Under the pieces are notes generated by a model. It was given only the letters and a program-made list of their open reading frames with translations. It searched no databases and had not been told where the DNA came from. The position numbers were made by a program, and so were the translations under genes. From NCBI RefSeq assembly GCF_900176885.1, contig NZ_LT839648.1:3508039-3572038 (forward strand): a stretch of DNA of 64,000 nt, read 5' to 3'. Below, piece by piece: positions 1 to 64,000 of the stretch; position 1 is the first letter of the stretch; every line of letters starts with the position of its first letter. Source of the DNA: Oceanobacillus senegalensis (lineage in GTDB: Bacteria; Bacillota; Bacilli; Bacillales; Amphibacillaceae).

Positions 1-220
1 TACAATCTTCCAATCTCCAACTTCCAACTTTTTTATTTGCTACTTCTATAGCCATTAATTCGGCATGTGACAGCGTTGTCTGAGAAGTTTCTCTTACATT
101 ATAACCGGTAGCAATTACTTCATTTTGATACACAATCACCGCTCCAATAGGTACTTCATCTATGTCCCTTGCCTTTTTTGCCTCTTCAATTGCAATAATC
201 ATATATGTTTCATCTTGCAT
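1..220 (-). CDS. tadA: tRNA-specific adenosine deaminase, 5' part only
   Basis: This is the N-terminal 73 residues of TadA, which deaminates A34 to inosine in tRNA-Arg(ACG). The rest lies beyond the left edge. The start is the ATG at 220 (MQDETYMIIAIEEAKKA). Visible family marks are the substrate-pocket segment PIGAVIV and the HAE motif, whose His binds zinc and whose Glu is the proton shuttle. These are followed by GSWRLEDC, which leads into the PCxxC zinc motif that is not in the window. In B. subtilis tadA (yaaJ) lies close to yaaH, as here, although the intervening yaaI is absent. Identification is by motif and synteny. Confidence 0.93.
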   Translation of the reverse strand, partial: MQDETYMIIAIEEAKKARDIDEVPIGAVIVYQNEVIATGYNVRETSQTTLSHAELMAIEVANKKVGSWRLEDC

Positions 221-469
221 TACATCACATCATTTCTATTCATGATTCATATCCTACTCATATGTTAATCACTTTAATCTCCTACAGCAAGTAATGAGAT
301 AATAACTACTGTCATAACTGCACATAAAAAAGGCTCTATTCATAAATTTATTGTTCCTTTACTTCACCATTGAAGAAAAATGCGCAGTAGCTAAAAGTCA
401 AGATAGTATGATAATATCGCTGCGGAAATATCTGTCAAGAATTTTATGAAATTTATCCTCTTATAAAGT

Positions 470-617
470 GGTTGATTAGAGCGGAGCCAGCCGACTCCTT
501 GAAAAAGAAGACCGCTTTTTCTGTGTGCGATGTAACGCTCTCGAAGCCTTTCTTGTCCTGTAGGAATAGCACGTATCTGAAGCCGTGCCCACGGAAAGCG
601 ACTGCCCGCAATGTAAA
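470..617 (-). repeat. Dispersed intergenic repeat R1, copy 1
   Basis: The 596-base gap between tadA and the GH18 gene is mostly this element. Read on the minus strand it aligns with 42990-43117 (plus strand). Shared blocks include AAGGCTTCG, AGCGT-ACATC, a TTCTTTT-CAAGGAGT stretch and CTCCG-TC-AATCAA, interrupted by short variable spacers. An open frame of 90 codons across it is a by-product and not a gene. The left part (221-469) shows nothing I recognise. Confidence 0.75.
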
Positions 618-750
618 TTAACGTACACCAATACACTTTATTGACTGACAGGTTAATGCGCATTCTATCTAAAATGCTAAAAAGCAGCAGGTATAAATAT
701 AAGAATTAAAATAAACAACCATCCATAATAAATAGATTGCCATTTTAGTT

Positions 751-779
751 GCATATCTTTTTTTCACTTTTCATACAGT
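751..779 (+). promoter_or_regulatory. Candidate SigE promoter of the GH18 hydrolase
   Basis: GCATATC at 751-757 and CATACAGT at 772-779 are separated by 14 bases. This matches the mother-cell SigE pattern (KCATATT, about 14 bases, CATACANT). It lies 37 bases before the TTG start at 817. B. subtilis yaaH is SigE-dependent, so the match is expected; activity itself is inferred. Confidence 0.65.
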
Positions 780-816
780 GTAATAACTAAAAAGATTATT
801 TAAAGGAGGAAGTTTA

Positions 817-2106
817 TTGCAAATACATGTTGTACAGCCAGGGGATTCTTTATCTTCGATAGCCAATACATATAATTCATCTGCTAATGCTATTATTGAT
901 GCAAATGAACTAGATGCTCCGGGTCAGCTTGTAATAGGTCAGTCTTTAGTTATTCCAATCGTCGGGCAATTTTATTTTGTTCAGCCGGGAGACAGCCTTT
1001 TTACTATAGCCGGGCAATTTGGTATATCGTATCAAGAATTAGCACAAATCAATAACTTCCCTGTTAATAATACATTACCAGTAGGCTATCGACTGTATGT
1101 ACCTCCACCTACAAAAAGACCGATCACTTCCATGGGTTACATTGAGCCACTTGGGGGAACTGTTTCAGATACATTGGAGAATTCTGCTAATAAAACAACC
1201 CCTTACCTTACCTACCTGGCCCATTTTAGCTTCCGTGTCAATCGAGATGGAACCCTTTCTCCACCACCTTTAGGAAATTTGCGCCAAATTGCTGAGGCTA
1301 ATGGTGCTTCTTTATCACTAGTAGTTACGAATTTGGAGGAAGGATCATTTAGCTCAGATTTAGGCCATATCATCCTTACTGTTCAGGCTGTACAGAATAC
1401 TTTATTGGATCAAATTGTGAATACTGCCACTTCGGGCGGTTATCGTGATGTACATTTCGATTTTGAATTTATTTACCCTGACGACCGTGAGGCATATAAT
1501 TCCTTTTTACGAAAAGCGAAGGACCGTTTATCCCAAGCTGGATTAATTATGTCTACAGCTCTTGCACCTAAAAGAAGCGCAACCCAGGAAGGTATCGTAT
1601 ATGAGGGACATGATTATAAAGCGCATGGTGAAATTTCCGATTTTGTCGTTTTAATGACTTATGAATGGGGATATAGTTATGGTCCACCCATGGCTGTATC
1701 ACCACTTGACCAGGTTCGCATTGTGGCAGAATATGCATTGACAGAAATTCCTGCGAATAAAATTATATTAGGCCAAAATTTATATGGATATGATTGGACA
1801 CTCCCTTTTCAAGAGGGAGGAGAAGCAGCAAAAGCACTTAGTCCCCAACAAGCCATTGCATTAGCAAGGGAAAACAATGCAGCCATTCAGTTTGATACTA
1901 CAGCACAGGCTCCTTTCTTCTACTATACAGATAGTGAAGGAAACAATCATGAGGTGTGGTTTGAAGATGCAAGGTCGATACAAGCAAAGTTTAATTTAAT
2001 TAAAGAATTAGATTTACTTGGAATCGCATATTGGAAGCTTGGTTTGGCATTTCCACAAAATTGGCTTTTATTAAATGATCAATTTAATATAACGAGGCTA
2101 GACTAA
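817..2106 (+). CDS. yaaH: LysM-GH18 spore peptidoglycan hydrolase, YaaH/SleL type
   Basis: A 429-residue spore cortex glycosidase. Two LysM repeats (about residues 2-48 and 51-95, both with VQPGDSL) bind peptidoglycan. They are followed by a GH18 TIM barrel from about 100 to the end. The catalytic strand reads DVHFDFEF, with the acid at E217 in the D-x-E pattern. YaaH/SleL enzymes are N-acetylglucosaminidases acting on cortex fragments during germination, or are deposited on the spore surface. There is no signal peptide, as is usual for mother-cell-made coat proteins. The TTG start is set by a strong AAAGGAGG just upstream. A SigE-like promoter precedes it and a bidirectional hairpin follows. 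Confidence 0.93.
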   Translation: MQIHVVQPGDSLSSIANTYNSSANAIIDANELDAPGQLVIGQSLVIPIVGQFYFVQPGDSLFTIAGQFGISYQELAQINNFPVNNTLPVGYRLYVPPPTKRPITSMGYIEPLGGTVSDTLENSANKTTPYLTYLAHFSFRVNRDGTLSPPPLGNLRQIAEANGASLSLVVTNLEEGSFSSDLGHIILTVQAVQNTLLDQIVNTATSGGYRDVHFDFEFIYPDDREAYNSFLRKAKDRLSQAGLIMSTALAPKRSATQEGIVYEGHDYKAHGEISDFVVLMTYEWGYSYGPPMAVSPLDQVRIVAEYALTEIPANKIILGQNLYGYDWTLPFQEGGEAAKALSPQQAIALARENNAAIQFDTTAQAPFFYYTDSEGNNHEVWFEDARSIQAKFNLIKELDLLGIAYWKLGLAFPQNWLLLNDQFNITRLD

Positions 2107-2123
2107 AATAACCTTGTGGAAAT

Positions 2124-2160
2124 AAAAACGCGGAATCTATACGTAGATTCCGCGTTTTTA
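2124..2160. terminator. Bidirectional terminator between yaaH and nsrR
   Basis: A 16-bp perfect stem, ACGCGGAATCTA pairing with TAGATTCCGCGT and extended by A/T pairs, has a TACG loop. A-run and T-run flanks make it functional for both convergent genes. Confidence 0.9.
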
Positions 2161-2598
2161 TTACTTCATTCCCATTAGCTCACGTAGTTCCTGTTCATTT
2201 TCTATTAAATCCTTTAATGTAAATTCCTCAAGCACCTTAAAGAATGCATGTAATGCTTTATTAAATACATGCTTTAATGTACAAGCTGGGGTAATGACAC
2301 AATGATCGGCTCCTTTATCAAAGCACTCTAGCAAATTCAAATCACTTTCTAATATCCGGACAACCATTCCTATATTTATATCTTCAGGCTGCTTTCTTAA
2401 TCGAATTCCACCGTTTCTACCTCTAATCGTTTCTATTAATTCCAGTTTATTTAACTGAAACACTATTTTTCCTAAATGATGTTGAGATATATTAAAAACA
2501 TTTGATATTTCTTTAATATTGGCAAGTTCTCCATCCTTTTTCATTCCTGTAAATATTAAAACTCTCAAGGCATAATCAGTGTATTTTTTTAACTGCAT
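2161..2598 (-). CDS. nsrR: Nitric-oxide-sensing repressor NsrR (Rrf2 family)
   Basis: A 145-residue Rrf2-family regulator with an N-terminal winged helix (MQLKKYTDYALRVL...) and three cysteines in the spacing C-x7-C-x5-C (ECFDKGADHC...PAC). These ligate the NO-sensitive 4Fe-4S cluster. That spacing fits NsrR rather than IscR. An in-frame ATG at 2634 would add 12 residues. I prefer 2598 because it restores the family length and follows a GGGGTG. The gene is divergent from hmp, and the operator lies in front of hmp. When the cluster is nitrosylated, repression of hmp is expected to lift. Confidence 0.92.
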   Translation of the reverse strand: MQLKKYTDYALRVLIFTGMKKDGELANIKEISNVFNISQHHLGKIVFQLNKLELIETIRGRNGGIRLRKQPEDINIGMVVRILESDLNLLECFDKGADHCVITPACTLKHVFNKALHAFFKVLEEFTLKDLIENEQELRELMGMK

Positions 2599-2651
2599 TA
2601 CATAACACCCCATTTCTTCACAATATTGTAACACATAAACGCTTTTACCTA

Positions 2652-2702
2652 TTGATACAGTGTTAATATTTTATATACAATAAAGATGTATTTAAAATAC
2701 AT
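2652..2702 (+). promoter_or_regulatory. hmp promoter with NsrR operator
   Basis: -35 TTGATA (2652-2657) and -10 TACAAT (2676-2681) are 18 bases apart. The operator is the near-perfect palindrome ATGTATTTAAAATACAT at 2686-2702, directly after the -10 and so over the transcription start. It matches the known B. subtilis NsrR site (ATGTATTTTAAATACAT type). Binding there would block RNA polymerase. Confidence 0.88.
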
Positions 2703-2733
2703 GTTTTAATTTCTAAGGAAATGGAGTGTTTAT

Positions 2734-3960
2734 ATGTCTACGGAAACAGCTAAATTAAATCAAGAAACGATGGAAATTATTAAATCAACTGTACCAGTTT
2801 TACAGGAGCACGGTACTACCATTACGAAACGTTTTTATGAAATGTTGTTTGACAATCACCCAGAATTAAGAAACATCTTTAATCAGACTAATCAACGTAA
2901 AGGTGACCAGCCTAAAGCATTAGCTAATGCAGTTCTTGCTGCTGCCCAACACATCGACCAATTGGAAGCGATTTTACCAGTTGTTAAGCAAATTGGACAA
3001 AAACATCGAAGCTTAAATATTAAACCGGAGCATTATCCAATTGTCGGCGAAAATTTACTAGCTGCGATAAAAGATGTACTAGGTGATGCTGCGACGGATG
3101 AAATTATAAATGCATGGGCAGAAGCTTATGGGGTTATTGCAGATGTATTTATTTCCGTGGAAAAAGAAATGTACCAAGAAGTATTGAATCAACGTGGGGG
3201 ATGGGTTGATTTCAGAGACTTTAAGGTAGTTAAAAAAGTAGTGGAAAGCGATGTCATTACTTCATTCTATTTAGAGCCTGCTGATGGTGGTGAAATTCCT
3301 TCCTACTTACCTGGGCAATATATTACTGTGAAAGCTGAAATAGAGGGTCAACCATATAACCATTTAAGACAATATAGTTTATCGACTTCTCCAGGAAAAA
3401 ACTATTATCGTATTAGTGTAAAACGTGAGGATGCATTAGGAGATACCCCAGCAGGTGTTGTTTCTAGTTACTTACATCACCATGTACATGAAGGCAGCAT
3501 TCTTCCAATAAGTGCACCAGGTGGTGACTTTGTATTAGACTTAGAAGATACGAGACCATTAGTTTTAATCAGTGGTGGAGTTGGTTTAACACCGATGATG
3601 AGTATGCTAGAAACTGTCATTGAAAAACAACCCGAACGTCAAGTAATCTACATTCATGCGGCTCGTTCCGGAAAATTCCATGCAATGAAGGATCGTGTGA
3701 ATGAAGTTGTAAGAGATAACTCACAAGTAACTAGCTATACTGTTTATGATAATCCTGAAGAAAATGAAGAGTTTGATAAAGAGGGTTACATTAATTATGA
3801 ATTTTTGAAAGAAGAACTCCCAACTAATAATGCAGCATTTTACTTCTGTGGACCAAAAGGATTCATGCGTGCAATGTATCAAAACCTAAAACGATTAGGT
3901 GTAGATGGACAAGATATTCACTTTGAAATTTTTGGACCAGCTGAAGATATTACGGCATAA
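2734..3960 (+). CDS. hmp: Flavohemoglobin, nitric oxide dioxygenase
   Basis: A 408-residue Hmp that oxidises NO to nitrate using O2 and NAD(P)H. The globin domain (about 1-145) has the B10 tyrosine in KRFYEMLF and the proximal-haem segment QKHRSLNIKPEHYPIVGENL, with its conserved His and Tyr. The FAD-binding domain has LRQYSLS. The NAD(P)-binding domain has ISGGVGLTPMMSML. Length and domain order are standard. The ATG follows AAATGGAGTG. Next to nsrR with an operator on its promoter, this is a complete NO-detoxification unit. Confidence 0.97.
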   Translation: MSTETAKLNQETMEIIKSTVPVLQEHGTTITKRFYEMLFDNHPELRNIFNQTNQRKGDQPKALANAVLAAAQHIDQLEAILPVVKQIGQKHRSLNIKPEHYPIVGENLLAAIKDVLGDAATDEIINAWAEAYGVIADVFISVEKEMYQEVLNQRGGWVDFRDFKVVKKVVESDVITSFYLEPADGGEIPSYLPGQYITVKAEIEGQPYNHLRQYSLSTSPGKNYYRISVKREDALGDTPAGVVSSYLHHHVHEGSILPISAPGGDFVLDLEDTRPLVLISGGVGLTPMMSMLETVIEKQPERQVIYIHAARSGKFHAMKDRVNEVVRDNSQVTSYTVYDNPEENEEFDKEGYINYEFLKEELPTNNAAFYFCGPKGFMRAMYQNLKRLGVDGQDIHFEIFGPAEDITA

Positions 3961-3966
3961 TTTAGT

Positions 3967-4010
3967 AAAAACAACGCTCAGATCATTTTAATCTGAACGT
4001 TGTTTTTTCT
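3967..4010. terminator. Bidirectional terminator between hmp and acsA
   Basis: The inverted repeat ACAACGCTCAGAT / ATCTGAACGTTGT, with A/T flanks on both sides and a TTTTTT run on the plus strand, separates the two convergent genes. Confidence 0.88.
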
Positions 4011-4045
4011 CATCTTCTATTTTGACTTTTTGTATGAATACATGC

Positions 4046-5770
4046 TTATTTTTCAAGTGTAGATGTATCACCAGTTGGTAATCCTAATTCCCATGATTTA
4101 AGTAATCTACGCATAATCTTACCACTACGAGTCTTAGGAATGCCATCTGTCACTTCTATTTCACGTGGGGCGGCATGGGCACTCAAACCTGTTTTTACAA
4201 ATTTTCGGATATCCTCTAATAGCTCCTCCGACTCACTATATCCATCATTGAGAGTGATAAATGCTTTAATAATTTCTCCACGTTCTGGATGTGGCTTACC
4301 GATAACACCAGCCTCAGCAACAGCTTTATGCTCAATAAGCTTGCTTTCTACTTCAAATGGTCCAACACGTTCCCCCGACGTATTAATTACATCATCTAGT
4401 CGTCCTTGGAACCAGAAGTAACCATCCTCATCATAATAAGCACTGTCACCAGAAACATACCATCCATTTATAAAATAGCTTTCATATTTACTTGGATTAT
4501 TCCAAACCTTGCGCATCATTGCAGGCCATCCAGCTTTTATTGCCAAATTACCCATCTGATTTGGTGGTAATTCGTTTCCTTCATTATCTACAACAGAAGC
4601 CTCTATACCCGGAATAGGCTTACCCATTGATCCAGGTCGAATTTCAAGCGAAGGTAAATTCACAATAAGCTGTGCACCAGTTTCTGTCATCCACCATGTA
4701 TCATGAATTCGTAAATCAAATGCCTTTAGCCCCCATGTAATAACTTCAGGGTTTAACGGCTCTCCTACACTCATGATATGACGTAAAGAAGAGAGATTAT
4801 ACTCCCTCACTTTGTCTTCTCCATGGCTCACAAGCATGCGTAATGCCGTTGGTGCTGTATACCACACAGAAACCTTATAATCCTCTAACGTTTTATACCA
4901 GTCATCTGGTGTAAATCTTCCACCACGGATAACATTGGTTACCCCATGAAGCCATGGCGCAAAAATCCCATAGCTTGTCCCTGTTACCCAACCTGGGTCA
5001 GCCGTGCACCAATAAACATCATCTTCCTTAAGGTCAAGCACCCATTCACCAGTAGCATAATGTTGAATCATTGCATGATGAACATGGTATACTCCTTTTG
5101 GTTTTCCAGTAGAACCAGAGGTATAGTGTAAAATCATTCCATCCTCCAAATCTACCCATTCCATTTCAAAGCTATCAGAAGCAGCACTCATTTCCTTTTT
5201 ATAGTCAATGTATTTATCAGAGTCATCTTTCATATCGCCAACAACGACTATCTTTTCTAAGTTAGGTAATTCAGCCTGTGGAACACGCTCTAAAAGCTCT
5301 GGTGTCGTTACAAGCATCTTCGCTTCACTATCCTGTAAGCGATCACGGACAGCCTGCTCCATAAACGCTTCAAAGAGTGGCCCGGCAACTGCAGCAACCT
5401 TTAATATTCCAAAGAATGTAGCATAAAACTCTGGACTTCTTGGCATAAACAGAAACACACGGTCTCCTTTTTCAATACCATACTTTTTCAAGACATTCGC
5501 AAATTTATTACTTTCCTTACTCAAATCCTCAAAAGTAAGCCGTTCTTCTCTATCAGGTGAAGAATACAATAAAGCTACTTTATCCTTTTTCTCAGGATTT
5601 TCAGCATGACGATCTAATGCTTCATACGCCATGTTTACTTTTCCAGTACTACTCCAGGAAAAGTTTTTCTTTACATCATCCCAAGAAAAGTTTTCTTTGA
5701 ATTTTTCATAATCCTTTAAGTTATGATTACCGCCTCTTACTGGTACAGTTTGCATATCCATATCTTTCAC
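4046..5770 (-). CDS. acsA: Acetyl-CoA synthetase (AMP-forming)
   Basis: A 574-residue adenylate-forming enzyme that activates acetate to acetyl-CoA through acetyl-AMP. It carries the P-loop-like LHYTSGSTGKPKG, the adenylation segments DTWWMTETG and SGDSAYYDEDGYFWFQGR, and the C-terminal KTRSGKIMRR. The lysine of that last motif is reversibly acetylated in Acs enzymes. Sequence and length closely follow B. subtilis AcsA (572 aa). Here it sits between hmp and tRNA-Arg rather than by the acuABC genes that control it in B. subtilis. Another short-chain acyl-CoA ligase is possible but less likely. Confidence 0.93.
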   Translation of the reverse strand: MKDMDMQTVPVRGGNHNLKDYEKFKENFSWDDVKKNFSWSSTGKVNMAYEALDRHAENPEKKDKVALLYSSPDREERLTFEDLSKESNKFANVLKKYGIEKGDRVFLFMPRSPEFYATFFGILKVAAVAGPLFEAFMEQAVRDRLQDSEAKMLVTTPELLERVPQAELPNLEKIVVVGDMKDDSDKYIDYKKEMSAASDSFEMEWVDLEDGMILHYTSGSTGKPKGVYHVHHAMIQHYATGEWVLDLKEDDVYWCTADPGWVTGTSYGIFAPWLHGVTNVIRGGRFTPDDWYKTLEDYKVSVWYTAPTALRMLVSHGEDKVREYNLSSLRHIMSVGEPLNPEVITWGLKAFDLRIHDTWWMTETGAQLIVNLPSLEIRPGSMGKPIPGIEASVVDNEGNELPPNQMGNLAIKAGWPAMMRKVWNNPSKYESYFINGWYVSGDSAYYDEDGYFWFQGRLDDVINTSGERVGPFEVESKLIEHKAVAEAGVIGKPHPERGEIIKAFITLNDGYSESEELLEDIRKFVKTGLSAHAAPREIEVTDGIPKTRSGKIMRRLLKSWELGLPTGDTSTLEK

Positions 5771-5893
5771 CTCACCTTAGATTTTGAAATCGATTACAAT
5801 TTCCATTAAATAAAATAATTAAAAAATTAGGTAACTTATATATATTTTAGAACATTCTGTGACAATTTTAAAGTAGAAAGATTTAAAAAGTAC

Positions 5894-5930
5894 AAAAAAA
5901 CACACTAATGACGTAATTAGCGTGTTTTTT
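5894..5930. terminator. Terminator after tRNA-Arg
   Basis: AACACACTAAT pairs with ATTAGCGTGTT around a short loop, with A-runs and T-runs at both ends. It sits 30 bases after the 3' end of the minus-strand tRNA. Confidence 0.8.
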
Positions 5931-5959
5931 AATAGAAATTTATAAAAAAAGGCAAAAAA

Positions 5960-6032
5960 CGACCCCGGCAGGATTCGAACCTGCGACACATGGTTTAGGA
6001 AACCATTGCTCTATCCCCTGAGCTACGAGGCC
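5960..6032 (-). tRNA. tRNA-Arg (anticodon CCT)
   Basis: A 73-nt cloverleaf. The acceptor GGCCTCG pairs with CGGGGTC (with G-U pairs), the D-stem is GCTC/GAGC, and the anticodon stem ATGGT/ACCAT holds the loop TTCCTAA. The T arm is GCAGG-TTCGAAT-CCTGC and the discriminator is G. The anticodon CCT reads AGG. CCA is not encoded. Confidence 0.97.
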
Positions 6033-6161
6033 TAAATTAGAATGCGTATATTATTATACAAAAAAAAACGAAAAAAAGAAAGTATAAAACAGACAGTAAC
6101 TATGTTAAAATAGTTTATTGTGAATTAATAGGCTTAGGCAGAATGGATTGGAGGATTTGCC

Positions 6162-6824
6162 ATGACTGAAGTTCCTTTTATTGCTATCGAAGGTCCTATT
6201 GGCATTGGAAAAACATCTCTGGCTAAGAAGCTATCCAATCATTATGGATTTCATCTTTTAAAAGAAATTGTTGAGGAGAATCCTTTTCTAGGGAAATTTT
6301 ATGAGGATATTGAAGCATGGAGCTTCCAAACTGAAATGTTTTTCCTTTGCAATCGATTTAAACAGTTAGAGGATATCGAGAAACAGTATTTAAATAATAA
6401 AGAAGCTGTTATTTCCGATTACCATATATCAAAAAATATGATTTTTGCCAAGCGTACCTTAAAAGCAGATAAGCTTGATAAATATAAAAAAATTTATCAC
6501 ATTTTAACGGAAGATATGCCTGTTCCCAATATGATGATTTACTTAAATGCTAGTCTTGATACGATTTTAAAAAGAATTCATCTTCGTGGAAGAGATATAG
6601 AGCAAAACATTAAACCTTCCTATCTGGAACAATTATCTCAGGACTATGAGCATTATATGAATGAGTTTGAACAAATGCACCCAGAAATTCCAGTTATTCG
6701 AATTAATGGTGATGATGTGGATTTTGTACAATATCAAGTTGATTTAGATACAATTATCCAAAAGGTGGACATGCATTTAAAAAAACTTAGCGAAGAATTA
6801 AAGGGGAATAAAAATGAATCTTAG
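6162..6824 (+). CDS. dgk: Deoxyguanosine kinase
   Basis: A 220-residue deoxynucleoside kinase of the salvage pathway. The Walker A is GPIGIGKT, the DRS-like position reads SDYHISKN, and the lid arginines are in RIHLRGRDIE. The sequence follows B. subtilis Dgk (YaaG; PFIAIEGPIGxGKT...EMFFLCxRxKQLED). GGAGG precedes the ATG. It overlaps the next kinase by 11 bases, so the two are probably translationally coupled, as the dgk-dck pair is in B. subtilis. Confidence 0.94.
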   Translation: MTEVPFIAIEGPIGIGKTSLAKKLSNHYGFHLLKEIVEENPFLGKFYEDIEAWSFQTEMFFLCNRFKQLEDIEKQYLNNKEAVISDYHISKNMIFAKRTLKADKLDKYKKIYHILTEDMPVPNMMIYLNASLDTILKRIHLRGRDIEQNIKPSYLEQLSQDYEHYMNEFEQMHPEIPVIRINGDDVDFVQYQVDLDTIIQKVDMHLKKLSEELKGNKNES

Positions 6825-7494
6825 AGAAAAATACCAAATCCCTAATGACAGTGTTATTACAATTGCCGGAACTGTAGGGGTTGGTAAATCTACCATGACA
6901 AAAGCTTTAGCAAAATCGCTAAATTTTAAAACGTCCTTTGAAAAGGTGGATACAAATCCATATTTAGAGGATTTCTACCATGATTTCGAGCGTTGGAGCT
7001 TTCATTTGCAAATTTATTTTCTAGCTGAGCGATTCAAAGAACAAAAGAGAATTTTTGAATATGGCGGTGGATTTGTACAAGACCGCTCCATTTATGAGGA
7101 TACTGGGATTTTTGCCAAAATGCATTATGAAAATGGCAATATGTCAAAGACAGACTTTGAAACATACTCTAATTTATTTGAATCCATGGTTATGACACCA
7201 TATTTCCCACATCCTGATTTGCTTATTTATTTAGAAGGATCCCTTGATGATGTATTAAAGCGGATTAATGAACGTGGCCGAACTATGGAGAAAAATACTC
7301 CAGTTTCCTACTGGGAAGAAATGCATAGACGTTATGAAGAGTGGATTAATAACTTTAACGCATGCCCAATTTTACGATTAGATATATCTGACTATGACTT
7401 ATTAAACGAGGAAAACAGCATCGAACCTATCTTAAAGAAGGTTGGCTATTTTATTCAACAGGCTAGGAAACCAACATCAAGAGGAAATAGATAA
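6814..7494 (+). CDS. dck: Deoxyadenosine/deoxycytidine kinase
   Basis: A 226-residue partner of dgk that phosphorylates deoxyadenosine and deoxycytidine. The Walker A is GTVGVGKST, the substrate/catalytic segment is QDRSIYEDTGIFAKM, and the lid is RINERGRTME. It matches B. subtilis Dck (YaaF) over its whole length (ERWSFHLQIYFLAERFKEQK). AAGGGG precedes the ATG, inside the end of dgk. A strong terminator follows. Confidence 0.95.
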   Translation: MNLREKYQIPNDSVITIAGTVGVGKSTMTKALAKSLNFKTSFEKVDTNPYLEDFYHDFERWSFHLQIYFLAERFKEQKRIFEYGGGFVQDRSIYEDTGIFAKMHYENGNMSKTDFETYSNLFESMVMTPYFPHPDLLIYLEGSLDDVLKRINERGRTMEKNTPVSYWEEMHRRYEEWINNFNACPILRLDISDYDLLNEENSIEPILKKVGYFIQQARKPTSRGNR

Positions 7495-7513
7495 TATAGA
7501 TTTTTAGATAATC

Positions 7514-7547
7514 ACTGGGTAGACCAAACAGAGGCTACCCAGTTTTC
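7514..7547 (+). terminator. Terminator of dgk-dck
   Basis: The 9-bp stem ACTGGGTAG / CTACCCAGT is followed by TTTTCT. It also lies at the end of the convergent proC. Confidence 0.88.
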
Positions 7548-7558
7548 TATTAATTTCA

Positions 7559-8371
7559 TTACTCTTCCCCTAATTCCTCTGACCGTTCCTTTGCACTTTT
7601 TACACATTGCATGAGAATTTTGTGCATGTGATTTTCTTCTAATACATGGATTCCCGCTTCTGTTGTTCCATTAGGACTTGTTATCTTTTTACGCAATACA
7701 TCGGCTGGCTCCCCAGATTGCTGTAACATGGCACCAGCTCCAATAACTGTTTGTGTAATCAATTGCTTGGCTATATCTTGATCCATACCCGCTTCGATAG
7801 CAGCTCTTTCCATCGCTTCTACCATATAATAAAAGTAAGCTGGCCCGCTTCCCGAAATTGCCGTAACAGCATGCATATCCTTCTCATCTACAATCGTTGT
7901 CGTCCCAATTGTATTGAAAAGCGTTTCTGCTAATTTCAAATGTTCCTCATCTGCATATTCCCCTTTTGCAAGGGCTGTAGCAGAATGTCCAATCATTGCA
8001 GATGTATTAGGCATCACACGTACGACTGGTGAGTTTACAGCCAATTCTTTCGTTATCGCTTCTGTTGAAACCCCAGCAAGAATGGAGATGATTAACTTAT
8101 TTTCCGTAATATATGATTTTAATTCCTGAAGGGAATCATGTAAGTCATATGGCTTCATCGCTAAAACAACAATATCCGCACTATTTACTGCCTTTTCCTT
8201 ATCTTCCATACTTACTATCTCATAGCGGTTTTCCATTTCCTCTAGACGCTTTATATTACTCCTATTTGTTACATAAATATGTTCGTTGGGGACAATCTCC
8301 GCTTTCACTAAACCTGAAATTATTGCTTCGGCTATTGAACCTGCACCTAAAAATGCAATTCTCTTCTTCAT
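7559..8371 (-). CDS. proC: Pyrroline-5-carboxylate reductase
   Basis: A 270-residue NAD(P)H-dependent enzyme for the last step of proline synthesis. An N-terminal Rossmann fold opens with FLGAGSIAEAIISGL. The family signature near residue 165 reads SGSGPAYFYYMVEAM, and the C-terminal dimerisation helices include SPNGTTEAGI. A T-box leader with a proline-type specifier precedes it, so expression should rise when tRNA-Pro is uncharged. Its position between dck and tRNA-Ser differs from B. subtilis and suggests a local insertion. Confidence 0.95.
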   Translation of the reverse strand: MKKRIAFLGAGSIAEAIISGLVKAEIVPNEHIYVTNRSNIKRLEEMENRYEIVSMEDKEKAVNSADIVVLAMKPYDLHDSLQELKSYITENKLIISILAGVSTEAITKELAVNSPVVRVMPNTSAMIGHSATALAKGEYADEEHLKLAETLFNTIGTTTIVDEKDMHAVTAISGSGPAYFYYMVEAMERAAIEAGMDQDIAKQLITQTVIGAGAMLQQSGEPADVLRKKITSPNGTTEAGIHVLEENHMHKILMQCVKSAKERSEELGEE

Positions 8372-8399
8372 ATGTTTTTCCTCCCCTATATTTCAATAA

Positions 8400-8628
8400 A
8401 AAAACCCATTTCATCCAAATAAAATAGGACGAAATGAGTTCCGCGGTACCACCTATATTGGTAAATCAATTACCCAACTTTCTTGATAACACAGTATTCT
8501 GTGATTAGTTATACACTAACGACTCTTAGGTAGGTTCGTACTAGCCCCATCGATGGAACCTTCCAGCCAAGAGTCCCACTCTCTTGCGAATCACTATGTA
8601 CTACTAGCCTAATCTTCATCTTTGGTAT
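8400..8628 (-). promoter_or_regulatory. Proline T-box riboswitch of proC
   Basis: On the minus strand the leader shows stem I, a specifier loop with GAA-CCT-A (CCU, Pro) near 8531-8537, and the T-box AGGTGGTACCGCGG near 8441-8454. The terminator CATTTCGTCC / GGATGAAATG followed by T's abuts proC. UGGU in the T-box pairs with ACCA, which fits A73 of tRNA-Pro. Other readings (CTA, ACC) are possible by position, but only CCU follows GAA and fits the downstream gene. Confidence 0.88.
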
Positions 8629-8644
8629 TCTTTTATTTTTAAGT

Positions 8645-8673
8645 AATATATGCTGTTATTGAAATTTTGTCAA
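8645..8673 (-). promoter_or_regulatory. SigA promoter of the proC T-box transcript
   Basis: Reading the minus strand: -35 TTGACA (8668-8673), 17-base spacer, -10 TATATT (8645-8650). Confidence 0.85.
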
Positions 8674-8746
8674 GGTCATTGCAAGCATTTTATGTAAATT
8701 TGTTTATATGTATGTTGTAAAGGAAGAATAACATATTAAGTTCACA

Positions 8747-8780
8747 ATTAAAAACACCGCTACGTAGTATAGCGGTGTTG
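8747..8780 (-). terminator. Terminator after tRNA-Ser
   Basis: AACACCGCTATA / TAGCGGTGTT stem with a short loop, followed by TTTTTAATT on the minus strand, 35 bases after the tRNA. Confidence 0.87.
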
Positions 8781-8814
8781 GTTTATCTCCAATATTTGTG
8801 TGTGCTGTTATAAA

Positions 8815-8907
8815 TGGAGGAGGTAGAGGGATTCGAACCCCCGCGCGGTTTGACCCGCCTGTCGGTTTTCAAGACCGATCCCTTCAGCCAGACTTGGGTA
8901 TACCTCC
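8815..8907 (-). tRNA. tRNA-Ser (anticodon TGA), CCA encoded
   Basis: A class II tRNA with a long variable arm. The acceptor GGAGGTA pairs perfectly with TACCTCC. The anticodon stem TCGGT/ACCGA has loop CTTGAAA (anticodon TGA, reads UCA), and the T arm is GGGGG-TTCGAAT-CCCTC. The base after the acceptor is T, followed by genomic CCA (8815-8817). So the discriminator is U73, whereas bacterial tRNA-Ser normally has G73. The position downstream of serS matches B. subtilis trnSL-Ser1. Confidence 0.97.
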
Positions 8908-9073
8908 GTAACGACAAAAAATAATATACCATGTTGAATTTCCCATGTCAATATGTAAATAGTAACTTTTTTAAAAAACCTGCATTCACTTTTCCATTAG
9001 TCATGCGTTTATTTAAAATGGTGAGTAATATTAGTAGTCTTGTGTGGTAGGTGGTATTAAAAAAGGAGAAGAA

Positions 9074-9117
9074 GATGAAAGTAGGGGGAGAAAGAGAAAT
9101 TCATACTTTCATCTTTT
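9074..9117. terminator. Hairpin at the end of serS
   Basis: GATGAAAGTA / TACTTTCATC inverted repeat with a T-run on the plus-strand side and a weaker pyrimidine tract on the serS (minus) side. Confidence 0.55.
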
Positions 9118-9130
9118 TCTTAGTATTATC

Positions 9131-10405
9131 TTATTTAATCCATTCTATACCACCCATATATGGACGTAATACTTCTGGAACTTTTACCGATCCGTCCTCC
9201 TGCTGATAATTCTCTAAGATAGCTGCGACAGTTCTACCTACTGCTAATCCAGAACCATTCAATGTGTGTATAAATTCAGGCTTACCATTTGCTTCTCTGC
9301 GGAAACGAATACCTGCTCTTCTCGCCTGGAAATCTTCAAAATTAGAGCATGAAGAAATTTCACGATATGTGTTTTGATTTGGAATCCATACTTCAATATC
9401 GTATTTCTTAGCAGCAGTAAATCCTAAATCCCCTGTACACATACTCATCACACGGTATGGTAATCCCAATAACTGTAGAACTTTTTCAGCATGTCCAGTT
9501 AGAGTTTCTAACGTTTCATAAGAATCTTCCGGCTTTGCAAAATGAACTAATTCTACTTTATTAAATTGATGCTGACGGATTAATCCTCTCGTATCTCGTC
9601 CTGCAGAGCCAGCTTCAGAACGGAAACTTCCACTAAAGGCAACATATTTCTTCGGCAAATCCTCTGCCTTAAAAATTTCATCACGATGATAATTCGTTAC
9701 CGGTACTTCAGCAGTTGGAACCATAAAGTAGTCCCATCCTTCTAATTTAAATGCGTCTTCTTCAAATTTAGGGAGCTGACCAGTACCAGTCATACTTGTG
9801 CGATTTACGATATATGGAGGAAGCATTTCAACATACCCATGTTCATCAGCATGAAGGTCCATCATAAAGTTCCATAAAGCTCTCTCCAGTCTTGCACCCA
9901 AACCTTTGTAAAATACAAAACGACTTCCAGTTACTTTTCCTGCACGTTCAAAGTCTAAAATATCTAGGTTGGCAGCTATATCCCAATGTGGTAATACCTC
10001 AAAGTTAAAATTAGGAACCTCTCCCCACTTACGCGCCTCCACATTATCCTCTTCATCTTCACCAACTGGAACACTTTCATGTGGAATATTTGGGATAGAA
10101 AGCATTATTTGCTGTAGTTTTTCCTCTATTTCCTTTAATTCTTTATCAAGTGCAGAAATCCTTTCTCCTACTTCACGCATTTCTCTAATAGCTGGCTCCG
10201 CATCTTTTTTCTCCTTTTTCAGAGCAGAGATTTGTTTCGTTGCTTCGTTACGCTTTGCCTTTAATTTTTCTGTTTCTGCTATTAGCTCTCTTCTTCTTTC
10301 GTCAACTTCACCAAAATGATCAAGTTCTGATAAATCCTCACCGCGATGAGAAAGCTTCTCCTTCACTTCTGTAAAATTATTTCGTAAAAATTTCATGTCT
10401 AACAT
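9131..10405 (-). CDS. serS: Seryl-tRNA synthetase
   Basis: A 424-residue class II synthetase. An N-terminal two-helix coiled coil (about 30-105, [20 protein letters not shown]) grips the long variable arm of tRNA-Ser. The catalytic core has motif 2 [21 protein letters not shown] and motif 3 [24 protein letters not shown] precedes the ATG. A T-box with a UCC specifier controls it, and a tRNA-Ser gene follows. pdxS and pdxT, which lie between dacA and serS in B. subtilis, are missing here. Confidence 0.98.
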
Positions 10406-10461
10406 AAGTAGTCCTCCTTTTATTAACTATCTTTCAAATGAACATGTTTCAAAAACACAAA

Positions 10462-10680
10462 AAAATCTCGTCCCCATTATATAGGGACGAGATAAATTCC
10501 CGCGTTGCCACCCTTGTTGAAGAGAATTCTCTTCCGGCTTAAACGTTTTAACGGTACGTAACCGGGTTTACCTACTGACTAATGCTTTTAGTAAACCAGT
10601 TCAAGGATGGATTCACAGTCATCTACCATCGATTTTCACCAACCATCGACTCTCTTTAGGTAGAACATACTGGTACTATT
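10462..10680 (-). promoter_or_regulatory. Serine T-box riboswitch of serS
   Basis: On the minus strand a specifier loop with GTGAATCCA (UCC, Ser) is near 10608-10616. The T-box AGGGTGGCAACGCGGG spans about 10498-10513. The terminator ATCTCGTCCC / GGGGACGAGAT is followed by a run of seven T's (about 10463-10491). The UGGC of the T-box should pair with GCCA, meaning a tRNA-Ser with G73. Confidence 0.9.
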
Positions 10681-10705
10681 TCCTATCAATACTTTTTGAT
10701 TAGAG

Positions 10706-10775
10706 GTTGTTCAACTATTCCGGAAAAAGGACACCTCGAATTTCTTGGTCCTTCTTATCCTACCTTTTTGAACAT
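10706..10775 (-). repeat. TGTTCAAAA hairpin repeat R4, copy A (expanded)
   Basis: On the minus strand: TATGTTCAAAAAGGTAGGAT, then an extended middle with GGACC and TGTCCTTTTTCC, then GTTGAACAACC. It shares its ends with the elements at 19938-19973 and 45023-45060. It lies just upstream of the serS T-box and points the same way as serS. Confidence 0.6.
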
Positions 10776-10861
10776 ACACAGTATATTATTTTTAAACTAA
10801 TTTATAGATATCATAATCAATTTTAAAACTTTATGCAAGTCGACGAGAATCATTTTAAATC

Positions 10862-12199
10862 CTAACTAAATAGACCTGCAATCCAATCCACTGCGGCAGT
10901 GAAGATGTTAGCGAAAAAGTCACCAATTGCCCCAAGCATTAGCATAAACCAGTTTGACTTCTCTACTGCAGCATCTGTAACTATTGGAACAGTGCCTTTA
11001 TTATTATCTGTAATAAATCCGTAATCATTATCACCATTATAAATAAGTTCAGCTTTTCCAACTACTTCTCCTTTTCCAATAGGAGCAGTTAATTCCCCAT
11101 CCTCATTTAATTTTTCTTTATCAAAATGATACTTAACTGTATATAAATCAGCCTCATCTGTCTTTATCGGTATGGTGATGGATTCCCCAAGTGAAATATT
11201 TACGGAATCCTCTTTACCCTTGGTTACAGGAAGAGATGTTTGGTCTTCCAATTGATAGCCACTAGGAAATAGTTCCTCGTTCTGGAAGTTATTAAATCCA
11301 TAATCTAAAAGTTTTGCTGTCTCTTCAAATCGTTCTTCTTTACTATCTGTACGCATTACAACTGAAATCAAACGATTCCCATTTCTAATAGCTGTACCTG
11401 TGAAGCTGTTTCCTCCACTTTCTGTATAACCGGTTTTTAACCCATCAATGCCTTCATAGTAGAATTGCTCTAAGAATGTTGCATCATGAGGAAGCATCCA
11501 GTTCCAATTGCGAATAGTCTGACCAGCAAATGTCATCTCTGGAATAGATGATGTCTCTAATACTTCAGGAAAATCATGAACAAGATGATAAGCTAGTAGT
11601 GCTGTTGATCTTGCAGATAATAAGTTTAAATCATCGGCCTCTGTTCCTTCTGGGTGATTACCATCCAGATCAGCATTATCAAGCCCAGTTGAGTTAACAA
11701 ATTTATATTCCGTAAGCCCCATTTCTTCAGCTTTCTCATTCATTAACTTAACAAATTCCCCTTCAGAACCTGCAATGAGTTCCGCAAGAGCAACAGTTGT
11801 TGCATTATCAGAGTTTATGGCCATTGCCTCGTATAGCTCTTTCACGGTATAATCCTGATCTTGCTTCAATCCAACTCCGGAAAAGGCCTCATTTGCTGAA
11901 ATACTATATGCATAGTCACTAATTTGTGTTGTAGTATCCCAAGAAAGCTCCCCATTATTTATTTTTTCCAAAACTATATACTCTGTCATCATTTTTGTCA
12001 TACTAGCTGGTGGAATAGTAGCGTCCGGGTTTTTTGCATACAGAATCTTCCCTGTTTCAAAATCTACCAAAATAGCCGATTCTGCATTTAAATTCAATGA
12101 TGCCTCTGCTTGAGTGCTATATGGGTTAGAGAGGAATCCCCCAAACATTACTGTCACCAAAAATAGTAATGAGAATATTATTTGCTTGTTGAATTTCAA
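10862..12199 (-). CDS. dacA: D-alanyl-D-alanine carboxypeptidase (PBP5 type)
   Basis: A 445-residue serine DD-carboxypeptidase that trims the terminal D-Ala of peptidoglycan. It has a signal peptide (about 1-31, cut near TQAEA). The active-site triad of motifs is S66-M-T-K69, S130-D-N132 and K255-T-G257. A beta-rich PBP5 C-terminal domain follows. The extreme C-terminus (WFMLMLGAIGDFFANIF...) is an amphipathic helix that would anchor the enzyme to the outer membrane leaflet. The place after guaB is conserved with B. subtilis. Confidence 0.96.
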   Translation of the reverse strand: MKFNKQIIFSLLFLVTVMFGGFLSNPYSTQAEASLNLNAESAILVDFETGKILYAKNPDATIPPASMTKMMTEYIVLEKINNGELSWDTTTQISDYAYSISANEAFSGVGLKQDQDYTVKELYEAMAINSDNATTVALAELIAGSEGEFVKLMNEKAEEMGLTEYKFVNSTGLDNADLDGNHPEGTEADDLNLLSARSTALLAYHLVHDFPEVLETSSIPEMTFAGQTIRNWNWMLPHDATFLEQFYYEGIDGLKTGYTESGGNSFTGTAIRNGNRLISVVMRTDSKEERFEETAKLLDYGFNNFQNEELFPSGYQLEDQTSLPVTKGKEDSVNISLGESITIPIKTDEADLYTVKYHFDKEKLNEDGELTAPIGKGEVVGKAELIYNGDNDYGFITDNNKGTVPIVTDAAVEKSNWFMLMLGAIGDFFANIFTAAVDWIAGLFS

Positions 12200-12286
12200 C
12201 GTTCTTTACCTCCAAGTTAGTGTTGCCAATCTAGTTTTCCCCTTGTCCAATCTGAAACACACTTTGCTATTTTACCATAGGAAGTC

Positions 12287-12315
12287 AAAAAAAAATAGAT
12301 GAGGAAAGTCCTCAC
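12287..12315 (-). terminator. Terminator between guaB and dacA
   Basis: Minus strand: GTGAGGA-CTT-TCCTCAT, then TCTATTTTTTTTT. It is compact but has a perfect 6-bp stem, and lies 88 bases before dacA. Confidence 0.75.
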
Positions 12316-12373
12316 CTTTTATTTTTTCCAGTTGTAGGAAAATTTTTTCTATCTAAGAAAGGAAATATAAAAT

Positions 12374-12420
12374 GAATCTTCAATTAGTGGGGGTATTACT
12401 ACCCTTATCTGCGATAAAAT
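12374..12420 (+). repeat. Dispersed repeat R3, copy 1
   Basis: AATCTTCAATTAGTGGGGG-TATTACTACCC-TTATCTGCGATAAAA is nearly identical to 63230-63276. The right half also occurs, on the other strand, at 59429-59466. The rest of the 315-base gap (12420-12514) holds an inverted repeat GTCTTC...GAAGAC of unknown role. Confidence 0.75.
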
Positions 12421-12514
12421 TATTTATTAATATCACCATACATGTCTTCGAACAGGATAACCAAAGTCCTAGGACGAGAAGACCTTAAGATATAAAGCAT
12501 GTATTCTTTGGTTC

Positions 12515-14032
<1,518 letters not shown>

Positions 14033-14233
14033 TTAAAAGGTACTCTATTAACAAATTACCGACGAGAATCCATTTAACTTTTTTCTAAAATAAGTATCAA
14101 ATTTATGAAAAAAGATTAAACTAGTAAGTAAATCTATTTTTATATACTTTACGCTAACTAACCTGCTTTTTCAATACTATACTTTTATAAATCAAAAAGA
14201 AATTAGATTCTGAATTTTTGGTGGGATTACTTA

Positions 14234-15178
14234 ATGAATAAAAACGACTTTTATACGTACTTAACGTCTCAACAAACGGCTCAGAGCTTTTTACACCATT
14301 GCTATAAGCAACAAGATGAAATAGAAGCAGAGTCAAAGAGCTATGAAAACTCTCAAGCTTTTTTGTATTATCTAGATCATGGGCGAAGATTCTATGACAT
14401 CGGTAACCATGTAGAATTATTTGCAAAACCCGTATTGTACTTTTATGGATTAACTCATTTATTAAAGGCATGTCTTTTAACAAAGCGACCAAATTACCCA
14501 GAATCAACCACCCTTCTATCACATGGTGTAACAGCAAGAAAAAGAAAAAAGAGAGACTATACGTTTCTAGAAGACGAGGTCAAGGTTCAGCAAAAGGGCC
14601 TTTTCCCATATTTTTCTAATCACCTTTTCTCCATCGACCATATGCCATTTGAGAAAATAAAAATGAAGGATTTATTTGCTAATCTACCTGAATTCAATCA
14701 TTTTTTTGCACTAACAGGGGAGCGTAAAATGGAAAAGGTTGGTTCAACGGGCTCCTTCATACTAGCATTTCCAGCTCAAGTATTAGATACACATCATCTA
14801 ACAGAAAAGGCCTTCATCAAACGTATCGAACCATACCTCCCAAATATAGTGGATATAGATTCAGATCAAAGTAGATTGCAAATAAAAATGGACCAAAAAC
14901 TAACCAAATCAAAAGGGCCTTTCTATATCCATATGAATAATGGATTAATCTATTTTCCTATTCATAGAGAGCAATTCTTAGCTATTTCAGAAATAATGAT
15001 TCATTATTTATTGCTCTATAATTTGAGTATGTTATGTAGATATGAAGCTGAGTGGTGGGGGGACTTACTAACTTCCAAACCAGATGTGGACTATCCTTTT
15101 ATTAAACATTTTTTACATGTAACAGCAGAGAAAATCCCTAAATTACTAGAAGAAGAGTTGTATCTACTTTCACCATAG
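14234..15178 (+). CDS. yaaC: Conserved YaaC-like protein, function unknown
   Basis: A 314-residue protein recognised mainly by synteny (between guaB and gyrA, divergent from guaB) and by length (B. subtilis YaaC is 315 aa). It is soluble, basic and rich in His and aromatic residues, without a signal peptide or clear catalytic motif. A basic patch RKRKKRDY lies near residue 98. The ATG follows GGTGGGA. No function is established. Unlike B. subtilis, no rRNA operon separates it from gyrA. Confidence 0.85.
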   Translation: MNKNDFYTYLTSQQTAQSFLHHCYKQQDEIEAESKSYENSQAFLYYLDHGRRFYDIGNHVELFAKPVLYFYGLTHLLKACLLTKRPNYPESTTLLSHGVTARKRKKRDYTFLEDEVKVQQKGLFPYFSNHLFSIDHMPFEKIKMKDLFANLPEFNHFFALTGERKMEKVGSTGSFILAFPAQVLDTHHLTEKAFIKRIEPYLPNIVDIDSDQSRLQIKMDQKLTKSKGPFYIHMNNGLIYFPIHREQFLAISEIMIHYLLLYNLSMLCRYEAEWWGDLLTSKPDVDYPFIKHFLHVTAEKIPKLLEEELYLLSP

Positions 15179-15261
15179 GAGGATTCGTCTTACCTGATAC
15201 ATCCTGGAACGAACTGTAATGGGGTTACCTGCATACACAGTCCCCCCTCGCCCAATATTAA

Positions 15262-15302
15262 AAAAAGTAAGGTGACATCCAAAGGGGCCACCTTACTTTT
15301 TT
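15262..15302. terminator. Bidirectional terminator between yaaC and gyrA
   Basis: AAAAGTAAGGTG / CACCTTACTTTT stem with a GC-rich loop, flanked by A/T runs. It serves both convergent genes. Confidence 0.9.
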
Positions 15303-17805
15303 ATTCATTATCCGTTTCATTATTGCTATCTTTTGAGGTATCTTCTATTGGAATCTCTTCTGTTTCTTCCTCTTCTTCATGTTCAACTTTTGCAACAGTA
15401 GCAACTTCTTCTTCGTCCTGAAGGCGAATCAATCTAACCCCCATCGTATTTCTACCTGTTTCTGAAATATCTTTTACTGGAATACGAATTAATACCCCTG
15501 CAACTGTAATAAGCATTAAGTCTTCTTTCCCGTTAACAGCCTTCACAGCCGCTACATGTCCTGTTTTATCATTTAGCTTACAAGTGAATACACCTTTTCC
15601 ACCTCGGTTAATGCGACGATACTCAGTCTCTGGTGTTTGTTTTCCATAACCTTTGTTTGTTACATGGAGAATCTTAGAACCTTCTTCGAGTATTTCCATG
15701 GAAACAACCTCATCATCATCTCTCAGGGAAATTCCTCTAACACCAGCTGCTGTTCTACCCATCGAGCGGATTTGTGTCTCTTCGAAGCGAATAAGATATC
15801 CGTTTTTCGTTGCAATCATAACATCTTTATTACCATCCGTTAATTTAACAGAAATTAGTTCATCATCTTCGCGAAGTCCTAAAGCAATTAATCCACCTTT
15901 ACGGATATTTGCGAATTTAGATAGAGCGGTACGTTTAGCGACACCTTGTTTTGTAGTAAAGAAGAAGTAAGCATCTTCATGGTATTCATTTACTGAAATC
16001 ACAGCGTTTACCCATTCGCCACTTTCAACTTGTAGCATATTAATAATCGGAATACCTTTGGCTGTTCTAGAAAATTCCGGTACTTCATAACCTTTTGCTT
16101 TATATACCTTACCTTTATTGGTAAAGAACAATACGGTATCATGAGTGGAAGTTGAAACTAAATGTTCTACAAAGTCATCTTCATTGGTACCCATTCCTTG
16201 GACACCTCTTCCTCCTCGTTTTTGTGCACGATAAGTAGAGGATGGAAGTCGTTTAATATATCCTTTGTGCGTTAATGTGATAACAATGTTTTCTACTGGG
16301 ATTAAATCCTCATCTTCAATGAAGTCTACTCCACCAGCCATTATTTCGGTACGACGATCATCACTGTATTTCTCTTTTACTTCCGTAAGCTCTTCACGAA
16401 TAATTTCTAAGATTTTTTCCTCATCTGCTAATATTGCTTTTAATTCAGCGATTTGCTTTTGAAGTTCAGCATATTCTTCCTCAATTTTATCTCTTTCTAA
16501 GCCTGTTAAGCGTTGCAAACGCATATCAAGAATAGCCTGTGCTTGTTTCTCTGAGAGATTAAATTGTTCCATAAGACTGTTACGTGCAATATCGGTTGTT
16601 TTTGAATTACGTATTAGAGAAATAACTTCATCAATATGATCTAAAGCAATACGTAATCCCTCTAAAATATGGGCACGTGCCTCTGCTTTTCTTAATTCAA
16701 ATTCCGTTCTTCTTCTAATAATCACTTGTTGATGGCTTAAATAATGCTCCAGACATTCCTTAATATTTAACACCTTAGGCTGGCCATCCACTAGTGCCAA
16801 TGTATTGACACCAAATGTCGTCTGCATAGCGGTCTGTTTGTATAAGTTATTCAGCACGACATTAGGATTAACATCACGGCGTAATTCAATAGCAATACGC
16901 ATTCCGTTACGGTCCGACTCATCACGTAAATCAGTAATTCCATCAATTCGCTTATCACGAACAAGTTCAGCTATTTTTTCCACGAGCTTCGCTTTATTAA
17001 CTTGATACGGAAGTTCTGTTACTAAAATCATTGCTTTACCATTTGCTTGCTCTTCAATATCTGCTTTAGCTCGAACCGTTATGGATCCTTTACCAGTTTC
17101 ATAGGCTTTACGAATTCCACTTCTTCCTAGGATTTGCCCAGCTGTTGGAAAGTCTGGACCATGAATATAGTCATCCATCAGCTCACTTATAGAAATATCC
17201 GGATTCTTACTTAATGCCAACACAGCGTCAATTGTCTCCCCTAAGTTATGAGGTGGGATATTAGTCGCCATACCAACCGCTATACCAGATGTTCCATTCA
17301 CTAATAGATTAGGAAAACGAGCAGGAAAGACAACCGGCTCCCGCTCAGCGCCATCGTAGTTATCCTGATAATCAATCGTGTCCTTGTTGATATCTCGAAG
17401 CAATTCCATAGAAATCTTAGACATTCTTGCTTCTGTATAACGCATTGCTGCGGCAGAATCACCATCAACTGAACCAAAGTTACCATGGCCATCTACTAGC
17501 ATGTAGCGGTAGCTAAAATCTTGTGCCATACGCACCATGGTCTCGTAAACTGCTGAATCACCATGTGGATGGTACTTACCAATAACCTCTCCAACTATAC
17601 GTGCTGATTTCTTGTAAGCTTTATCAGAATGCATACCTAAGTCATTCATAGCATATAAAATTCTTCGGTGTACTGGCTTCATTCCATCACGAACATCTGG
17701 TAATGCCCGTGAGACAATAACACTCATTGCATAATCAAGGAAGGACGTACGCATCTCTTTACTTATATTAACCTCTTGTACACTAGGGCGTCTCTCTTCC
17801 GCCAT
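15301..17805 (-). CDS. gyrA: DNA gyrase subunit A
   Basis: An 834-residue breakage-reunion subunit. The catalytic tyrosine is Y123 in [11 protein letters not shown]. The quinolone-resistance region reads [10 protein letters not shown] with S84 and E88, the susceptible form. The C-terminal beta-pinwheel wraps DNA and contains the gyrase-specific GyrA-box-like [10 protein letters not shown]. An acidic tail ([18 protein letters not shown]) ends the protein. GGAGG precedes the ATG. It is 135 bases downstream of gyrB. Confidence 0.98.
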
Positions 17806-17940
17806 ACTTTATACCTCCTAAAGAGAAAAACACTTATCCATGTTTTTCTAGAGATAGGAAACCAGAGATCAGAATTGGGAAATTGGCAATAGCTTGTTCC
17901 CTATGTTCTCACCTCTTACTTCTAACCTCTTACTACTGTT

Positions 17941-19887
<1,947 letters not shown>

Positions 19888-19937
19888 TTATGAAGAACTT
19901 AATCTATTTCAAATGATACGAATCATCTATATTAGAA

Positions 19938-19973
19938 GTTGTTCAAAAAGTTAGGTTCCTCCTTTTTGAACAC
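19938..19973 (-). repeat. TGTTCAAAA hairpin repeat R4, copy B
   Basis: On the minus strand GTGTTCAAAAAGGAGGAACC-TAACTTTTTGAACAAC folds into an 11-12 bp stem. A GGAGG is embedded in the 5' arm. It lies about 70 bases before gyrB and is oriented with gyrB. Confidence 0.75.
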
Positions 19974-20015
19974 GTATTACTTAGTTATATATATTTCAAA
20001 AATCGTTTAGAATAA

Positions 20016-20297
20016 TTATGAAATAACCTCTTCCGAATAATCATCTAGATTATTAATCGCATGATTAATGCTTGATCGCCTTTTCAAGGTTGAAACCGAA
20101 ACAGTGGTGTAGTAAATCAAGTCTGTTGTAATCATTATCGATTTAGCATCCTTCATCGTACCAATAATCTTTTTTTCCCTTTTCCAGGCCTTCATCATTT
20201 CTCCCATGATTACAGAAGAGGAGATCATTTGATAATCAATGATTGCAATAACATCCTCAGAACGAATTACATTGTCATTTCCTAAATGAATAAACAT
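20016..20297 (-). CDS. remB: Extracellular-matrix regulator RemB (YaaB, DUF370)
   Basis: A 93-residue DUF370 protein beginning MFIHLGNDNVIRSEDVIAIIDYQ. The position between recF and gyrB is that of B. subtilis remB (yaaB), which influences biofilm matrix genes together with RemA. The C-terminal KRRSSIN resembles the basic stretch of the Rem family. The start is supported by AGGAAAAA nearby and by the family N-terminus. Confidence 0.88.
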   Translation of the reverse strand: MFIHLGNDNVIRSEDVIAIIDYQMISSSVIMGEMMKAWKREKKIIGTMKDAKSIMITTDLIYYTTVSVSTLKRRSSINHAINNLDDYSEEVIS

Positions 20298-20330
20298 ATA
20301 TTTTTTCCTGAACCCTTCTTTTAAAATTGG

Positions 20331-21443
20331 TTATGACTGAACCGTTCCATTAACCACACGGAACATTTCCGCTTTTTCTAATGTCTTGTGGTGAATTCCG
20401 TCTACACTTGTTGTAGAAACAAAGGTCTGTACCTTTCCTTGAATGGTATTTAGTAAATGAGATTGCCTGAAATCATCTAATTCACTTAAAACATCATCCA
20501 AGAGCAAAATCGGATATTCACCAACCTCTTTATTTATTAATTCTATTTCTGCAAGTTTTACCGATAATGCAGTTGTTCGCTGCTGACCTTGTGAACCATA
20601 TGTTTGAACATCTTTGTTATTTACATGAAACAATAAATCATCACGATGAGGACCAATTAGTGTTGTACCACGTTCTATCTCTTTTTCTTGTATTTCCTGA
20701 AATTTCGATAAATATATATCTTCTATTTTTCCCTTATTTTCCTCTTCTGATACCTCTATTGACGCATTATACTTGATTTCCAGGTTTTCAAGTCCTCTAC
20801 TTATTCCATAATGAATTGGGCTTGCCCAACTTTTTAAGAGTTCAAGAAACATAAATCGCTTTTCTAAAATAATAGAAGCATGTTCAACAAGCTGGTCTGT
20901 TAATACATCCAACATGGTCCTATCTTTTATTTCGCGTCTTTGTAACTGCTTTAATAATTGATTCCGCTGTCTCAAGATTCTTTGATACTTTCCTAAATGA
21001 TAGATATAGGTTGGTTGGATTTGTCCGAGCTCCATATCTATGAAACGTCTTCTAATTTGTGGAGGGCCTTTAACTAGTGTTAAATCTTCTGGTGCAAACA
21101 TGACAACATTAATCGCACCAATAAAATCACTCAAACGTCTTTGCTCTAAATGATTTAACTTTGCTTTTTTACCCTTTGAGGAAAGAACAATATCTAGCGG
21201 GAGAGATTGATTACGTCTAATAATCCTACCTTCTATTTTAGCATAATCCTTCTCCCACTGTATTAATTCTTTTTCATGAGAAGTTCGATGAGACTTTGTA
21301 AACGCTAATACGTAAATAGCCTCCATTAGATTTGTCTTACCTTGAGCATTTTCTCCTATAACAACGTTAATTTTATCATCAAAGGATATTGATAATTTCT
21401 CGTAATTCCGATAGTTTGTTAACTCTAACCGTTCAATGTGCAT
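20331..21443 (-). CDS. recF: DNA replication/repair ATPase RecF
   Basis: A 370-residue SMC-like ATPase that loads RecA at gaps with RecO and RecR. The Walker A is GENAQGKTN (about 32-40). The ABC signature lies in [19 protein letters not shown] and the Walker B in [13 protein letters not shown]. It starts 4 bases after yaaA stops, so the two are probably co-translated. Confidence 0.97.
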
Positions 21444-21447
21444 GAAA

Positions 21448-21678
21448 TTAAGCCTCTTTTTTTACAATGTACGATCCAAAATTCTCAATTTCTATTATAT
21501 CATTCGGATAAAGTTTCCTCCCTCGTCGATGCTCTTGTTCGCCATTAACCATCGCACCTACATCTTGGAGAAATGCCTTCACCATTCCACCTGAGTCTAA
21601 TATGTTTAGAAGTTTAATAAATTGACCTAATGTAATATATTCCGTTTTTATATTAATTTCTTCATGCAATGCTATCAC
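21448..21678 (-). CDS. yaaA: S4-domain RNA-binding protein YaaA (RlbA)
   Basis: A 76-residue S4-type RNA-binding protein: [24 protein letters not shown]...[22 protein letters not shown]. The small conserved gene between dnaN and recF is yaaA/rlbA in B. subtilis. The start is GTG at 21678; a TTG at 21669 is the alternative. The 376-base gap to dnaN holds the dnaN terminator and otherwise AT-rich DNA in which I see no clear element. Confidence 0.88.
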
Positions 21679-22021
21679 CAGATTCTTTTAAATTTTGAGT
21701 CCTATAATCTGCTTTCCCATCTAAAAACTTTATATACCTATTTTACTAAAGTTTTTGGATTAATGAAAGGTAAGACCCCAGAATAAACTAAAAAACCCTT
21801 ATTTATGCCTATATTTGCTTTTAAAACACATTAATTATTTATCTTTCATGCTGGCCAAATAAAAAAGTTCCATTTTATTTTTTCGTGATACTTAATTAAT
21901 TCTTTTTTATAATTATACCTTTTAATTTAAATTCATTGTAAGAAGGATATAAGTTAATTTTTAAACTTTTATTGCTAACAATATTTTCTTTAGTAGTGGT
22001 TTTAAGTTGTCCGCTTTTAGG

Positions 22022-22052
22022 CAAAAAAAGAAATCGGTATTTGCACCGATTT
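22022..22052 (-). terminator. Terminator of dnaA-dnaN
   Basis: GGAAATCGGT / ACCGATTTC stem followed by TTTTTTT on the minus strand, directly after the dnaN stop. It separates dnaN from yaaA-recF. Confidence 0.9.
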
Positions 22053-22054
22053 CC

Positions 22055-23191
22055 TTAATACGTTCGTACTGGGAGAATTAATTGTAAGATGGAATCATCA
22101 TCAACAGGACGAATAATAAATGGCCTCATTGCTCCCGTAAAAGCAATAGATACTTCGTCATATTCAATTGCCTTTAATGCATCAATCATGTATTTCGAAC
22201 TAAATGATATTTTTAACTCTTCTCCCTCGATGGAATGTACGCTAATATCTTCTGTGACATTTCCAATTTCAGGGGAATTACTAGTAATTTCGACGATGTT
22301 TGTTCCTTGAGTTGCTAAACGAACAACATTATTTCTTTCTTCTTTTGCTAGTAAAGAAGCGCGATCAATCGTTCCTAATAATTCCTTTGTTTTAACTTTT
22401 ATTTTGGTTTTACTTTGTTCCGGTATTAAACGAGAAGTTTCAGGATAATTCCCATCGAGTAATCGTGATAAGAAATTTAGGTGCTTGGTGCGGAATAAAA
22501 TTTGATTATTTGTAACACTAATTTCCACCGATTCCTCATTATCATCAAGTATTTTATTTAATTCATTCAGACTTTTACCCGGAACGACAATATTCTTAAA
22601 TTCAATACTAGTATTTGCTATAGGAACTTCCCTGGAAGCTAATCGATGGCTATCTGTTGCAACAAACTTCAGTACACTATTCGCTAAGTTGATGTTAACC
22701 CCTGTTAAAATCGGACGAGTTTCCATGGTTGAAACGGCAAATACCGTTTGTTTAATCATGCTTTTTAATATATCAATTGGCATTTCGATACTATCATCCG
22801 TTTGAATCTTAGGAAGCTGTGGATATTCTTCTGCATCCTGTCCGTTTAGAGTAAATTCAGCTTTGCCTGATCGAATGGTTACTTTTAAGCTTGCATCAGA
22901 TTCTATTTCTACTGTTTTTTCAGGAAGTTTCCGTACGATGTCAGGAAAATATTTTGCTTGTAAAACAATGCTACCTTCCTCTATTTGTTCTACGTTTACT
23001 TTTTCATCTTCTTCTGCTGGGATGTAAGACTCGATAGATATATCAGAGTCACTACCAGTTAATGTTACGCCATCATTTCTAGCTTCAATTTTAATACCTG
23101 TCAAAATTGGAATGACTGTTCTAGACGAAATTGCCTTCATAACATCTTGAACACTAGAAATTAATTGTTCACGTTGGATAATAAATTTCAT
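22055..23191 (-). CDS. dnaN: DNA polymerase III sliding clamp (beta)
   Basis: A 378-residue processivity clamp with three repeated clamp domains of about 120 residues. It starts MKFIIQREQLISSVQDVMKAI. The C-terminal LQLILPVRTY contributes the hydrophobic pocket that binds partner proteins. AGGAGGATT precedes the ATG. It is 206 bases downstream of dnaA, and that spacer contains the second half of oriC. Confidence 0.98.
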   Translation of the reverse strand: MKFIIQREQLISSVQDVMKAISSRTVIPILTGIKIEARNDGVTLTGSDSDISIESYIPAEEDEKVNVEQIEEGSIVLQAKYFPDIVRKLPEKTVEIESDASLKVTIRSGKAEFTLNGQDAEEYPQLPKIQTDDSIEMPIDILKSMIKQTVFAVSTMETRPILTGVNINLANSVLKFVATDSHRLASREVPIANTSIEFKNIVVPGKSLNELNKILDDNEESVEISVTNNQILFRTKHLNFLSRLLDGNYPETSRLIPEQSKTKIKVKTKELLGTIDRASLLAKEERNNVVRLATQGTNIVEITSNSPEIGNVTEDISVHSIEGEELKISFSSKYMIDALKAIEYDEVSIAFTGAMRPFIIRPVDDDSILQLILPVRTY

Positions 23192-23227
23192 AAAGAAATC
23201 CTCCTAAGGGAAGTTATATATATATTT

Positions 23228-23264
23228 ATTTTTTATAAAATATAATAATAAAAGTAATAATGCT
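23228..23264 (-). other. oriC DNA unwinding element with DnaA-trio-like repeats
   Basis: On the minus strand, after the DnaA box at 23273-23281, the sequence runs through ATTATTACTTTTATTATTAT to a pure A/T stretch. This layout (box, short spacer, repeating TAT/TAC triplets, A/T tract toward dnaN) matches the basal unwinding system of B. subtilis oriC. Confidence 0.7.
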
Positions 23265-23272
23265 TGTGATTA

Positions 23273-23373
23273 TGTGGATAAGCGAGATTTTTGTTTAGAG
23301 CTCTAAGTTTTCCACATGTGGATAGTCTGTTTATAACAATGCAACAGAATTAACATTATTAACATGTGGATAA
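23273..23373. other. oriC, downstream DnaA-box cluster
   Basis: Four 9-mers sit between dnaA and dnaN. TGTGGATAA is at 23273-23281 and at 23365-23373. TGTGGATAG is at 23317-23325. TTTTCCACA at 23308-23316 lies back-to-back with the latter. They abut the unwinding element. Confidence 0.88.
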
Positions 23374-23397
23374 TTGGAAGAGAGTAAAAAAATAACG

Positions 23398-24741
23398 CTA
23401 TAAAGATTTAAGTTCTTCTTTTAATTCTTCAATTTCTCTATTTAAGGCTGCATCCTTTTCTAATAGTTTAGAGATTTTTTCGTGTGCATGAATAACTGTT
23501 GTATGATCTCTTCCACCAAATTCATCCCCAATCTTAGGCAATGAGAAATCTGTTAATTCTCGTGATAGATACATAGCAATCTGTCTTGGAAAGGCGATAG
23601 ACTTCGTTCGTTTTTTTGCTGCGAAATCTTCCAATTTAACATTATATTTTTCTCCGACAGCTTCTTGAATTCCTAATATAGTAATAACTTTCGGCTTACT
23701 GCTAGGGATAATATCTTTTAGCGCATCTGCAGCAAGTGATGCATCAATATCCTGGTTAACTAGAGAGGAATAAGCAACAACACGGATTAGAGCTCCCTCT
23801 AGCTCGCGAATATTCGTATCAATTTGATTAGCAATATATAGCATGACTTCATTGGGAATATCTAAACCTTCTGCCTTTGCTTTTTTATTTAAAATAGCAA
23901 TCCTAGTTTCTAAATCCGGAGGGGTAATATCTGTAATTAGACCCCATTCAAACCGAGAACGCAGACGATCTTCCAATGTTGGTATTTCTTTAGGCGGACG
24001 ATCACTCGAAATAATGATTTGCTTGCTTTCCTCATGCAATGTATTAAATGTATGGAAAAATTCCTCTTGAGTTGATTCTTTTCCAGCAATGAATTGAATA
24101 TCATCTATTAATAGAACATCGACTGTTCGATATTTATTGCGAAAGTTCGTCGTTTTGTTTTCCATAATGGCATTAATAAACTCGTTCGTGAATTTTTCCG
24201 AAGTGATGTAGACAACTTTAGCATTAGGATTTTGATCCATTACATAATGACCGATTGCATGCATCAAATGTGTTTTACCTAATCCAACACCACCATAAAT
24301 AAAGAGCGGATTATAAGCTTTTGCTGGCGCCTCTGCAACAGCTAAGGATGCCGCATGTGCAAAACGGTTGCCTGCTCCAATAACAAAAGTATCAAACGTA
24401 TACTTTGAATTTAACATCGTCTTTGGGAAATCATTGTTTTCGGCTGAATTCTTAGGCTTTGGAACAGGCTTTACATCCTCTAATTCAGGAGTTATATCTG
24501 GAATAACAAATTTCGTGTTCAATCTTGTACCAGTGATTTCACCTATAATATCGGAAATTAAATCGGTATATTGGTTTTCAAGCCAATCCCTAGCGAATTC
24601 GTTTGGTGCAGAAATAACTAATGTATTTTTTTCTAACGATTCCGCCTTTGTATTTTTAAGCCAAGTATCAAAGCTTGGTTTGCTGATTTTTTCTTCAATT
24701 TTTTCTAATGTAGCAACCCATAGCTCTTCAATGTTTTCCAA
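23398..24741 (-). CDS. dnaA: Chromosomal replication initiator DnaA
   Basis: A 447-residue AAA+ initiator. Domain I (1-85) has [11 protein letters not shown] short linker with [10 protein letters not shown] follows. Domain III has Walker [10 protein letters not shown], Walker B LLIDDIQF and arginine-finger-region [11 protein letters not shown]. Domain IV is a helix-turn-helix with the signature [15 protein letters not shown], which reads the DnaA box. Box clusters on both sides of the gene form oriC and probably autoregulate it. Confidence 0.98.
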
Positions 24742-24884
24742 TACGGTTTTTCACTCCTTTTTAGAAAAACTAAGCTATTTATAAGAAAAGTTCTTAGTTC
24801 CTCTTTATTTCGGTTTCAATTGTTTGCTCCATCACTTCTTCTTTCTGATAAAAAATGATAGGACATAATACTTTTAATACTGAC

Positions 24885-24930
24885 AGAAAAAGCCTTCCTT
24901 TGTTCTTATTGGAAAGAAAGAAAGGCATTA
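24885..24930 (-). terminator. Hairpin insulating dnaA from oriC
   Basis: Minus strand: GCCTTTCTTT ... AAAGGAAGGC, then TTTTTCTG. The stem is 10 bp with one G-U pair. It lies between the box cluster and dnaA. Confidence 0.6.
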
Positions 24931-24968
24931 AATATGAACATATTTTACTAGGTTAGAGGAAATAGTTC

Positions 24969-25309
24969 TGTGGATAGAAAATATGTGATTGTATGAGGGA
25001 TACGAATAGTTATATACGTTATCCACATCATTGTTGAAAAACTTATTAATAATACTGTGAACAACTATCCACAGTTTATCCACAATCTGTGTATAAGTTA
25101 AATTTGATTTTGATTTTCCACAAGTGAAAACATAAATATGATAACAAAAAAAACCTAAACGTGCAACGGCATTCTGACACTTATCCACATAATTCTACCT
25201 GTTGTATATAAATGTTGTCCACACTACTATATTTTGTGATTTTCTTGTCGATAATGGTTGTGGATAGGAGAATAGTGTCGAAATTTTTATAAACAGTGAG
25301 TGTGGATAA
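24969..25309. other. oriC, upstream DnaA-box cluster
   Basis: Boxes seen: TGTGGATAG 24969-24977, TTATCCACA 25019-25027, CTATCCACA 25065-25073, TTATCCACA 25076-25084, TTTTCCACA 25114-25122, TTATCCACA 25181-25189, TTGTCCACA 25215-25223, TGTGGATAG 25259-25267 and TGTGGATAA 25301-25309. TGTCGAA at 25276-25282 matches the Spo0A box core. The 820-base gap between dnaA and rpmH is thus the incA/B-like half of oriC. Open frames across it are incidental. Confidence 0.93.
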
Positions 25310-25455
25310 TTGAAAAATCCCTTTTGGAATTGGAAAAGGTAGAGGATTAAACGAATGAAATATCGTGGTAAGCAAAAAATTAAATAGTTCTCTATGGGAA
25401 AAAATGTGTTTCAATATTATTATTTGTCGACGGAAAGCAGTATTGAAAAATCTAT

Positions 25456-25485
25456 TTGACAAAGTGGCCTTCTTTTACGTATAAT
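25456..25485 (+). promoter_or_regulatory. Promoter of rpmH-rnpA
   Basis: -35 TTGACA (25456-25461), 18-base spacer, -10 TATAAT (25480-25485); both hexamers are consensus. Confidence 0.88.
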
Positions 25486-25563
25486 TACAAAGACTGTTTT
25501 TGATTGATATGTTTAAAAACAAAATTTTAGATATTTAGTAATCCTTTGGGAGGTGCATGATAA

Positions 25564-25697
<134 letters not shown>

Positions 25698-25698
<1 letters not shown>

Positions 25699-25725
25699 GC
25701 CACTGTTAATTCAGTGGTCTTTTTC
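25698..25725 (+). terminator. Hairpin between rpmH and rnpA
   Basis: GGCCACTG-TTAATT-CAGTGGTC followed by TTTTTC. It is probably a partial terminator or processing site that adjusts the rpmH:rnpA ratio (inference). Confidence 0.75.
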
Positions 25726-25854
25726 TACTTATTTTGAGAAAAGATGACTCCTTGTTGGGGTTTATGGAATATATATACATATTCATTATGTAGTTAGAAT
25801 AAAAGCGAAGTTGGTTACGTAAATGGTTAGCGTCGTTTTTAGATAGGTGGTTAG

Positions 25855-26211
25855 ATGAAAAAAATATTTCGTATTAAAAAGAATGAGGAATTCCAGCTGG
25901 TTTTTAAAAAGGGAAAGTCTTTTGCCAACCGACAGCTTGTAATATATTATATGGAAAAACCTGGACAGGATCATTTTAGAATTGGTCTTTCAGTGGGGAA
26001 AAAGATAGGAAATGCTGTTACTCGTAACCGCATAAAACGATATTTACGCCAAGCATTTCAAGAGCTGGAGGATTACATTAAGTATCCGCATGATATTGTT
26101 ATAATTGCTCGAAACCAAACAAAGGATATGGAATACAAAGATATCAAAAAAAGCTTAATCCACTTATTATATAAACAGCATTTATTAAAAAATGGCTTTA
26201 AACAAGCTTAG
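25855..26211 (+). CDS. rnpA: Ribonuclease P protein component
   Basis: A 118-residue protein subunit that helps the RNA subunit bind the pre-tRNA leader. The RNR signature is [27 protein letters not shown]. The [14 protein letters not shown] region forms the substrate-contacting cleft. The start is ATG at 25855. Confidence 0.97.
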
Positions 26212-26289
26212 TATAGAAACTTGTACCTATTTCATATAAAATAGCATATAGAAAATCTGTTATTTGCCAGGAGTTAAGGAGGAAATAAA

Positions 26290-27069
26290 TTGCGAAAGAA
26301 GTATTTATTACTTCTGACAATAATCGGTATGGTACTTTTATTAGCCGGATGTATGGAAGTAGATCAGCCGATTACGTCAGAAAGTGAAGGAATATGGAAT
26401 ACAGTATTTGTTTATCCGCTTTCATGGGTAATTATAAAAATCGCTGAAATCTTTAATAATAGTTATGGGCTTTCAATTATTATTGTTACAATCTTTCTTC
26501 GTTTGATTATTCTACCTTTAAGTGTGAAACAAATAAAAAGTTCAAAAGCGATGCAAGAAATACAACCAAAATTACAAGAAATTCAGAAGAAATATAGTTC
26601 CAAGGATGCGAATACACAACAGAAGCTGCAACAGGAAACGATGAAGTTGATGCAGGAACATAATGTTAATCCACTTGCAGGCTGTTTACCAATCTTTGTT
26701 CAAATGCCAATATTAATCGCGATGTATCATGCAATTGTTCGTACGGAGGCAATAAGTAATTATAGCTTTTTATGGTTTGAATTAGGATCACCTGATTATA
26801 TCTTACCTTTATTAACTGCCGGATTTACGTTCTTGCAGCAAAAATTAATGATGTCAACCAATACATCAGTGAATTCCAATCCACAAGTTGCTATGCAAAT
26901 GAAAATGATGTTATATGTGATGCCAATCATGATTGGGGTAATGGCATTCTTCTTCCCAGCTGCATTAGCATTATACTGGGTAACAGGTAACATCTTCATG
27001 GTGGCTCAAACACTTCTAATTAACAAACCGATGATGAATAATGCAAATAATGGAGGAGACAAAAAGTGA
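26290..27069 (+). CDS. spoIIIJ: Membrane protein insertase YidC1/SpoIIIJ
   Basis: A 259-residue YidC/Oxa1 insertase made as a lipoprotein. The lipobox LLLAGC puts the acylated Cys near residue 21. Five membrane segments follow, with the cytoplasmic coiled-coil hairpin (KAMQEIQPKLQEIQKKY) and a conserved arginine in the groove (FLRLIILPLSVKQ). SpoIIIJ is also required for SigG activity in the forespore. It has a TTG start after AGGAGG, and its stop overlaps jag by 4 bases. Confidence 0.95.
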   Translation: MRKKYLLLLTIIGMVLLLAGCMEVDQPITSESEGIWNTVFVYPLSWVIIKIAEIFNNSYGLSIIIVTIFLRLIILPLSVKQIKSSKAMQEIQPKLQEIQKKYSSKDANTQQKLQQETMKLMQEHNVNPLAGCLPIFVQMPILIAMYHAIVRTEAISNYSFLWFELGSPDYILPLLTAGFTFLQQKLMMSTNTSVNSNPQVAMQMKMMLYVMPIMIGVMAFFFPAALALYWVTGNIFMVAQTLLINKPMMNNANNGGDKK

Positions 27070-27686
27070 AGGAAATAACTGCTAGTGGTCGTACGGCTGA
27101 AGAAGCGATCCAATCAGCATTAGAGCAGTTAAACACCACGAGGGATCAAGTCGAAATTACCATTATTGATGAAGGGAAAAAAGGATTATTAGGCGTTTTT
27201 GGGTCAAAACCTGCATTTGTCAAAGTAACTATTGCGCAAGACTTGGTAAAAGATACCGAAGCTTTCCTACAAGAAATTTTGGCTAAAATGAATGTAGAGG
27301 CGGAGATTAAGACCACAGTAGATGGAAAGTATGTCACCTATGATTTAGCAGGAGAGAACATAGCGATTCTAATAGGGAAACGTGGACAAACACTTAATGC
27401 ATTGCAATATTTACTACACTTGGTAATTAATAAGGATAGTCCAATTTATTATACAGTCACACTAGATGCAGAAGGTTACCGAAGCCGTAGAAAAGAAACT
27501 CTGGAGGCTTTAGCAAAAAAAATGGCAGACAAAGCTATTCGATTAAATAAAAAAGTAGCTTTAGATCCTATGCCAGCATTTGAAAGAAAAGTTATACATC
27601 ACGTACTACAGGAATCTCATGTATCAACTTATTCTGATGGCATAGAGCCTCATCGTCATATTGTAATCAAACCGAATAAAAAATAA
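27066..27686 (+). CDS. jag: RNA-binding protein Jag (KhpB)
   Basis: A 206-residue protein with an N-terminal Jag_N domain (1-50, GKKGLLGVFGSKPA). A KH domain (about 75-150) has GKRGQTLNALQYL, and a C-terminal R3H domain has FERKVIHHVLQ. It starts at a GTG overlapping the spoIIIJ stop (GTGA). Jag/KhpB is a global RNA binder linked to cell-wall and sporulation control. Confidence 0.95.
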   Translation: MKEITASGRTAEEAIQSALEQLNTTRDQVEITIIDEGKKGLLGVFGSKPAFVKVTIAQDLVKDTEAFLQEILAKMNVEAEIKTTVDGKYVTYDLAGENIAILIGKRGQTLNALQYLLHLVINKDSPIYYTVTLDAEGYRSRRKETLEALAKKMADKAIRLNKKVALDPMPAFERKVIHHVLQESHVSTYSDGIEPHRHIVIKPNKK

Positions 27687-27689
27687 CAA

Positions 27690-27720
27690 AAAACCTTGGA
27701 TATGTTCCAAGGTTTTTTGT
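27690..27720 (+). terminator. Terminator of spoIIIJ-jag
   Basis: AAAACCTTGGA / TCCAAGGTTTT stem around TATGT, then TTTGTTTT. Confidence 0.9.
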
Positions 27721-27834
27721 TTTGTACGATAGAATATATCTATTCATTAGTGAGTAGACGTTTCCTAAAATTAGTTTTTCTAATAAAACCAAAGATATTG
27801 CACAACTTAATAACGAATTCCTTTTTACCAAACG

Positions 27835-27864
27835 TGAATGATGGAAATAAGTTAATCCATACTA
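27835..27864 (+). promoter_or_regulatory. Candidate SigG (forespore) promoter
   Basis: TGAATG (27835-27840), 17-base spacer, CATACTA (27858-27864). This is one base from the SigG consensus TGAATA-N17/18-CATACTA. It lies 33 bases before the first of three small genes ending in a SASP gene, the kind of gene SigG transcribes. Confidence 0.75.
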
Positions 27865-27897
27865 GGAATACTACGATTTGGTAAAGGAGTTTTCTGT

Positions 27898-28188
27898 ATG
27901 AATCAATATACTGGTGCAATATTTAGCGGGGAATTGGATAAGAAGAATGAGACTTTTTATCTAACTGAGGTAAAAAGTCTTACAACGGGTTCCACTTTAT
28001 CCCTAAATCAATTAGAGCAAATGTATTCGTATTTAGGGAAACAACAAGATAGTTGTATGTTAACCGTTAATGACCAAATTCCCGTTCTCATACAAGAAAA
28101 TGAGAAGAATGAGTTAATTAATGACCTTCATCATATTTTAAAAAACCTAAATCATGTAAGTTCAGAAGGGAGTTCATCAAATGCTTAA
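27898..28188 (+). CDS. Small protein of unknown function, forespore cassette
   Basis: A 96-residue acidic protein with no family I recognise. It is predicted soluble, with mixed alpha/beta character (TGAIFSGELDKK ... LSLNQLEQMYSYLGKQQD) and an Asn/Glu-rich helical C-terminus. TAAAGGAG precedes the ATG. The stop overlaps the next gene by 8 bases. The SigG-type promoter upstream and the SASP gene downstream suggest it is made in the forespore; its role is unknown. Confidence 0.75.
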   Translation: MNQYTGAIFSGELDKKNETFYLTEVKSLTTGSTLSLNQLEQMYSYLGKQQDSCMLTVNDQIPVLIQENEKNELINDLHHILKNLNHVSSEGSSSNA

Positions 28189-28399
28189 AAAAAGCAGTGG
28201 AAAGGCTAAAACTGTAGCGGAAAAGACATACCAATATTCGGATTACTATAGTAATGATCAACTATCAAAGGGAATGGCTGAAACTCATGAACAGGTATCC
28301 GATACCTATATGGAGGGAACCGTAGATAGGGAAAATAATTATACGAATTCCCGTGATGATAATAGTGATGAGAATAGTATTCCTAGAAAAAAACATTAA
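28181..28399 (+). CDS. YozQ-like small protein (DUF4025 type)
   Basis: A 72-residue hydrophilic protein with the core YYSNDQLSKGMAETHEQVSDTYMEGTVD. I recognise this as similar to the YozQ/DUF4025 family of small Bacillus proteins of unknown function. The tail is disordered (NNYTNSRDDNSDEN). GGGAG precedes the ATG within the end of the preceding gene. It belongs to the putative forespore operon. Confidence 0.75.
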   Translation: MLKKSSGKAKTVAEKTYQYSDYYSNDQLSKGMAETHEQVSDTYMEGTVDRENNYTNSRDDNSDENSIPRKKH

Positions 28400-28426
28400 T
28401 GTATTTTAGCGGAAGAAGGGAAGAAC

Positions 28427-28672
28427 ATGGCGAAAAGGAAAATTCTTGTTCCAGAGGCCCGTGAAGGTTTGGACCAATTAAAGGCAAAAGTTACGAATAC
28501 AATTGATCCAAAGAATACAAAATATGAAATTGCTGATGAGCAAGGAATTTCATTAAATCATGGCTATAATGGTGACATTAAAGCAAAGGAAGCAGGTAAA
28601 ATAGGTGGGGAAATTGGTGGAAATATGGTAAAGGAACTAGTGAGTATCGCCAAAAAACAAATGAACAGGTAA
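28427..28672 (+). CDS. Alpha/beta-type small acid-soluble spore protein
   Basis: An 81-residue SASP that coats spore DNA and is degraded at germination. The germination-protease site region reads YEIADEQGI, a variant of the T-E-I/F-A-S-E consensus. The conserved second DNA-binding segment is GGEIGGNMVKELVSIAKKQM. The first segment LVPEAREGLDQLKAKV is typical. It is the last gene of the three-gene cassette, and GGAAGAAGGG precedes the ATG. Confidence 0.9.
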   Translation: MAKRKILVPEAREGLDQLKAKVTNTIDPKNTKYEIADEQGISLNHGYNGDIKAKEAGKIGGEIGGNMVKELVSIAKKQMNR

Positions 28673-28677
28673 TCTTT

Positions 28678-28710
28678 AAAAGCCTCGCTTAGGTATGAGC
28701 GAGGCTTTTT
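28678..28710 (+). terminator. Terminator of the SASP cassette
   Basis: AAGCCTCGCTTA / TGAGCGAGGCTT stem followed by TTT, 6 bases after the stop. Confidence 0.88.
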
Positions 28711-28731
28711 AATATATAAGGAATATTCACT

Positions 28732-28831
28732 TGTTGATAAATTTTTGTTTAACGTTATAATAGATTTTTGGTAATGTATCCACATGTTGATAACTATGAT
28801 GTGTTTTTGGTTATACTAATAGTGTGGATAA
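28732..28831. promoter_or_regulatory. DnaA-box cluster upstream of mnmE
   Basis: TGTGGATAA at 28823-28831 is perfect. One-mismatch boxes are TGTTGATAA at 28732-28740 and 28785-28793, and GTATCCACA at 28776-28784. All four fall within 100 bases, about 3.4 kb from oriC and 97 bases before mnmE. Confidence 0.65.
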
Positions 28832-28927
28832 GTTTATTTTTTTTTTGGTTTGTGTTATCCTATTTTGTTAGTGACTATAAAAATAATTCTTTAATATAAA
28901 GCTGGAATATTGTTGGAGGTGAATGTA

Positions 28928-30307
28928 ATGATGGGAACTGATACAATTACTGCAATTTCAACCCCAATGGGTGAGGGCGCGATAGCTATTGTCCGATTAA
29001 GTGGTCCAGAAGCCATTAAGTTAACATCAGAAGTGTTCAAGGGGAGGGACTTGCAGGAAGTCGATTCACACACGATTAATTATGGTAAGATTGTTGATCC
29101 TGAGACAGGCGAAATGGCAGAGGAAGTGATGGTTTCCATCATGCGTGCGCCGAAGACATTTACTCGTGAAGATGTAGTTGAGATTAATTGTCATGGTGGA
29201 ATGGTGGCTGTAAATCGTGTGTTAGATATTTTATTGAACCGAGGTGCAAGACTCGCGGAACCTGGAGAATTTACAAAACGAGCTTTTTTAAATGGCCGTA
29301 TTGACCTTTCCCAGGCTGAAGCTGTCATGGATCTGATTCGTGCAAAAACAGATAAGGCAATGAATGTTGCTTTAAAGCAAATGGATGGTAGATTATCTGG
29401 TTTAATTAAGCGACTAAGACAAGATTTATTAGAAACGGTAGCACATGTAGAGGTTAACATTGATTATCCGGAATATGATGATGTAGAAGAAATGTCACAT
29501 GAAATGATGCGAACGAAGACGAAAGAAGTTCATGCAGAAATTGAAAAACTTCTAGAAGTAGCAAAGCAAGGGAAAATACTTCGTGAGGGTCTTGGTACAG
29601 CTATCATTGGAAGACCGAATGTTGGAAAATCCTCATTAATGAACACACTGGTTCAGGAAAATAAGGCAATTGTAACAGAAGTCCCTGGAACAACAAGGGA
29701 TATTATTGAAGAATATGTTAACGTTAGGGGAGTTCCTTTACGTTTAGTGGATACGGCAGGTATTCGTGAAACAGAGGATATTGTTGAAAAAATCGGTGTG
29801 GAACGCTCCAGACAAGTATTAAAGGAATCTGATCTTATTTTATTTGTTCTAAATTATAATGATGGTTTAACAGATGAAGATGAAAAGCTATTTGAAGCGG
29901 TTAGAGGGCTTGAATATATTGTTATTATTAATAAGACTGACTTAGAGCAAAAACTGGATTTAGAAAAGGTAAGAGAACTTGCTGGCAACCGCCCCATTGT
30001 GACCACTTCCTTATTAAAAGAAGAGGGAGTAGATGAATTGGAAAAAGCGATTGCTGATACGTTCTTTTCAGGAGAAATTGAATCTGGTGATCTAACTTAT
30101 GTTTCTAATGTTAGACATATTCAGCTTCTTCAAAAGGCTAAAAAGGCATTGGAAGATGCGATGGAAGGTATTGAGCTTGAGATGCCAATGGATATTGTTC
30201 AGATAGATGTTACGAGAACGTGGGAATTTTTAGGCGAAATTATAGGTGATACTGCAAGTGATAGTTTAATCGATCAGCTATTCTCACAATTTTGCTTAGG
30301 TAAATAA
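28928..30307 (+). CDS. mnmE: tRNA-modification GTPase MnmE
   Basis: A 459-residue GTPase that with MnmG makes the 5-carboxymethylaminomethyl group on U34 of certain tRNAs. It has an N-terminal THF-binding domain and central helices. The inserted G domain has G1 [10 protein letters not shown]2 PGTTRD, G3 DTAG and G4 NKTD. The C-terminal CLGK carries the family cysteine. In-frame TTGs reach upstream, but GGAGGTG sits 8 bases before ATG 28928, which also gives the B. subtilis length. Confidence 0.97.
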
Positions 30308-30356
30308 AAAGTCATATTGCTATTTATTAGAATCGTTAGGAAAGGGTGAAAAATAG

Positions 30357-32243
30357 ATGACATACAATGCAGGTCATTATGATGTTATTGTTGTTGGAGC
30401 GGGGCATGCCGGTGTAGAAGCTGGTATAGCGGCAGCGCGTATGGGTGCCAACACACTTATGCTTACCTTGAATTTAGATATGATTGCTTTTATGCCCTGT
30501 AATCCTTCTATAGGTGGCCCGGCAAAGGGAATCGTCGTACGTGAAGTTGACGCACTTGGTGGCGTGATGGGAAAAGTGATAGATAAGACATATATTCAAA
30601 TGAGAATGTTAAACACTGGTAAAGGACCTGCTGTTCAAGCATTACGCGCGCAAGCTGATAAAGCACTTTATAGTGTGGAAATGAAGAAATTAATTGAAAA
30701 TGAAGAGAATATTACATTGCGTCAAGGGATGGTTGAGGAACTTATTGTAGAAGATGGCGTCTGTAAAGGAGTCATAACAGAGACTCATGCTGCTTACTAT
30801 GCGAATGCTGTAATTCTTACGACAGGTACCTATATGCGTGGTAAAGTCCTTATGGGTGATTTGGAATATGAAAGTGGCCCAAATAATCAGCGTCCATCTC
30901 TTAAGTTATCCGAGAACCTGGAAAAGATAGGGTTAGAGCTTGTTCGTTTCAAAACAGGTACACCGCCACGTGTGAATAGCCATACCATCGACTATTCCAA
31001 AACTGAAATTCAACCTGGAGATGAAAATCCAAGCTTGTTTTCGTTTGAGTCAGCGGAAAAAATTGTCGATCAAATACCGTGTTGGTTGACCTATACGAAT
31101 GAATTTACACACGAGGTTATTAATGAAAATTTAGGTCTTTCTGCTATGTATTCCGGTATGAAACGTGGAACTGGACCACGATATTGTCCATCGATTGAAG
31201 ATAAAATTGTTCGTTTTAATGATAAGCCTCGTCACCAAATTTTCTTAGAACCTGAAGGAAGAAACACAGAAGAGGTATATGTTCAAGGATTATCTACATC
31301 CTTACCAGAATCAGTTCAACATCAGATGGTAAAAACGGTTCCAGGGTTGGAAAATGCAGAAATTATGCGTGCAGGATATGCCATTGAATATGATGCAGTG
31401 GTGCCAACACAGCTATGGCCAACATTGGAAACCAAAGCCATTTCTAGATTATTTACTGCTGGACAAATTAATGGAACATCTGGATATGAAGAAGCGGCAG
31501 GGCAAGGAATCATGGCGGGCATCAATGCTGCAAGAACCATATCCGGTAAAGACTCTGTTATTTTAGACCGTGCTCAGGGGTATATCGGTGTGTTGATTGA
31601 CGACCTAGTAACCAAAGGTACGAATGAACCATATCGCCTGTTAACTTCCCGTGCAGAATATCGCTTATTACTACGACATGATAATGCCGATTTAAGATTA
31701 ACGGAAATTGGCTATGAAATTGGGTTAATCTCTGAAGAGCGTTATGAGAAATTCCTAGAGAAAAAACGTTTGGTTGAAGAAGAGAAAAAACGTTTAAGTA
31801 AAATTGTGATTAAGCCGACTGAAGAAGTAAAACAAATGATGGCTGAAGCGGGAGCTACTCCTATGAAGGAAGCAACAAAAGCTTATGATCTCATGAAAAG
31901 ACCGGAATTAAGCTATGAGATTATAACAAACATGATTGAATCTAACCCAGACCTTCCCGAAGAAGTTAAGGAACAAGTTGGGATTCAAATTAAGTATGAA
32001 GGGTACATTAAAAAAGCGTTAGACCAAGTAGAACGGATGCTTAAAATGGAGGATAAAAAAATTCCAGAAGACATTGATTATGATGCAGTAAGTGGAATAG
32101 CTACAGAAGCTAAGGAAAAATTGAAAAAAATACGTCCATTGTCTTTAGGTCAAGCTTCTAGAATCTCTGGCGTAAACCCAGCGGATATCTCCATTTTGCT
32201 TGTATATATTGAACAAGGGAATATTGCTCGTTTAGCTAATTAA
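30357..32243 (+). CDS. mnmG: tRNA uridine modification flavoprotein MnmG
   Basis: A 628-residue FAD/NADH enzyme, partner of MnmE. The dinucleotide fold [17 protein letters not shown] is near residue 15. [21 protein letters not shown] and [16 protein letters not shown]-like segments are typical (here [18 protein letters not shown]). The C-terminal helical domain ends in [20 protein letters not shown], which contacts MnmE. It lies 49 bases after mnmE. Confidence 0.98.
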
Positions 32244-32297
32244 AGGAAATGGTTGAGCATGCAAGATAGGCTAAAGAACCTATTTTATTTATGATTT

Positions 32298-32434
32298 AAG
32301 AGGCTGGGACATAACGAAAGTGTTTAACTCAAAAGACGAACAATGTACTGCTTAGGGGAGTATATTTCCGAAGTGGCCTTCGCACTAATCATGTTCGGGT
32401 TTTGCGTTGAAAAATACTTTTGTCCTGGCCTCTT
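32298..32434 (+). repeat. Long imperfect hairpin carrying repeat R2, copy a
   Basis: Outer arms AAGAGGCTGGGACA / TGTCCTGGCCTCTT and inner arms AACTCAAAAGACGAACA / TGTTCGGGTTTTGCGTT enclose GGGGAGTATATTTCCGAAGTGG. That core also occurs at 43182-43210 and 49199-49226. The GAGGCTGGGACA arm is a motif I recall from other Firmicutes intergenic hairpins. The remaining 186 bases to rsmG show no gene. Confidence 0.7.
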
Positions 32435-32620
32435 TACATAGGAAGTCTTAATTATTACAGTTAGGACTTTTTTAAAAATTGTTGTTTGTACTGTAAGATA
32501 GAATGTTCATTTAGAACTAGAGAATAGTATCTTTTAACCGTGATGAAAACACCGCCATTTACGAAAAGAGTCATAAGTAATAGCATATATAAAATTTTAT
32601 AGTTAGGAGTTTATCTTTCC

Positions 32621-33334
32621 ATGAATCCAGAACAATTCCAATTGGCTTTAAAGGAAAAGGGAATAGAATTAAGCGAGATACAATTAGAGCAGTTTGAAAC
32701 TTACTTTAAACTTCTAGTGGAATGGAATGAAAAGATTAATCTTACTGCTCTAACTGCTGAAGAAGATGTTTATCTAAAGCACTTTTATGATTCGATTTCC
32801 GCTGCATTTTATTATGATTTTACGAAGGAACAATCCATTTGTGATGTAGGAGCAGGGGCAGGATTTCCGAGTATACCATTAAAAATCTGTTTCCCGGAAT
32901 TAAAAGTAACCATTGTGGATTCTTTGCAAAAGAGAATTGTTTTTTTAAATCAATTAGCAGAGAAGCTACAACTATCTAATGTTGCTTTTTATCATGATCG
33001 TGCAGAGACTTTCGGTAAAAACAAAGAACATAGAGAAAGTTTTGATATTGTTACTGCAAGGGCAGTAGCTCGTATGTCGGTCTTAAGTGAGCTTTGCCTT
33101 CCATTAGTAAAAAAGAACGGTATTTTTATTGCAATGAAGGGTGCACAGGCTGATAATGAATTATCAGATGCTAAAAATGCCATTGAGATATTAGGTGGGG
33201 AAGCGAAAGACACGCATACATTTACACTTCCGAATGATGAAGGTGAGCGTAGTATTATTTTCATAAATAAAAGGAAGAAAACACCGAATAAATATCCTAG
33301 AAAGCCTGGAACACCAAATAAAAGCCCATTGTAA
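32621..33334 (+). CDS. rsmG: 16S rRNA m7G527 methyltransferase RsmG
   Basis: A 237-residue SAM-dependent methyltransferase. Motif I is [16 protein letters not shown], and [11 protein letters not shown] is typical of the family. The C-terminal tail is basic ([17 protein letters not shown]) and probably contacts rRNA. It is downstream of mnmG as in B. subtilis (gidA-gidB). Confidence 0.97.
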
Positions 33335-33417
33335 AACATGACGCAGCATTAGTGATGGTTCAGAGATAAATGGAATGGTTCTTACGTATCCAAAATTTTT
33401 ACAAATAAAGAACATTT

Positions 33418-33440
33418 AAAAGGCATGATAGCCTTTTTTT
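33418..33440 (+). terminator. Terminator of rsmG
   Basis: AAAAGGC-ATGAT-AGCCTTTT with a TTTT run. The stem is short but the U-tract is strong. Confidence 0.75.
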
Positions 33441-33573
33441 TATTATCTCGAAAGATATTGATACTTTTCTTATCCTACTTATGGTAAAATAGATTATAAA
33501 TCTATGCATAGAATTCTACTATGTTATTAATCTATAAATTTATCTATATAATAGTTAAAATATAAATAAATAT

Positions 33574-33589
33574 TGTTTCACGTGAAACA
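33574..33589. other. parS site upstream of noc
   Basis: TGTTTCACGTGAAACA is the perfect 16-bp palindrome bound by Spo0J (ParB). It is 51 bases before noc, in the 305-base gap that otherwise contains only the rsmG terminator and A/T-rich DNA. Confidence 0.96.
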
Positions 33590-33639
33590 ATTTAATACAT
33601 AAATTTTTATTTAATAGAAATTAAAGGTGGTGTCAAATC

Positions 33640-34494
33640 ATGGTGCATCCTTTTAATCGACTTTTTGGATTAGGTGATAAAACTACAACAGAAACGGAAA
33701 AAGAATCCTATAATCCCGATGAAGTAGTTCAGATACCTGTAAAAGATATCATTGCCAACCGTTTTCAGCCTCGTTCTATATTTGATGAAGAGAAAATAGG
33801 GGAGTTAGCGCAAACCATTCATACACATGGGATGATCCAGCCAATTATTGTGAGAAAGTTAGAAGATGATAAATATGAGATTATCGCTGGTGAACGAAGA
33901 TGGCGTGCTGTTCAATCGATTGGTTGGGAAACGATCTCAGCTATTGTTCGTGAAATGACAGATACGGAAACGGCTTCTGTTGCTTTAATTGAAAACTTAC
34001 AGAGAGAGGAATTGACGGTAATAGAAGAAGCTTTTGCTTACTCAAAATTACTAGAAATGCATTCCCTAACACAGGAGGCTCTAGCCCAAAGGCTTGGTAA
34101 AAACCAGTCCACTATTGCTAATAAATTACGTTTATTGAAACTACCTGATGAAGTACAGGAAGCATTATTAAGCAAAACTATCACAGAACGGCATGCACGA
34201 GCATTAATAAAGCTGAAAGACCCAGAGAAACAGGTCGAAGTATTAAAGATAATTATAGATAATGAGTTAAATGTGAAGCAGACGGAAGAGCGTATTGCAA
34301 AAATACAGGAGCCAAAGGAAAATAAAAAGAAACGTCCTAAACTTAAAGGTATTAATAAGGATATTCGTATTGCCATGAACACCATACGCCAGTCACTAAG
34401 CATGGTTACACAAACAGGTGTTAATGTGGAGTCAGATGAGAAAGAATTTGATGAGTATTATCAAATCACTGTTAAGATACCGAAGAAAAAATAG
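33640..34494 (+). CDS. noc: Nucleoid occlusion protein Noc
   Basis: A 284-residue ParB-like CTPase. The N-terminal amphipathic helix ([12 protein letters not shown]) is the membrane-targeting segment specific to Noc. The ParB/Srx domain has [14 protein letters not shown] and [16 protein letters not shown] helix-turn-helix domain has [24 protein letters not shown]. Together these distinguish it from Spo0J, encoded two genes further. It prevents FtsZ assembly over the nucleoid. The ATG follows AAAGGTGGTG. Confidence 0.95.
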
Positions 34495-34516
34495 GAGTAT
34501 GGACACAACATTTGTT

Positions 34517-34552
34517 TTTACCCATCTTATGAACATAAGGTGGGTATTTATA
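34517..34552 (+). terminator. Hairpin between noc and soj
   Basis: ACCCATCTTAT-GAAC-ATAAGGTGGGT followed by ATTTATAA; the U-tract is interrupted. Confidence 0.5.
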
Positions 34553-34674
34553 ATAGATAAGTTGTTAAACTAGAGGACATCTATTACAAGTTTTTTAAAG
34601 ATACGATTAAAACGTTCTCTTTTATAGAATGCGTGATAAAATAGTATGTATACAGTTTTTAGGAAGGTGTCAAC

Positions 34675-35448
34675 ATGGGGAAAATAATATCCATCGCTAA
34701 CCAAAAAGGTGGCGTAGGAAAAACAACTTCATCAGTTAATTTAAGTGCTTGTCTTGCCTATTTAGGAAATAAGGTCCTTATAGTAGATACAGACCCACAG
34801 GGAAATGCAACTAGTGGAGTAGGGGTAAATAAAGCAGATGTGAATCATTGTGTTTATAATGTTCTAGTAGATGATATGGAAGCTGAGGATGTCGTCATTT
34901 CCAGTAATGTTGAAAGCTTAGATATAATTCCTGCTACCATCCAGTTAGCTGGTGCAGAGATTGAACTCGTTCCTGTTATTTCTAGGGAAATTCGCTTGAA
35001 GAAAGCATTAGAGAGTTTAAGGGATGAATATGATTATATTATTATAGACTGCCCACCATCCTTGGGTTTATTAACGCTAAATGCTTTAACAGCTTCAGAT
35101 ACGGTGATCATTCCAGTACAATGTGAGTATTATGCACTAGAAGGATTAAGCCAATTATTAAATACGATTCGCCTTGTACAAAAGCATTTAAATAAGTCGT
35201 TAATGATTGAAGGAGTTTTATTGACGATGTTAGATGCCAGAACCAACTTAGGTATACAGGTGATTGAAGAAGTGAAGAAATACTTCCAGGATAAAGTCTA
35301 TCAAACTATTATTCCAAGAAATATAAGGTTAGGAGAAGCACCTAGTCATGGTGAGCCAATCATTACATATGATCCAAAATCAAAAGGTGCTGAAGTATAT
35401 CTTGAATTAGCAAAGGAAGTGATGGCCAGTGGCGAAAGGGTTGGGTAA
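34675..35448 (+). CDS. soj: Chromosome partitioning ATPase Soj (ParA)
   Basis: A 257-residue ParA ATPase. The deviant Walker A is KGGVGKTTSSVNL, with the signature lysine; Walker A' is VDTDPQGNATSG and Walker B DYIIIDCPPSLG. It works with Spo0J in origin segregation and regulates DnaA. AGGAAGGTG precedes the ATG. It overlaps spo0J by 20 bases. Confidence 0.97.
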   Translation: MGKIISIANQKGGVGKTTSSVNLSACLAYLGNKVLIVDTDPQGNATSGVGVNKADVNHCVYNVLVDDMEAEDVVISSNVESLDIIPATIQLAGAEIELVPVISREIRLKKALESLRDEYDYIIIDCPPSLGLLTLNALTASDTVIIPVQCEYYALEGLSQLLNTIRLVQKHLNKSLMIEGVLLTMLDARTNLGIQVIEEVKKYFQDKVYQTIIPRNIRLGEAPSHGEPIITYDPKSKGAEVYLELAKEVMASGERVG

Positions 35449-36265
35449 AGGTATTAATGTGTTTTTTCCAGAAGTAGAACAGAAAAATGACGATTCTATT
35501 CAAGAAATTGATATTAAAGAGCTTAGACCAAATCCATATCAACCAAGAAAGTCGTTTCACGCCGATGCGATTGAAGAATTAAAAGAATCTATTCTTCAAC
35601 ACGGTATTCTTCAACCACTTATTGCTCGTCAAAGTATCAAAGGGTATGAGATAGTCGTTGGTGAAAGGCGATACCGAGCCGCAAAGGAGGCAGGGCTTAA
35701 GAAAGTTCCTGTAGTGGTTAAAGAATTAACAGATGATAAAATGATGGAGTTAGCTTTGCTTGAGAACCTTCAGAGAGAAGACTTAACACCGATTGAGGAA
35801 GCACAGGCATATTCTAATCTCATGCATGAACTAAAGGTCACACAAGAGGAACTGTCCAAACGGTTAGGTAAGAGCCGATCCCATATCGCCAATATGGTTC
35901 GTTTGTTGTCCTTACCTGAAAATATTGTTGCTTATATTAATAATGGGGAATTGTCTATGGGACATGGTAGGGCTTTATTGGGACTAAAGGATAAAGACCG
36001 ACTAACACCACTCGTAAATAAAATAAGAAGTGAAAAACTAAATGTAAGACAGGTTGAAAAATTGATTGCTGCATTGAATGAAAAGCCAGTGAAGAAAAAG
36101 GAAAAGACAAAAAAGGATGTATTTATTACGGAAAGAGAATCCATCTTAAGAGATCGACTTGGTACCGCAGTATCTATTCAAAGAGGGAAGAAAAAAGGGA
36201 AAATTGAAATTGAATTTTATACAGATGATGATTTAGAACGAATTATTGAGCTACTTGAGGATTAA
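35429..36265 (+). CDS. spo0J: Chromosome partitioning protein Spo0J (ParB)
   Basis: A 278-residue ParB CTPase that loads at parS and spreads. It has an N-terminal MAKGLGKGINVFF (Soj-interacting region). The CTP-binding motif is GERRYRAAKEAG, followed by ENLQREDLTPIEEA. The HTH has VTQEELSKRLGKSRSHIANMVRLL, and a C-terminal dimerisation domain follows. GTG start at 35429 after AAGGAAGTG, inside soj. Confidence 0.96.
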   Translation: MAKGLGKGINVFFPEVEQKNDDSIQEIDIKELRPNPYQPRKSFHADAIEELKESILQHGILQPLIARQSIKGYEIVVGERRYRAAKEAGLKKVPVVVKELTDDKMMELALLENLQREDLTPIEEAQAYSNLMHELKVTQEELSKRLGKSRSHIANMVRLLSLPENIVAYINNGELSMGHGRALLGLKDKDRLTPLVNKIRSEKLNVRQVEKLIAALNEKPVKKKEKTKKDVFITERESILRDRLGTAVSIQRGKKKGKIEIEFYTDDDLERIIELLED

Positions 36266-36280
36266 ATAAATGCTGATTAA

Positions 36281-36317
36281 GAAATATAGACTGATTCATA
36301 TCGGTCTATATTTTTTT
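36281..36317 (+). terminator. Terminator of soj-spo0J
   Basis: ATATAGAC / GTCTATAT stem around TGATTCATATCG (the arms are A/T-rich), then TTTTTTCT. Confidence 0.8.
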
Positions 36318-36420
36318 CTGTTAACAACAAGGAATAAAACAACTGCGCATTATCCTTCGTAATAAACGAATAGTACAAGACAAAGCAAAAGAGTATTTCA
36401 TCAAATAATTTAACAAAAAA

Positions 36421-36436
36421 TGTTCCACGTGAAACA
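36421..36436. other. parS site downstream of spo0J
   Basis: TGTTCCACGTGAAACA fits the degenerate parS consensus TGTTNCACGTGAAACA. It lies 56 bases before the DUF554 gene and 2.8 kb from the first site. Confidence 0.93.
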
Positions 36437-36491
36437 TTTTTTGTTATCCTTATAGATATATATAATTTACATAATAGGGAGATGTAGCAGT

Positions 36492-37196
36492 GTGGCTTTA
36501 TTAGGGACGATTGTAAATGGTGCATTAATTGTTATTGGTTCAATTATTGGTTTGTTTTTTACGAAAATACCAGAAAGATATAAGGAGACAGTTATGCACG
36601 GAATAGGCTTAGCTGTCATATTAATAGGGTTACAGATGGCCTTTTCGACAGAACAGATTCTTATTGTATTACTCAGCTTACTTTCTGGAGCAATTATTGG
36701 AGAGCTATTTCGTATTGAGGAGGGGCTTAATCGTCTAGGGGATTGGATAGGAAGTAAATTTACAACAAACAACGATGAATTTAGCATTTCGCAGGGATTT
36801 ATCACTGCTACACTTATTTTCTGTATCGGTGCTATGTCAATTATTGGTGCACTGGATAGTGGAATCCGACATGATCATGAAGTACTGATAACTAAGGGAG
36901 TTATTGATGGTTTTACCAGTCTTGTATTAACAACAACACTGGGATTTGGGGTTATCCTTTCTATTATTCCAGTTGTGCTTTATCAAGGTTCTATTGCTCT
37001 ATTATCTACTCAAATTACTCACTTTGTATCTGAAGCATTCTTAAACGGGTTGATTGTGGAAATGACTTCAGTTGGTGGACTTCTTATTGTTGCAATCGGA
37101 CTTAATATATTAAAGATAACAAAGATTCGAATTGGGAATTTATTACCTTCCATTCTAACTGTAATACTTATCTATTATATTTTTCAGCTATTTTAG
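36492..37196 (+). CDS. DUF554 family membrane protein
   Basis: A 234-residue protein with about six to seven membrane segments and the family's features GTIVNGALIVIGSIIGL and LIFCIGAMSIIGALDSGI. It resembles the YdfK/YqgA (DUF554) family of unknown function. The GTG start at 36492 follows AGGGAGATG. No cognate gene nearby suggests a substrate. Confidence 0.85.
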   Translation: MALLGTIVNGALIVIGSIIGLFFTKIPERYKETVMHGIGLAVILIGLQMAFSTEQILIVLLSLLSGAIIGELFRIEEGLNRLGDWIGSKFTTNNDEFSISQGFITATLIFCIGAMSIIGALDSGIRHDHEVLITKGVIDGFTSLVLTTTLGFGVILSIIPVVLYQGSIALLSTQITHFVSEAFLNGLIVEMTSVGGLLIVAIGLNILKITKIRIGNLLPSILTVILIYYIFQLF

Positions 37197-37254
37197 AATT
37201 AATTTCAGTTTTGATGGTTGAATATAATAGGGTTATAGATAGTGAGGTATTTAA

Positions 37255-37869
37255 ATGCAAAGGGTTATGAAAATGGCATACGAAGGGATTATGCTTCTTT
37301 TAGTCATGCTAACCATTATGACAATATGGTCAGAAGATACAATAAATACAACCATCAATTGGGTAGTGTGGGCAATATTTACGATTGATTTTTTACTTAG
37401 ACTTTATTTATCTGAAGGTAAGTGGGCATTTATAAAAGAAAATCCATTTCTTGTATTAGCTATTATACCACTCGACCAATTATTTCAAGTTGCTAGAATA
37501 GTGAGATTAATATATTTCTTTCGGATTAAAACCATTACCAAATATTATGTTTCTCCCTATATTGAAAAACTTTCCTATAAATCGTTGACCATGGTTTTGA
37601 CCTTGTTAGTTATCGTATTAATTGTAGAATCCTTCATTATTATGGCTCTTGAAAGCTCTGTTTCCACATTATTAGATGCGATGAATGTAACTTTCGGCCA
37701 TTTAATGTTCTTTGGGAGGGAAATTTTTGTTATTAACCATTCCATTTCTGTATGGCTGCTAACAGCTACATCTATCATTGGTGTGATAATTCAGGGGCTA
37801 GCTTTACAATGGGGCTTTCATAAAGCTGATAATGTATATAGGAAGTACAAAGAAAAGATTAATCTGTAA
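37255..37869 (+). CDS. Voltage-sensor-like membrane protein lacking a pore filter
   Basis: A 204-residue, multi-spanning protein resembling the ion-transporter/K+-channel superfamily. It has a WAIFTIDFLLRLYLSEGKWAFI S2-S3-like region. An S4-like segment QVARIVRLIYFFRIK carries arginines at three-residue spacing. Where a K+ channel has TVGYG, this protein reads NVTFGHLMFFGREIF, so a classical selectivity filter is absent. The function is unknown. The ATG follows GTGAGGT. Confidence 0.7.
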   Translation: MQRVMKMAYEGIMLLLVMLTIMTIWSEDTINTTINWVVWAIFTIDFLLRLYLSEGKWAFIKENPFLVLAIIPLDQLFQVARIVRLIYFFRIKTITKYYVSPYIEKLSYKSLTMVLTLLVIVLIVESFIIMALESSVSTLLDAMNVTFGHLMFFGREIFVINHSISVWLLTATSIIGVIIQGLALQWGFHKADNVYRKYKEKINL

Positions 37870-37881
37870 CTATTATATAAA

Positions 37882-37918
37882 TAGGGAGGGAGAAGGCATT
37901 CGTGCTACTCCCTTTTTT
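37882..37918 (+). terminator. Possible terminator after the channel-like gene
   Basis: AGGGAG ... CTCCCT with a 20-base loop, followed by TTTTTAG. Confidence 0.55.
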
Positions 37919-38045
37919 AGTTTCTTAGTAATTTCTACTTATAGTGTTGACTAAATATGAACCACTGGTACACGGTGCTAAAGGGAGCCTTCCTTTTCTA
38001 AGCTACATATATTTATTCCGTGTTCTAAATCTGTGTCTAATCTAG

Positions 38046-38666
38046 TTATATGCTCTGTTTATTTCGGGAGTGTTTAAGAACAATTGCGGGCATAGAGCGG
38101 TTATGTGTTAAATTACGATCCACTTTATCTAGTACAAATGCTAGTTCTTTCGCCATATCGGTTACAACGGATAGCCTAGTGTTTTGCAATACGGAATACT
38201 CCATAAACCCACCAATATTCACAACTCCAGATATATGCATGTCTCCCACTGGTGGCAGTGATTTATTTAAGGCAGCTCCAGGCTTTAAGGGTCCTTTTGC
38301 TGTAATGAATTGACCAATGGATGAATTTTTCCCTAAACAAGCATCAATTGCGATAATAAAAGGGTTTCGATGTGATTCCATAATGTGCTCAAGCGAGTCT
38401 TCTAAATTAGTAGCATGTATGGGCTGATGTAACGTTCCATAAACAGTCATATGTTTTAATCTTAATTCAGATAAATAAGTGCCGGTAAGAGGACCAAGGG
38501 CATCTCCAGTAGAGCGATCTGTACCAATGCAAACAATAATATATTCACGTGGAGCATCGGGCATCCATGAAATAATTTTCTCGCTCATCTTATGATGCAA
38601 TGTTGGATCATTATATAGCATACGAAAATTTTCATTAAAATTACCAAATCGACTCTTTAGATTCAT
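38046..38666 (-). CDS. yyaC: Sporulation protein YyaC (Gpr-like fold)
   Basis: A 206-residue YyaC (DUF1256). It has IVCIGTDRSTGDALGPLTGTYL and PFIIAIDACLGKNSSIGQF, which resemble the core of the germination protease Gpr/HybD fold, with conserved acidic residues. YyaC is sporulation-specific with no settled substrate. As in B. subtilis it is encoded near spo0J on the opposite strand. A forespore-type promoter candidate lies upstream. Confidence 0.92.
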   Translation of the reverse strand: MNLKSRFGNFNENFRMLYNDPTLHHKMSEKIISWMPDAPREYIIVCIGTDRSTGDALGPLTGTYLSELRLKHMTVYGTLHQPIHATNLEDSLEHIMESHRNPFIIAIDACLGKNSSIGQFITAKGPLKPGAALNKSLPPVGDMHISGVVNIGGFMEYSVLQNTRLSVVTDMAKELAFVLDKVDRNLTHNRSMPAIVLKHSRNKQSI

Positions 38667-38693
38667 AGCTTATCCTCCAATTACATATTGGTA

Positions 38694-38724
38694 TAGTATA
38701 CGGATATTTTTCCCTTTCTATACA
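38694..38724 (-). promoter_or_regulatory. Possible SigF/SigG promoter of yyaC
   Basis: Minus strand: TGTATA (38719-38724), 18 bases, TATACTA (38694-38700). This is one base off the SigG -10 CATACTA. A GGGAAAAAT-like stretch in the spacer leaves SigF possible. Confidence 0.45.
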
Positions 38725-38757
38725 TAGATTGTATAAATAAATATTGGAGGAAATAAA

Positions 38758-39774
38758 ATGCTGAATGCTGGTCTAAAATGGATGTTTTTAATTATTGGAA
38801 CAACGATTGGTGCAGGATATGCTTCAGGAAGGGAATTATGGCAATTTTTCGGTCATGAAAGTGGACTAGCTATTGTCTTGTTTGCTATTTTCTTTACCAT
38901 TTGTTGTATGGTTATTATGTATATTAGCTATAAACATAAATCTACGCATTATTTACCGGTTCTCAAAGACATAGTTGGTAAACGTTTATCGAAGTTTTAT
39001 GATGTAATGATTTTCTTTTATTTATTTTCTACAACGGTTGTGATGATTGCTGGCAGTGGTGCAACGGGACAAGCCTTTAATTTCTCAAAATGGTGGGGGA
39101 TATTAACAATCATCATTGCATTAGTACTACTATTCATGAGAAATATAAATGGATTGCTTACGATCAATCAATTTATATTACCCATATTATTAGGTGGTTT
39201 ACTTTTTATTTTAATGTTATTTACGATTGATCAAGAATTAGAGCTGTTTTCACATTGGCATGAACAAAGAAATTGGACTGCTGCATTTCCATTTACAGCA
39301 TTAAATATCTTACCTCTAATAGCTGTATTGGGAGCAATAGGAGACAAAATGAAATCGAAATCAGAGATTTTTATTGCCAGTATTGGCAGCGGAATGATTC
39401 TTGGGGCGATATCTTATATTTACAATAATAGTTTGATTCAAATTGCAGATGAAATTCTTTTATATGAAATACCTTTGTTTGCTATTCTAAAACACTATCC
39501 TTTTGAGATAACGGTATTTATGTCTATTATGTTGTGGTTTGCCATATTTACTACAGCCGCTTCTGGAGTATTGGGGATTGTAACTAGAATTCAGGAGTAT
39601 TTTAGGCAATCCTTCGTTTTTTTAGTTGTGGTAACATTGCTTTTTATGATTCCATTAACGACGATTAGCTTTTCAAAATTAATTAGCATTATTTATCCCA
39701 TTTATGGAATATTGAATTTATACGTACTAACTAGATTATTGCTATTTCCTTTTTGGAATAGGATAGAGAAGTAG
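38758..39774 (+). CDS. YkvI-like membrane protein
   Basis: A 338-residue protein with about ten membrane segments. It begins MLNAGLKWMFLIIGTTIGAGYASGRELWQFFG, which I recognise as the YkvI family, distant relatives of LeuT-fold transporters. The GTTIGAGYASG unwound-helix motif fits substrate or ion binding in that fold. The substrate is unknown. TTGGAGGAAATAAA precedes the ATG. It is divergent from yyaC. Confidence 0.85.
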   Translation: MLNAGLKWMFLIIGTTIGAGYASGRELWQFFGHESGLAIVLFAIFFTICCMVIMYISYKHKSTHYLPVLKDIVGKRLSKFYDVMIFFYLFSTTVVMIAGSGATGQAFNFSKWWGILTIIIALVLLFMRNINGLLTINQFILPILLGGLLFILMLFTIDQELELFSHWHEQRNWTAAFPFTALNILPLIAVLGAIGDKMKSKSEIFIASIGSGMILGAISYIYNNSLIQIADEILLYEIPLFAILKHYPFEITVFMSIMLWFAIFTTAASGVLGIVTRIQEYFRQSFVFLVVVTLLFMIPLTTISFSKLISIIYPIYGILNLYVLTRLLLFPFWNRIEK

Positions 39775-40051
39775 TAACAGAATACGGTAACTTAAATTAG
39801 GCATATAGACTTTAAGATGTATGTGTGTGTTTAGTTATCATTTGGACATAATCTTTTGTTGAGATATCTTGAAAATAACATAGAATTAACTAGTCACTTC
39901 TTGCCATTATCCGTTATAATAAATGGGAGTTAAAAGAAAGTTAATTTGGAAATATTTGTTGTACAATCGATAGAAATGAATGGTAAAGAAACAAGCTTTA
40001 ACTATTATTCCAATAAGGTAACAGCAATCATGCAGAAAAGGAGATGGCAAA

Positions 40052-40252
40052 ATGGTTAATAAGGATTTCGAATTAAATGATGTAGTTCAAATGAAAAAGC
40101 CTCACCCATGTGGAGAGAACCGTTGGAAAGTAATACGTATGGGCATGGATATTCGAATTAAGTGCCAAGGTTGCAATCATAGTGTCATGCTTCCAAGAAG
40201 AGAGTTTGTTAAAAAAATGAAGAAAGTTTTAGAAAAGGCTAACCAGGAATAG
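40052..40252 (+). CDS. yyzM: DUF951 small protein YyzM
   Basis: A 66-residue DUF951 protein with HPCGENRWKVIRMGMDIRIKCQGCNHSVMLPR. Its three cysteines suggest metal binding and its beta-barrel shape resembles small RNA-binding folds. It precedes ychF as in B. subtilis. AAAAGGAGATGG precedes the ATG. No function is established. Confidence 0.88.
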   Translation: MVNKDFELNDVVQMKKPHPCGENRWKVIRMGMDIRIKCQGCNHSVMLPRREFVKKMKKVLEKANQE

Positions 40253-40470
40253 GTAAATATATTTATAATAGACGGTATAATGCGTAAAATGATAGTATAG
40301 TATTAAGTAGTAATAGCAAAAGTGAAAAATTACAGGATGAAAAGGCAAAAATAGGTATAGGAAACATGCCTATTTTTCTTTTTTGTGTATTTGTCATTTT
40401 TACGGCTAAAATCTATAATTGGATTATTGAACGCGTTCAGATGAAAGAATCCTTAAGGAGTGGAATTTTA

Positions 40471-41571
40471 ATGGCTTTAACAGCAGGAATTGTCGGATTA
40501 CCCAACGTAGGGAAATCTACGTTATTTAATGCAATTACGCAAGCAGGAGCAGAGGCAGCGAACTATCCATTTGCGACTATTGATCCTAATGTGGGAATTG
40601 TAGAAGTTCCCGATGAACGACTAAATAAGTTAACAGAATTAGTTAAACCAAAGAAAACTGTCCCGACTACGTTTGAATTCACAGATATCGCCGGCATTGT
40701 GAAGGGTGCAAGCAAAGGGGAAGGTTTGGGTAACCAATTTCTTTCTCATATTCGTCAAGTTGATGCAATCTGTCAGGTTGTACGTTGCTTTGAGGATGAA
40801 AATATTACACATGTATCTGGTAAAGTTGATCCAATTGATGATATTGAAGTAATTAATCTTGAATTAATTTTGGCAGATTTAGAGACTGTAAACAAACGAT
40901 TTCAGCGTGTAGAAAAACTCACTAGACAAAAAGATAAAGAAGCAATTGCTGAGTTTCATGTTCTTTCTATATTAAAGGAAGGACTAGAAGCAGAAAAACC
41001 AGCACGGGCATTAGAATTTACAGACGAACAATGGAAAGTCGTGAAAGGTCTGCATCTATTAACTAGTAAACCTACCTTATATGTAGCTAACGTAAGTGAA
41101 GAAGAAGTTAGTGATGTGGATAGTAATGAAAGTGTCCAAAAGGTTAGAGAATACGCAGCGCAGGAAAATGCACAGGTCATTGTTATCTGTGCTAAAATAG
41201 AAGAAGAAATTTCAGAATTAGATCAAGAAGAGAAGGAAATGTTTCTTGAGGAATTAGGAATCAAAGAGTCTGGTTTGGACAAGCTTATTAAAGCTTCATA
41301 CAGCTTGTTAGGCCTAGCAACTTATTTTACTGCTGGTGAGCAAGAGGTTCGTGCATGGACATTCCGAAAAGGAATCAAAGCTCCACAAGCAGCAGGGATT
41401 ATCCATTCAGATTTCGAAAGAGGTTTTATTCGTGCGGAAACGGTGTCCTATTCAGATTTAATGGAAGCGGGATCGATGGGAAGCGCACGAGATAAAGGAA
41501 AAGTTCGGTTAGAAGGTAAGGACTACATTGTTCAAGATGGAGATGTCATTCACTTCCGATTTAATGTTTAA
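40471..41571 (+). CDS. ychF: Redox-regulated ATPase YchF/OLA1
   Basis: A 366-residue OBG-family P-loop protein that prefers ATP and associates with ribosomes. G1 is GLPNVGKST, G2 NYPFATIDPNVG and G3 DIAG. The NxxE variant (NVSE) replaces NKxD and explains the ATP preference. The C-terminal TGS domain ends in QDGDVIHFRFNV. An upstream in-frame start at 40366 would add 35 residues. AAGGAGTGG before ATG 40471 and the family length favour the latter. Confidence 0.97.
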   Translation: MALTAGIVGLPNVGKSTLFNAITQAGAEAANYPFATIDPNVGIVEVPDERLNKLTELVKPKKTVPTTFEFTDIAGIVKGASKGEGLGNQFLSHIRQVDAICQVVRCFEDENITHVSGKVDPIDDIEVINLELILADLETVNKRFQRVEKLTRQKDKEAIAEFHVLSILKEGLEAEKPARALEFTDEQWKVVKGLHLLTSKPTLYVANVSEEEVSDVDSNESVQKVREYAAQENAQVIVICAKIEEEISELDQEEKEMFLEELGIKESGLDKLIKASYSLLGLATYFTAGEQEVRAWTFRKGIKAPQAAGIIHSDFERGFIRAETVSYSDLMEAGSMGSARDKGKVRLEGKDYIVQDGDVIHFRFNV

Positions 41572-41641
41572 GGCATCGTTGCATAATCAGGGAAAATAGA
41601 CAAAATTAGATAACGTATAATAAACAGGATTTCTCGAATGC

Positions 41642-41670
41642 TTGTCAAATAAAAAAAGTTTTGGTATAAT
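41642..41670 (+). promoter_or_regulatory. Promoter of rpsF-ssb-rpsR
   Basis: TTGTCA (41642-41647), 17-base spacer, TATAAT (41665-41670); leaves a leader of about 100 bases. Confidence 0.85.
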
Positions 41671-41699
41671 ATTTTACTGTGAGTAATTTATTGTATGAT

Positions 41700-41768
41700 T
41701 GCTCCTTGCTCTAAATTGGAAAGGATTATTACAACTTTCCTAAATAGGGCCGCTAAGACCAAAAGGAG
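41700..41768 (+). promoter_or_regulatory. Possible S6:S18 autoregulatory leader
   Basis: The rpsF leader contains GGAAAG ... CTTTCC and, after it, GGGCCGCTAAGACC just before the Shine-Dalgarno. Bacterial rpsF leaders bind the S6:S18 complex through an exposed CCG. The CCG and the position fit, but I cannot confirm the fold. Confidence 0.35.
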
Positions 41769-41777
41769 GTGTAACGG

Positions 41778-42068
41778 ATGAGAAAATATGAAATCATGTA
41801 TATCATCCGCCCAGACATGGAAGAGGAAGCTCAAAAGTCTTTAGTTGAGCGTTTTAACACAGTTTTAACTGATAATGGGGCGGAGATTGAAAAAGTTAAT
41901 GAAGTAGGTAAAAAACGCCTAGCTTATGAAATTCAAGACTTTCGTGATGGATACTATGTTGTAATAAACTTCAGCGGTGATGAAAAAGCAGTTAATGAAT
42001 TTGACCGTCTAGCGAAGTTTAGTGATGACATTATTCGCCACATTGCAATTCGAGAAGATGAACAATAA
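41778..42068 (+). CDS. rpsF: Ribosomal protein bS6
   Basis: A 96-residue 30S protein, [17 protein letters not shown] ... GYYVVINF. It binds 16S rRNA together with S18 encoded in the same operon. AAAAGGAGGTG precedes the ATG. Confidence 0.98.
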
Positions 42069-42083
42069 TAAGGAGTGGTTCTG

Positions 42084-42572
42084 ATGTTAAATCGTGTCGT
42101 ATTAGTAGGCAGATTAACGAGGGATCCTGATTTACGTTATACGCCAACAGGAGTGGCTGTTGCTAACTTTAATATTGCAGTAAACCGGCCTTTTACAAAT
42201 CAACAAGGGAATCGTGAAGCTGACTTCATTAACTGCGTTACATGGCGCAGACAAGCAGAAAACCTTGCGAATTACATGAAAAAAGGTAGTATGATTGGTG
42301 TAGATGGTCGTGTGCAAACACGTACTTATGAAGGTCAGGACGGTAAGACTGTTTATGTAACAGAAGTTCAGGCTGAAAGTATTCAGTTTTTAGAAACAAA
42401 AGGATCTTCTGGTGGAGGTACAAATACATCAGGATTTCAACAAAATCCAAATCAGAACCAGTTTCAACCGAATCAATTCCAACCAAATCATAACCAAAAT
42501 CAACAACCAGAGGACCCATTTAAGAATAATGGGGAACCTATTGATATATCAGATGATGACTTACCATTTTAG
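42084..42572 (+). CDS. ssb: Single-stranded DNA-binding protein
   Basis: A 162-residue SSB. The OB fold (1-105) has [23 protein letters not shown] and [20 protein letters not shown] Gln/Asn/Pro-rich linker follows (about 115-150). The tail DISDDDLPF recruits PriA, RecO, RecG and others. An in-frame GTG at 42075 exists, but ATG 42084 follows AAGGAG at proper spacing and matches the family start. Confidence 0.97.
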
Positions 42573-42619
42573 AGTATCGGACTTTAAAATGGAAAGAAGT
42601 ACAAAAAGGAGGGTTTTAA

Positions 42620-42850
42620 ATGGCAGCTCGTCGTGGTCGTGCAAAGCGTCGTAAAGTTTGTTACTTTACAGCAAACGGAATTACACACATTGATTATAAA
42701 GATGTTGATTTATTAAGACGTTTCATTTCTGAGCGTGGAAAAATTCTTCCTCGTCGTGTAACTGGAACTTCTGCAAAATACCAACGTAAACTGACAAGAG
42801 CAATCAAACGTGCTCGTCAAATGGCATTATTGCCATACGTTGCAGACTGA
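42620..42850 (+). CDS. rpsR: Ribosomal protein bS18
   Basis: A 76-residue basic 30S protein with [38 protein letters not shown]. Last gene of rpsF-ssb-rpsR; AAAAAGGAGGG precedes the ATG. Confidence 0.98.
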
Positions 42851-42855
42851 TTGAA

Positions 42856-42899
42856 GAAACCTCTAACCAAGTATGATTACTTGATTAGAGGTTTTTTTA
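42856..42899 (+). terminator. Terminator of the rpsF operon
   Basis: AACCTCTAACCAAGTA / TACTTGATTAGAGGTT, a 16-bp stem with a G-U pair, followed by TTTTT. Confidence 0.93.
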
Positions 42900-42989
42900 G
42901 GCTAAAATGATTTTATATATTTTGTGTGATGTTGTTATTGCATAAAAAATATATAATGTTCATTAACTTGATGCTAGCTGTGCGTGTCG

Positions 42990-43117
42990 ATTTTTGCTGC
43001 GGGGCTTACATGCACGTGCCTTTTTAGCAGGACTGGGAAGGCTTCGTCAGCGTCACATCTTCGTTAGATAAAGCAATTTTCTTTTCAAGGAGTTGACTGT
43101 ACTCCGTTCCAATCAAT
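42990..43117 (+). repeat. Dispersed intergenic repeat R1, copy 2
   Basis: Aligns with the minus strand of 470-617: AGGAC-GGAAGGCTTCG, AGCGTCACATC, TTTTCAAGGAGT and ACTCCGTTCCAATCAA. It fills most of the 397-base gap after rpsR, followed by an R2 element. Confidence 0.75.
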
Positions 43118-43159
43118 TATAGTAATGGAACTCTTATAATCTAATTAATTGTACAATAA

Positions 43160-43215
43160 AAGCGAGTAGCAATGTACAAATCTAGCGGAGTGTATTTCCG
43201 TAGCGGTAATTCTCC
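43160..43215 (+). repeat. Dispersed intergenic repeat R2, copy b
   Basis: GCAATGTACAAATCTAGCGG followed by AGTGTATTTCCGTAGCGGTAAT aligns with 32332-32377 and 49191-49226. Confidence 0.75.
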
Positions 43216-43247
43216 TACTTCCTCATATTCTCTCAATGAGTATTTAT

Positions 43248-43733
43248 TCATTTCACTCTTCGTTTTGGATAAATCATAATCATTTTAACCAATAATCCCA
43301 TCGTATAAATGAAGGCCAGGAGTAAATAAAGATTATTCATAGAAAAAAAGAATGCCAAGATACTGTATAATAATAACGGAATCGTTAATGTGAAAGCAGT
43401 CATTTTCCACAATAGAGAATAGTGAAGCTTTCGATTTACGATGTGCGTGATTATTTTACCGAAATAAGCAATAATTGAAATTAAAGCAAATACAATAATA
43501 GTTAATGGGAGATAATAGAATATAAAAAAGTAAATTAGTTTAAATAAAACATTAATATTTGAACTGAAGCTTGTTGTATCCGTCATCCGGTCCACTAGTG
43601 TGGGAATAGATACAATGAATAATAAGATAAATATATAAAATACAGCGATGTCTAAACCAACACGATTAAGGCTAAATAGTGCTTTTTTATTTGGTAATTG
43701 AATACTTTTTTTAAAAACATGCCAAAAAATCAT
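43248..43733 (-). CDS. Short DUF1189-like membrane protein
   Basis: A 161-residue protein with four predicted membrane segments. The opening FWHVFKKSIQLPNKKALFSLNRVGLDIAVFY and the later NRKLHYSLLWKMTAFTLTIPLLL recall DUF1189 proteins. Those are usually about 250-260 residues, so this is a shortened or internally deleted relative. AAGGAG precedes the ATG. The function is unknown. Confidence 0.65.
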   Translation of the reverse strand: MIFWHVFKKSIQLPNKKALFSLNRVGLDIAVFYIFILLFIVSIPTLVDRMTDTTSFSSNINVLFKLIYFFIFYYLPLTIIVFALISIIAYFGKIITHIVNRKLHYSLLWKMTAFTLTIPLLLYSILAFFFSMNNLYLLLAFIYTMGLLVKMIMIYPKRRVK

Positions 43734-44054
43734 TTTTTTCTCCTTATTGAATATGGTTTGATAATACCTTTATTATAGTAGAAGTGATGTATAAAATTGT
43801 ATAATAACTTTGAAGAAAAGTTGATATTTCTTCAATTATTAACAAAAAGTAACAATCATCTTGATAGGGTATATGCGTTATAATGGGTCTAGATAAAAAT
43901 TTTAGTTCCGTTCACACTTTAGATCACAATGATTAATATAAGAGGCACCAATCCGAATACTAGTTCTATTTTTTTCGACAACAATTTCTCTTTGTTTCAT
44001 GTTATCATGTAGTATATTATATCATTAGTTATAGATGTTTAGTTGAGGTGTCTT

Positions 44055-44999
44055 ATGAATCAATCAAAGATGTTAAAAGATGGTATTGTACTATTAATCA
44101 TTTTTATGATTTTACTGTTTATTACCATTTCTATACCAGTTTTACCAATGATTAGTATTTTTCTATTGCCACTTCCATTTGTTATATTTGCTGCAAGATA
44201 TAATTGGAAATCATCATTACTTATGCTTATGGTAGCCATGGTTATTACCGCCATGATATCTGTGTTTCTCATTATCATACCAGCTGTTATGGGATTTGCA
44301 GGGATTATGATTGGAAGTGCAATTTATAAAGGTTTATCATCATATGAAACCTTAGCAAGGGGAACGTTTGGATTTATTATTGGCCTACTCTCCCTATTTG
44401 TCATTAGTCAATCTATATTTCAAGTAAGTTGGACAGAAGATCTTCAAAGGGGAGTATCTGAGTCCATGGAAATGAGCTCTTCTGTCCTAGATGAATTTGG
44501 TCTAGAAAGCCAAGCACAATTGGAAGAATTTGAAGAGATGATGCAACAACAAATCAATTACCTGATAGATATTTTCCCTGTATTTTTAGTTGTATCTGCA
44601 TTGATTCTAGCCTTTATTACGCAATGGATTAGTTATAAGATATTAAATCAATTGGAAAAGATGGATCTGGTTTTTCCACCATTTCGGACATTACGGATAC
44701 CATCCGTATTTCTATGGATATATTTAGTTGTTCTCATTCTGTCATTTGTGGAACCAAATACAGGAAGTGCATTATATGTTGTAATTCAAAATGTATTAGT
44801 AATGGTTAGTATTTTATTAACTATCCAAGGGTTCTCGTTTATTTTCTTCTATTCTCATCATAAACATTTATCCAAGGCAATTCCTATATTGAGTATCATA
44901 TTAGCAATTCTGTTACCATTTCTTATAAGCTTGATACGAATCATAGGAATTATCGATATTGGTTTTAAAATGAGAGACCGTTTAATTCAAAATAAATAA
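44055..44999 (+). CDS. yybS: YybS-like membrane protein (DUF2232)
   Basis: A 314-residue protein with about eight membrane segments and a short soluble, acidic loop (about 140-172). It is identified by position between rpsR and gdpP and by the DUF2232-like ISIPVLPMISIFLLPLPFVIFAARY. In the family the fold resembles S components of ECF transporters, but its role is unknown. ATG 44055 follows GAGGTG; an upstream in-frame TTG at 44043 is less likely. The 321-base gap before it holds a TATAAT but no clear -35. Confidence 0.85.
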   Translation: MNQSKMLKDGIVLLIIFMILLFITISIPVLPMISIFLLPLPFVIFAARYNWKSSLLMLMVAMVITAMISVFLIIIPAVMGFAGIMIGSAIYKGLSSYETLARGTFGFIIGLLSLFVISQSIFQVSWTEDLQRGVSESMEMSSSVLDEFGLESQAQLEEFEEMMQQQINYLIDIFPVFLVVSALILAFITQWISYKILNQLEKMDLVFPPFRTLRIPSVFLWIYLVVLILSFVEPNTGSALYVVIQNVLVMVSILLTIQGFSFIFFYSHHKHLSKAIPILSIILAILLPFLISLIRIIGIIDIGFKMRDRLIQNK

Positions 45000-45022
45000 C
45001 TAACCTGAGGATGTATAAGTGT

Positions 45023-45060
45023 GTGTTCAAAAGGGAGGATAAACCGGACATTTTGAACAC
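45023..45060 (+). repeat. TGTTCAAAA hairpin repeat R4, copy C
   Basis: GTGTTCAAAAGGGAGGATAA followed by ACCGGACATTTTGAACAC. The ends form a 9-10 bp stem. It lies 49 bases before gdpP and is oriented with it. Confidence 0.75.
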
Positions 45061-45108
45061 CATCTAGAAGCAGCCTTAAAGGAACAGTTTTTTAGGAGCT
45101 GAAAAACG

Positions 45109-47082
45109 ATGCCGGATTTCCAAAGAAAACCAAAACTTAGCAGGCACTTATGGGTGATCTATTTCTTATCCATCATTCTGTTAATGTTTATATGGTATTT
45201 TGAATGGATACTAGGAATTATCATGAGTGTATTATTAGTTGCTTCTTTTTACTATACTATACGGACAGAGAGAACCTTAATGGACGAAACAGAAGCATAC
45301 ATTTCAACGATTTCACATCGTATAAAAAGAGTAGGTGAGGAAGCACTATTAGAGATGCCATTTGGAATCATTTTGTTTAATGATGAGTATCAAATCGAAT
45401 GGTCTAACCCTTACATGAATTCATTTAGTGAGGAGGATACCCTAGTCGGTGAATCTCTAAGTGTTCTTTCCGAGAAACTTATTCCAATGATTAAAGAGAA
45501 TAAAGAGGAAGTATGGATTGATTTGGGCGAATATAAACTACGTACGATTATTCGCAAAGAAGAACGTCTACTATACTTTCTTGATCGTACATCTCAGGTG
45601 GAACTAGAAACACGGTACCAAGATGAAAAAACGGTAATAGCTTTTATCTTTTTAGATAACTATGAAGAGATAACACAAAACATGGATGATACAGCTAAGA
45701 GTCAGTTAAATTCAGAGGTAACATCTGTCTTAAATAAATGGGCGGGTGATTACGGCCTTTATTTGAAACGTACCTCACAGGAAAGATTTATAGCTGTAGG
45801 TACAAAGGAAATTCTAGAACGGTTGGAAAAGGCAAAATTTGATATTTTAGATGTAGTGCGGGAATTGATAGGAGAGCAGAACAATCCGGTTACACTTAGT
45901 ATTGGAGTTGGAACAGGGAATTTTACACTTCCCGATTTAGGGGAGCTTGCTCAATCCTGTCTAGATTTAGCGTTAGGACGTGGTGGTGACCAGGTCGCTA
46001 TTAAAGATGAAACGGGCAAGGTTCGTTTCTATGGTGGAAAAACCAATCCAATGGAAAAGAGAACACGTGTTAGAGCTCGTGTTATTTCTCATGCATTAAC
46101 GGAATTGGTAAAAGCTAGTGACAAAGTGATTATCATGGGACATAAGTCACCTGATATGGACTCTGTCGGTTCAGCTATTGGTGTCTTAAATATTGCCAAA
46201 ACGAATGATGTCGATGGATATATTGTATTTGACCCTGATGATGTAGATACAGGAGTATATCGATTGATTGAGTCCTTAAAAGAGGACGAAAATCTGTGGA
46301 AGCATTTTATTGAACCATTTGAAGCTGAGGAAATAATGACCAATCAAAGCTTAATCGTTGTTGTAGATACACATAAACCATCGATGGTTGCAGATGCGAG
46401 TCTGTTGAAAAAAACAGATTATAAAGTAGTTATAGACCACCATCGCCGGGGAGAAGACTTTATTAAGAATCCTACTCTGGTTTATATGGAGCCATATGCT
46501 TCATCAACGGCAGAATTAGTGACAGAGTTATTGGAATATCAGCCTAAGGGTCTGAAGCTGAAGATGCTTGAAGCAACTGCACTATTAGCTGGGATTATTG
46601 TGGATACGAAGAGCTTTACACTTAGAACAGGCTCTAGAACCTTTGATGCGGCGTCCTATTTACGTTCGAAAGGTGCAGATACTGTTCTTGTTCAGCGGTT
46701 TATGAAAGAGGATATTGACCTTTATATTAAACGGAGTAAACTTATAGAGCGGACTGAGGTATTTAGGGATTCTGTTGCTATTTCTAAAGCGGAGCAAGGT
46801 GTTACCTATGGACCTGTATTAATTGCACAAGCGGCTGACACGCTTTTAACGATGACAGGAATTAATGCATCTTTCGTTATCTCAGAGAGAGATGATGGTA
46901 GAATAGGGATAAGTGCAAGATCCTTAGGTGATGTAAATGTTCAAGTTATTATGGAAAAAATGCATGGTGGTGGGCACTTAACGAATGCGGCTACTCAATT
47001 AGAAGACACTACCATTGAAGAAGCAGGAAACTTACTAAAGGATATTTTAGTGGAATATTTTGAGGGGAGAGAATCAGAATGA
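45109..47082 (+). CDS. gdpP: Cyclic-di-AMP phosphodiesterase GdpP
   Basis: A 657-residue membrane enzyme degrading c-di-AMP to pApA. Two N-terminal membrane helices (about 15-55) lead to a PAS-like haem-binding domain. A degenerate GGDEF domain follows, in which [12 protein letters not shown] stands in for GGDEF. The DHH domain has [23 protein letters not shown] and IDHHRRG for two Mn2+. A C-terminal DHHA1 domain has [11 protein letters not shown]. Its stop overlaps rplI by 4 bases. Confidence 0.96.
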
Positions 47083-47525
47083 GAGTTATTTTCCTAAAAG
47101 ATGTTAAGGGCAAAGGAAAAAAAGGTGAAGTAAAGAACGTATCGGACGGCTATGCGCGTAATTACTTATTAAAAAATAATCTAGCAGAAGAAGCAACTTC
47201 TGGTAATTTAAAAGCATTAGAAGCGAAGAAACGTAAAAATGCTGAACTAGAACAACAAGAAAAAGATCAGGCAATGGAATTAAAAGAAAAGCTAACGAAA
47301 CAAGAGGTTGAATTAAAGGCAAAGGCTGGCGATGGTGGCCGTCTATTTGGTTCCATTACAAGTAAACAAATAGCAGAAGCACTGCATAAACAGTATGGTC
47401 ATAAAGTAGACAAGCGGAAAATCGAGTTGGATCAACCCATTCGTGCACTTGGATATACAAATGTTCCAGTGAAATTGCATCCAGAAGTAACTGGTACCAT
47501 TAAAGTACATGTTGTTGAAAAATAA
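47079..47525 (+). CDS. rplI: Ribosomal protein bL9
   Basis: A 148-residue 50S protein with an N-terminal globular domain ([30 protein letters not shown]). A long connecting helix ([20 protein letters not shown]) and the C-terminal domain follow. ATG overlaps the gdpP stop (ATGA), giving coupled translation. Confidence 0.98.
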
Positions 47526-47555
47526 AGTGATTTTCTTTTCATATAATCAAATTCA

Positions 47556-47587
47556 AATAGAAATCGGCTTGTTAGCCGGTTTCTTCT
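47556..47587 (+). terminator. Terminator of gdpP-rplI
   Basis: AGAAATCGGC-TTGTTA-GCCGGTTTCT, then TCTAC; moderate U-tract. Confidence 0.7.
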
Positions 47588-47664
47588 ACTCTTACTATCA
47601 CTTCGGACACCCCTTCTTCACTAACAAACTTCTTAGATTATAAAACTAAAGGAGAGAAACATAT

Positions 47665-49035
47665 ATGAGCCAATCGTGGAATGATCGGACACCACCACAT
47701 AATATGGAAGCCGAACAATCTGTATTGGGTGCTATCTTTCTAGAACCAGAGGCCTTTTCAGCAGCTTCAGAGATATTGGTTGCTGAGGACTTTTACCGTG
47801 CTGGGCATCAGCGCATATTTGCTGCCATGATGAAGTTGGCCGACCGTGGTGAACCTATTGATGTTGTAACGGTTACTTCTTATTTAAATGACATGAAACA
47901 GTTAGATGAGGTTGGCGGTGTAGCTTATCTTACACAGTTAGCGGAAAGTGTACCAACCGCAGCTAATATTGAATATTATAGTAAAATTGTTGAGGAAAAG
48001 GCCATACTGAGAAGATTGATTCGTACGGCGACAGATATCGTTACTTCAAGTTATGAACATGAGGATCAGGTAGAAGATGTCCTTAATGATGCAGAAAAGG
48101 GTATTTTAGAGGTATCAGGTCAAAAGAATTCAGGAGCATTTAAATCTATTAAAGATGTCTTAATAGATGTTTATGATAATATAGAGTTATTACACCAGCA
48201 AAATGGAGATGTAACCGGTATTCCTACTGGTTTCAGAGATTTAGATAAAATAACGTCTGGCTTCCAACGTAATGACTTAATCATTATTGCTGCCCGTCCA
48301 TCTGTGGGTAAAACAGCTTTTGCACTGAATGTTGCCCAAAGTGTTGCAGTGAATACAGATGAAAATGTTGCGATTTTCAGTTTGGAGATGGGTGCGGATC
48401 AACTTGTACAACGTATGCTTTGTGCGGAAGGAAATATTGATTCACAGCGCCTGCGTAATGGACAACTTCAAGCAGATGATTGGAGTAAATTAACGATGGC
48501 CATGGGTTCTTTATCCAATGCTGGTATTTATATTGATGACTCACCAGGGGTCCGTGTTAGTGAGATTCGTTCTAAATGTAGAAGGCTTAAACAAGAACAT
48601 GGCCTTGGAATGATACTAATTGATTACTTGCAACTTATTCAGGGTAGTGGAAATTCAAAAGAAAACCGACAACAGGAAGTTTCAGAGATTTCCCGTTCCC
48701 TAAAAGGATTGGCTCGCGAATTAAATGTGCCACTTATAGCCCTATCACAGCTTTCCCGTGGAGTGGAATCGCGACAAGATAAGCGCCCAATGATGTCTGA
48801 CTTACGTGAATCGGGAAGTATTGAGCAGGATGCGGATATTGTAGGTTTCCTATATCGTGATGACTACTATGATCAGGAATCTGATAAACAAAATATCATC
48901 GAAATTATCCTTGCTAAGCAACGTAATGGTCCGGTTGGTTCAGTCGAATTAGCCTTTGTAAAGGAGTATAATAAATTCGTAGACTTGGATCACCGTTATG
49001 ATACAAGTGATATACCACCAGTACCTATGCAATAA
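47665..49035 (+). CDS. dnaB: Replicative DNA helicase (DnaB; DnaC in B. subtilis)
   Basis: A 456-residue hexameric helicase. The N-terminal domain has PHNMEAEQSVLGAIFL. The RecA-like motor has Walker A ARPSVGKTAFALN, Walker B LIDYLQLI and an arginine-finger region (SDLRESGSIEQDADIVGFLYR). Downstream of rplI as in B. subtilis, but purA does not follow. Confidence 0.98.
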   Translation: MSQSWNDRTPPHNMEAEQSVLGAIFLEPEAFSAASEILVAEDFYRAGHQRIFAAMMKLADRGEPIDVVTVTSYLNDMKQLDEVGGVAYLTQLAESVPTAANIEYYSKIVEEKAILRRLIRTATDIVTSSYEHEDQVEDVLNDAEKGILEVSGQKNSGAFKSIKDVLIDVYDNIELLHQQNGDVTGIPTGFRDLDKITSGFQRNDLIIIAARPSVGKTAFALNVAQSVAVNTDENVAIFSLEMGADQLVQRMLCAEGNIDSQRLRNGQLQADDWSKLTMAMGSLSNAGIYIDDSPGVRVSEIRSKCRRLKQEHGLGMILIDYLQLIQGSGNSKENRQQEVSEISRSLKGLARELNVPLIALSQLSRGVESRQDKRPMMSDLRESGSIEQDADIVGFLYRDDYYDQESDKQNIIEIILAKQRNGPVGSVELAFVKEYNKFVDLDHRYDTSDIPPVPMQ

Positions 49036-49070
49036 AGATACAATTAAACTAGTTTAATTTTTACTATAAT

Positions 49071-49107
49071 CACGCTTAGAGATTTTTTAGCTCTAAGCGT
49101 ATTTTTT
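49071..49107 (+). terminator. Terminator of dnaB
   Basis: ACGCTTAGAG / CTCTAAGCGT 10-bp stem, then ATTTTTTG. Confidence 0.9.
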
Positions 49108-49184
49108 GCTGCTTTTCCCAATTGGTTTCTAATTATGTTTCATTTTTCTTAGTAGAAAGATGATGTGCAATAGCTATCATTTGA

Positions 49185-49245
49185 GCAAAAAGCACCAACT
49201 AGCGAAGTGTATTTCCGTAGTGGTAATAGTACACCAATCATCTGT
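49185..49245 (+). repeat. Dispersed intergenic repeat R2, copy c
   Basis: AACTAGCGAAGTGTATTTCC followed by GTAGTGGTAAT shares the core of 43182-43210. CACCAATCAT then matches CACTAATCAT in the copy at 32298-32434. Confidence 0.7.
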
Positions 49246-49318
49246 GAAAGATTACTGCGCACTATATCTTTAATGTGCATAAAACTACAATCTTTAAGAA
49301 AACGGCCATTTTTAAATA

Positions 49319-49939
49319 TTATCTTAATCCCTTTGTCATAATCGGGTATAGATTCCCTCCTAATGCAAAGGTTGCTCTACCACTTTCCTCCGATACAACA
49401 AGTACTAACGCATCGGTTAATTCGCTTATTCCAAGTGCTGCACGGTGTCTTGTGCCGATTTTCTTAAGATTAACCTTTTTATTGGATACAGGTAAAATAT
49501 TTGCAGCAGAGACAATTTTATTATTACAGACTAATACGGCTCCATCATGTAATGGATTACCAGAGTAAAAAATGGATTCAAGTAATGGAGCAGATAATTC
49601 AGCATGGATAGGGACACCAGAATGGATGAACCGGGTTAGGTCATCGTTTCGTTGAATAACAATTAATGCCCCATGGTTTCTTTGAGAAAGATGCTGAATA
49701 GCAGTAGCTAGAACATCAAATTGTTTCGTAAAAGGGGCAAGATATCTACGCAGGTAATAAGAAGCTGCATTTACTTGTACATCGTGAAATAAATGGTGGA
49801 GTTCCTCAAACTCATTCAATACCGAAGATTCCCTTTGATCTATGGTTATAAGCATTTGTTGTATTTCCTGGGATAACCGTTCTAAGTTTCCTTTTAAATG
49901 ATTGAACATAGAGATCGTTATACCTGGGTTAGAAGGCAT
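49319..49939 (-). CDS. cdaS: Sporulation-type diadenylate cyclase CdaS
   Basis: A 206-residue c-di-AMP synthase. Two N-terminal helices (about 10-60) act as an inhibitory YojJ-type domain. The DAC domain follows with DGA at 132-134 (LHDGAVL) and RHR at 164-166 (GTRHRAALG), both catalytic. Length equals B. subtilis CdaS (YojJ, 207 aa). It is not the membrane CdaA or the DNA-scanning DisA. ATG 49939 follows a G7 tract; a further ATG at 49954 would place that tract inside the coding sequence. Confidence 0.93.
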   Translation of the reverse strand: MPSNPGITISMFNHLKGNLERLSQEIQQMLITIDQRESSVLNEFEELHHLFHDVQVNAASYYLRRYLAPFTKQFDVLATAIQHLSQRNHGALIVIQRNDDLTRFIHSGVPIHAELSAPLLESIFYSGNPLHDGAVLVCNNKIVSAANILPVSNKKVNLKKIGTRHRAALGISELTDALVLVVSEESGRATFALGGNLYPIMTKGLR

Positions 49940-50028
49940 TTTTTTCCCCCCCATAAAAACTAAAGGTTTTTATTTATTTTTAACTTGTTACGGTTTCTTA
50001 TTCACTGCTGATAAAATGGGTATATTAA

Positions 50029-50068
50029 AAGCATGCCTATCGTTCTGAGTTGCTAGACATGCTTTTTC
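50029..50068. terminator. Terminator between sppA-RDD genes and cdaS
   Basis: AAAAGCATG / CATGCTTTTT arms with a roughly 24-base loop, T/A runs on both sides. Confidence 0.6.
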
Positions 50069-50150
50069 TCCTGATTTCCTATTGCATAGCTTATTTATCT
50101 TCTCTTAATAAATATTCATTTTCATCGTTTTATTTGTCACTTAAATCCTT

Positions 50151-50615
50151 TCACACATGGATAACCCTCGTATCCGCAAGCATATCGTGAATTCCTTGCT
50201 TCTCCTCTTTTACGGCAACGACGATATAGAGGAAAGCCGTAAACCAAAAAACACGGTGGAAAAACCGTCCAACAACCTCCCGAAATAGTAGGTCACTCCA
50301 GCTTAGTGACTGTCTATCTTCTCTAATTACTTTTAGACCAAATATCATCTTTCCAAGTGTTTGATTAAAATATTTGGTCATTAGTAAAAAATAAATGTAA
50401 AAAACCAAACTGCTTGCTATACCAGCTAGAGTCCAAAATCCTATATCAACACTCTTCCCATCATTTATAAAATGCAATGGACTAAGTAAGATGCCATTCA
50501 AGCTAAAAACAATCAGTAGATCTGCTAAATATGCCCAAAAACGCATCCAAAAGCCGGCATATTTTATTGTTTCTATTTCCTCATTTGTAACTGGAATTGT
50601 TTCTTCACTCATCAT
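50151..50615 (-). CDS. RDD family membrane protein (YteJ-like)
   Basis: A 154-residue protein with three membrane segments and the RDD hallmarks AGFWMRFWAYLADLLIVFSL, TLGKMIFGLKVIREDRQSLSW and LLFREVVGRFF. In B. subtilis yteJ, an RDD gene, follows sppA just as here. It probably helps SppA activity or ion homeostasis (inference). Confidence 0.9.
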   Translation of the reverse strand: MMSEETIPVTNEEIETIKYAGFWMRFWAYLADLLIVFSLNGILLSPLHFINDGKSVDIGFWTLAGIASSLVFYIYFLLMTKYFNQTLGKMIFGLKVIREDRQSLSWSDLLFREVVGRFFHRVFWFTAFLYIVVAVKEEKQGIHDMLADTRVIHV

Positions 50616-50624
50616 ATACCCCCC

Positions 50625-51617
50625 TTACTCCGAATAAAGATACATGGCTTGTGGTGCATTGGATTGTCGGAGTAATTCAACCAAGCTATCCATTTTTCCT
50701 TGTGAGCCCAAGCTCGACTTTAAGGTCATGCCGATATATTGATAAATCCCTAGGCCACTTTTGTATTCCACAACTTTTGCATTCTCTAATTGATGCTCTT
50801 CCTTCATGCTGGCTATCGCATCATCAAGTGTACCTAGACTATCAACAAGGCCTAATTCAAAGGCTTGTGATCCTGTATAAACCCGCCCATCGCCAAGTTC
50901 TCTGACCCTTTCATCTGAAAGTTCTCTACCTTCCACAATCACTTGCACGAAGTCATCATAAAGGTCATCTATCATTGTTTGGAGAATTTGCCGCTCTTCT
51001 TCAGTCATTTCCCGTGACGCAGACATAATATCTTTAAATTCACCACTTTTAATGGTATTAAAATCAATACCAAGCTGATTTGCTAGTTCAGTAAAATTGA
51101 TACTTTCCATAATGACACCAATAGAGCCAGTTAATGTTGCTGGATGGGCAATTATTTTATCTGCAGGTGCAGAAATATAATAACCGCCGGAAGCAGCTGT
51201 GTTTCCCATTGAAACGTATACAGGCTTCCCATGCCTTTCTTGGACTTCTTTTATTTTATCGTGGATTTCTGCACTTTCAACGACACCTCCTCCTGGTGTA
51301 TTTACCCTTAGTATGATTCCCTTGATAGTGGAATCTTCTCCAGCTTCTTCAATCATTTGTAAGAATTGATTATGATTATATGTTGTGGTATTAAACGCAT
51401 TGGTAGATGTATCTTGGATAATCCCATTTAAGCGAATCACTGCAATTTTATTTAACGATGATCCTTCCTCTAGGATATCTTCTTCAAATTTACCTACATC
51501 AAAATTCATTAACTTCTCCAAGTCAGCGGTCATTATGCGAGTAACTGCTTGGAATCCAATAGAAAATACAAAAAGAATGATTGCTATGGTTAGGGCAATC
51601 CATCTTTTACGTGTCAT
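50625..51617 (-). CDS. sppA: Signal peptide peptidase SppA
   Basis: A 330-residue membrane-anchored serine peptidase of the Ser/Lys-dyad type, cutting remnant signal peptides. There is one N-terminal membrane helix (about 7-27). The nucleophile Ser is in NTAASGGYYISAPAD and the general-base Lys in NTIKSGEFKDIMSASR. An upstream ATG at 51623 directly abuts the GGAGGAGG. ATG 51617 has proper spacing and is preferred. Confidence 0.95.
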   Translation of the reverse strand: MTRKRWIALTIAIILFVFSIGFQAVTRIMTADLEKLMNFDVGKFEEDILEEGSSLNKIAVIRLNGIIQDTSTNAFNTTTYNHNQFLQMIEEAGEDSTIKGIILRVNTPGGGVVESAEIHDKIKEVQERHGKPVYVSMGNTAASGGYYISAPADKIIAHPATLTGSIGVIMESINFTELANQLGIDFNTIKSGEFKDIMSASREMTEEERQILQTMIDDLYDDFVQVIVEGRELSDERVRELGDGRVYTGSQAFELGLVDSLGTLDDAIASMKEEHQLENAKVVEYKSGLGIYQYIGMTLKSSLGSQGKMDSLVELLRQSNAPQAMYLYSE

Positions 51618-51688
51618 GTGCATCCTCCTCCTTCAAATAGGTATTATAACCATATCTTACCATTCCCTTTATGAATGATCTTAATTAT

Positions 51689-51718
51689 TTGACTTGAATA
51701 CTATAGGGGGGTATAGTA
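51689..51718 (+). promoter_or_regulatory. csoR-copA promoter and CsoR operator
   Basis: -35 TTGACT (51689-51694), 17 bases, -10 TATAGT (51712-51717). The interrupted palindrome ATACTAT-AGGGGGG-TATAGTA at 51698-51718 lies across the spacer and -10. It is a classic G-tract CsoR operator, so the repressor can exclude polymerase until Cu(I) binds. Confidence 0.87.
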
Positions 51719-51747
51719 AAAGTACAAATAAAAAGGAAGTGATTTAT

Positions 51748-52053
51748 TTGGATGAGAAATTTTTACATGATCACCCAAGTAAGCCAAGGACGAAAAATGA
51801 AATACAAAAAATAACGAATCGTTTAAAGCGAATAGAAGGTCAAGTACGTGGAGTACAGAAAATGGTAGAAGATGATCGATATTGTATGGATATTTTAGTA
51901 CAAATCAGTGCCATTCAATCTGCACTAAAAAATGTAGGTTTTTCAATCACAGAAAGACATATTAACCATTGTGTCAGTGATGCAATCAAACATGGTGAGG
52001 GAAAAGAAACGATTGAGGAACTACTGAATGTCATGAAACAATTTTCCAAGTAA
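51748..52053 (+). CDS. csoR: Copper-sensing repressor CsoR
   Basis: A 101-residue all-helical repressor. Cu(I) ligands are the Cys in DDRYCMDIL (about residue 46) and His/Cys in ERHINHCVSD (about 71/75), the C-H-C set of CsoR. The TTG at 51748 follows AAAAGGAAGTG and gives the B. subtilis length (101 aa). Starts further upstream would fall within the promoter. It is followed 12 bases later by copA. Confidence 0.93.
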   Translation: MDEKFLHDHPSKPRTKNEIQKITNRLKRIEGQVRGVQKMVEDDRYCMDILVQISAIQSALKNVGFSITERHINHCVSDAIKHGEGKETIEELLNVMKQFSK

Positions 52054-52065
52054 GGGGGGATACTC

Positions 52066-54450
52066 ATGAATGGTACAAATCATGCAACACTTGGTGTCAC
52101 AGGAATGACTTGTGCAGCTTGTTCGAACCGTGTTGAGAAGGTTTTAAATAAAATGGATGGTGTCGATGCTCAAGTTAATCTCACAACAGAAAAGGCAACT
52201 GTGAATTATGACCCTGAAAAAACTTCCATAGAGGATATTACGAAAAAAATAGAGGACATTGGCTATGGCGTTTTATTCGAAAAGGCTGACCTTGATGTCT
52301 TTGGAATGACTTGTGCAGCATGCTCTAATCGTATTGAAAAGGTTTTGAACAAGCAAAGTGGGGTAAAGCTTGCAACAGTAAACTTAACGACAGAGAGTGC
52401 TCAAATTGAATACAACCCTGGTTTAGTTGATATAAAAACTTTGATAGATAGGATTAAAAATATCGGCTATGATGCTAAACCAAAGGCAGAAGTGGAAGAA
52501 AAGCAAACAAATAAAGAAAAAGAATTGAAAAGTATGAAGACAAAATTACTCCTATCAGCCATTTTATCTGCACCATTATTAATAACGATGCTTGTTCATT
52601 TATTTGGCATGAATATTCCAGATATATTCATGAATCCATGGTTCCAATTTATTTTAGCAACACCTGTTCAATTTATCATTGGATGGCAATTTTATGTTGG
52701 TGCATATAAGAACTTGAAAAATGGTGGAGCAAACATGGATGTGCTTGTCGCATTAGGTACAAGTGCAGCTTACTTTTATAGTCTTTATGAAGCAATAAAA
52801 ACAATTGGAAATCCTGAGTATGTGGCCCATTTATATTTTGAAACTAGTGCGGTTTTAATAACGTTAATTTTATTTGGTAAATATTTAGAAGCACGAGCAA
52901 AAACGCAAACGACTAATGCTTTATCTGAATTACTTAACTTACAAGCAAAAGAGGCTCGTGTTATTAGAGCTGGTAAAGAAATGATGATTCCAGTTGAAGA
53001 AGTAGCAGTTGGAGATCGTTTAATCGTCAAACCGGGAGAAAAAATACCCGTAGACGGTATGGTGGTGAAAGGCAGAACTTCTGTCGATGAATCCATGCTA
53101 ACAGGTGAATCGATTCCAATTGAAAAAGATGTAGGTACAAAGGTAATTGGGTCGACTATGAATAAAAATGGTTCGATTGAAATGGAAGCAACAAAAGTTG
53201 GGAAAGATACAGCACTTGCATCCATTATAAAAGTTGTGGAAGAAGCTCAAGGTTCAAAGGCTCCAATACAACGATTAGCTGATGTTATTTCTGGATATTT
53301 CGTTCCTATTGTAATTGGTATAGCCATTGTTACCTTTATTATCTGGATTGCTTTTGTACAGCCTGGGCAATTGGAACCCGCATTAGTTGCAGCTATTGCT
53401 GTGCTTGTTATTGCCTGTCCATGTGCTTTGGGACTTGCTACTCCGACTTCGATTATGGTCGGAACAGGTAGAGCAGCAGAAAGTGGAATCTTATTTAAAG
53501 GTGGAGAACATTTAGAGGGGACCCATGAATTGCAGACCATTGTACTTGATAAAACAGGAACTATCACAAAAGGAAAACCGGAAGTAACTGATTTTTCTGG
53601 TGATGAAGAAGCACTCCAATTATTAGCAAGCGCTGAAAAAGGATCAGAGCATCCACTTGCTGAAGCAATCGTAGCGTATGCAACAGAGAATGACATGAAC
53701 TTTGTAGAAGTAGACCATTTCTCAACCATACCTGGTCACGGTATAGAAGCTACTATTTCAGGGAAACACATTCTTGTAGGAAACAGGAAGTTGATGAAAG
53801 ACCATCACATAGATATGGAGGGGTATGAAGAGGAATTAGCTGAATATGAAACAGCTGGGAAGACAGCCATGATGATTGCTATAAATGGCAAGTATCGTGG
53901 AATGGTTGCAGTTGCAGATACTATAAAAGAAACAGCACCAGAAGCTATTAGGGAATTAAAAGAACTTGGAATGGAAGTTATTATGCTTACAGGGGATAAC
54001 GAAAGAACGGCAAAGTCTATTGCAAGCCAGGTTGGAATCGACCGAGTAATTGCTCAAGTATTACCTGAAGACAAGGCAGAAAAGATAAAGGAAATTCAGG
54101 TTAAGGGTAAGAAGGTAGCCATGGTTGGTGATGGAGTGAATGATGCACCTGCATTGGTAGCAGCTGACATTGGCATTGCGATTGGAACAGGGACAGAAGT
54201 AGCCATAGAGGCTGCAGATGTTACGATTCTTGGTGGGGAGCTTTTACTTATTCCAAAAGCAATTAAAATTAGTCATGCAACGATTCGAAATATCCGGCAA
54301 AATCTATTTTGGGCTTTTGGGTACAACACAGCAGGAATCCCTGTTGCTGCATTAGGTTTATTAGCACCATGGATTGCTGGTGCAGCAATGGCATTAAGTT
54401 CCGTAAGTGTTGTTACAAATGCACTTCGTCTAAAGAGAGTGAAATTGTAA
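52066..54450 (+). CDS. copA: Copper-exporting P1B-type ATPase
   Basis: A 794-residue Cu(I) export ATPase. Two N-terminal heavy-metal domains each carry [10 protein letters not shown]. Eight membrane helices include the transport motif [13 protein letters not shown] (CPC). The actuator has TGES, the phosphorylation site is DKTGT, and the nucleotide domain has the SEHPLAEAI and [10 protein letters not shown] motifs. Transcription from the CsoR-controlled promoter is expected. Confidence 0.98.
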
Positions 54451-54500
54451 TGAATTTTTACCGGACATTTCGAACAATCATTTAAAGGAGGTGAAAGGCC

Positions 54501-54707
54501 ATGGAAAAATCCCTAAATGTACAAGGCATGTCATGTGGTCATTGCAAAATGGCAGTAGAAGGTGCTTTGAATAAATTAGATGGTGTGTCATCAGCGGAAG
54601 TGAATTTAGAAGCTGGTAAAGTGGTTATTGCTTATGATCATTCTAAAGTAAATGTTGAAGTCATGAAAGAAGCTATTGAAGAGCAAGGCTATGATGTGGA
54701 AGCCTAA
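54501..54707 (+). CDS. copZ: Copper chaperone CopZ
   Basis: A 68-residue HMA-fold chaperone with MSCGHC (GMSCGHCKMAVEGAL) that delivers Cu(I) to CopA. AAAGGAGGTG precedes the ATG. The order csoR-copA-copZ differs from csoR/copZ-copA of B. subtilis. The 50-base gap to copA contains CCGGACATTTCGAACA, a remnant similar to the 3' half of the TGTTCAAAA hairpins. Confidence 0.96.
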   Translation: MEKSLNVQGMSCGHCKMAVEGALNKLDGVSSAEVNLEAGKVVIAYDHSKVNVEVMKEAIEEQGYDVEA

Positions 54708-54722
54708 ATATAGGAATGGATA

Positions 54723-54766
54723 AACAGTTGATTTTCTACTAAGGAAATCAGCTGTTTTATTTTAGT
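54723..54766 (+). terminator. Terminator of csoR-copA-copZ
   Basis: AACAGTTGATTT / AAATCAGCTGTT stem with one G-U pair, then TTATTTT. Confidence 0.83.
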
Positions 54767-54948
54767 ATAATTATATATTCAAAAGGTATGAGAAATAATA
54801 GGAAATAGTCATGGTCGTAGAAAAGAAAAAATGTTCATTACTCTTAACCCATAATATTATTGTTAAAGAGACTTGTCTATACGAATTTCTTCTTTCAGAC
54901 ATAAGAATATAGTATGTAATCTGATAGTTCTGAAAGGGGTTGTAGATA

Positions 54949-55575
54949 GTGAATTTGGATAAGGGAGTTATGGAAAAGCTAGATAAAATAAGTGTATCCA
55001 AAGCCTCAGGTGCTGTGGAAGTAAGTAATCCTACACAATTTAAAATGATAGGGAAGGGACATCAAGGGGCCGTATTTCAAATAGATGATCATCGTTGTGT
55101 AAAAATCTATAATACCAAAATAGACCGAGATAGAGAATTGGATGCGCTACAACGAGGTAATCAAATCGGTATCACCCCAAAGGTATATATTACAGGAGAT
55201 AAGTTTATTGTGATGGAATTTATCAAGCATCCGTCCCTGTTTGAGTATTTGGATAATAATCCATTGGACAAAGAGTTAACAGGTAAAATTGTTGATTTAC
55301 TGGATTCATTTGAACAAATTGGGTTCAACCGTTTTGATCATTCAGCAAGGCATATCTATGTTGTCCCTAATGGGAAATTGAAAATCATTGATGTTGTTCA
55401 CATGATCAAATCAGAGCCTGTTATGTTAGCTAAGAAGTTATTGGGAGATTTGGGGGATAAAGCAGAAGACTTCATACATCTGGTAAAAGAAGTTAGTCCC
55501 AAATGGTATGATACATGGAAAAATCACCCTGATTATGATGGACTAATGTTTAAAATAAAAAATAAAGGGAAGTAG
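54949..55575 (+). CDS. RIO/YrzF-like protein kinase
   Basis: A 208-residue minimal kinase fold. A glycine loop IGKGHQGAVF lies near 34-43. The ATP lysine is K52 in CVKIY and the hinge is VMEFI. The catalytic Asp is D130 in NRFDHSARHIYVVPNG and the metal Asp is D148 in KIIDVV. All key residues are present, so it is likely active. GTG start at 54949 follows GAAAGGGG. It is convergent with the GH57/GT4 cluster, whose far end encodes a degenerate paralogue. The substrate is unknown. Confidence 0.8.
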   Translation: MNLDKGVMEKLDKISVSKASGAVEVSNPTQFKMIGKGHQGAVFQIDDHRCVKIYNTKIDRDRELDALQRGNQIGITPKVYITGDKFIVMEFIKHPSLFEYLDNNPLDKELTGKIVDLLDSFEQIGFNRFDHSARHIYVVPNGKLKIIDVVHMIKSEPVMLAKKLLGDLGDKAEDFIHLVKEVSPKWYDTWKNHPDYDGLMFKIKNKGK

Positions 55576-55596
55576 TAATTCCATTTTATACAGTAG

Positions 55597-55627
55597 AAAA
55601 GGTTCTGCCGAGGAGCAGAACCTTTTT
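55597..55627. terminator. Bidirectional terminator at the cluster end
   Basis: AAAAGGTTCTGC-CGAGGA-GCAGAACCTTTT, A/T runs on both sides, between two convergent genes. Confidence 0.92.
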
Positions 55628-55636
55628 ACATGGTTA

Positions 55637-56443
55637 TTATTTTTTCTTCTTCTTCTTTTTTTTCTTCTTTTTCTTCTTCTTGGAGTCCGCCTGTAAATTG
55701 ATATTTGGTAATCTTTCTCTCGACTCAAGTAGGTGGGTGACAAGTGCTTCTCTTTCTTCTTCCGTTACATCCCAGTCGTATGGTATCGATTGGATGACAT
55801 TCTGAATGGTTTCTTCTGGTAATGCCATAATATTTGTAATGGCTTCCTGAATTTTATTTTCACTTTCCGGCCAATTTAAAGACCATTTGTGAACATTGAG
55901 GTTGACATCCATATTCGGCATTTCTTTCAAGGCCTTTATATCCCATTTGGCTTTGGAGAAACAACGTCCGTGGTCAATCATATGAAGGAAATGCTTTCCA
56001 TCGCCAACGGGTTCAAGCAAGACATTGTTTTCTTTTCGATCGGTATTACCCACCCAAAGATCAAATACAACCATTTTGGCAAGTTGGTCGCGATTACTCA
56101 CTTTAATGTGTGCATTGTCAGATCTTCTTTCTAGCTGGATGCAATTTGGAATATATAAACTAGCGAATTGGTTACCAGATGTAAAGCCGTGCTTGGCAAA
56201 AACATCATGTTGTTTTATAAAGTCATCTGTTATTTCGATTACTTCAAAGGGAATCACGGGGAGCGAAAGAATCTCACCTAATTTGGTGGCAATGTACTCA
56301 TTTACGAGAATTCTCGTTCCAGACGGATTATTTTTAAACTTTACAACATAAGAATTTCCGTCATTAAAAAGAATGTGCTGAGGTTTGGAGTATCCTTTAA
56401 AGACGGTATCTAAAAGTTTTACTGGTTGTAAATTCTCACTCAT
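55637..56443 (-). CDS. HipA-like kinase with poly-lysine C-terminus
   Basis: A 268-residue protein resembling the HipA_2 kinase-like family. It has an N-lobe lysine in SYVVKFKNNP, VFDLWVGNTDRKENNVLLE as the catalytic loop (D128, N133, D135, N139) and MIDHGRCF with D157 as the metal-binding Asp. It ends in 14 consecutive lysines (codons AAA/AAG mixed) immediately before the stop. ATG 56443 follows AGGAGG and starts right after the GH57 stop. A more upstream ATG at 56491 lies within GH57. HipA-like stand-alone proteins in Bacillus are often uncharacterised; no HipB partner is present. Confidence 0.82.
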   Translation of the reverse strand: MSENLQPVKLLDTVFKGYSKPQHILFNDGNSYVVKFKNNPSGTRILVNEYIATKLGEILSLPVIPFEVIEITDDFIKQHDVFAKHGFTSGNQFASLYIPNCIQLERRSDNAHIKVSNRDQLAKMVVFDLWVGNTDRKENNVLLEPVGDGKHFLHMIDHGRCFSKAKWDIKALKEMPNMDVNLNVHKWSLNWPESENKIQEAITNIMALPEETIQNVIQSIPYDWDVTEEEREALVTHLLESRERLPNINLQADSKKKKKKKKKKKKKK

Positions 56444-56444
56444 T

Positions 56445-58409
56445 TTAAGATGAACCTCCTTCGTATGGTGATGAAATAGGTCCCGACCCAATAAGGATGG
56501 AACCTGAACTTGATGAAATGGTTAGTCCTAGACAGAAACCATGTCCGAAAATGGGAACACGTGGTATTCTCCATACAGTGTCCTCTGACTCTATCGATAC
56601 CCATGAAACCACGTTTCCATTTTGAAAGCCTCTTTTACTATCTATTTGAAATGGTTGAATCGATGAGCGACCTTCGCGTAATAATCGCAAATAATCTGGG
56701 GATAGACCAATATCAAGAGATAGGGGTAAGATTTTGGAGGGGATATGCTCATAGCTTATTAAGACTTCATTATTCCCTTTCTTCAGTAAATAGCGCTTGG
56801 TCATCCCCATGGCTGCACTGTTGGTTTGAATGTTTTTCAGTATGAGTTCGACTTCATTTTCCTTTATATTGAGAGATTGAATGTCATACTTGTCATGTTC
56901 AAAGCCGTAATCTGCTAATGCACCGGGGTGGTTCATAGGAACATCCATAAAATCATTTAGTTCCTCCAGCCAATTCCAGTCATCGGTAGGATTCCCAATG
57001 GTAAGATGCCCATCGTCTTCACTATAGAAAAATTGGTAGATAATACGCCCACCGAATTGTGGAGATATGACCGTTGCGCCATGATTATTTCGTAGTACGA
57101 TTTCTTGATAACCATCATTATCTATATCATCGATAAAGGCATGGACAAAACGAGTTTTCTTTCGGTCTATTTGCCACTTTACGGATTCTATCAAAACGGA
57201 AGTTGATTGTGCGTGGCTGGCAACCGCACGTGCCCAATGTGCTGGTATAGCGACAGGATTGTTGCTTTTACCAGTATGAACACTGTTAGGGGCGTCGTGC
57301 CAAGCTGTTTCGTACGTGCAAGCAAGAAAGTGTTTTTTAGCTAAATCTAATAAGGAAGATGGATAGGTGATTTTAGAAGCGGTTTGTTTATACATATCCC
57401 ATGTCTTTTCCAAAATGCGTTGATAAGGTGCCCATCCTTTTGAGTTAGCCCAGTTCATATAATCTTTACCGGCGTCAAACAAGGTTTCTAGTTCTCGGTA
57501 GGTACCTGTTCCAATCGATTGTTGGGAGGTAATGCTGATATTTTCCAACCAAGATTGAAGGAAAACGGCTTTTACCTTTTTTTTCTTTGTTAGCCATTTA
57601 AGAAACTGTTTATAATGGTTGATGGCCTCTGGGTTCCATGGTGGAATTCCGGCAACCTTTTCCATGTCGTCACCATAGATTGCAATGGCGTCTCGACCAC
57701 TTTCTATCTCGTGCTGTATTTGAGAAATGAGCGTATTCAATCGTTGCTCTTGCTCTTTGGTTTCCAATGGGATTACTTGACGTAATTGATCTGAAAGAGG
57801 CAGCGCTATTAAATGGTCACTGTCCTTTATATATTGAGCCTCGAAAAGTTCTGGAATAAAGGATGGATTTTGGTCAAATTTATTACGTGACCTTTTCGGT
57901 AAAAACAATCGATCATCCAATAATACATATTGAAAACCTCCATTGGAAAGGGTGGGATCTGTTATAACATGGGCTAGTTTTTCGGTGTTCCAGACTCTTT
58001 CAGGGACCCAAAAACCGGAAACATCCGATAGATTCGACCCAAGCCATTTATCGAAAAGGTACAATTCTTCCTCCATTTGCAAGCGATTGTGTTCGTCGTC
58101 GAATAGAGGCATAATATTTTGGGCATAAGTGGAACCAATGATTTCGATTAATCCAGCTTCTCTTAGCTCAACTATTTCATTCAGAAAAAGTGGATCAAAC
58201 CAGGCACATGCCTCGATGAATGTACCACTGATATGAAGGTGAAATGGAATATCATATTCAGAGTGTAGGTCAAATATGGCACGCAAACCTGAGGAAGCAT
58301 CTGGGGGACCAATGATTTCTTCGATTCCTGGACGATTCTTATACCCATTGGTGATTAGATATTGATTAGCATGATGAACGATAGCTATAGGAACGTGGGA
58401 GAGGCTCAT
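56445..58409 (-). CDS. GH57 alpha-glucan enzyme, 4-alpha-glucanotransferase/amylase-like
   Basis: A 654-residue GH57 family protein. Conserved regions visible are AIVHHANQY (region 1, near 9-17), GFWVPERVW with the likely nucleophile E137, and AIYGDDMEKVAG with D247/D248 as acid candidates. The latter resembles the YDDGEKFG of archaeal 4-alpha-glucanotransferase. A beta-sandwich C-terminal half (about 405-654, AFIDDIDNDGYQEIVLRN) matches that subgroup. There is no signal peptide, so it is cytoplasmic. It overlaps the upstream phosphotransferase gene by 4 bases. The exact activity (transferase, amylase or branching) cannot be told from sequence. Confidence 0.85.
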   Translation of the reverse strand: MSLSHVPIAIVHHANQYLITNGYKNRPGIEEIIGPPDASSGLRAIFDLHSEYDIPFHLHISGTFIEACAWFDPLFLNEIVELREAGLIEIIGSTYAQNIMPLFDDEHNRLQMEEELYLFDKWLGSNLSDVSGFWVPERVWNTEKLAHVITDPTLSNGGFQYVLLDDRLFLPKRSRNKFDQNPSFIPELFEAQYIKDSDHLIALPLSDQLRQVIPLETKEQEQRLNTLISQIQHEIESGRDAIAIYGDDMEKVAGIPPWNPEAINHYKQFLKWLTKKKKVKAVFLQSWLENISITSQQSIGTGTYRELETLFDAGKDYMNWANSKGWAPYQRILEKTWDMYKQTASKITYPSSLLDLAKKHFLACTYETAWHDAPNSVHTGKSNNPVAIPAHWARAVASHAQSTSVLIESVKWQIDRKKTRFVHAFIDDIDNDGYQEIVLRNNHGATVISPQFGGRIIYQFFYSEDDGHLTIGNPTDDWNWLEELNDFMDVPMNHPGALADYGFEHDKYDIQSLNIKENEVELILKNIQTNSAAMGMTKRYLLKKGNNEVLISYEHIPSKILPLSLDIGLSPDYLRLLREGRSSIQPFQIDSKRGFQNGNVVSWVSIESEDTVWRIPRVPIFGHGFCLGLTISSSSGSILIGSGPISSPYEGGSS

Positions 58410-59395
58410 TGATAACCACTCCTTTGTAAATATTGTTCACACTTGCTGAGGAAAGCATCTACAATATGAAATTTACCAGTATTTAAAACGCATAATTCAT
58501 AGTGTAGACTTTCAAACAAAGAACGAGCACTGTATAATGCAAGACGATTTAAAAATGCCTGTCGATTATAGGAAGGATTTAGTTCAAGATACTTTGTGAT
58601 AAAATGCTTGACCATTGGTTGAAAAAAATCAAAATCGCCTTTTTTAATAAAGCTACTTACCTGTATTTGACAGGCAAAATATGCTACATCCCAAGCCGGG
58701 TCTCCATCAAAATGGTGGTCAAAGTCAATCGCAATCACTTGATCCTTGTGCATAAAAACATTTTTAGTATGAAAATCCCCATGCAGTAATACTTCTTTAT
58801 CTGTATTTAGTCTTCCAGATTCTTTCATAAAATGATGGTACAGCTCTCTAAGCCTTGATTGTTCTTTTGGTATGCATTTTTCAAGGTCTTCATAAAAACG
58901 CCTTATATCAGAATTTGCCCTTGTTTGACTCTTTTTCCGAATTTCTGTAAGAGGAATGGCATGCATCTGCGACATCCAGTAAGCAATAAGAGAAGCCAAT
59001 TGTTTATTATCGACTTTTGGATCATACATCCAATCATCCACTGTTTTACCTGGGGACTTGGACATAATCATCAATCCCCACTTTTTTAAATAAGCAATCG
59101 GACGTACAACGGTAAATTGCGGGTTGGAACGAAATCCATTTTCCCATAAATACTTTAAAAATTGATAGCTATCTATTCCTTTTTGGACATTAGAATAGAC
59201 CTTTCCAATTAATGATTCTTTTTTTACTTCTCCAGTTGGCGTACGGTATGTTACTAGATATTCTGCAATCATTTTTCGTATTTTAGGGGTGGAGGAAACC
59301 AGATCCACTTTTATAACCTGTCTTCCGTTTTTATAATGATTCTCATATGCTGAACGAATCACTTTATTCGAAGGAAGTCGCTCTTTGTTTTCCAT
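58406..59395 (-). CDS. APH/CotS-like phosphotransferase
   Basis: A 329-residue aminoglycoside-phosphotransferase-fold protein. The Brenner motif is H205-G-D207-F-H209-TK-N (LLHGDFHTKN) and the metal motif is AIDFDHHFDGDPAWD with D224. The family includes the spore-coat CotS/CotI kinases and sugar kinases such as maltokinase. With GT4 and GH57 neighbours both readings are plausible. AGGAG precedes the ATG. Confidence 0.8.
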   Translation of the reverse strand: MENKERLPSNKVIRSAYENHYKNGRQVIKVDLVSSTPKIRKMIAEYLVTYRTPTGEVKKESLIGKVYSNVQKGIDSYQFLKYLWENGFRSNPQFTVVRPIAYLKKWGLMIMSKSPGKTVDDWMYDPKVDNKQLASLIAYWMSQMHAIPLTEIRKKSQTRANSDIRRFYEDLEKCIPKEQSRLRELYHHFMKESGRLNTDKEVLLHGDFHTKNVFMHKDQVIAIDFDHHFDGDPAWDVAYFACQIQVSSFIKKGDFDFFQPMVKHFITKYLELNPSYNRQAFLNRLALYSARSLFESLHYELCVLNTGKFHIVDAFLSKCEQYLQRSGYQ

Positions 59396-59428
59396 TCATC
59401 CATCAACTCCTTTCTTGTTTAGAAATTT

Positions 59429-59466
59429 ATCGTAGGTTAAGGGGCAGTAACACTCCCATCTCACAA
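59429..59466 (-). repeat. Dispersed repeat R3, partial copy 3
   Basis: On the minus strand GGGAGTGTTACTGCCCCTTA followed by ACCTACGATAAATTT matches 63245-63275. It occupies the 137-base gap between the GT4 and phosphotransferase genes, together with short GGGGG/CCCCC inverted segments. Confidence 0.7.
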
Positions 59467-59532
59467 TGGAGGTAACACGAACCATTTTAGGTGGGGGATG
59501 AAAGAAAACCCCCTGATGATTGAATGCCCACT

Positions 59533-60663
59533 CTATTTTAAAAGTTCCTTATATAATAGTTGGGTTTTCGCAGCTACATGTTTCCAAGACCAGTTCAGTG
59601 CTTCTTGTGCTCCTTTTTTCCCTAAGTCTTGTCTTAAATTCGTATCCCCAAGCAATTTGAGGATTGCTTTAGCTAGCTCTTCAGGTTGATTAGGCTCAAC
59701 AACAAGAACATTGTGCACCATTTCTAATGCACCAGTTGTACTACTAATGATGGTAGGGACTCCTGAAGCCATTGCTTCCAGTACGGTTATTCCAAATGGC
59801 TCGGATCTAGATGGAAGAACAAATAGTGTAGCATTTTTGTAGCAATCCAATAGTTTGTCTCCAAAAACGGTGCCAGGAAATTCTACCTTATCAGCAATCT
59901 TCCAGCGACGGGCTTTCAGGCGTAACTTATGGAGTAGGTCTCCGTCTCCTGCTATCATAAAACGTGTATGTTCACGTTCTGAAATAACTAGTTTCGCTGC
60001 TTCTAAAAAGTCCTCTGGTGCCTTCTGTCCAGTTAATCTACCAAGGAATAACACATAGCCATCCGTTTCTTGATAGTTTCGGTTTGCTAGCGGTCTATAA
60101 GAGGAGATATCTATCCCATTATAAATACTGGTAACCTGGTCTGGATTCGCTCCATACCGATTCACTAAAATGTCCTTTGTTCGATTAGAAACAGCAATCG
60201 TATGTGTTACGGTACTTAAAGCTTCTTGTTCAATCGTATAAACTGCTGGATTCATTGACATTCCCCCAGAGCGGTCATATTCGGTAGAATGAACGGTCCA
60301 AATGAAAGGAATATGATGTTTTTGAGCAATTTCCGTTGCGGCATAAACTCCCATCCAATCATGTGCATGAATCATATCGACCTCAGTTGGATCAAATTGT
60401 TTATTGAGCTGGTTTCGAAATTCCATCACAGAGTCCCACATGACGCTTCCTAAATAGGAATTATCAGAGAAAGAATGGCTCATTTGTACGTGATGAATGG
60501 CCATTCCATCGGGAGTACTAAATTCGAACTCTTTAAATTTAGGGAGATAGTATTCAATTTCTACACCAATATCAGCTAGTTCCTTTGTTAAAGCTTGGCA
60601 GTGGATGCCAAGACCTCCCGAAAACTGTGGAGGGTATTCCCAACTAATCATTGCTACTTTCAT
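59533..60663 (-). CDS. GT4 family glycosyltransferase
   Basis: A 376-residue GT-B fold glycosyltransferase. The N-terminus MKVAMISWEYPPQFSGGLGIHCQ is typical of starch/glycogen-synthase-like GT4 enzymes. LFLGRLTGQKAPEDFLEA opens the second domain, and the donor motif is SRSEPFGITVLEAMASG (E-x7-E). B. subtilis CotSA is also GT4, next to cotS. Here the SWEYPP-GGLG start and the GH57 partner point rather to alpha-glucan chemistry. Adjacent (4 bases) to the upstream gene. Confidence 0.87.
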   Translation of the reverse strand: MKVAMISWEYPPQFSGGLGIHCQALTKELADIGVEIEYYLPKFKEFEFSTPDGMAIHHVQMSHSFSDNSYLGSVMWDSVMEFRNQLNKQFDPTEVDMIHAHDWMGVYAATEIAQKHHIPFIWTVHSTEYDRSGGMSMNPAVYTIEQEALSTVTHTIAVSNRTKDILVNRYGANPDQVTSIYNGIDISSYRPLANRNYQETDGYVLFLGRLTGQKAPEDFLEAAKLVISEREHTRFMIAGDGDLLHKLRLKARRWKIADKVEFPGTVFGDKLLDCYKNATLFVLPSRSEPFGITVLEAMASGVPTIISSTTGALEMVHNVLVVEPNQPEELAKAILKLLGDTNLRQDLGKKGAQEALNWSWKHVAAKTQLLYKELLK

Positions 60664-60667
60664 CCCA

Positions 60668-61321
60668 TCACCCCCTTAATTTAGCTTTATCTACTGTGGA
60701 CTGAAACTTTGGATGCTTTGTCCATTTTTTGTACAAATCAGAGTCTAATTCTTCCACGTACTTGAGAAAGGTAGGTGCCTGTTTACCCATTCCTTTGATT
60801 AATCTTTGTGGAAATTCCTTCCCGGGTATTTTCGTATGACGGTGCACATTTACTACCTTGAAGCTGCCATCTGGCATGAGGTAAATGTATTCTGGACTTT
60901 GATCAAGACGGGTATAACCAACTGCTTTAAAATCATTCAGAAGCTTCAGTAGTTTTTTGGTAAATTCCTTTGTAATGGTATTCTCCTTTAGATAATCAGC
61001 AACTGTTGGCGCATCAATCGGTTCCATTACTACGTAAGTACCTTTTCTTCCATATACAGTTGGAGTAATTCCTTGCTTCGCCCCAAGTTGAAGGGATTTA
61101 AATTCTTTCTCCGCTTTTTCTTCTTTTTCAAAATAAGCTGCACAATGATTTTTATCGATACCAATGACCACTCGCTTCTCTTCATGACTAATAACAGATA
61201 GGTCTGTCGGGTTATGCACTACCATCCCTGTATCTTCAGGTTTTGTCACCTTGATTTTATGGATCTCTTTGACTAATTGTTTGTCACTGAATCCTTTGGA
61301 ATCTTTGGCCATAATGAACAC
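60668..61321 (-). CDS. Degenerate kinase-like protein (paralogue of the gene at 54949)
   Basis: A 217-residue protein aligning with the kinase at 54949-55575: LGAKQGITPTVY vs RGNQIGITPKVY, and GYTRLDQSPEYIYLMPDG vs GFNRFDHSARHIYVVPNG. The glycine loop is lost, the ATP lysine position is Ala (HCAAYF vs RCVKIY), and the metal Asp is Asn (VVNVHRH). It is therefore probably a pseudokinase. The start is GTG 61321 or ATG 61312; AAAGGAGA spacing is imperfect for both. First gene of the minus-strand cluster. Confidence 0.78.
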   Translation of the reverse strand: MFIMAKDSKGFSDKQLVKEIHKIKVTKPEDTGMVVHNPTDLSVISHEEKRVVIGIDKNHCAAYFEKEEKAEKEFKSLQLGAKQGITPTVYGRKGTYVVMEPIDAPTVADYLKENTITKEFTKKLLKLLNDFKAVGYTRLDQSPEYIYLMPDGSFKVVNVHRHTKIPGKEFPQRLIKGMGKQAPTFLKYVEELDSDLYKKWTKHPKFQSTVDKAKLRG

Positions 61322-61365
61322 AACTCTCCTTTTCTAAAAAAATGTAAAGAATATTAACTTACTGT

Positions 61366-61394
61366 TAAGGTATGGAAATCTATCAAAGGGGAGT
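61366..61394 (-). promoter_or_regulatory. Possible SigK promoter of the GT4/GH57 cluster
   Basis: Minus strand: AC (61393-61394), 18 bases, CATACCTTA (61366-61374), which fits the SigK -10 CATANNNTA; the spacer is one base longer than usual. The rest of the 435-base gap (61395-61756) shows no other element I can support. Confidence 0.35.
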
Positions 61395-61756
61395 ATACCC
61401 CTGTCCAATTAAATAAAAATTGAAGAATATGCACTATAAGACTTGAACTCTTTTAAGCTGTTATTACTGTAAGTGAGGTCTGATGTGTCTACTTTATTGA
61501 AATAGGGTGGGATGAAATGGAGAACAGTTGATGATTAGAAGTGCTAAATAGTAGGTAGCAGTGCTGATAAAATTCATTTCCATATATTAATAGTATTGTA
61601 ATAGGGCTAGGAAAAAATGGTAATTATGTGGGGCTATGCTACAATTTCTTTACATTATTCGACAAACTATTTCCAATTCAAGCAGGCTATGGTAGATTTA
61701 TATAGGTGTAAATGATTAGATCTTATAGGAACATAGAATGAAGGAGTACTATTATA

Positions 61757-63214
61757 ATGAGAAATAAAAGTAGTGGTAAAGGTTTACAGAGAAACATACC
61801 ACAACAAGGTAAGAAACCAACGATTTTTAAAAAGATCATGGCTACAACATGTATTGCCTTAGGTCTGACGTTTTCGGTAGCTTATGCCGAGGAAAATATT
61901 GTCGAAACAGTTTTCCATGTTTATATAGATGAGGAGCATATTGGAAAGGTGAGTAATGAACAAGTTGTGGAGGACTTGGTAGATCAGAAGTTAACCGCAG
62001 GGGAGAAAGACTATGATTATCCTAATTTAACCATTGGAGAGGATATTACATATATTCCTGAGAAGGTTTTTAATCCTACATATAATAATGAAAAGGTAAT
62101 AGACAGATTAGAAGATGAACTCACAGTTATGGCTGAAGTGTTTGAGTTAAAAATTGGTGAAAATACAGTTGGTTATTTCCAAGATAGGGAAACAGCCAAA
62201 GAGGTTATGGAAGAATATAAAACAAAATTTGTCGATAAGGAAGCACTCGAACAAGTAGAAGGCTCTGATGAAAGCAATGAGGATAGAGCACTTGAAGTGG
62301 ATGAGTCTGTTATCACAGATGTAGTTCTAACCGAGGATGTCAAAATTTTAGAGGGGAAGTCACACCCTGAAGAAGTTTTAACAAAAAAAGAAGGCATCAA
62401 ATTACTTGAAAAAGGTACGCGTGTAGAAAAAACGCACCAAGTTGAAGAGGGAGAAGTTTTAAGCGAAATTGCTAATAAGTATGATCTATCAATGGAAGAA
62501 TTATTAGATTTAAATCCGGGTTTATCAGAGGATTCTCTCATTCAAATAGAACAGAAAATAACCGTGTTGGGTTATGAACCGTTTGTTGATGTTATCGTTA
62601 CGGAAGAAAAAGTAGTAGAAGAAACCATAGAATATGATACAAAGATTGAAGAATCGGATGACATGTATAAAGGAGAAGAAAAGGTAACTCAAGAAGGACA
62701 GGATGGCAAAAAGGAAGTTCATTATGTAGTTGAAAGGATAAATGGGGAACAAACCGAAAAGGAAAAATTAGATGAGAATGTAATAACGGAACCAGTTAAA
62801 AAAATCGTTGTTAAAGGAACAAAGGTTATCCCATCAAGAGGGACAGGTGACTTAAGCTGGCCAGCAGTTGGTGGGTATGTATCTAGTGATATGGGCCAAC
62901 GTTGGGGAAGAATGCACAAAGGAATTGATATAGCAGGTCCTAGCAATCGAAATATCTTAGCGGCAGATAATGGTGTAGTAGTATCCGCTGGCTATAACAG
63001 TGGTGGATATGGTAATAAAGTTGTTATCAATCACAATAATGGAATGAAAACGATTTATGCTCATCTTTCTTCTATTGATGTAAATGTTGGACAAACCGTA
63101 GAAAAGGGCCATAAACTAGGTGTCATGGGATCCACAGGAAATTCAACAGGGATTCATTTGCATTTTGAAGTATATAAAAATGGATCATTAGAAAACCCAC
63201 TGGATTATTTATAA
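61757..63214 (+). CDS. LysM/G5/M23 peptidoglycan endopeptidase
   Basis: A 485-residue secreted cell-wall hydrolase. It has an N-terminal membrane/signal segment (about 27-45, KIMATTCIALGLTFSVAYA). A long acidic region precedes a LysM (HQVEEGEVLSEIANKYDLSMEELL, about 232-275) and a G5 domain. The LytM/M23 zinc peptidase domain has HKGIDIAG (H, D ligands) and HLHFEVY. It is predicted to cleave stem-peptide cross-links. Its position just upstream of walR is seen in several bacilli and suggests WalR control, but I could not find a clean WalR box. Confidence 0.92.
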   Translation: MRNKSSGKGLQRNIPQQGKKPTIFKKIMATTCIALGLTFSVAYAEENIVETVFHVYIDEEHIGKVSNEQVVEDLVDQKLTAGEKDYDYPNLTIGEDITYIPEKVFNPTYNNEKVIDRLEDELTVMAEVFELKIGENTVGYFQDRETAKEVMEEYKTKFVDKEALEQVEGSDESNEDRALEVDESVITDVVLTEDVKILEGKSHPEEVLTKKEGIKLLEKGTRVEKTHQVEEGEVLSEIANKYDLSMEELLDLNPGLSEDSLIQIEQKITVLGYEPFVDVIVTEEKVVEETIEYDTKIEESDDMYKGEEKVTQEGQDGKKEVHYVVERINGEQTEKEKLDENVITEPVKKIVVKGTKVIPSRGTGDLSWPAVGGYVSSDMGQRWGRMHKGIDIAGPSNRNILAADNGVVVSAGYNSGGYGNKVVINHNNGMKTIYAHLSSIDVNVGQTVEKGHKLGVMGSTGNSTGIHLHFEVYKNGSLENPLDYL

Positions 63215-63229
63215 GACTTTAATAAAGTA

Positions 63230-63276
63230 AATCTTCAATCGGTGGGGGATTACTGCCCCTTAACCTGCGATAAAAA
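63230..63276 (+). repeat. Dispersed repeat R3, copy 2
   Basis: AATCTTCAATCGGTGGGGG-ATTACTGCCCC-TTAACCTGCGATAAAAA, nearly the same as 12374-12420. It lies just after the M23 gene. Confidence 0.75.
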
Positions 63277-63338
63277 TAGATATGAACAAAGTGACGGACG
63301 TAAAAGGAACACAATCAACGAATAACTTTAATTAGTAG

Positions 63339-63371
63339 AAAGACTGACTCTTGAAGGGTTAGTCTTTTTTC
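63339..63371 (+). terminator. Terminator upstream of walR
   Basis: AAGACTGACTC / GGGTTAGTCTT stem with G-U pairs, then TTTTTC. Confidence 0.85.
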
Positions 63372-63493
63372 TTATAAAATAGTATGTAAAGAATTAATTA
63401 CCAAAATGGGAAAATGGTTCAACTCAAGACATATCGGGTAAAGTACGATAAAATAGAATAAGGCAAAAGCAATGGTAAAAGGAAGTGACGAGA

Positions 63494-64000
63494 TTGAATC
63501 AGAAAATACTTGTAGTAGATGATGAACAACCAATTGCAGATATATTAAAATTCAACTTAGAAAAAGAAGGATATCAGGTAATTTGCGCTAATGATGGAGA
63601 TGAAGCCGTTAAATTAGCAGATAGTGAAAAGCCTGATTTAATTTTACTAGATATTATGCTACCAAATAAGGATGGTAATGAAGTTTTACGTGAAGTGCGA
63701 AAAACACAGACCATGCCAATTATTATGTTAACAGCGAAGGACTCTGAAATTGATAAGGTATTGGGTCTTGAACTTGGTGCAGATGATTATGTTACCAAAC
63801 CATTTAGTAATCGCGAATTGATTGCTAGGGTGAAGGCGAATCTAAGAAGACAACAGGTGCCAGAGGAACCTGCTAAGGAATCATCTGATATTGAAATTGG
63901 TAATTTAACCATTCATCCAGATGCATATGTTGTTTCCAGAGATGGCGCTCAAATTGAACTAACGCATCGGGAATTTGAATTATTATATTATTTGGCACGC
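63494..64000 (+). CDS. walR: Response regulator WalR (YycF), N-terminal part
   Basis: The first 169 residues of the essential cell-wall response regulator; the gene runs off the right edge. The receiver domain has [19 protein letters not shown], the phospho-acceptor Asp in [42 protein letters not shown], and the start of the OmpR-type winged helix ([13 protein letters not shown]). The TTG start at 63494 follows GGAAGTGA and gives the B. subtilis N-terminus. Its kinase walK should follow. Confidence 0.96.

What the first reader, a model, noticed from the sequence alone, without database searches (positions are those of the whole stretch)
54949..61321. GH57 + GT4 + four kinase-fold proteins: a possible undescribed phospho-glucan or spore-surface system
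Five tightly packed minus-strand genes encode a pseudokinase-like protein, a GT4 glycosyltransferase, an APH-fold phosphotransferase, a GH57 glucanotransferase-like enzyme and a HipA-like kinase. They face a convergent active-looking RIO/YrzF-like kinase. Gaps of 1-5 bases or 4-base overlaps (except one 137-base gap) argue for one transcript. Established: GH57 and SWEYPP-type GT4 act on alpha-glucans; APH-fold proteins include maltokinase and the CotS/CotI coat proteins; CotSA is GT4. Inference: a pathway that builds and trims a glucan and phosphorylates it, or glycosylates and phosphorylates spore-surface material.
Basis: partly seen in the sequence, partly recalled or inferred. Interest (0 to 1): 0.8.

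Follow-up and report, generated by a model that had tools for sequence, protein, structure and literature searches.

The report
Mobile spore-coat glucan and kinase cassette
Six neighbouring genes, found together in a few scattered spore-forming bacteria, look like a small kit for building, reshaping and perhaps phosphorylating a sugar polymer late in sporulation, probably for the spore surface.

Summary
In detail: five minus-strand genes (RIO/YrzF-like pseudokinase, GT4, APH-fold kinase, GH57, HipA_2 kinase) and a convergent active-looking YrzF-like kinase. It is not chance: the same six genes recur in five other Bacillota loci (four in the same layout, one with the sixth gene about 5 kb away) and five of them in a sixth locus. 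Yet GH57 occurs in only 1 of 159 genomes of the window's family (its own). GC3 is raised in five of the six genes, and the unit carries its own terminator, so it looks horizontally spread.

The GH57 catalytic residues and the Lys that marks 4-alpha-glucanotransferases are invariant (8 of 8). One YrzF copy has lost the ATP-site Lys and the DFG-type Asp in 6 of 6 loci: a conserved pseudokinase. Sigma-K -10 elements precede 9 of 11 cassette leaders against 3 of 119 controls; the window's own YrzFconv leader is one of the two misses. Paralogous YrzF/HipA_2 proteins elsewhere sit with GT4 and GalU genes, as in known ytd/ytc/cotS spore-glycan clusters. I favour a sigma-K-expressed spore-envelope alpha-glucan module, possibly phosphorylating. 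Chemistry and spore location are inferred. New variant of a known kind; interest 0.55.

The parts
54949..55575 (+). YrzFconv: small RIO/YrzF-like kinase, active-looking, convergent to the operon
   Evidence: ORF; RIO1 18 bits, below cut-off; Gly-loop, ATP-site Lys, catalytic Asp and DFG-type Asp present in 6 of 6 copies
54900..54909 (+). weak counterpart of the sigma-K -10 element upstream of YrzFconv (CATAAGAATA; not an exact match)
   Evidence: no exact -10; 4 mismatches to the full consensus, whereas the 6 other loci have 1-2
55597..55627 (.). bidirectional intrinsic terminator between the two converging units
   Evidence: fold about -21 kcal/mol on either strand; same stem sequence in L005 and L006; not listed by the general scan
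55637..56443 (-). HipA_2 kinase (likely ATG 56443; longest ORF from TTG 56491)
   Evidence: PF20613 81.7 bits; active-site residues in 5 of 5 copies; junction
55640..55681 (-). run of 14 Lys codons at the HipA_2 C-terminus, mixed AAA/AAG, so not a homopolymer slip
   Evidence: a Lys-rich tail also in L010, a short one in L005/L006
56445..58409 (-). GH57, 4-alpha-glucanotransferase type
   Evidence: PF03065; E137, D248, K251 in 8 of 8; Thermococcus litoralis enzyme best by sequence and by fold
58406..59395 (-). APH-fold kinase, active-looking
   Evidence: PF01636; K65, D207, N212, D224 in 6 of 6
59533..60663 (-). GT4 glycosyltransferase, SWEYPP type
   Evidence: PF00534; R209, K214, E288, E296 in 6 of 6
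60668..61321 (-). YrzFps: YrzF-like pseudokinase, first gene of the operon (start GTG 61321 or ATG 61312)
   Evidence: ATP-site Lys lost and DFG-type Asp replaced by Asn in 6 of 6 copies, catalytic-loop Asp kept in 6 of 6
61366..61374 (-). exact sigma-K -10 element (CATACCTTA) upstream of the operon; the -35 is poor
   Evidence: 3 mismatches in all, reached by 18% of controls

Best explanation
A horizontally spread cassette, transcribed by sigma-K RNA polymerase in the mother cell late in sporulation, that makes a glycan for the spore envelope (coat or crust). Shown: the conserved gene set, intact catalytic residues, the conserved pseudokinase, sigma-K-type promoter elements in relatives. Inferred: GT4 elongates an alpha-1,4-glucosyl chain from an NDP-glucose; GH57 redistributes the chains; the APH-fold kinase phosphorylates a sugar or glucan intermediate (its pairing with this GH57 recurs in loci from two other phyla); HipA_2 and the active YrzF kinase phosphorylate a partner protein or the glycan, with the pseudokinase as activator or scaffold and the Lys-rich tail tethering the complex to an acidic coat polymer.
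For: Conserved unit in six other Bacillota loci. Exact sigma-K -10 in 9 of 11 cassette leaders against 3 of 119 controls; full consensus with 1-2 mismatches in YrzFconv leaders of 6 of 6 other loci, a level reached by 2 of 125 controls, while sigma-A, E, F and G consensuses do not stand out. Sigma-K gene over the cut-off in 5 of 6 Bacillota hosts tested, fragments in the sixth. CdaS and YyaC over cut-off in the window. Same kinase families next to GT4 and GalU genes in L030 and L031, matching in content the spore-glycan clusters described in PMC2860764 (section 15), PMC4670728 (passages) and PMC7439481 (passage). SpoVB-like gene in L011. GH57 fingerprint. GH57-APH pairing in L008 and L009.
Against: The window's own YrzFconv leader has 4 mismatches to the consensus, and the operon leaders in all six loci scored have a poor -35 (3-4 mismatches in all, reached by 18-71% of controls). 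No nucleotide-sugar genes in the cassette. APH is not a CotS-family protein by its curated model. GH57 and APH relatives also occur in two MAGs of other phyla without a sigma-K match over the cut-off, so this chemistry is not spore-specific in itself. No expression, localisation or enzyme data.
Confidence: 0.5

Rival explanations
1. A cytoplasmic phospho-alpha-glucan or maltose-1-phosphate-type storage or osmotic pathway not tied to spores: GT4 acts like GlgM or Rv3032, APH like a maltokinase, GH57 remodels chains.
For: GT4's best curated model is glgA_Coryne (142.1 bits); alpha-maltose-1-phosphate synthase is among its solved relatives; GH57-GT4 partnership is known for mycobacterial MGLP (PMC2674218 passages); no protein has a strongly hydrophobic segment.
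Against: glgA_Coryne cut-off 302.4 not met; sigma-K elements in the leaders; three further kinase-fold proteins unexplained; GH57 has no branching-enzyme C-terminal domain match.
Confidence: 0.2
2. A spore-surface protein-modification module: GT4 glycosylates and the kinases phosphorylate coat proteins; the glycan itself is not phosphorylated and GH57 only trims.
For: HipA_2 has a weak Fam20C hit (E 0.0028, below cut-off); HipA and RIO folds include protein kinases (recalled); Lys-rich tails.
Against: A 4-alpha-glucanotransferase-type GH57 needs alpha-glucan chains; the APH fold is of small-molecule type; the HipA_2 model was too poor to compare folds (mean pLDDT 52.3).
Confidence: 0.2
3. An anti-phage or conflict system: patchy, mobile, with kinases and a pseudokinase.
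For: Patchy distribution; HipA_2 weakly matches candidate defence models PDC-M66A and PDC-M03A (best 47.5 bits) and a phage protein family (phrog_3162, 129 bits); GT4 matches PF20706 GT4-conflict among seven Pfam families.
Against: 5 of 6 proteins match no PADLOC model at E<=0.01; no relative of the GH57 in phages, plasmids or viral contigs; sporulation-type promoters.
Confidence: 0.07

Closest known systems
cotSA-cotS / ytaA (cotI) / ytcABC-ytdA spore-glycan clusters of Bacillus, with BSK kinases (PMC2860764)
   Same: A GT4 gene beside an APH-like (choline/aminoglycoside-kinase type) gene, with pseudokinases in the family, patchy loss, and sigma-K control (shown for ytdA in PMC4670728)
   Different: GT4 of glycogen-synthase-like type with a GH57; APH protein outside the CotS model (20 of 172.7 bits); adds HipA_2 and two YrzF-like proteins; no nucleotide-sugar genes in the cassette
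ytc-like GT4 + two-domain YrzF + GalU + UDP-glucose dehydrogenase locus in the same genome (L030)
   Same: YrzF-like kinase domains next to a GT4; Lys-rich tail
   Different: Both YrzF domains look active there and are fused; different GT4; no GH57 or APH
Thermococcus litoralis 4-alpha-glucanotransferase (GH57; PDB 1k1w, 1k1x)
   Same: Catalytic Glu and Asp, fingerprint Lys, overall domain order
   Different: About 15-17% identity by fold alignment; genetic context
Mycobacterial MGLP cluster Rv3031 (GH57) - Rv3032 (GT4)
   Same: GH57 and alpha-1,4-glucosyltransferase GT4 in one cluster
   Different: Rv3031 is a predicted branching enzyme; the MGLP cluster has methyltransferases; the cassette has kinases
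GH57-GT4 fusion protein with DUF4912 neighbour (L034, G373)
   Same: GH57 and SWEYPP-type GT4 together in a genome of the same order
   Different: Branching-enzyme GH57 (BE_C domain) and GT4 in one polypeptide; none of the cassette's kinase proteins matched within its 19.5 kb

Membership tests
GH57 4-alpha-glucanotransferase | GH57 domain over the Pfam cut-off | tested here: met
   PF03065 68.4 bits, cut-off 21.2
GH57 4-alpha-glucanotransferase | Catalytic Glu (fingerprint 15) and Asp (20), aromatic at 12, Lys at 23 (PMC6037648 section 10) | tested here: met
   E137, D248, W134, K251 invariant in 8 of 8; the assignment of fingerprint numbers to residues is mine
GH57 4-alpha-glucanotransferase | Disproportionation of maltooligosaccharides | not testable with these tools
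   needs purified enzyme
CotS/BSK spore kinase family | Curated CotS model TIGR02906 | tested here: not met
   20 bits, cut-off 172.7
BSK-GT4 spore-glycan cluster | GT4 gene adjacent to an APH/CAK-type kinase gene | tested here: met
   and the loci
BSK-GT4 spore-glycan cluster | Nucleotide-sugar genes (ytdA, ytcA-B) in the cluster (frequent, not universal) | tested here: not met
   none among the six cassette genes; a separate locus L030 has them
BSK-GT4 spore-glycan cluster | Sigma-K control | tested here: inconclusive
   -10 elements 9 of 11 against 3 of 119; full consensus only for YrzFconv of relatives; no transcription data
GlgM/glgA_Coryne glycogen synthase | Model TIGR02149 over its cut-off | tested here: not met
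   142.1 bits, cut-off 302.4
HipBA toxin-antitoxin | HipA_C domain over cut-off and a hipB-like partner | tested here: not met
   HipA_C 19.1 bits, cut-off 30.5; HipA follows GH57 by 1 base, with no separate ORF of 80 aa or more upstream on that strand
Mycobacterial MGLP (Rv3031/Rv3032) type | GH57 of branching-enzyme type (BE_C domain; Leu at fingerprint 23) | tested here: not met
   no BE_C match; Lys at 23
Known anti-phage systems (PADLOC) | Several components match models of one system | tested here: not met
   1 of 6 proteins, and only candidate models

The most novel reading that the evidence does not exclude
Some spore formers dress their spores with a phosphorylated, remodelled alpha-glucan made by a mobile sigma-K cassette, in which the APH-fold enzyme is a new glucan or sugar kinase and a YrzF kinase with its dedicated pseudokinase controls polymer synthesis. 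That would be a new class of spore polymer and a bacterial kinase-pseudokinase switch on glycan synthesis.
Probability: 0.25. Interest if true: 0.78.

Novelty: new variant of a known kind. Interest (0 to 1): 0.55.

Why it matters
Why so many spore-coat proteins have kinase folds, and what the CotS/CotI kinases phosphorylate, is open; PMC2860764 proposes a reactant of the neighbouring glycosyltransferases. This cassette adds a GH57 enzyme whose substrate class (alpha-glucan chains) is predictable, which narrows the candidates and makes the question testable with purified enzymes. The pseudokinase, kept beside an active paralogue in separate families, is a compact bacterial kinase-pseudokinase pair. 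The scattered distribution suggests that spore-surface chemistry can be exchanged between species as a package.

Tried and rejected
GH57 relatives in plasmids, viral contigs and phages: none. Rfam over 50-64 kb: none at gathering score. Sigma-70-type scan: 22 sites against a mean of 25.0 in shuffles, uninformative. GerE sites (consensus recalled, one mismatch allowed): no consistent match. HipA_2 model: mean pLDDT 52.3, not used for a fold search. Branching-enzyme reading of GH57: rejected (no BE_C match; Lys at position 23). HipBA toxin-antitoxin: rejected. Poly-Lys tail as a homopolymer artefact: rejected, its codons are mixed.

Limits of the promoter test. The motif was set before the scan, but the -80..-25 range was chosen. 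Eleven leaders were scored: six YrzFconv, five YrzFps. The YrzFps leader of L011 (85 bp downstream of YrzFconv, same direction) was left out; one search prints no CATANNNTA there, so counting it gives 9 of 12. L007's YrzFps was scored from an internal start (6650); a longer frame begins at 6485, so its -10 lies inside that longer frame. L036 came later and is not in the 9 of 11; the leaders printed show the -10 in both of its units. Merging the close relatives L005 and L006 gives 7 of 9. The four ytc-like leaders were scored apart: exact -10 in 2 of 4, full consensus with 2 mismatches in 1 of 4 and 4 mismatches in 3 of 4. Spacer ranges for sigma-A, F and G were recalled. The controls grew from 119 to 125 because L036 was added.
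Full report
1. The observation. On the minus strand, in transcription order: YrzFps (60668-61321), GT4 (59533-60663), APH (58406-59395), GH57 (56445-58409), HipA_2 (55637-56443 from its likely ATG). On the plus strand YrzFconv (54949-55575) converges on them. Pfam places GH57, APH, GT4 and HipA_2 over their cut-offs; YrzFconv matches RIO1 below its cut-off and YrzFps matches nothing at E<=0.01, but the two are paralogues (31% identical). Gaps are 4, 137, -4 and 1 bases. A bidirectional terminator hairpin lies at 55597-55627 between the converging units; the general scan did not list it.

2. It is a real unit. GH57 was searched in 159 genomes of the window's family (1 match, the window's own; 20 listed same-genus genomes had none), 397 of the order (4 matches at E<=0.001: its own, G279, G384, and a distant GH57-GT4 fusion protein in G373), 398 of the phylum at E<=1e-60 (1, its own; the samples differ, and G279 and G384 were evidently not drawn), 7 and 43 genomes of the families of G279 and G384 (1 each, the starting genome), 193 of the family of Neobacillus niacini (3) and 244 of the class of the Geobacteraceae MAG (1, itself). 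One scan of the 84,980-species collection with peptide patterns of the window's protein gave 5 loci; it finds close relatives only. All six genes are present in L005 (Bacillus sp. EB106), L006 (N. niacini), L010 (G279) and L036 (G1339) in one layout, and in L007 (Shimazuella alba) with YrzFconv about 5 kb away. L011 (G384) has five of the six in one direction and, where HipA_2 would be and 365 bases on, a SpoVB-like flippase (TIGR02900, 260.3 bits, cut-off 372.3). By ORF listing the surroundings differ, except among L005, L006 and L036, which are close relatives. GC3 of five of the six genes is 0.316-0.379 and of APH 0.276, against a mean of 0.275 (sd 0.025) for 35 other mechanically picked ORFs of the window. 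The terminator stem is the same in the window, L005 and L006; L010 has another hairpin, and L036 was folded over only the first 100 of 285 bases without a clear one. This fits horizontal spread of a self-contained cassette, or widespread loss; no gene-tree test was run.

3. What the parts are. GH57: the only solved relative by profile at E<=0.001 is Thermococcus litoralis 4-alpha-glucanotransferase, also the best fold match of a predicted model (mean pLDDT 78.0; Foldseek E 1.3e-22, TM 0.42, rmsd 11.8, 17% identity; GH38 mannosidases and other GH57 enzymes follow). Window E137 and D248 align with its E123 and D214 (counted; their catalytic role there is recalled). PMC6037648 (section 10) gives Lys at fingerprint position 23 for 4-alpha-glucanotransferases, Leu for branching enzymes, Phe for alpha-galactosidases; K251 fits in 8 of 8 sequences. 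GT4: solved relatives include alpha-maltose-1-phosphate synthase and GlgA, but the curated glgA_Coryne model is not reached (142.1 of 302.4 bits). APH: active-site residues intact in 6 of 6; far below the CotS model. HipA_2: active-site residues intact in 5 of 5; Lys-rich tail in the window and L010, short in L005/L006. YrzFps: ATP-site Lys lost in 6 of 6, DFG-type Asp replaced by Asn in 6 of 6, catalytic-loop Asp kept in 6 of 6: a conserved pseudokinase. No protein has a strongly hydrophobic segment (highest 19-residue Kyte-Doolittle mean 1.39), so all are probably cytosolic (inference).

4. When it is expressed. An exact sigma-K -10 (CATANNNTA) between -80 and -25 occurs in 9 of 11 cassette leaders (YrzFconv 5 of 6, operon 4 of 5) against 3 of 119 other leaders in the same loci (Fisher p 5e-10, which treats related loci as independent). 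With the printed B. subtilis consensus (table in PMC3416734, passages; gap of 14-16 nt in PMC517825, passages), YrzFconv leaders of 6 of 6 other loci have 1-2 mismatches, a level reached by 2 of 125 controls; the best cassette matches to sigma-A, F and G are reached by 26% or more of controls and to sigma-E by 13%. Against this, the window's own YrzFconv leader has 4 mismatches (71% of controls do as well), and the six operon leaders have 3-4 (18-71% of controls): five of them, counting L036, keep the -10 but not the -35, and L010's has neither exactly. A sigma-K gene over the cut-off is present in 5 of 8 genomes tested (G000, G279, G384, G958, G959). Shimazuella (G960) has a related sigma factor below the cut-off and three sigma-K-like fragments; the B. 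subtilis control also stays below the cut-off, as 0 of 14 controls reach it. The Geobacteraceae and Acidobacteria genomes have only distant sigma hits. G1339 was not tested. The window itself holds two sporulation genes over curated cut-offs, CdaS and YyaC.

5. The company its parts keep. Searching 100 genomes of the family, YrzF-like proteins were found in 3 (E<=1e-15) and HipA_2 relatives in 3 (E<=1e-10). In the window's own genome the other YrzF copy is one 465-residue protein with two YrzF domains and a Lys-rich tail, next to a GT4 gene, GalU (over cut-off), a nucleotide-sugar dehydrogenase (over cut-off) and an epimerase-like gene (L030). The two-domain protein recurs beside a GT4 in L032 and L033. 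In G016 a YrzF-domain protein, a GT4 and a HipA_2 protein follow a GalU-like gene (L031; that gene and the divergent dehydrogenase-like gene there were read by eye, not scanned). The layout resembles the B. subtilis ytdA-ytcABC and cotS clusters: ytdA is sigma-K-dependent and YtdA-GFP shows a coat-type pattern (PMC4670728, passages); ytdA-ytcABC was reported to take part in crust morphology and surface properties (PMC7439481, one passage); CotS/CotI kinases cluster with the GT4 enzymes CotSA/YtcC (PMC2860764, section 15). Orthology of L030 to ytd/ytc is inferred from gene content; no B. subtilis sequence was compared.

6. Beyond Bacillota. Two MAG loci (L008 Geobacteraceae, L009 Acidobacteria) carry a GH57 40% and 38% identical to the window's, directly followed by two and one APH-fold kinases (22-26% identical to the cassette's) and, a few genes on or directly, ABC exporters 52% identical to each other; L008 also has a sulfotransferase and an ATP-sulfurylase/APS-kinase gene. 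No relative of the cassette's GT4, HipA_2 or YrzF proteins was found in these two loci. The GH57-APH pair thus occurs outside the spore cassette, which argues that the APH kinase acts on the GH57's substrate or product (inference from three lineages).

7. Interpretation. Best supported is a sigma-K-expressed glycan-making unit of the spore envelope, of the general kind of the cotS/ytc clusters but with another enzyme set. Substrates and phosphorylation targets are inferred. Library searches pairing GH57, CotS, glycosyltransferase and spore (20 of 22 papers listed), HipA with CotS and glycosyltransferase, GH57 with spore coat and glucanotransferase with spore coat listed no paper whose title or abstract start describes such a cassette; only the listings were judged, and the library lacks most subscription journals.

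Noticed in passing
window 49319-49954 (-) and 38046-38666 (-): Two sporulation genes over curated cut-offs near the cassette: CdaS (sporulation-specific diadenylate cyclase, 272.6 bits, cut-off 225) and YyaC (spore protease, 213.2, cut-off 84.9).
   Followed up: no
L030:8264-13073 (G000:C4, about 856.7-861.6 kb): GT4, a 465-residue protein with two YrzF-like kinase domains and a Lys-rich tail, GalU and UDP-glucose dehydrogenase-like genes in a row: a likely spore-polysaccharide locus in the same genome. Both domains keep the kinase motifs.
   Followed up: partly
L031:8198-12821 (G016): GalU-like gene, a 643-residue protein with one YrzF domain and a long acidic/Lys-rich low-complexity region, GT4 and HipA_2 in a row: an independent pairing of HipA_2 and YrzF with a GT4.
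   Followed up: partly
L034:8171-11561 (G373): DUF4912 protein followed by a 923-residue fusion of a branching-enzyme-type GH57 (BE_C) and a GT4.
   Followed up: no
L008:4656-15774 and L009:2787-7669: GH57-APH followed by an ABC exporter in MAGs of Geobacteraceae and Acidobacteria; L008 adds a sulfotransferase and an ATP-sulfurylase/APS-kinase protein, suggesting an exported, sulfated glycan.
   Followed up: partly
G960 (Shimazuella alba), contigs C10, C22, C34: Three separate fragments matching different parts of the sigma-K model (2-69, 62-118, 136-227), as if sigK were interrupted by skin-like elements or split in the assembly.
   Followed up: no
window 59396-59532: The 137-base GT4-APH gap is particular to this copy (about 40 bases between the ORFs in L005 and L010) and holds a GGGGG...CCCCC inverted repeat without a T-run.
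   Followed up: no
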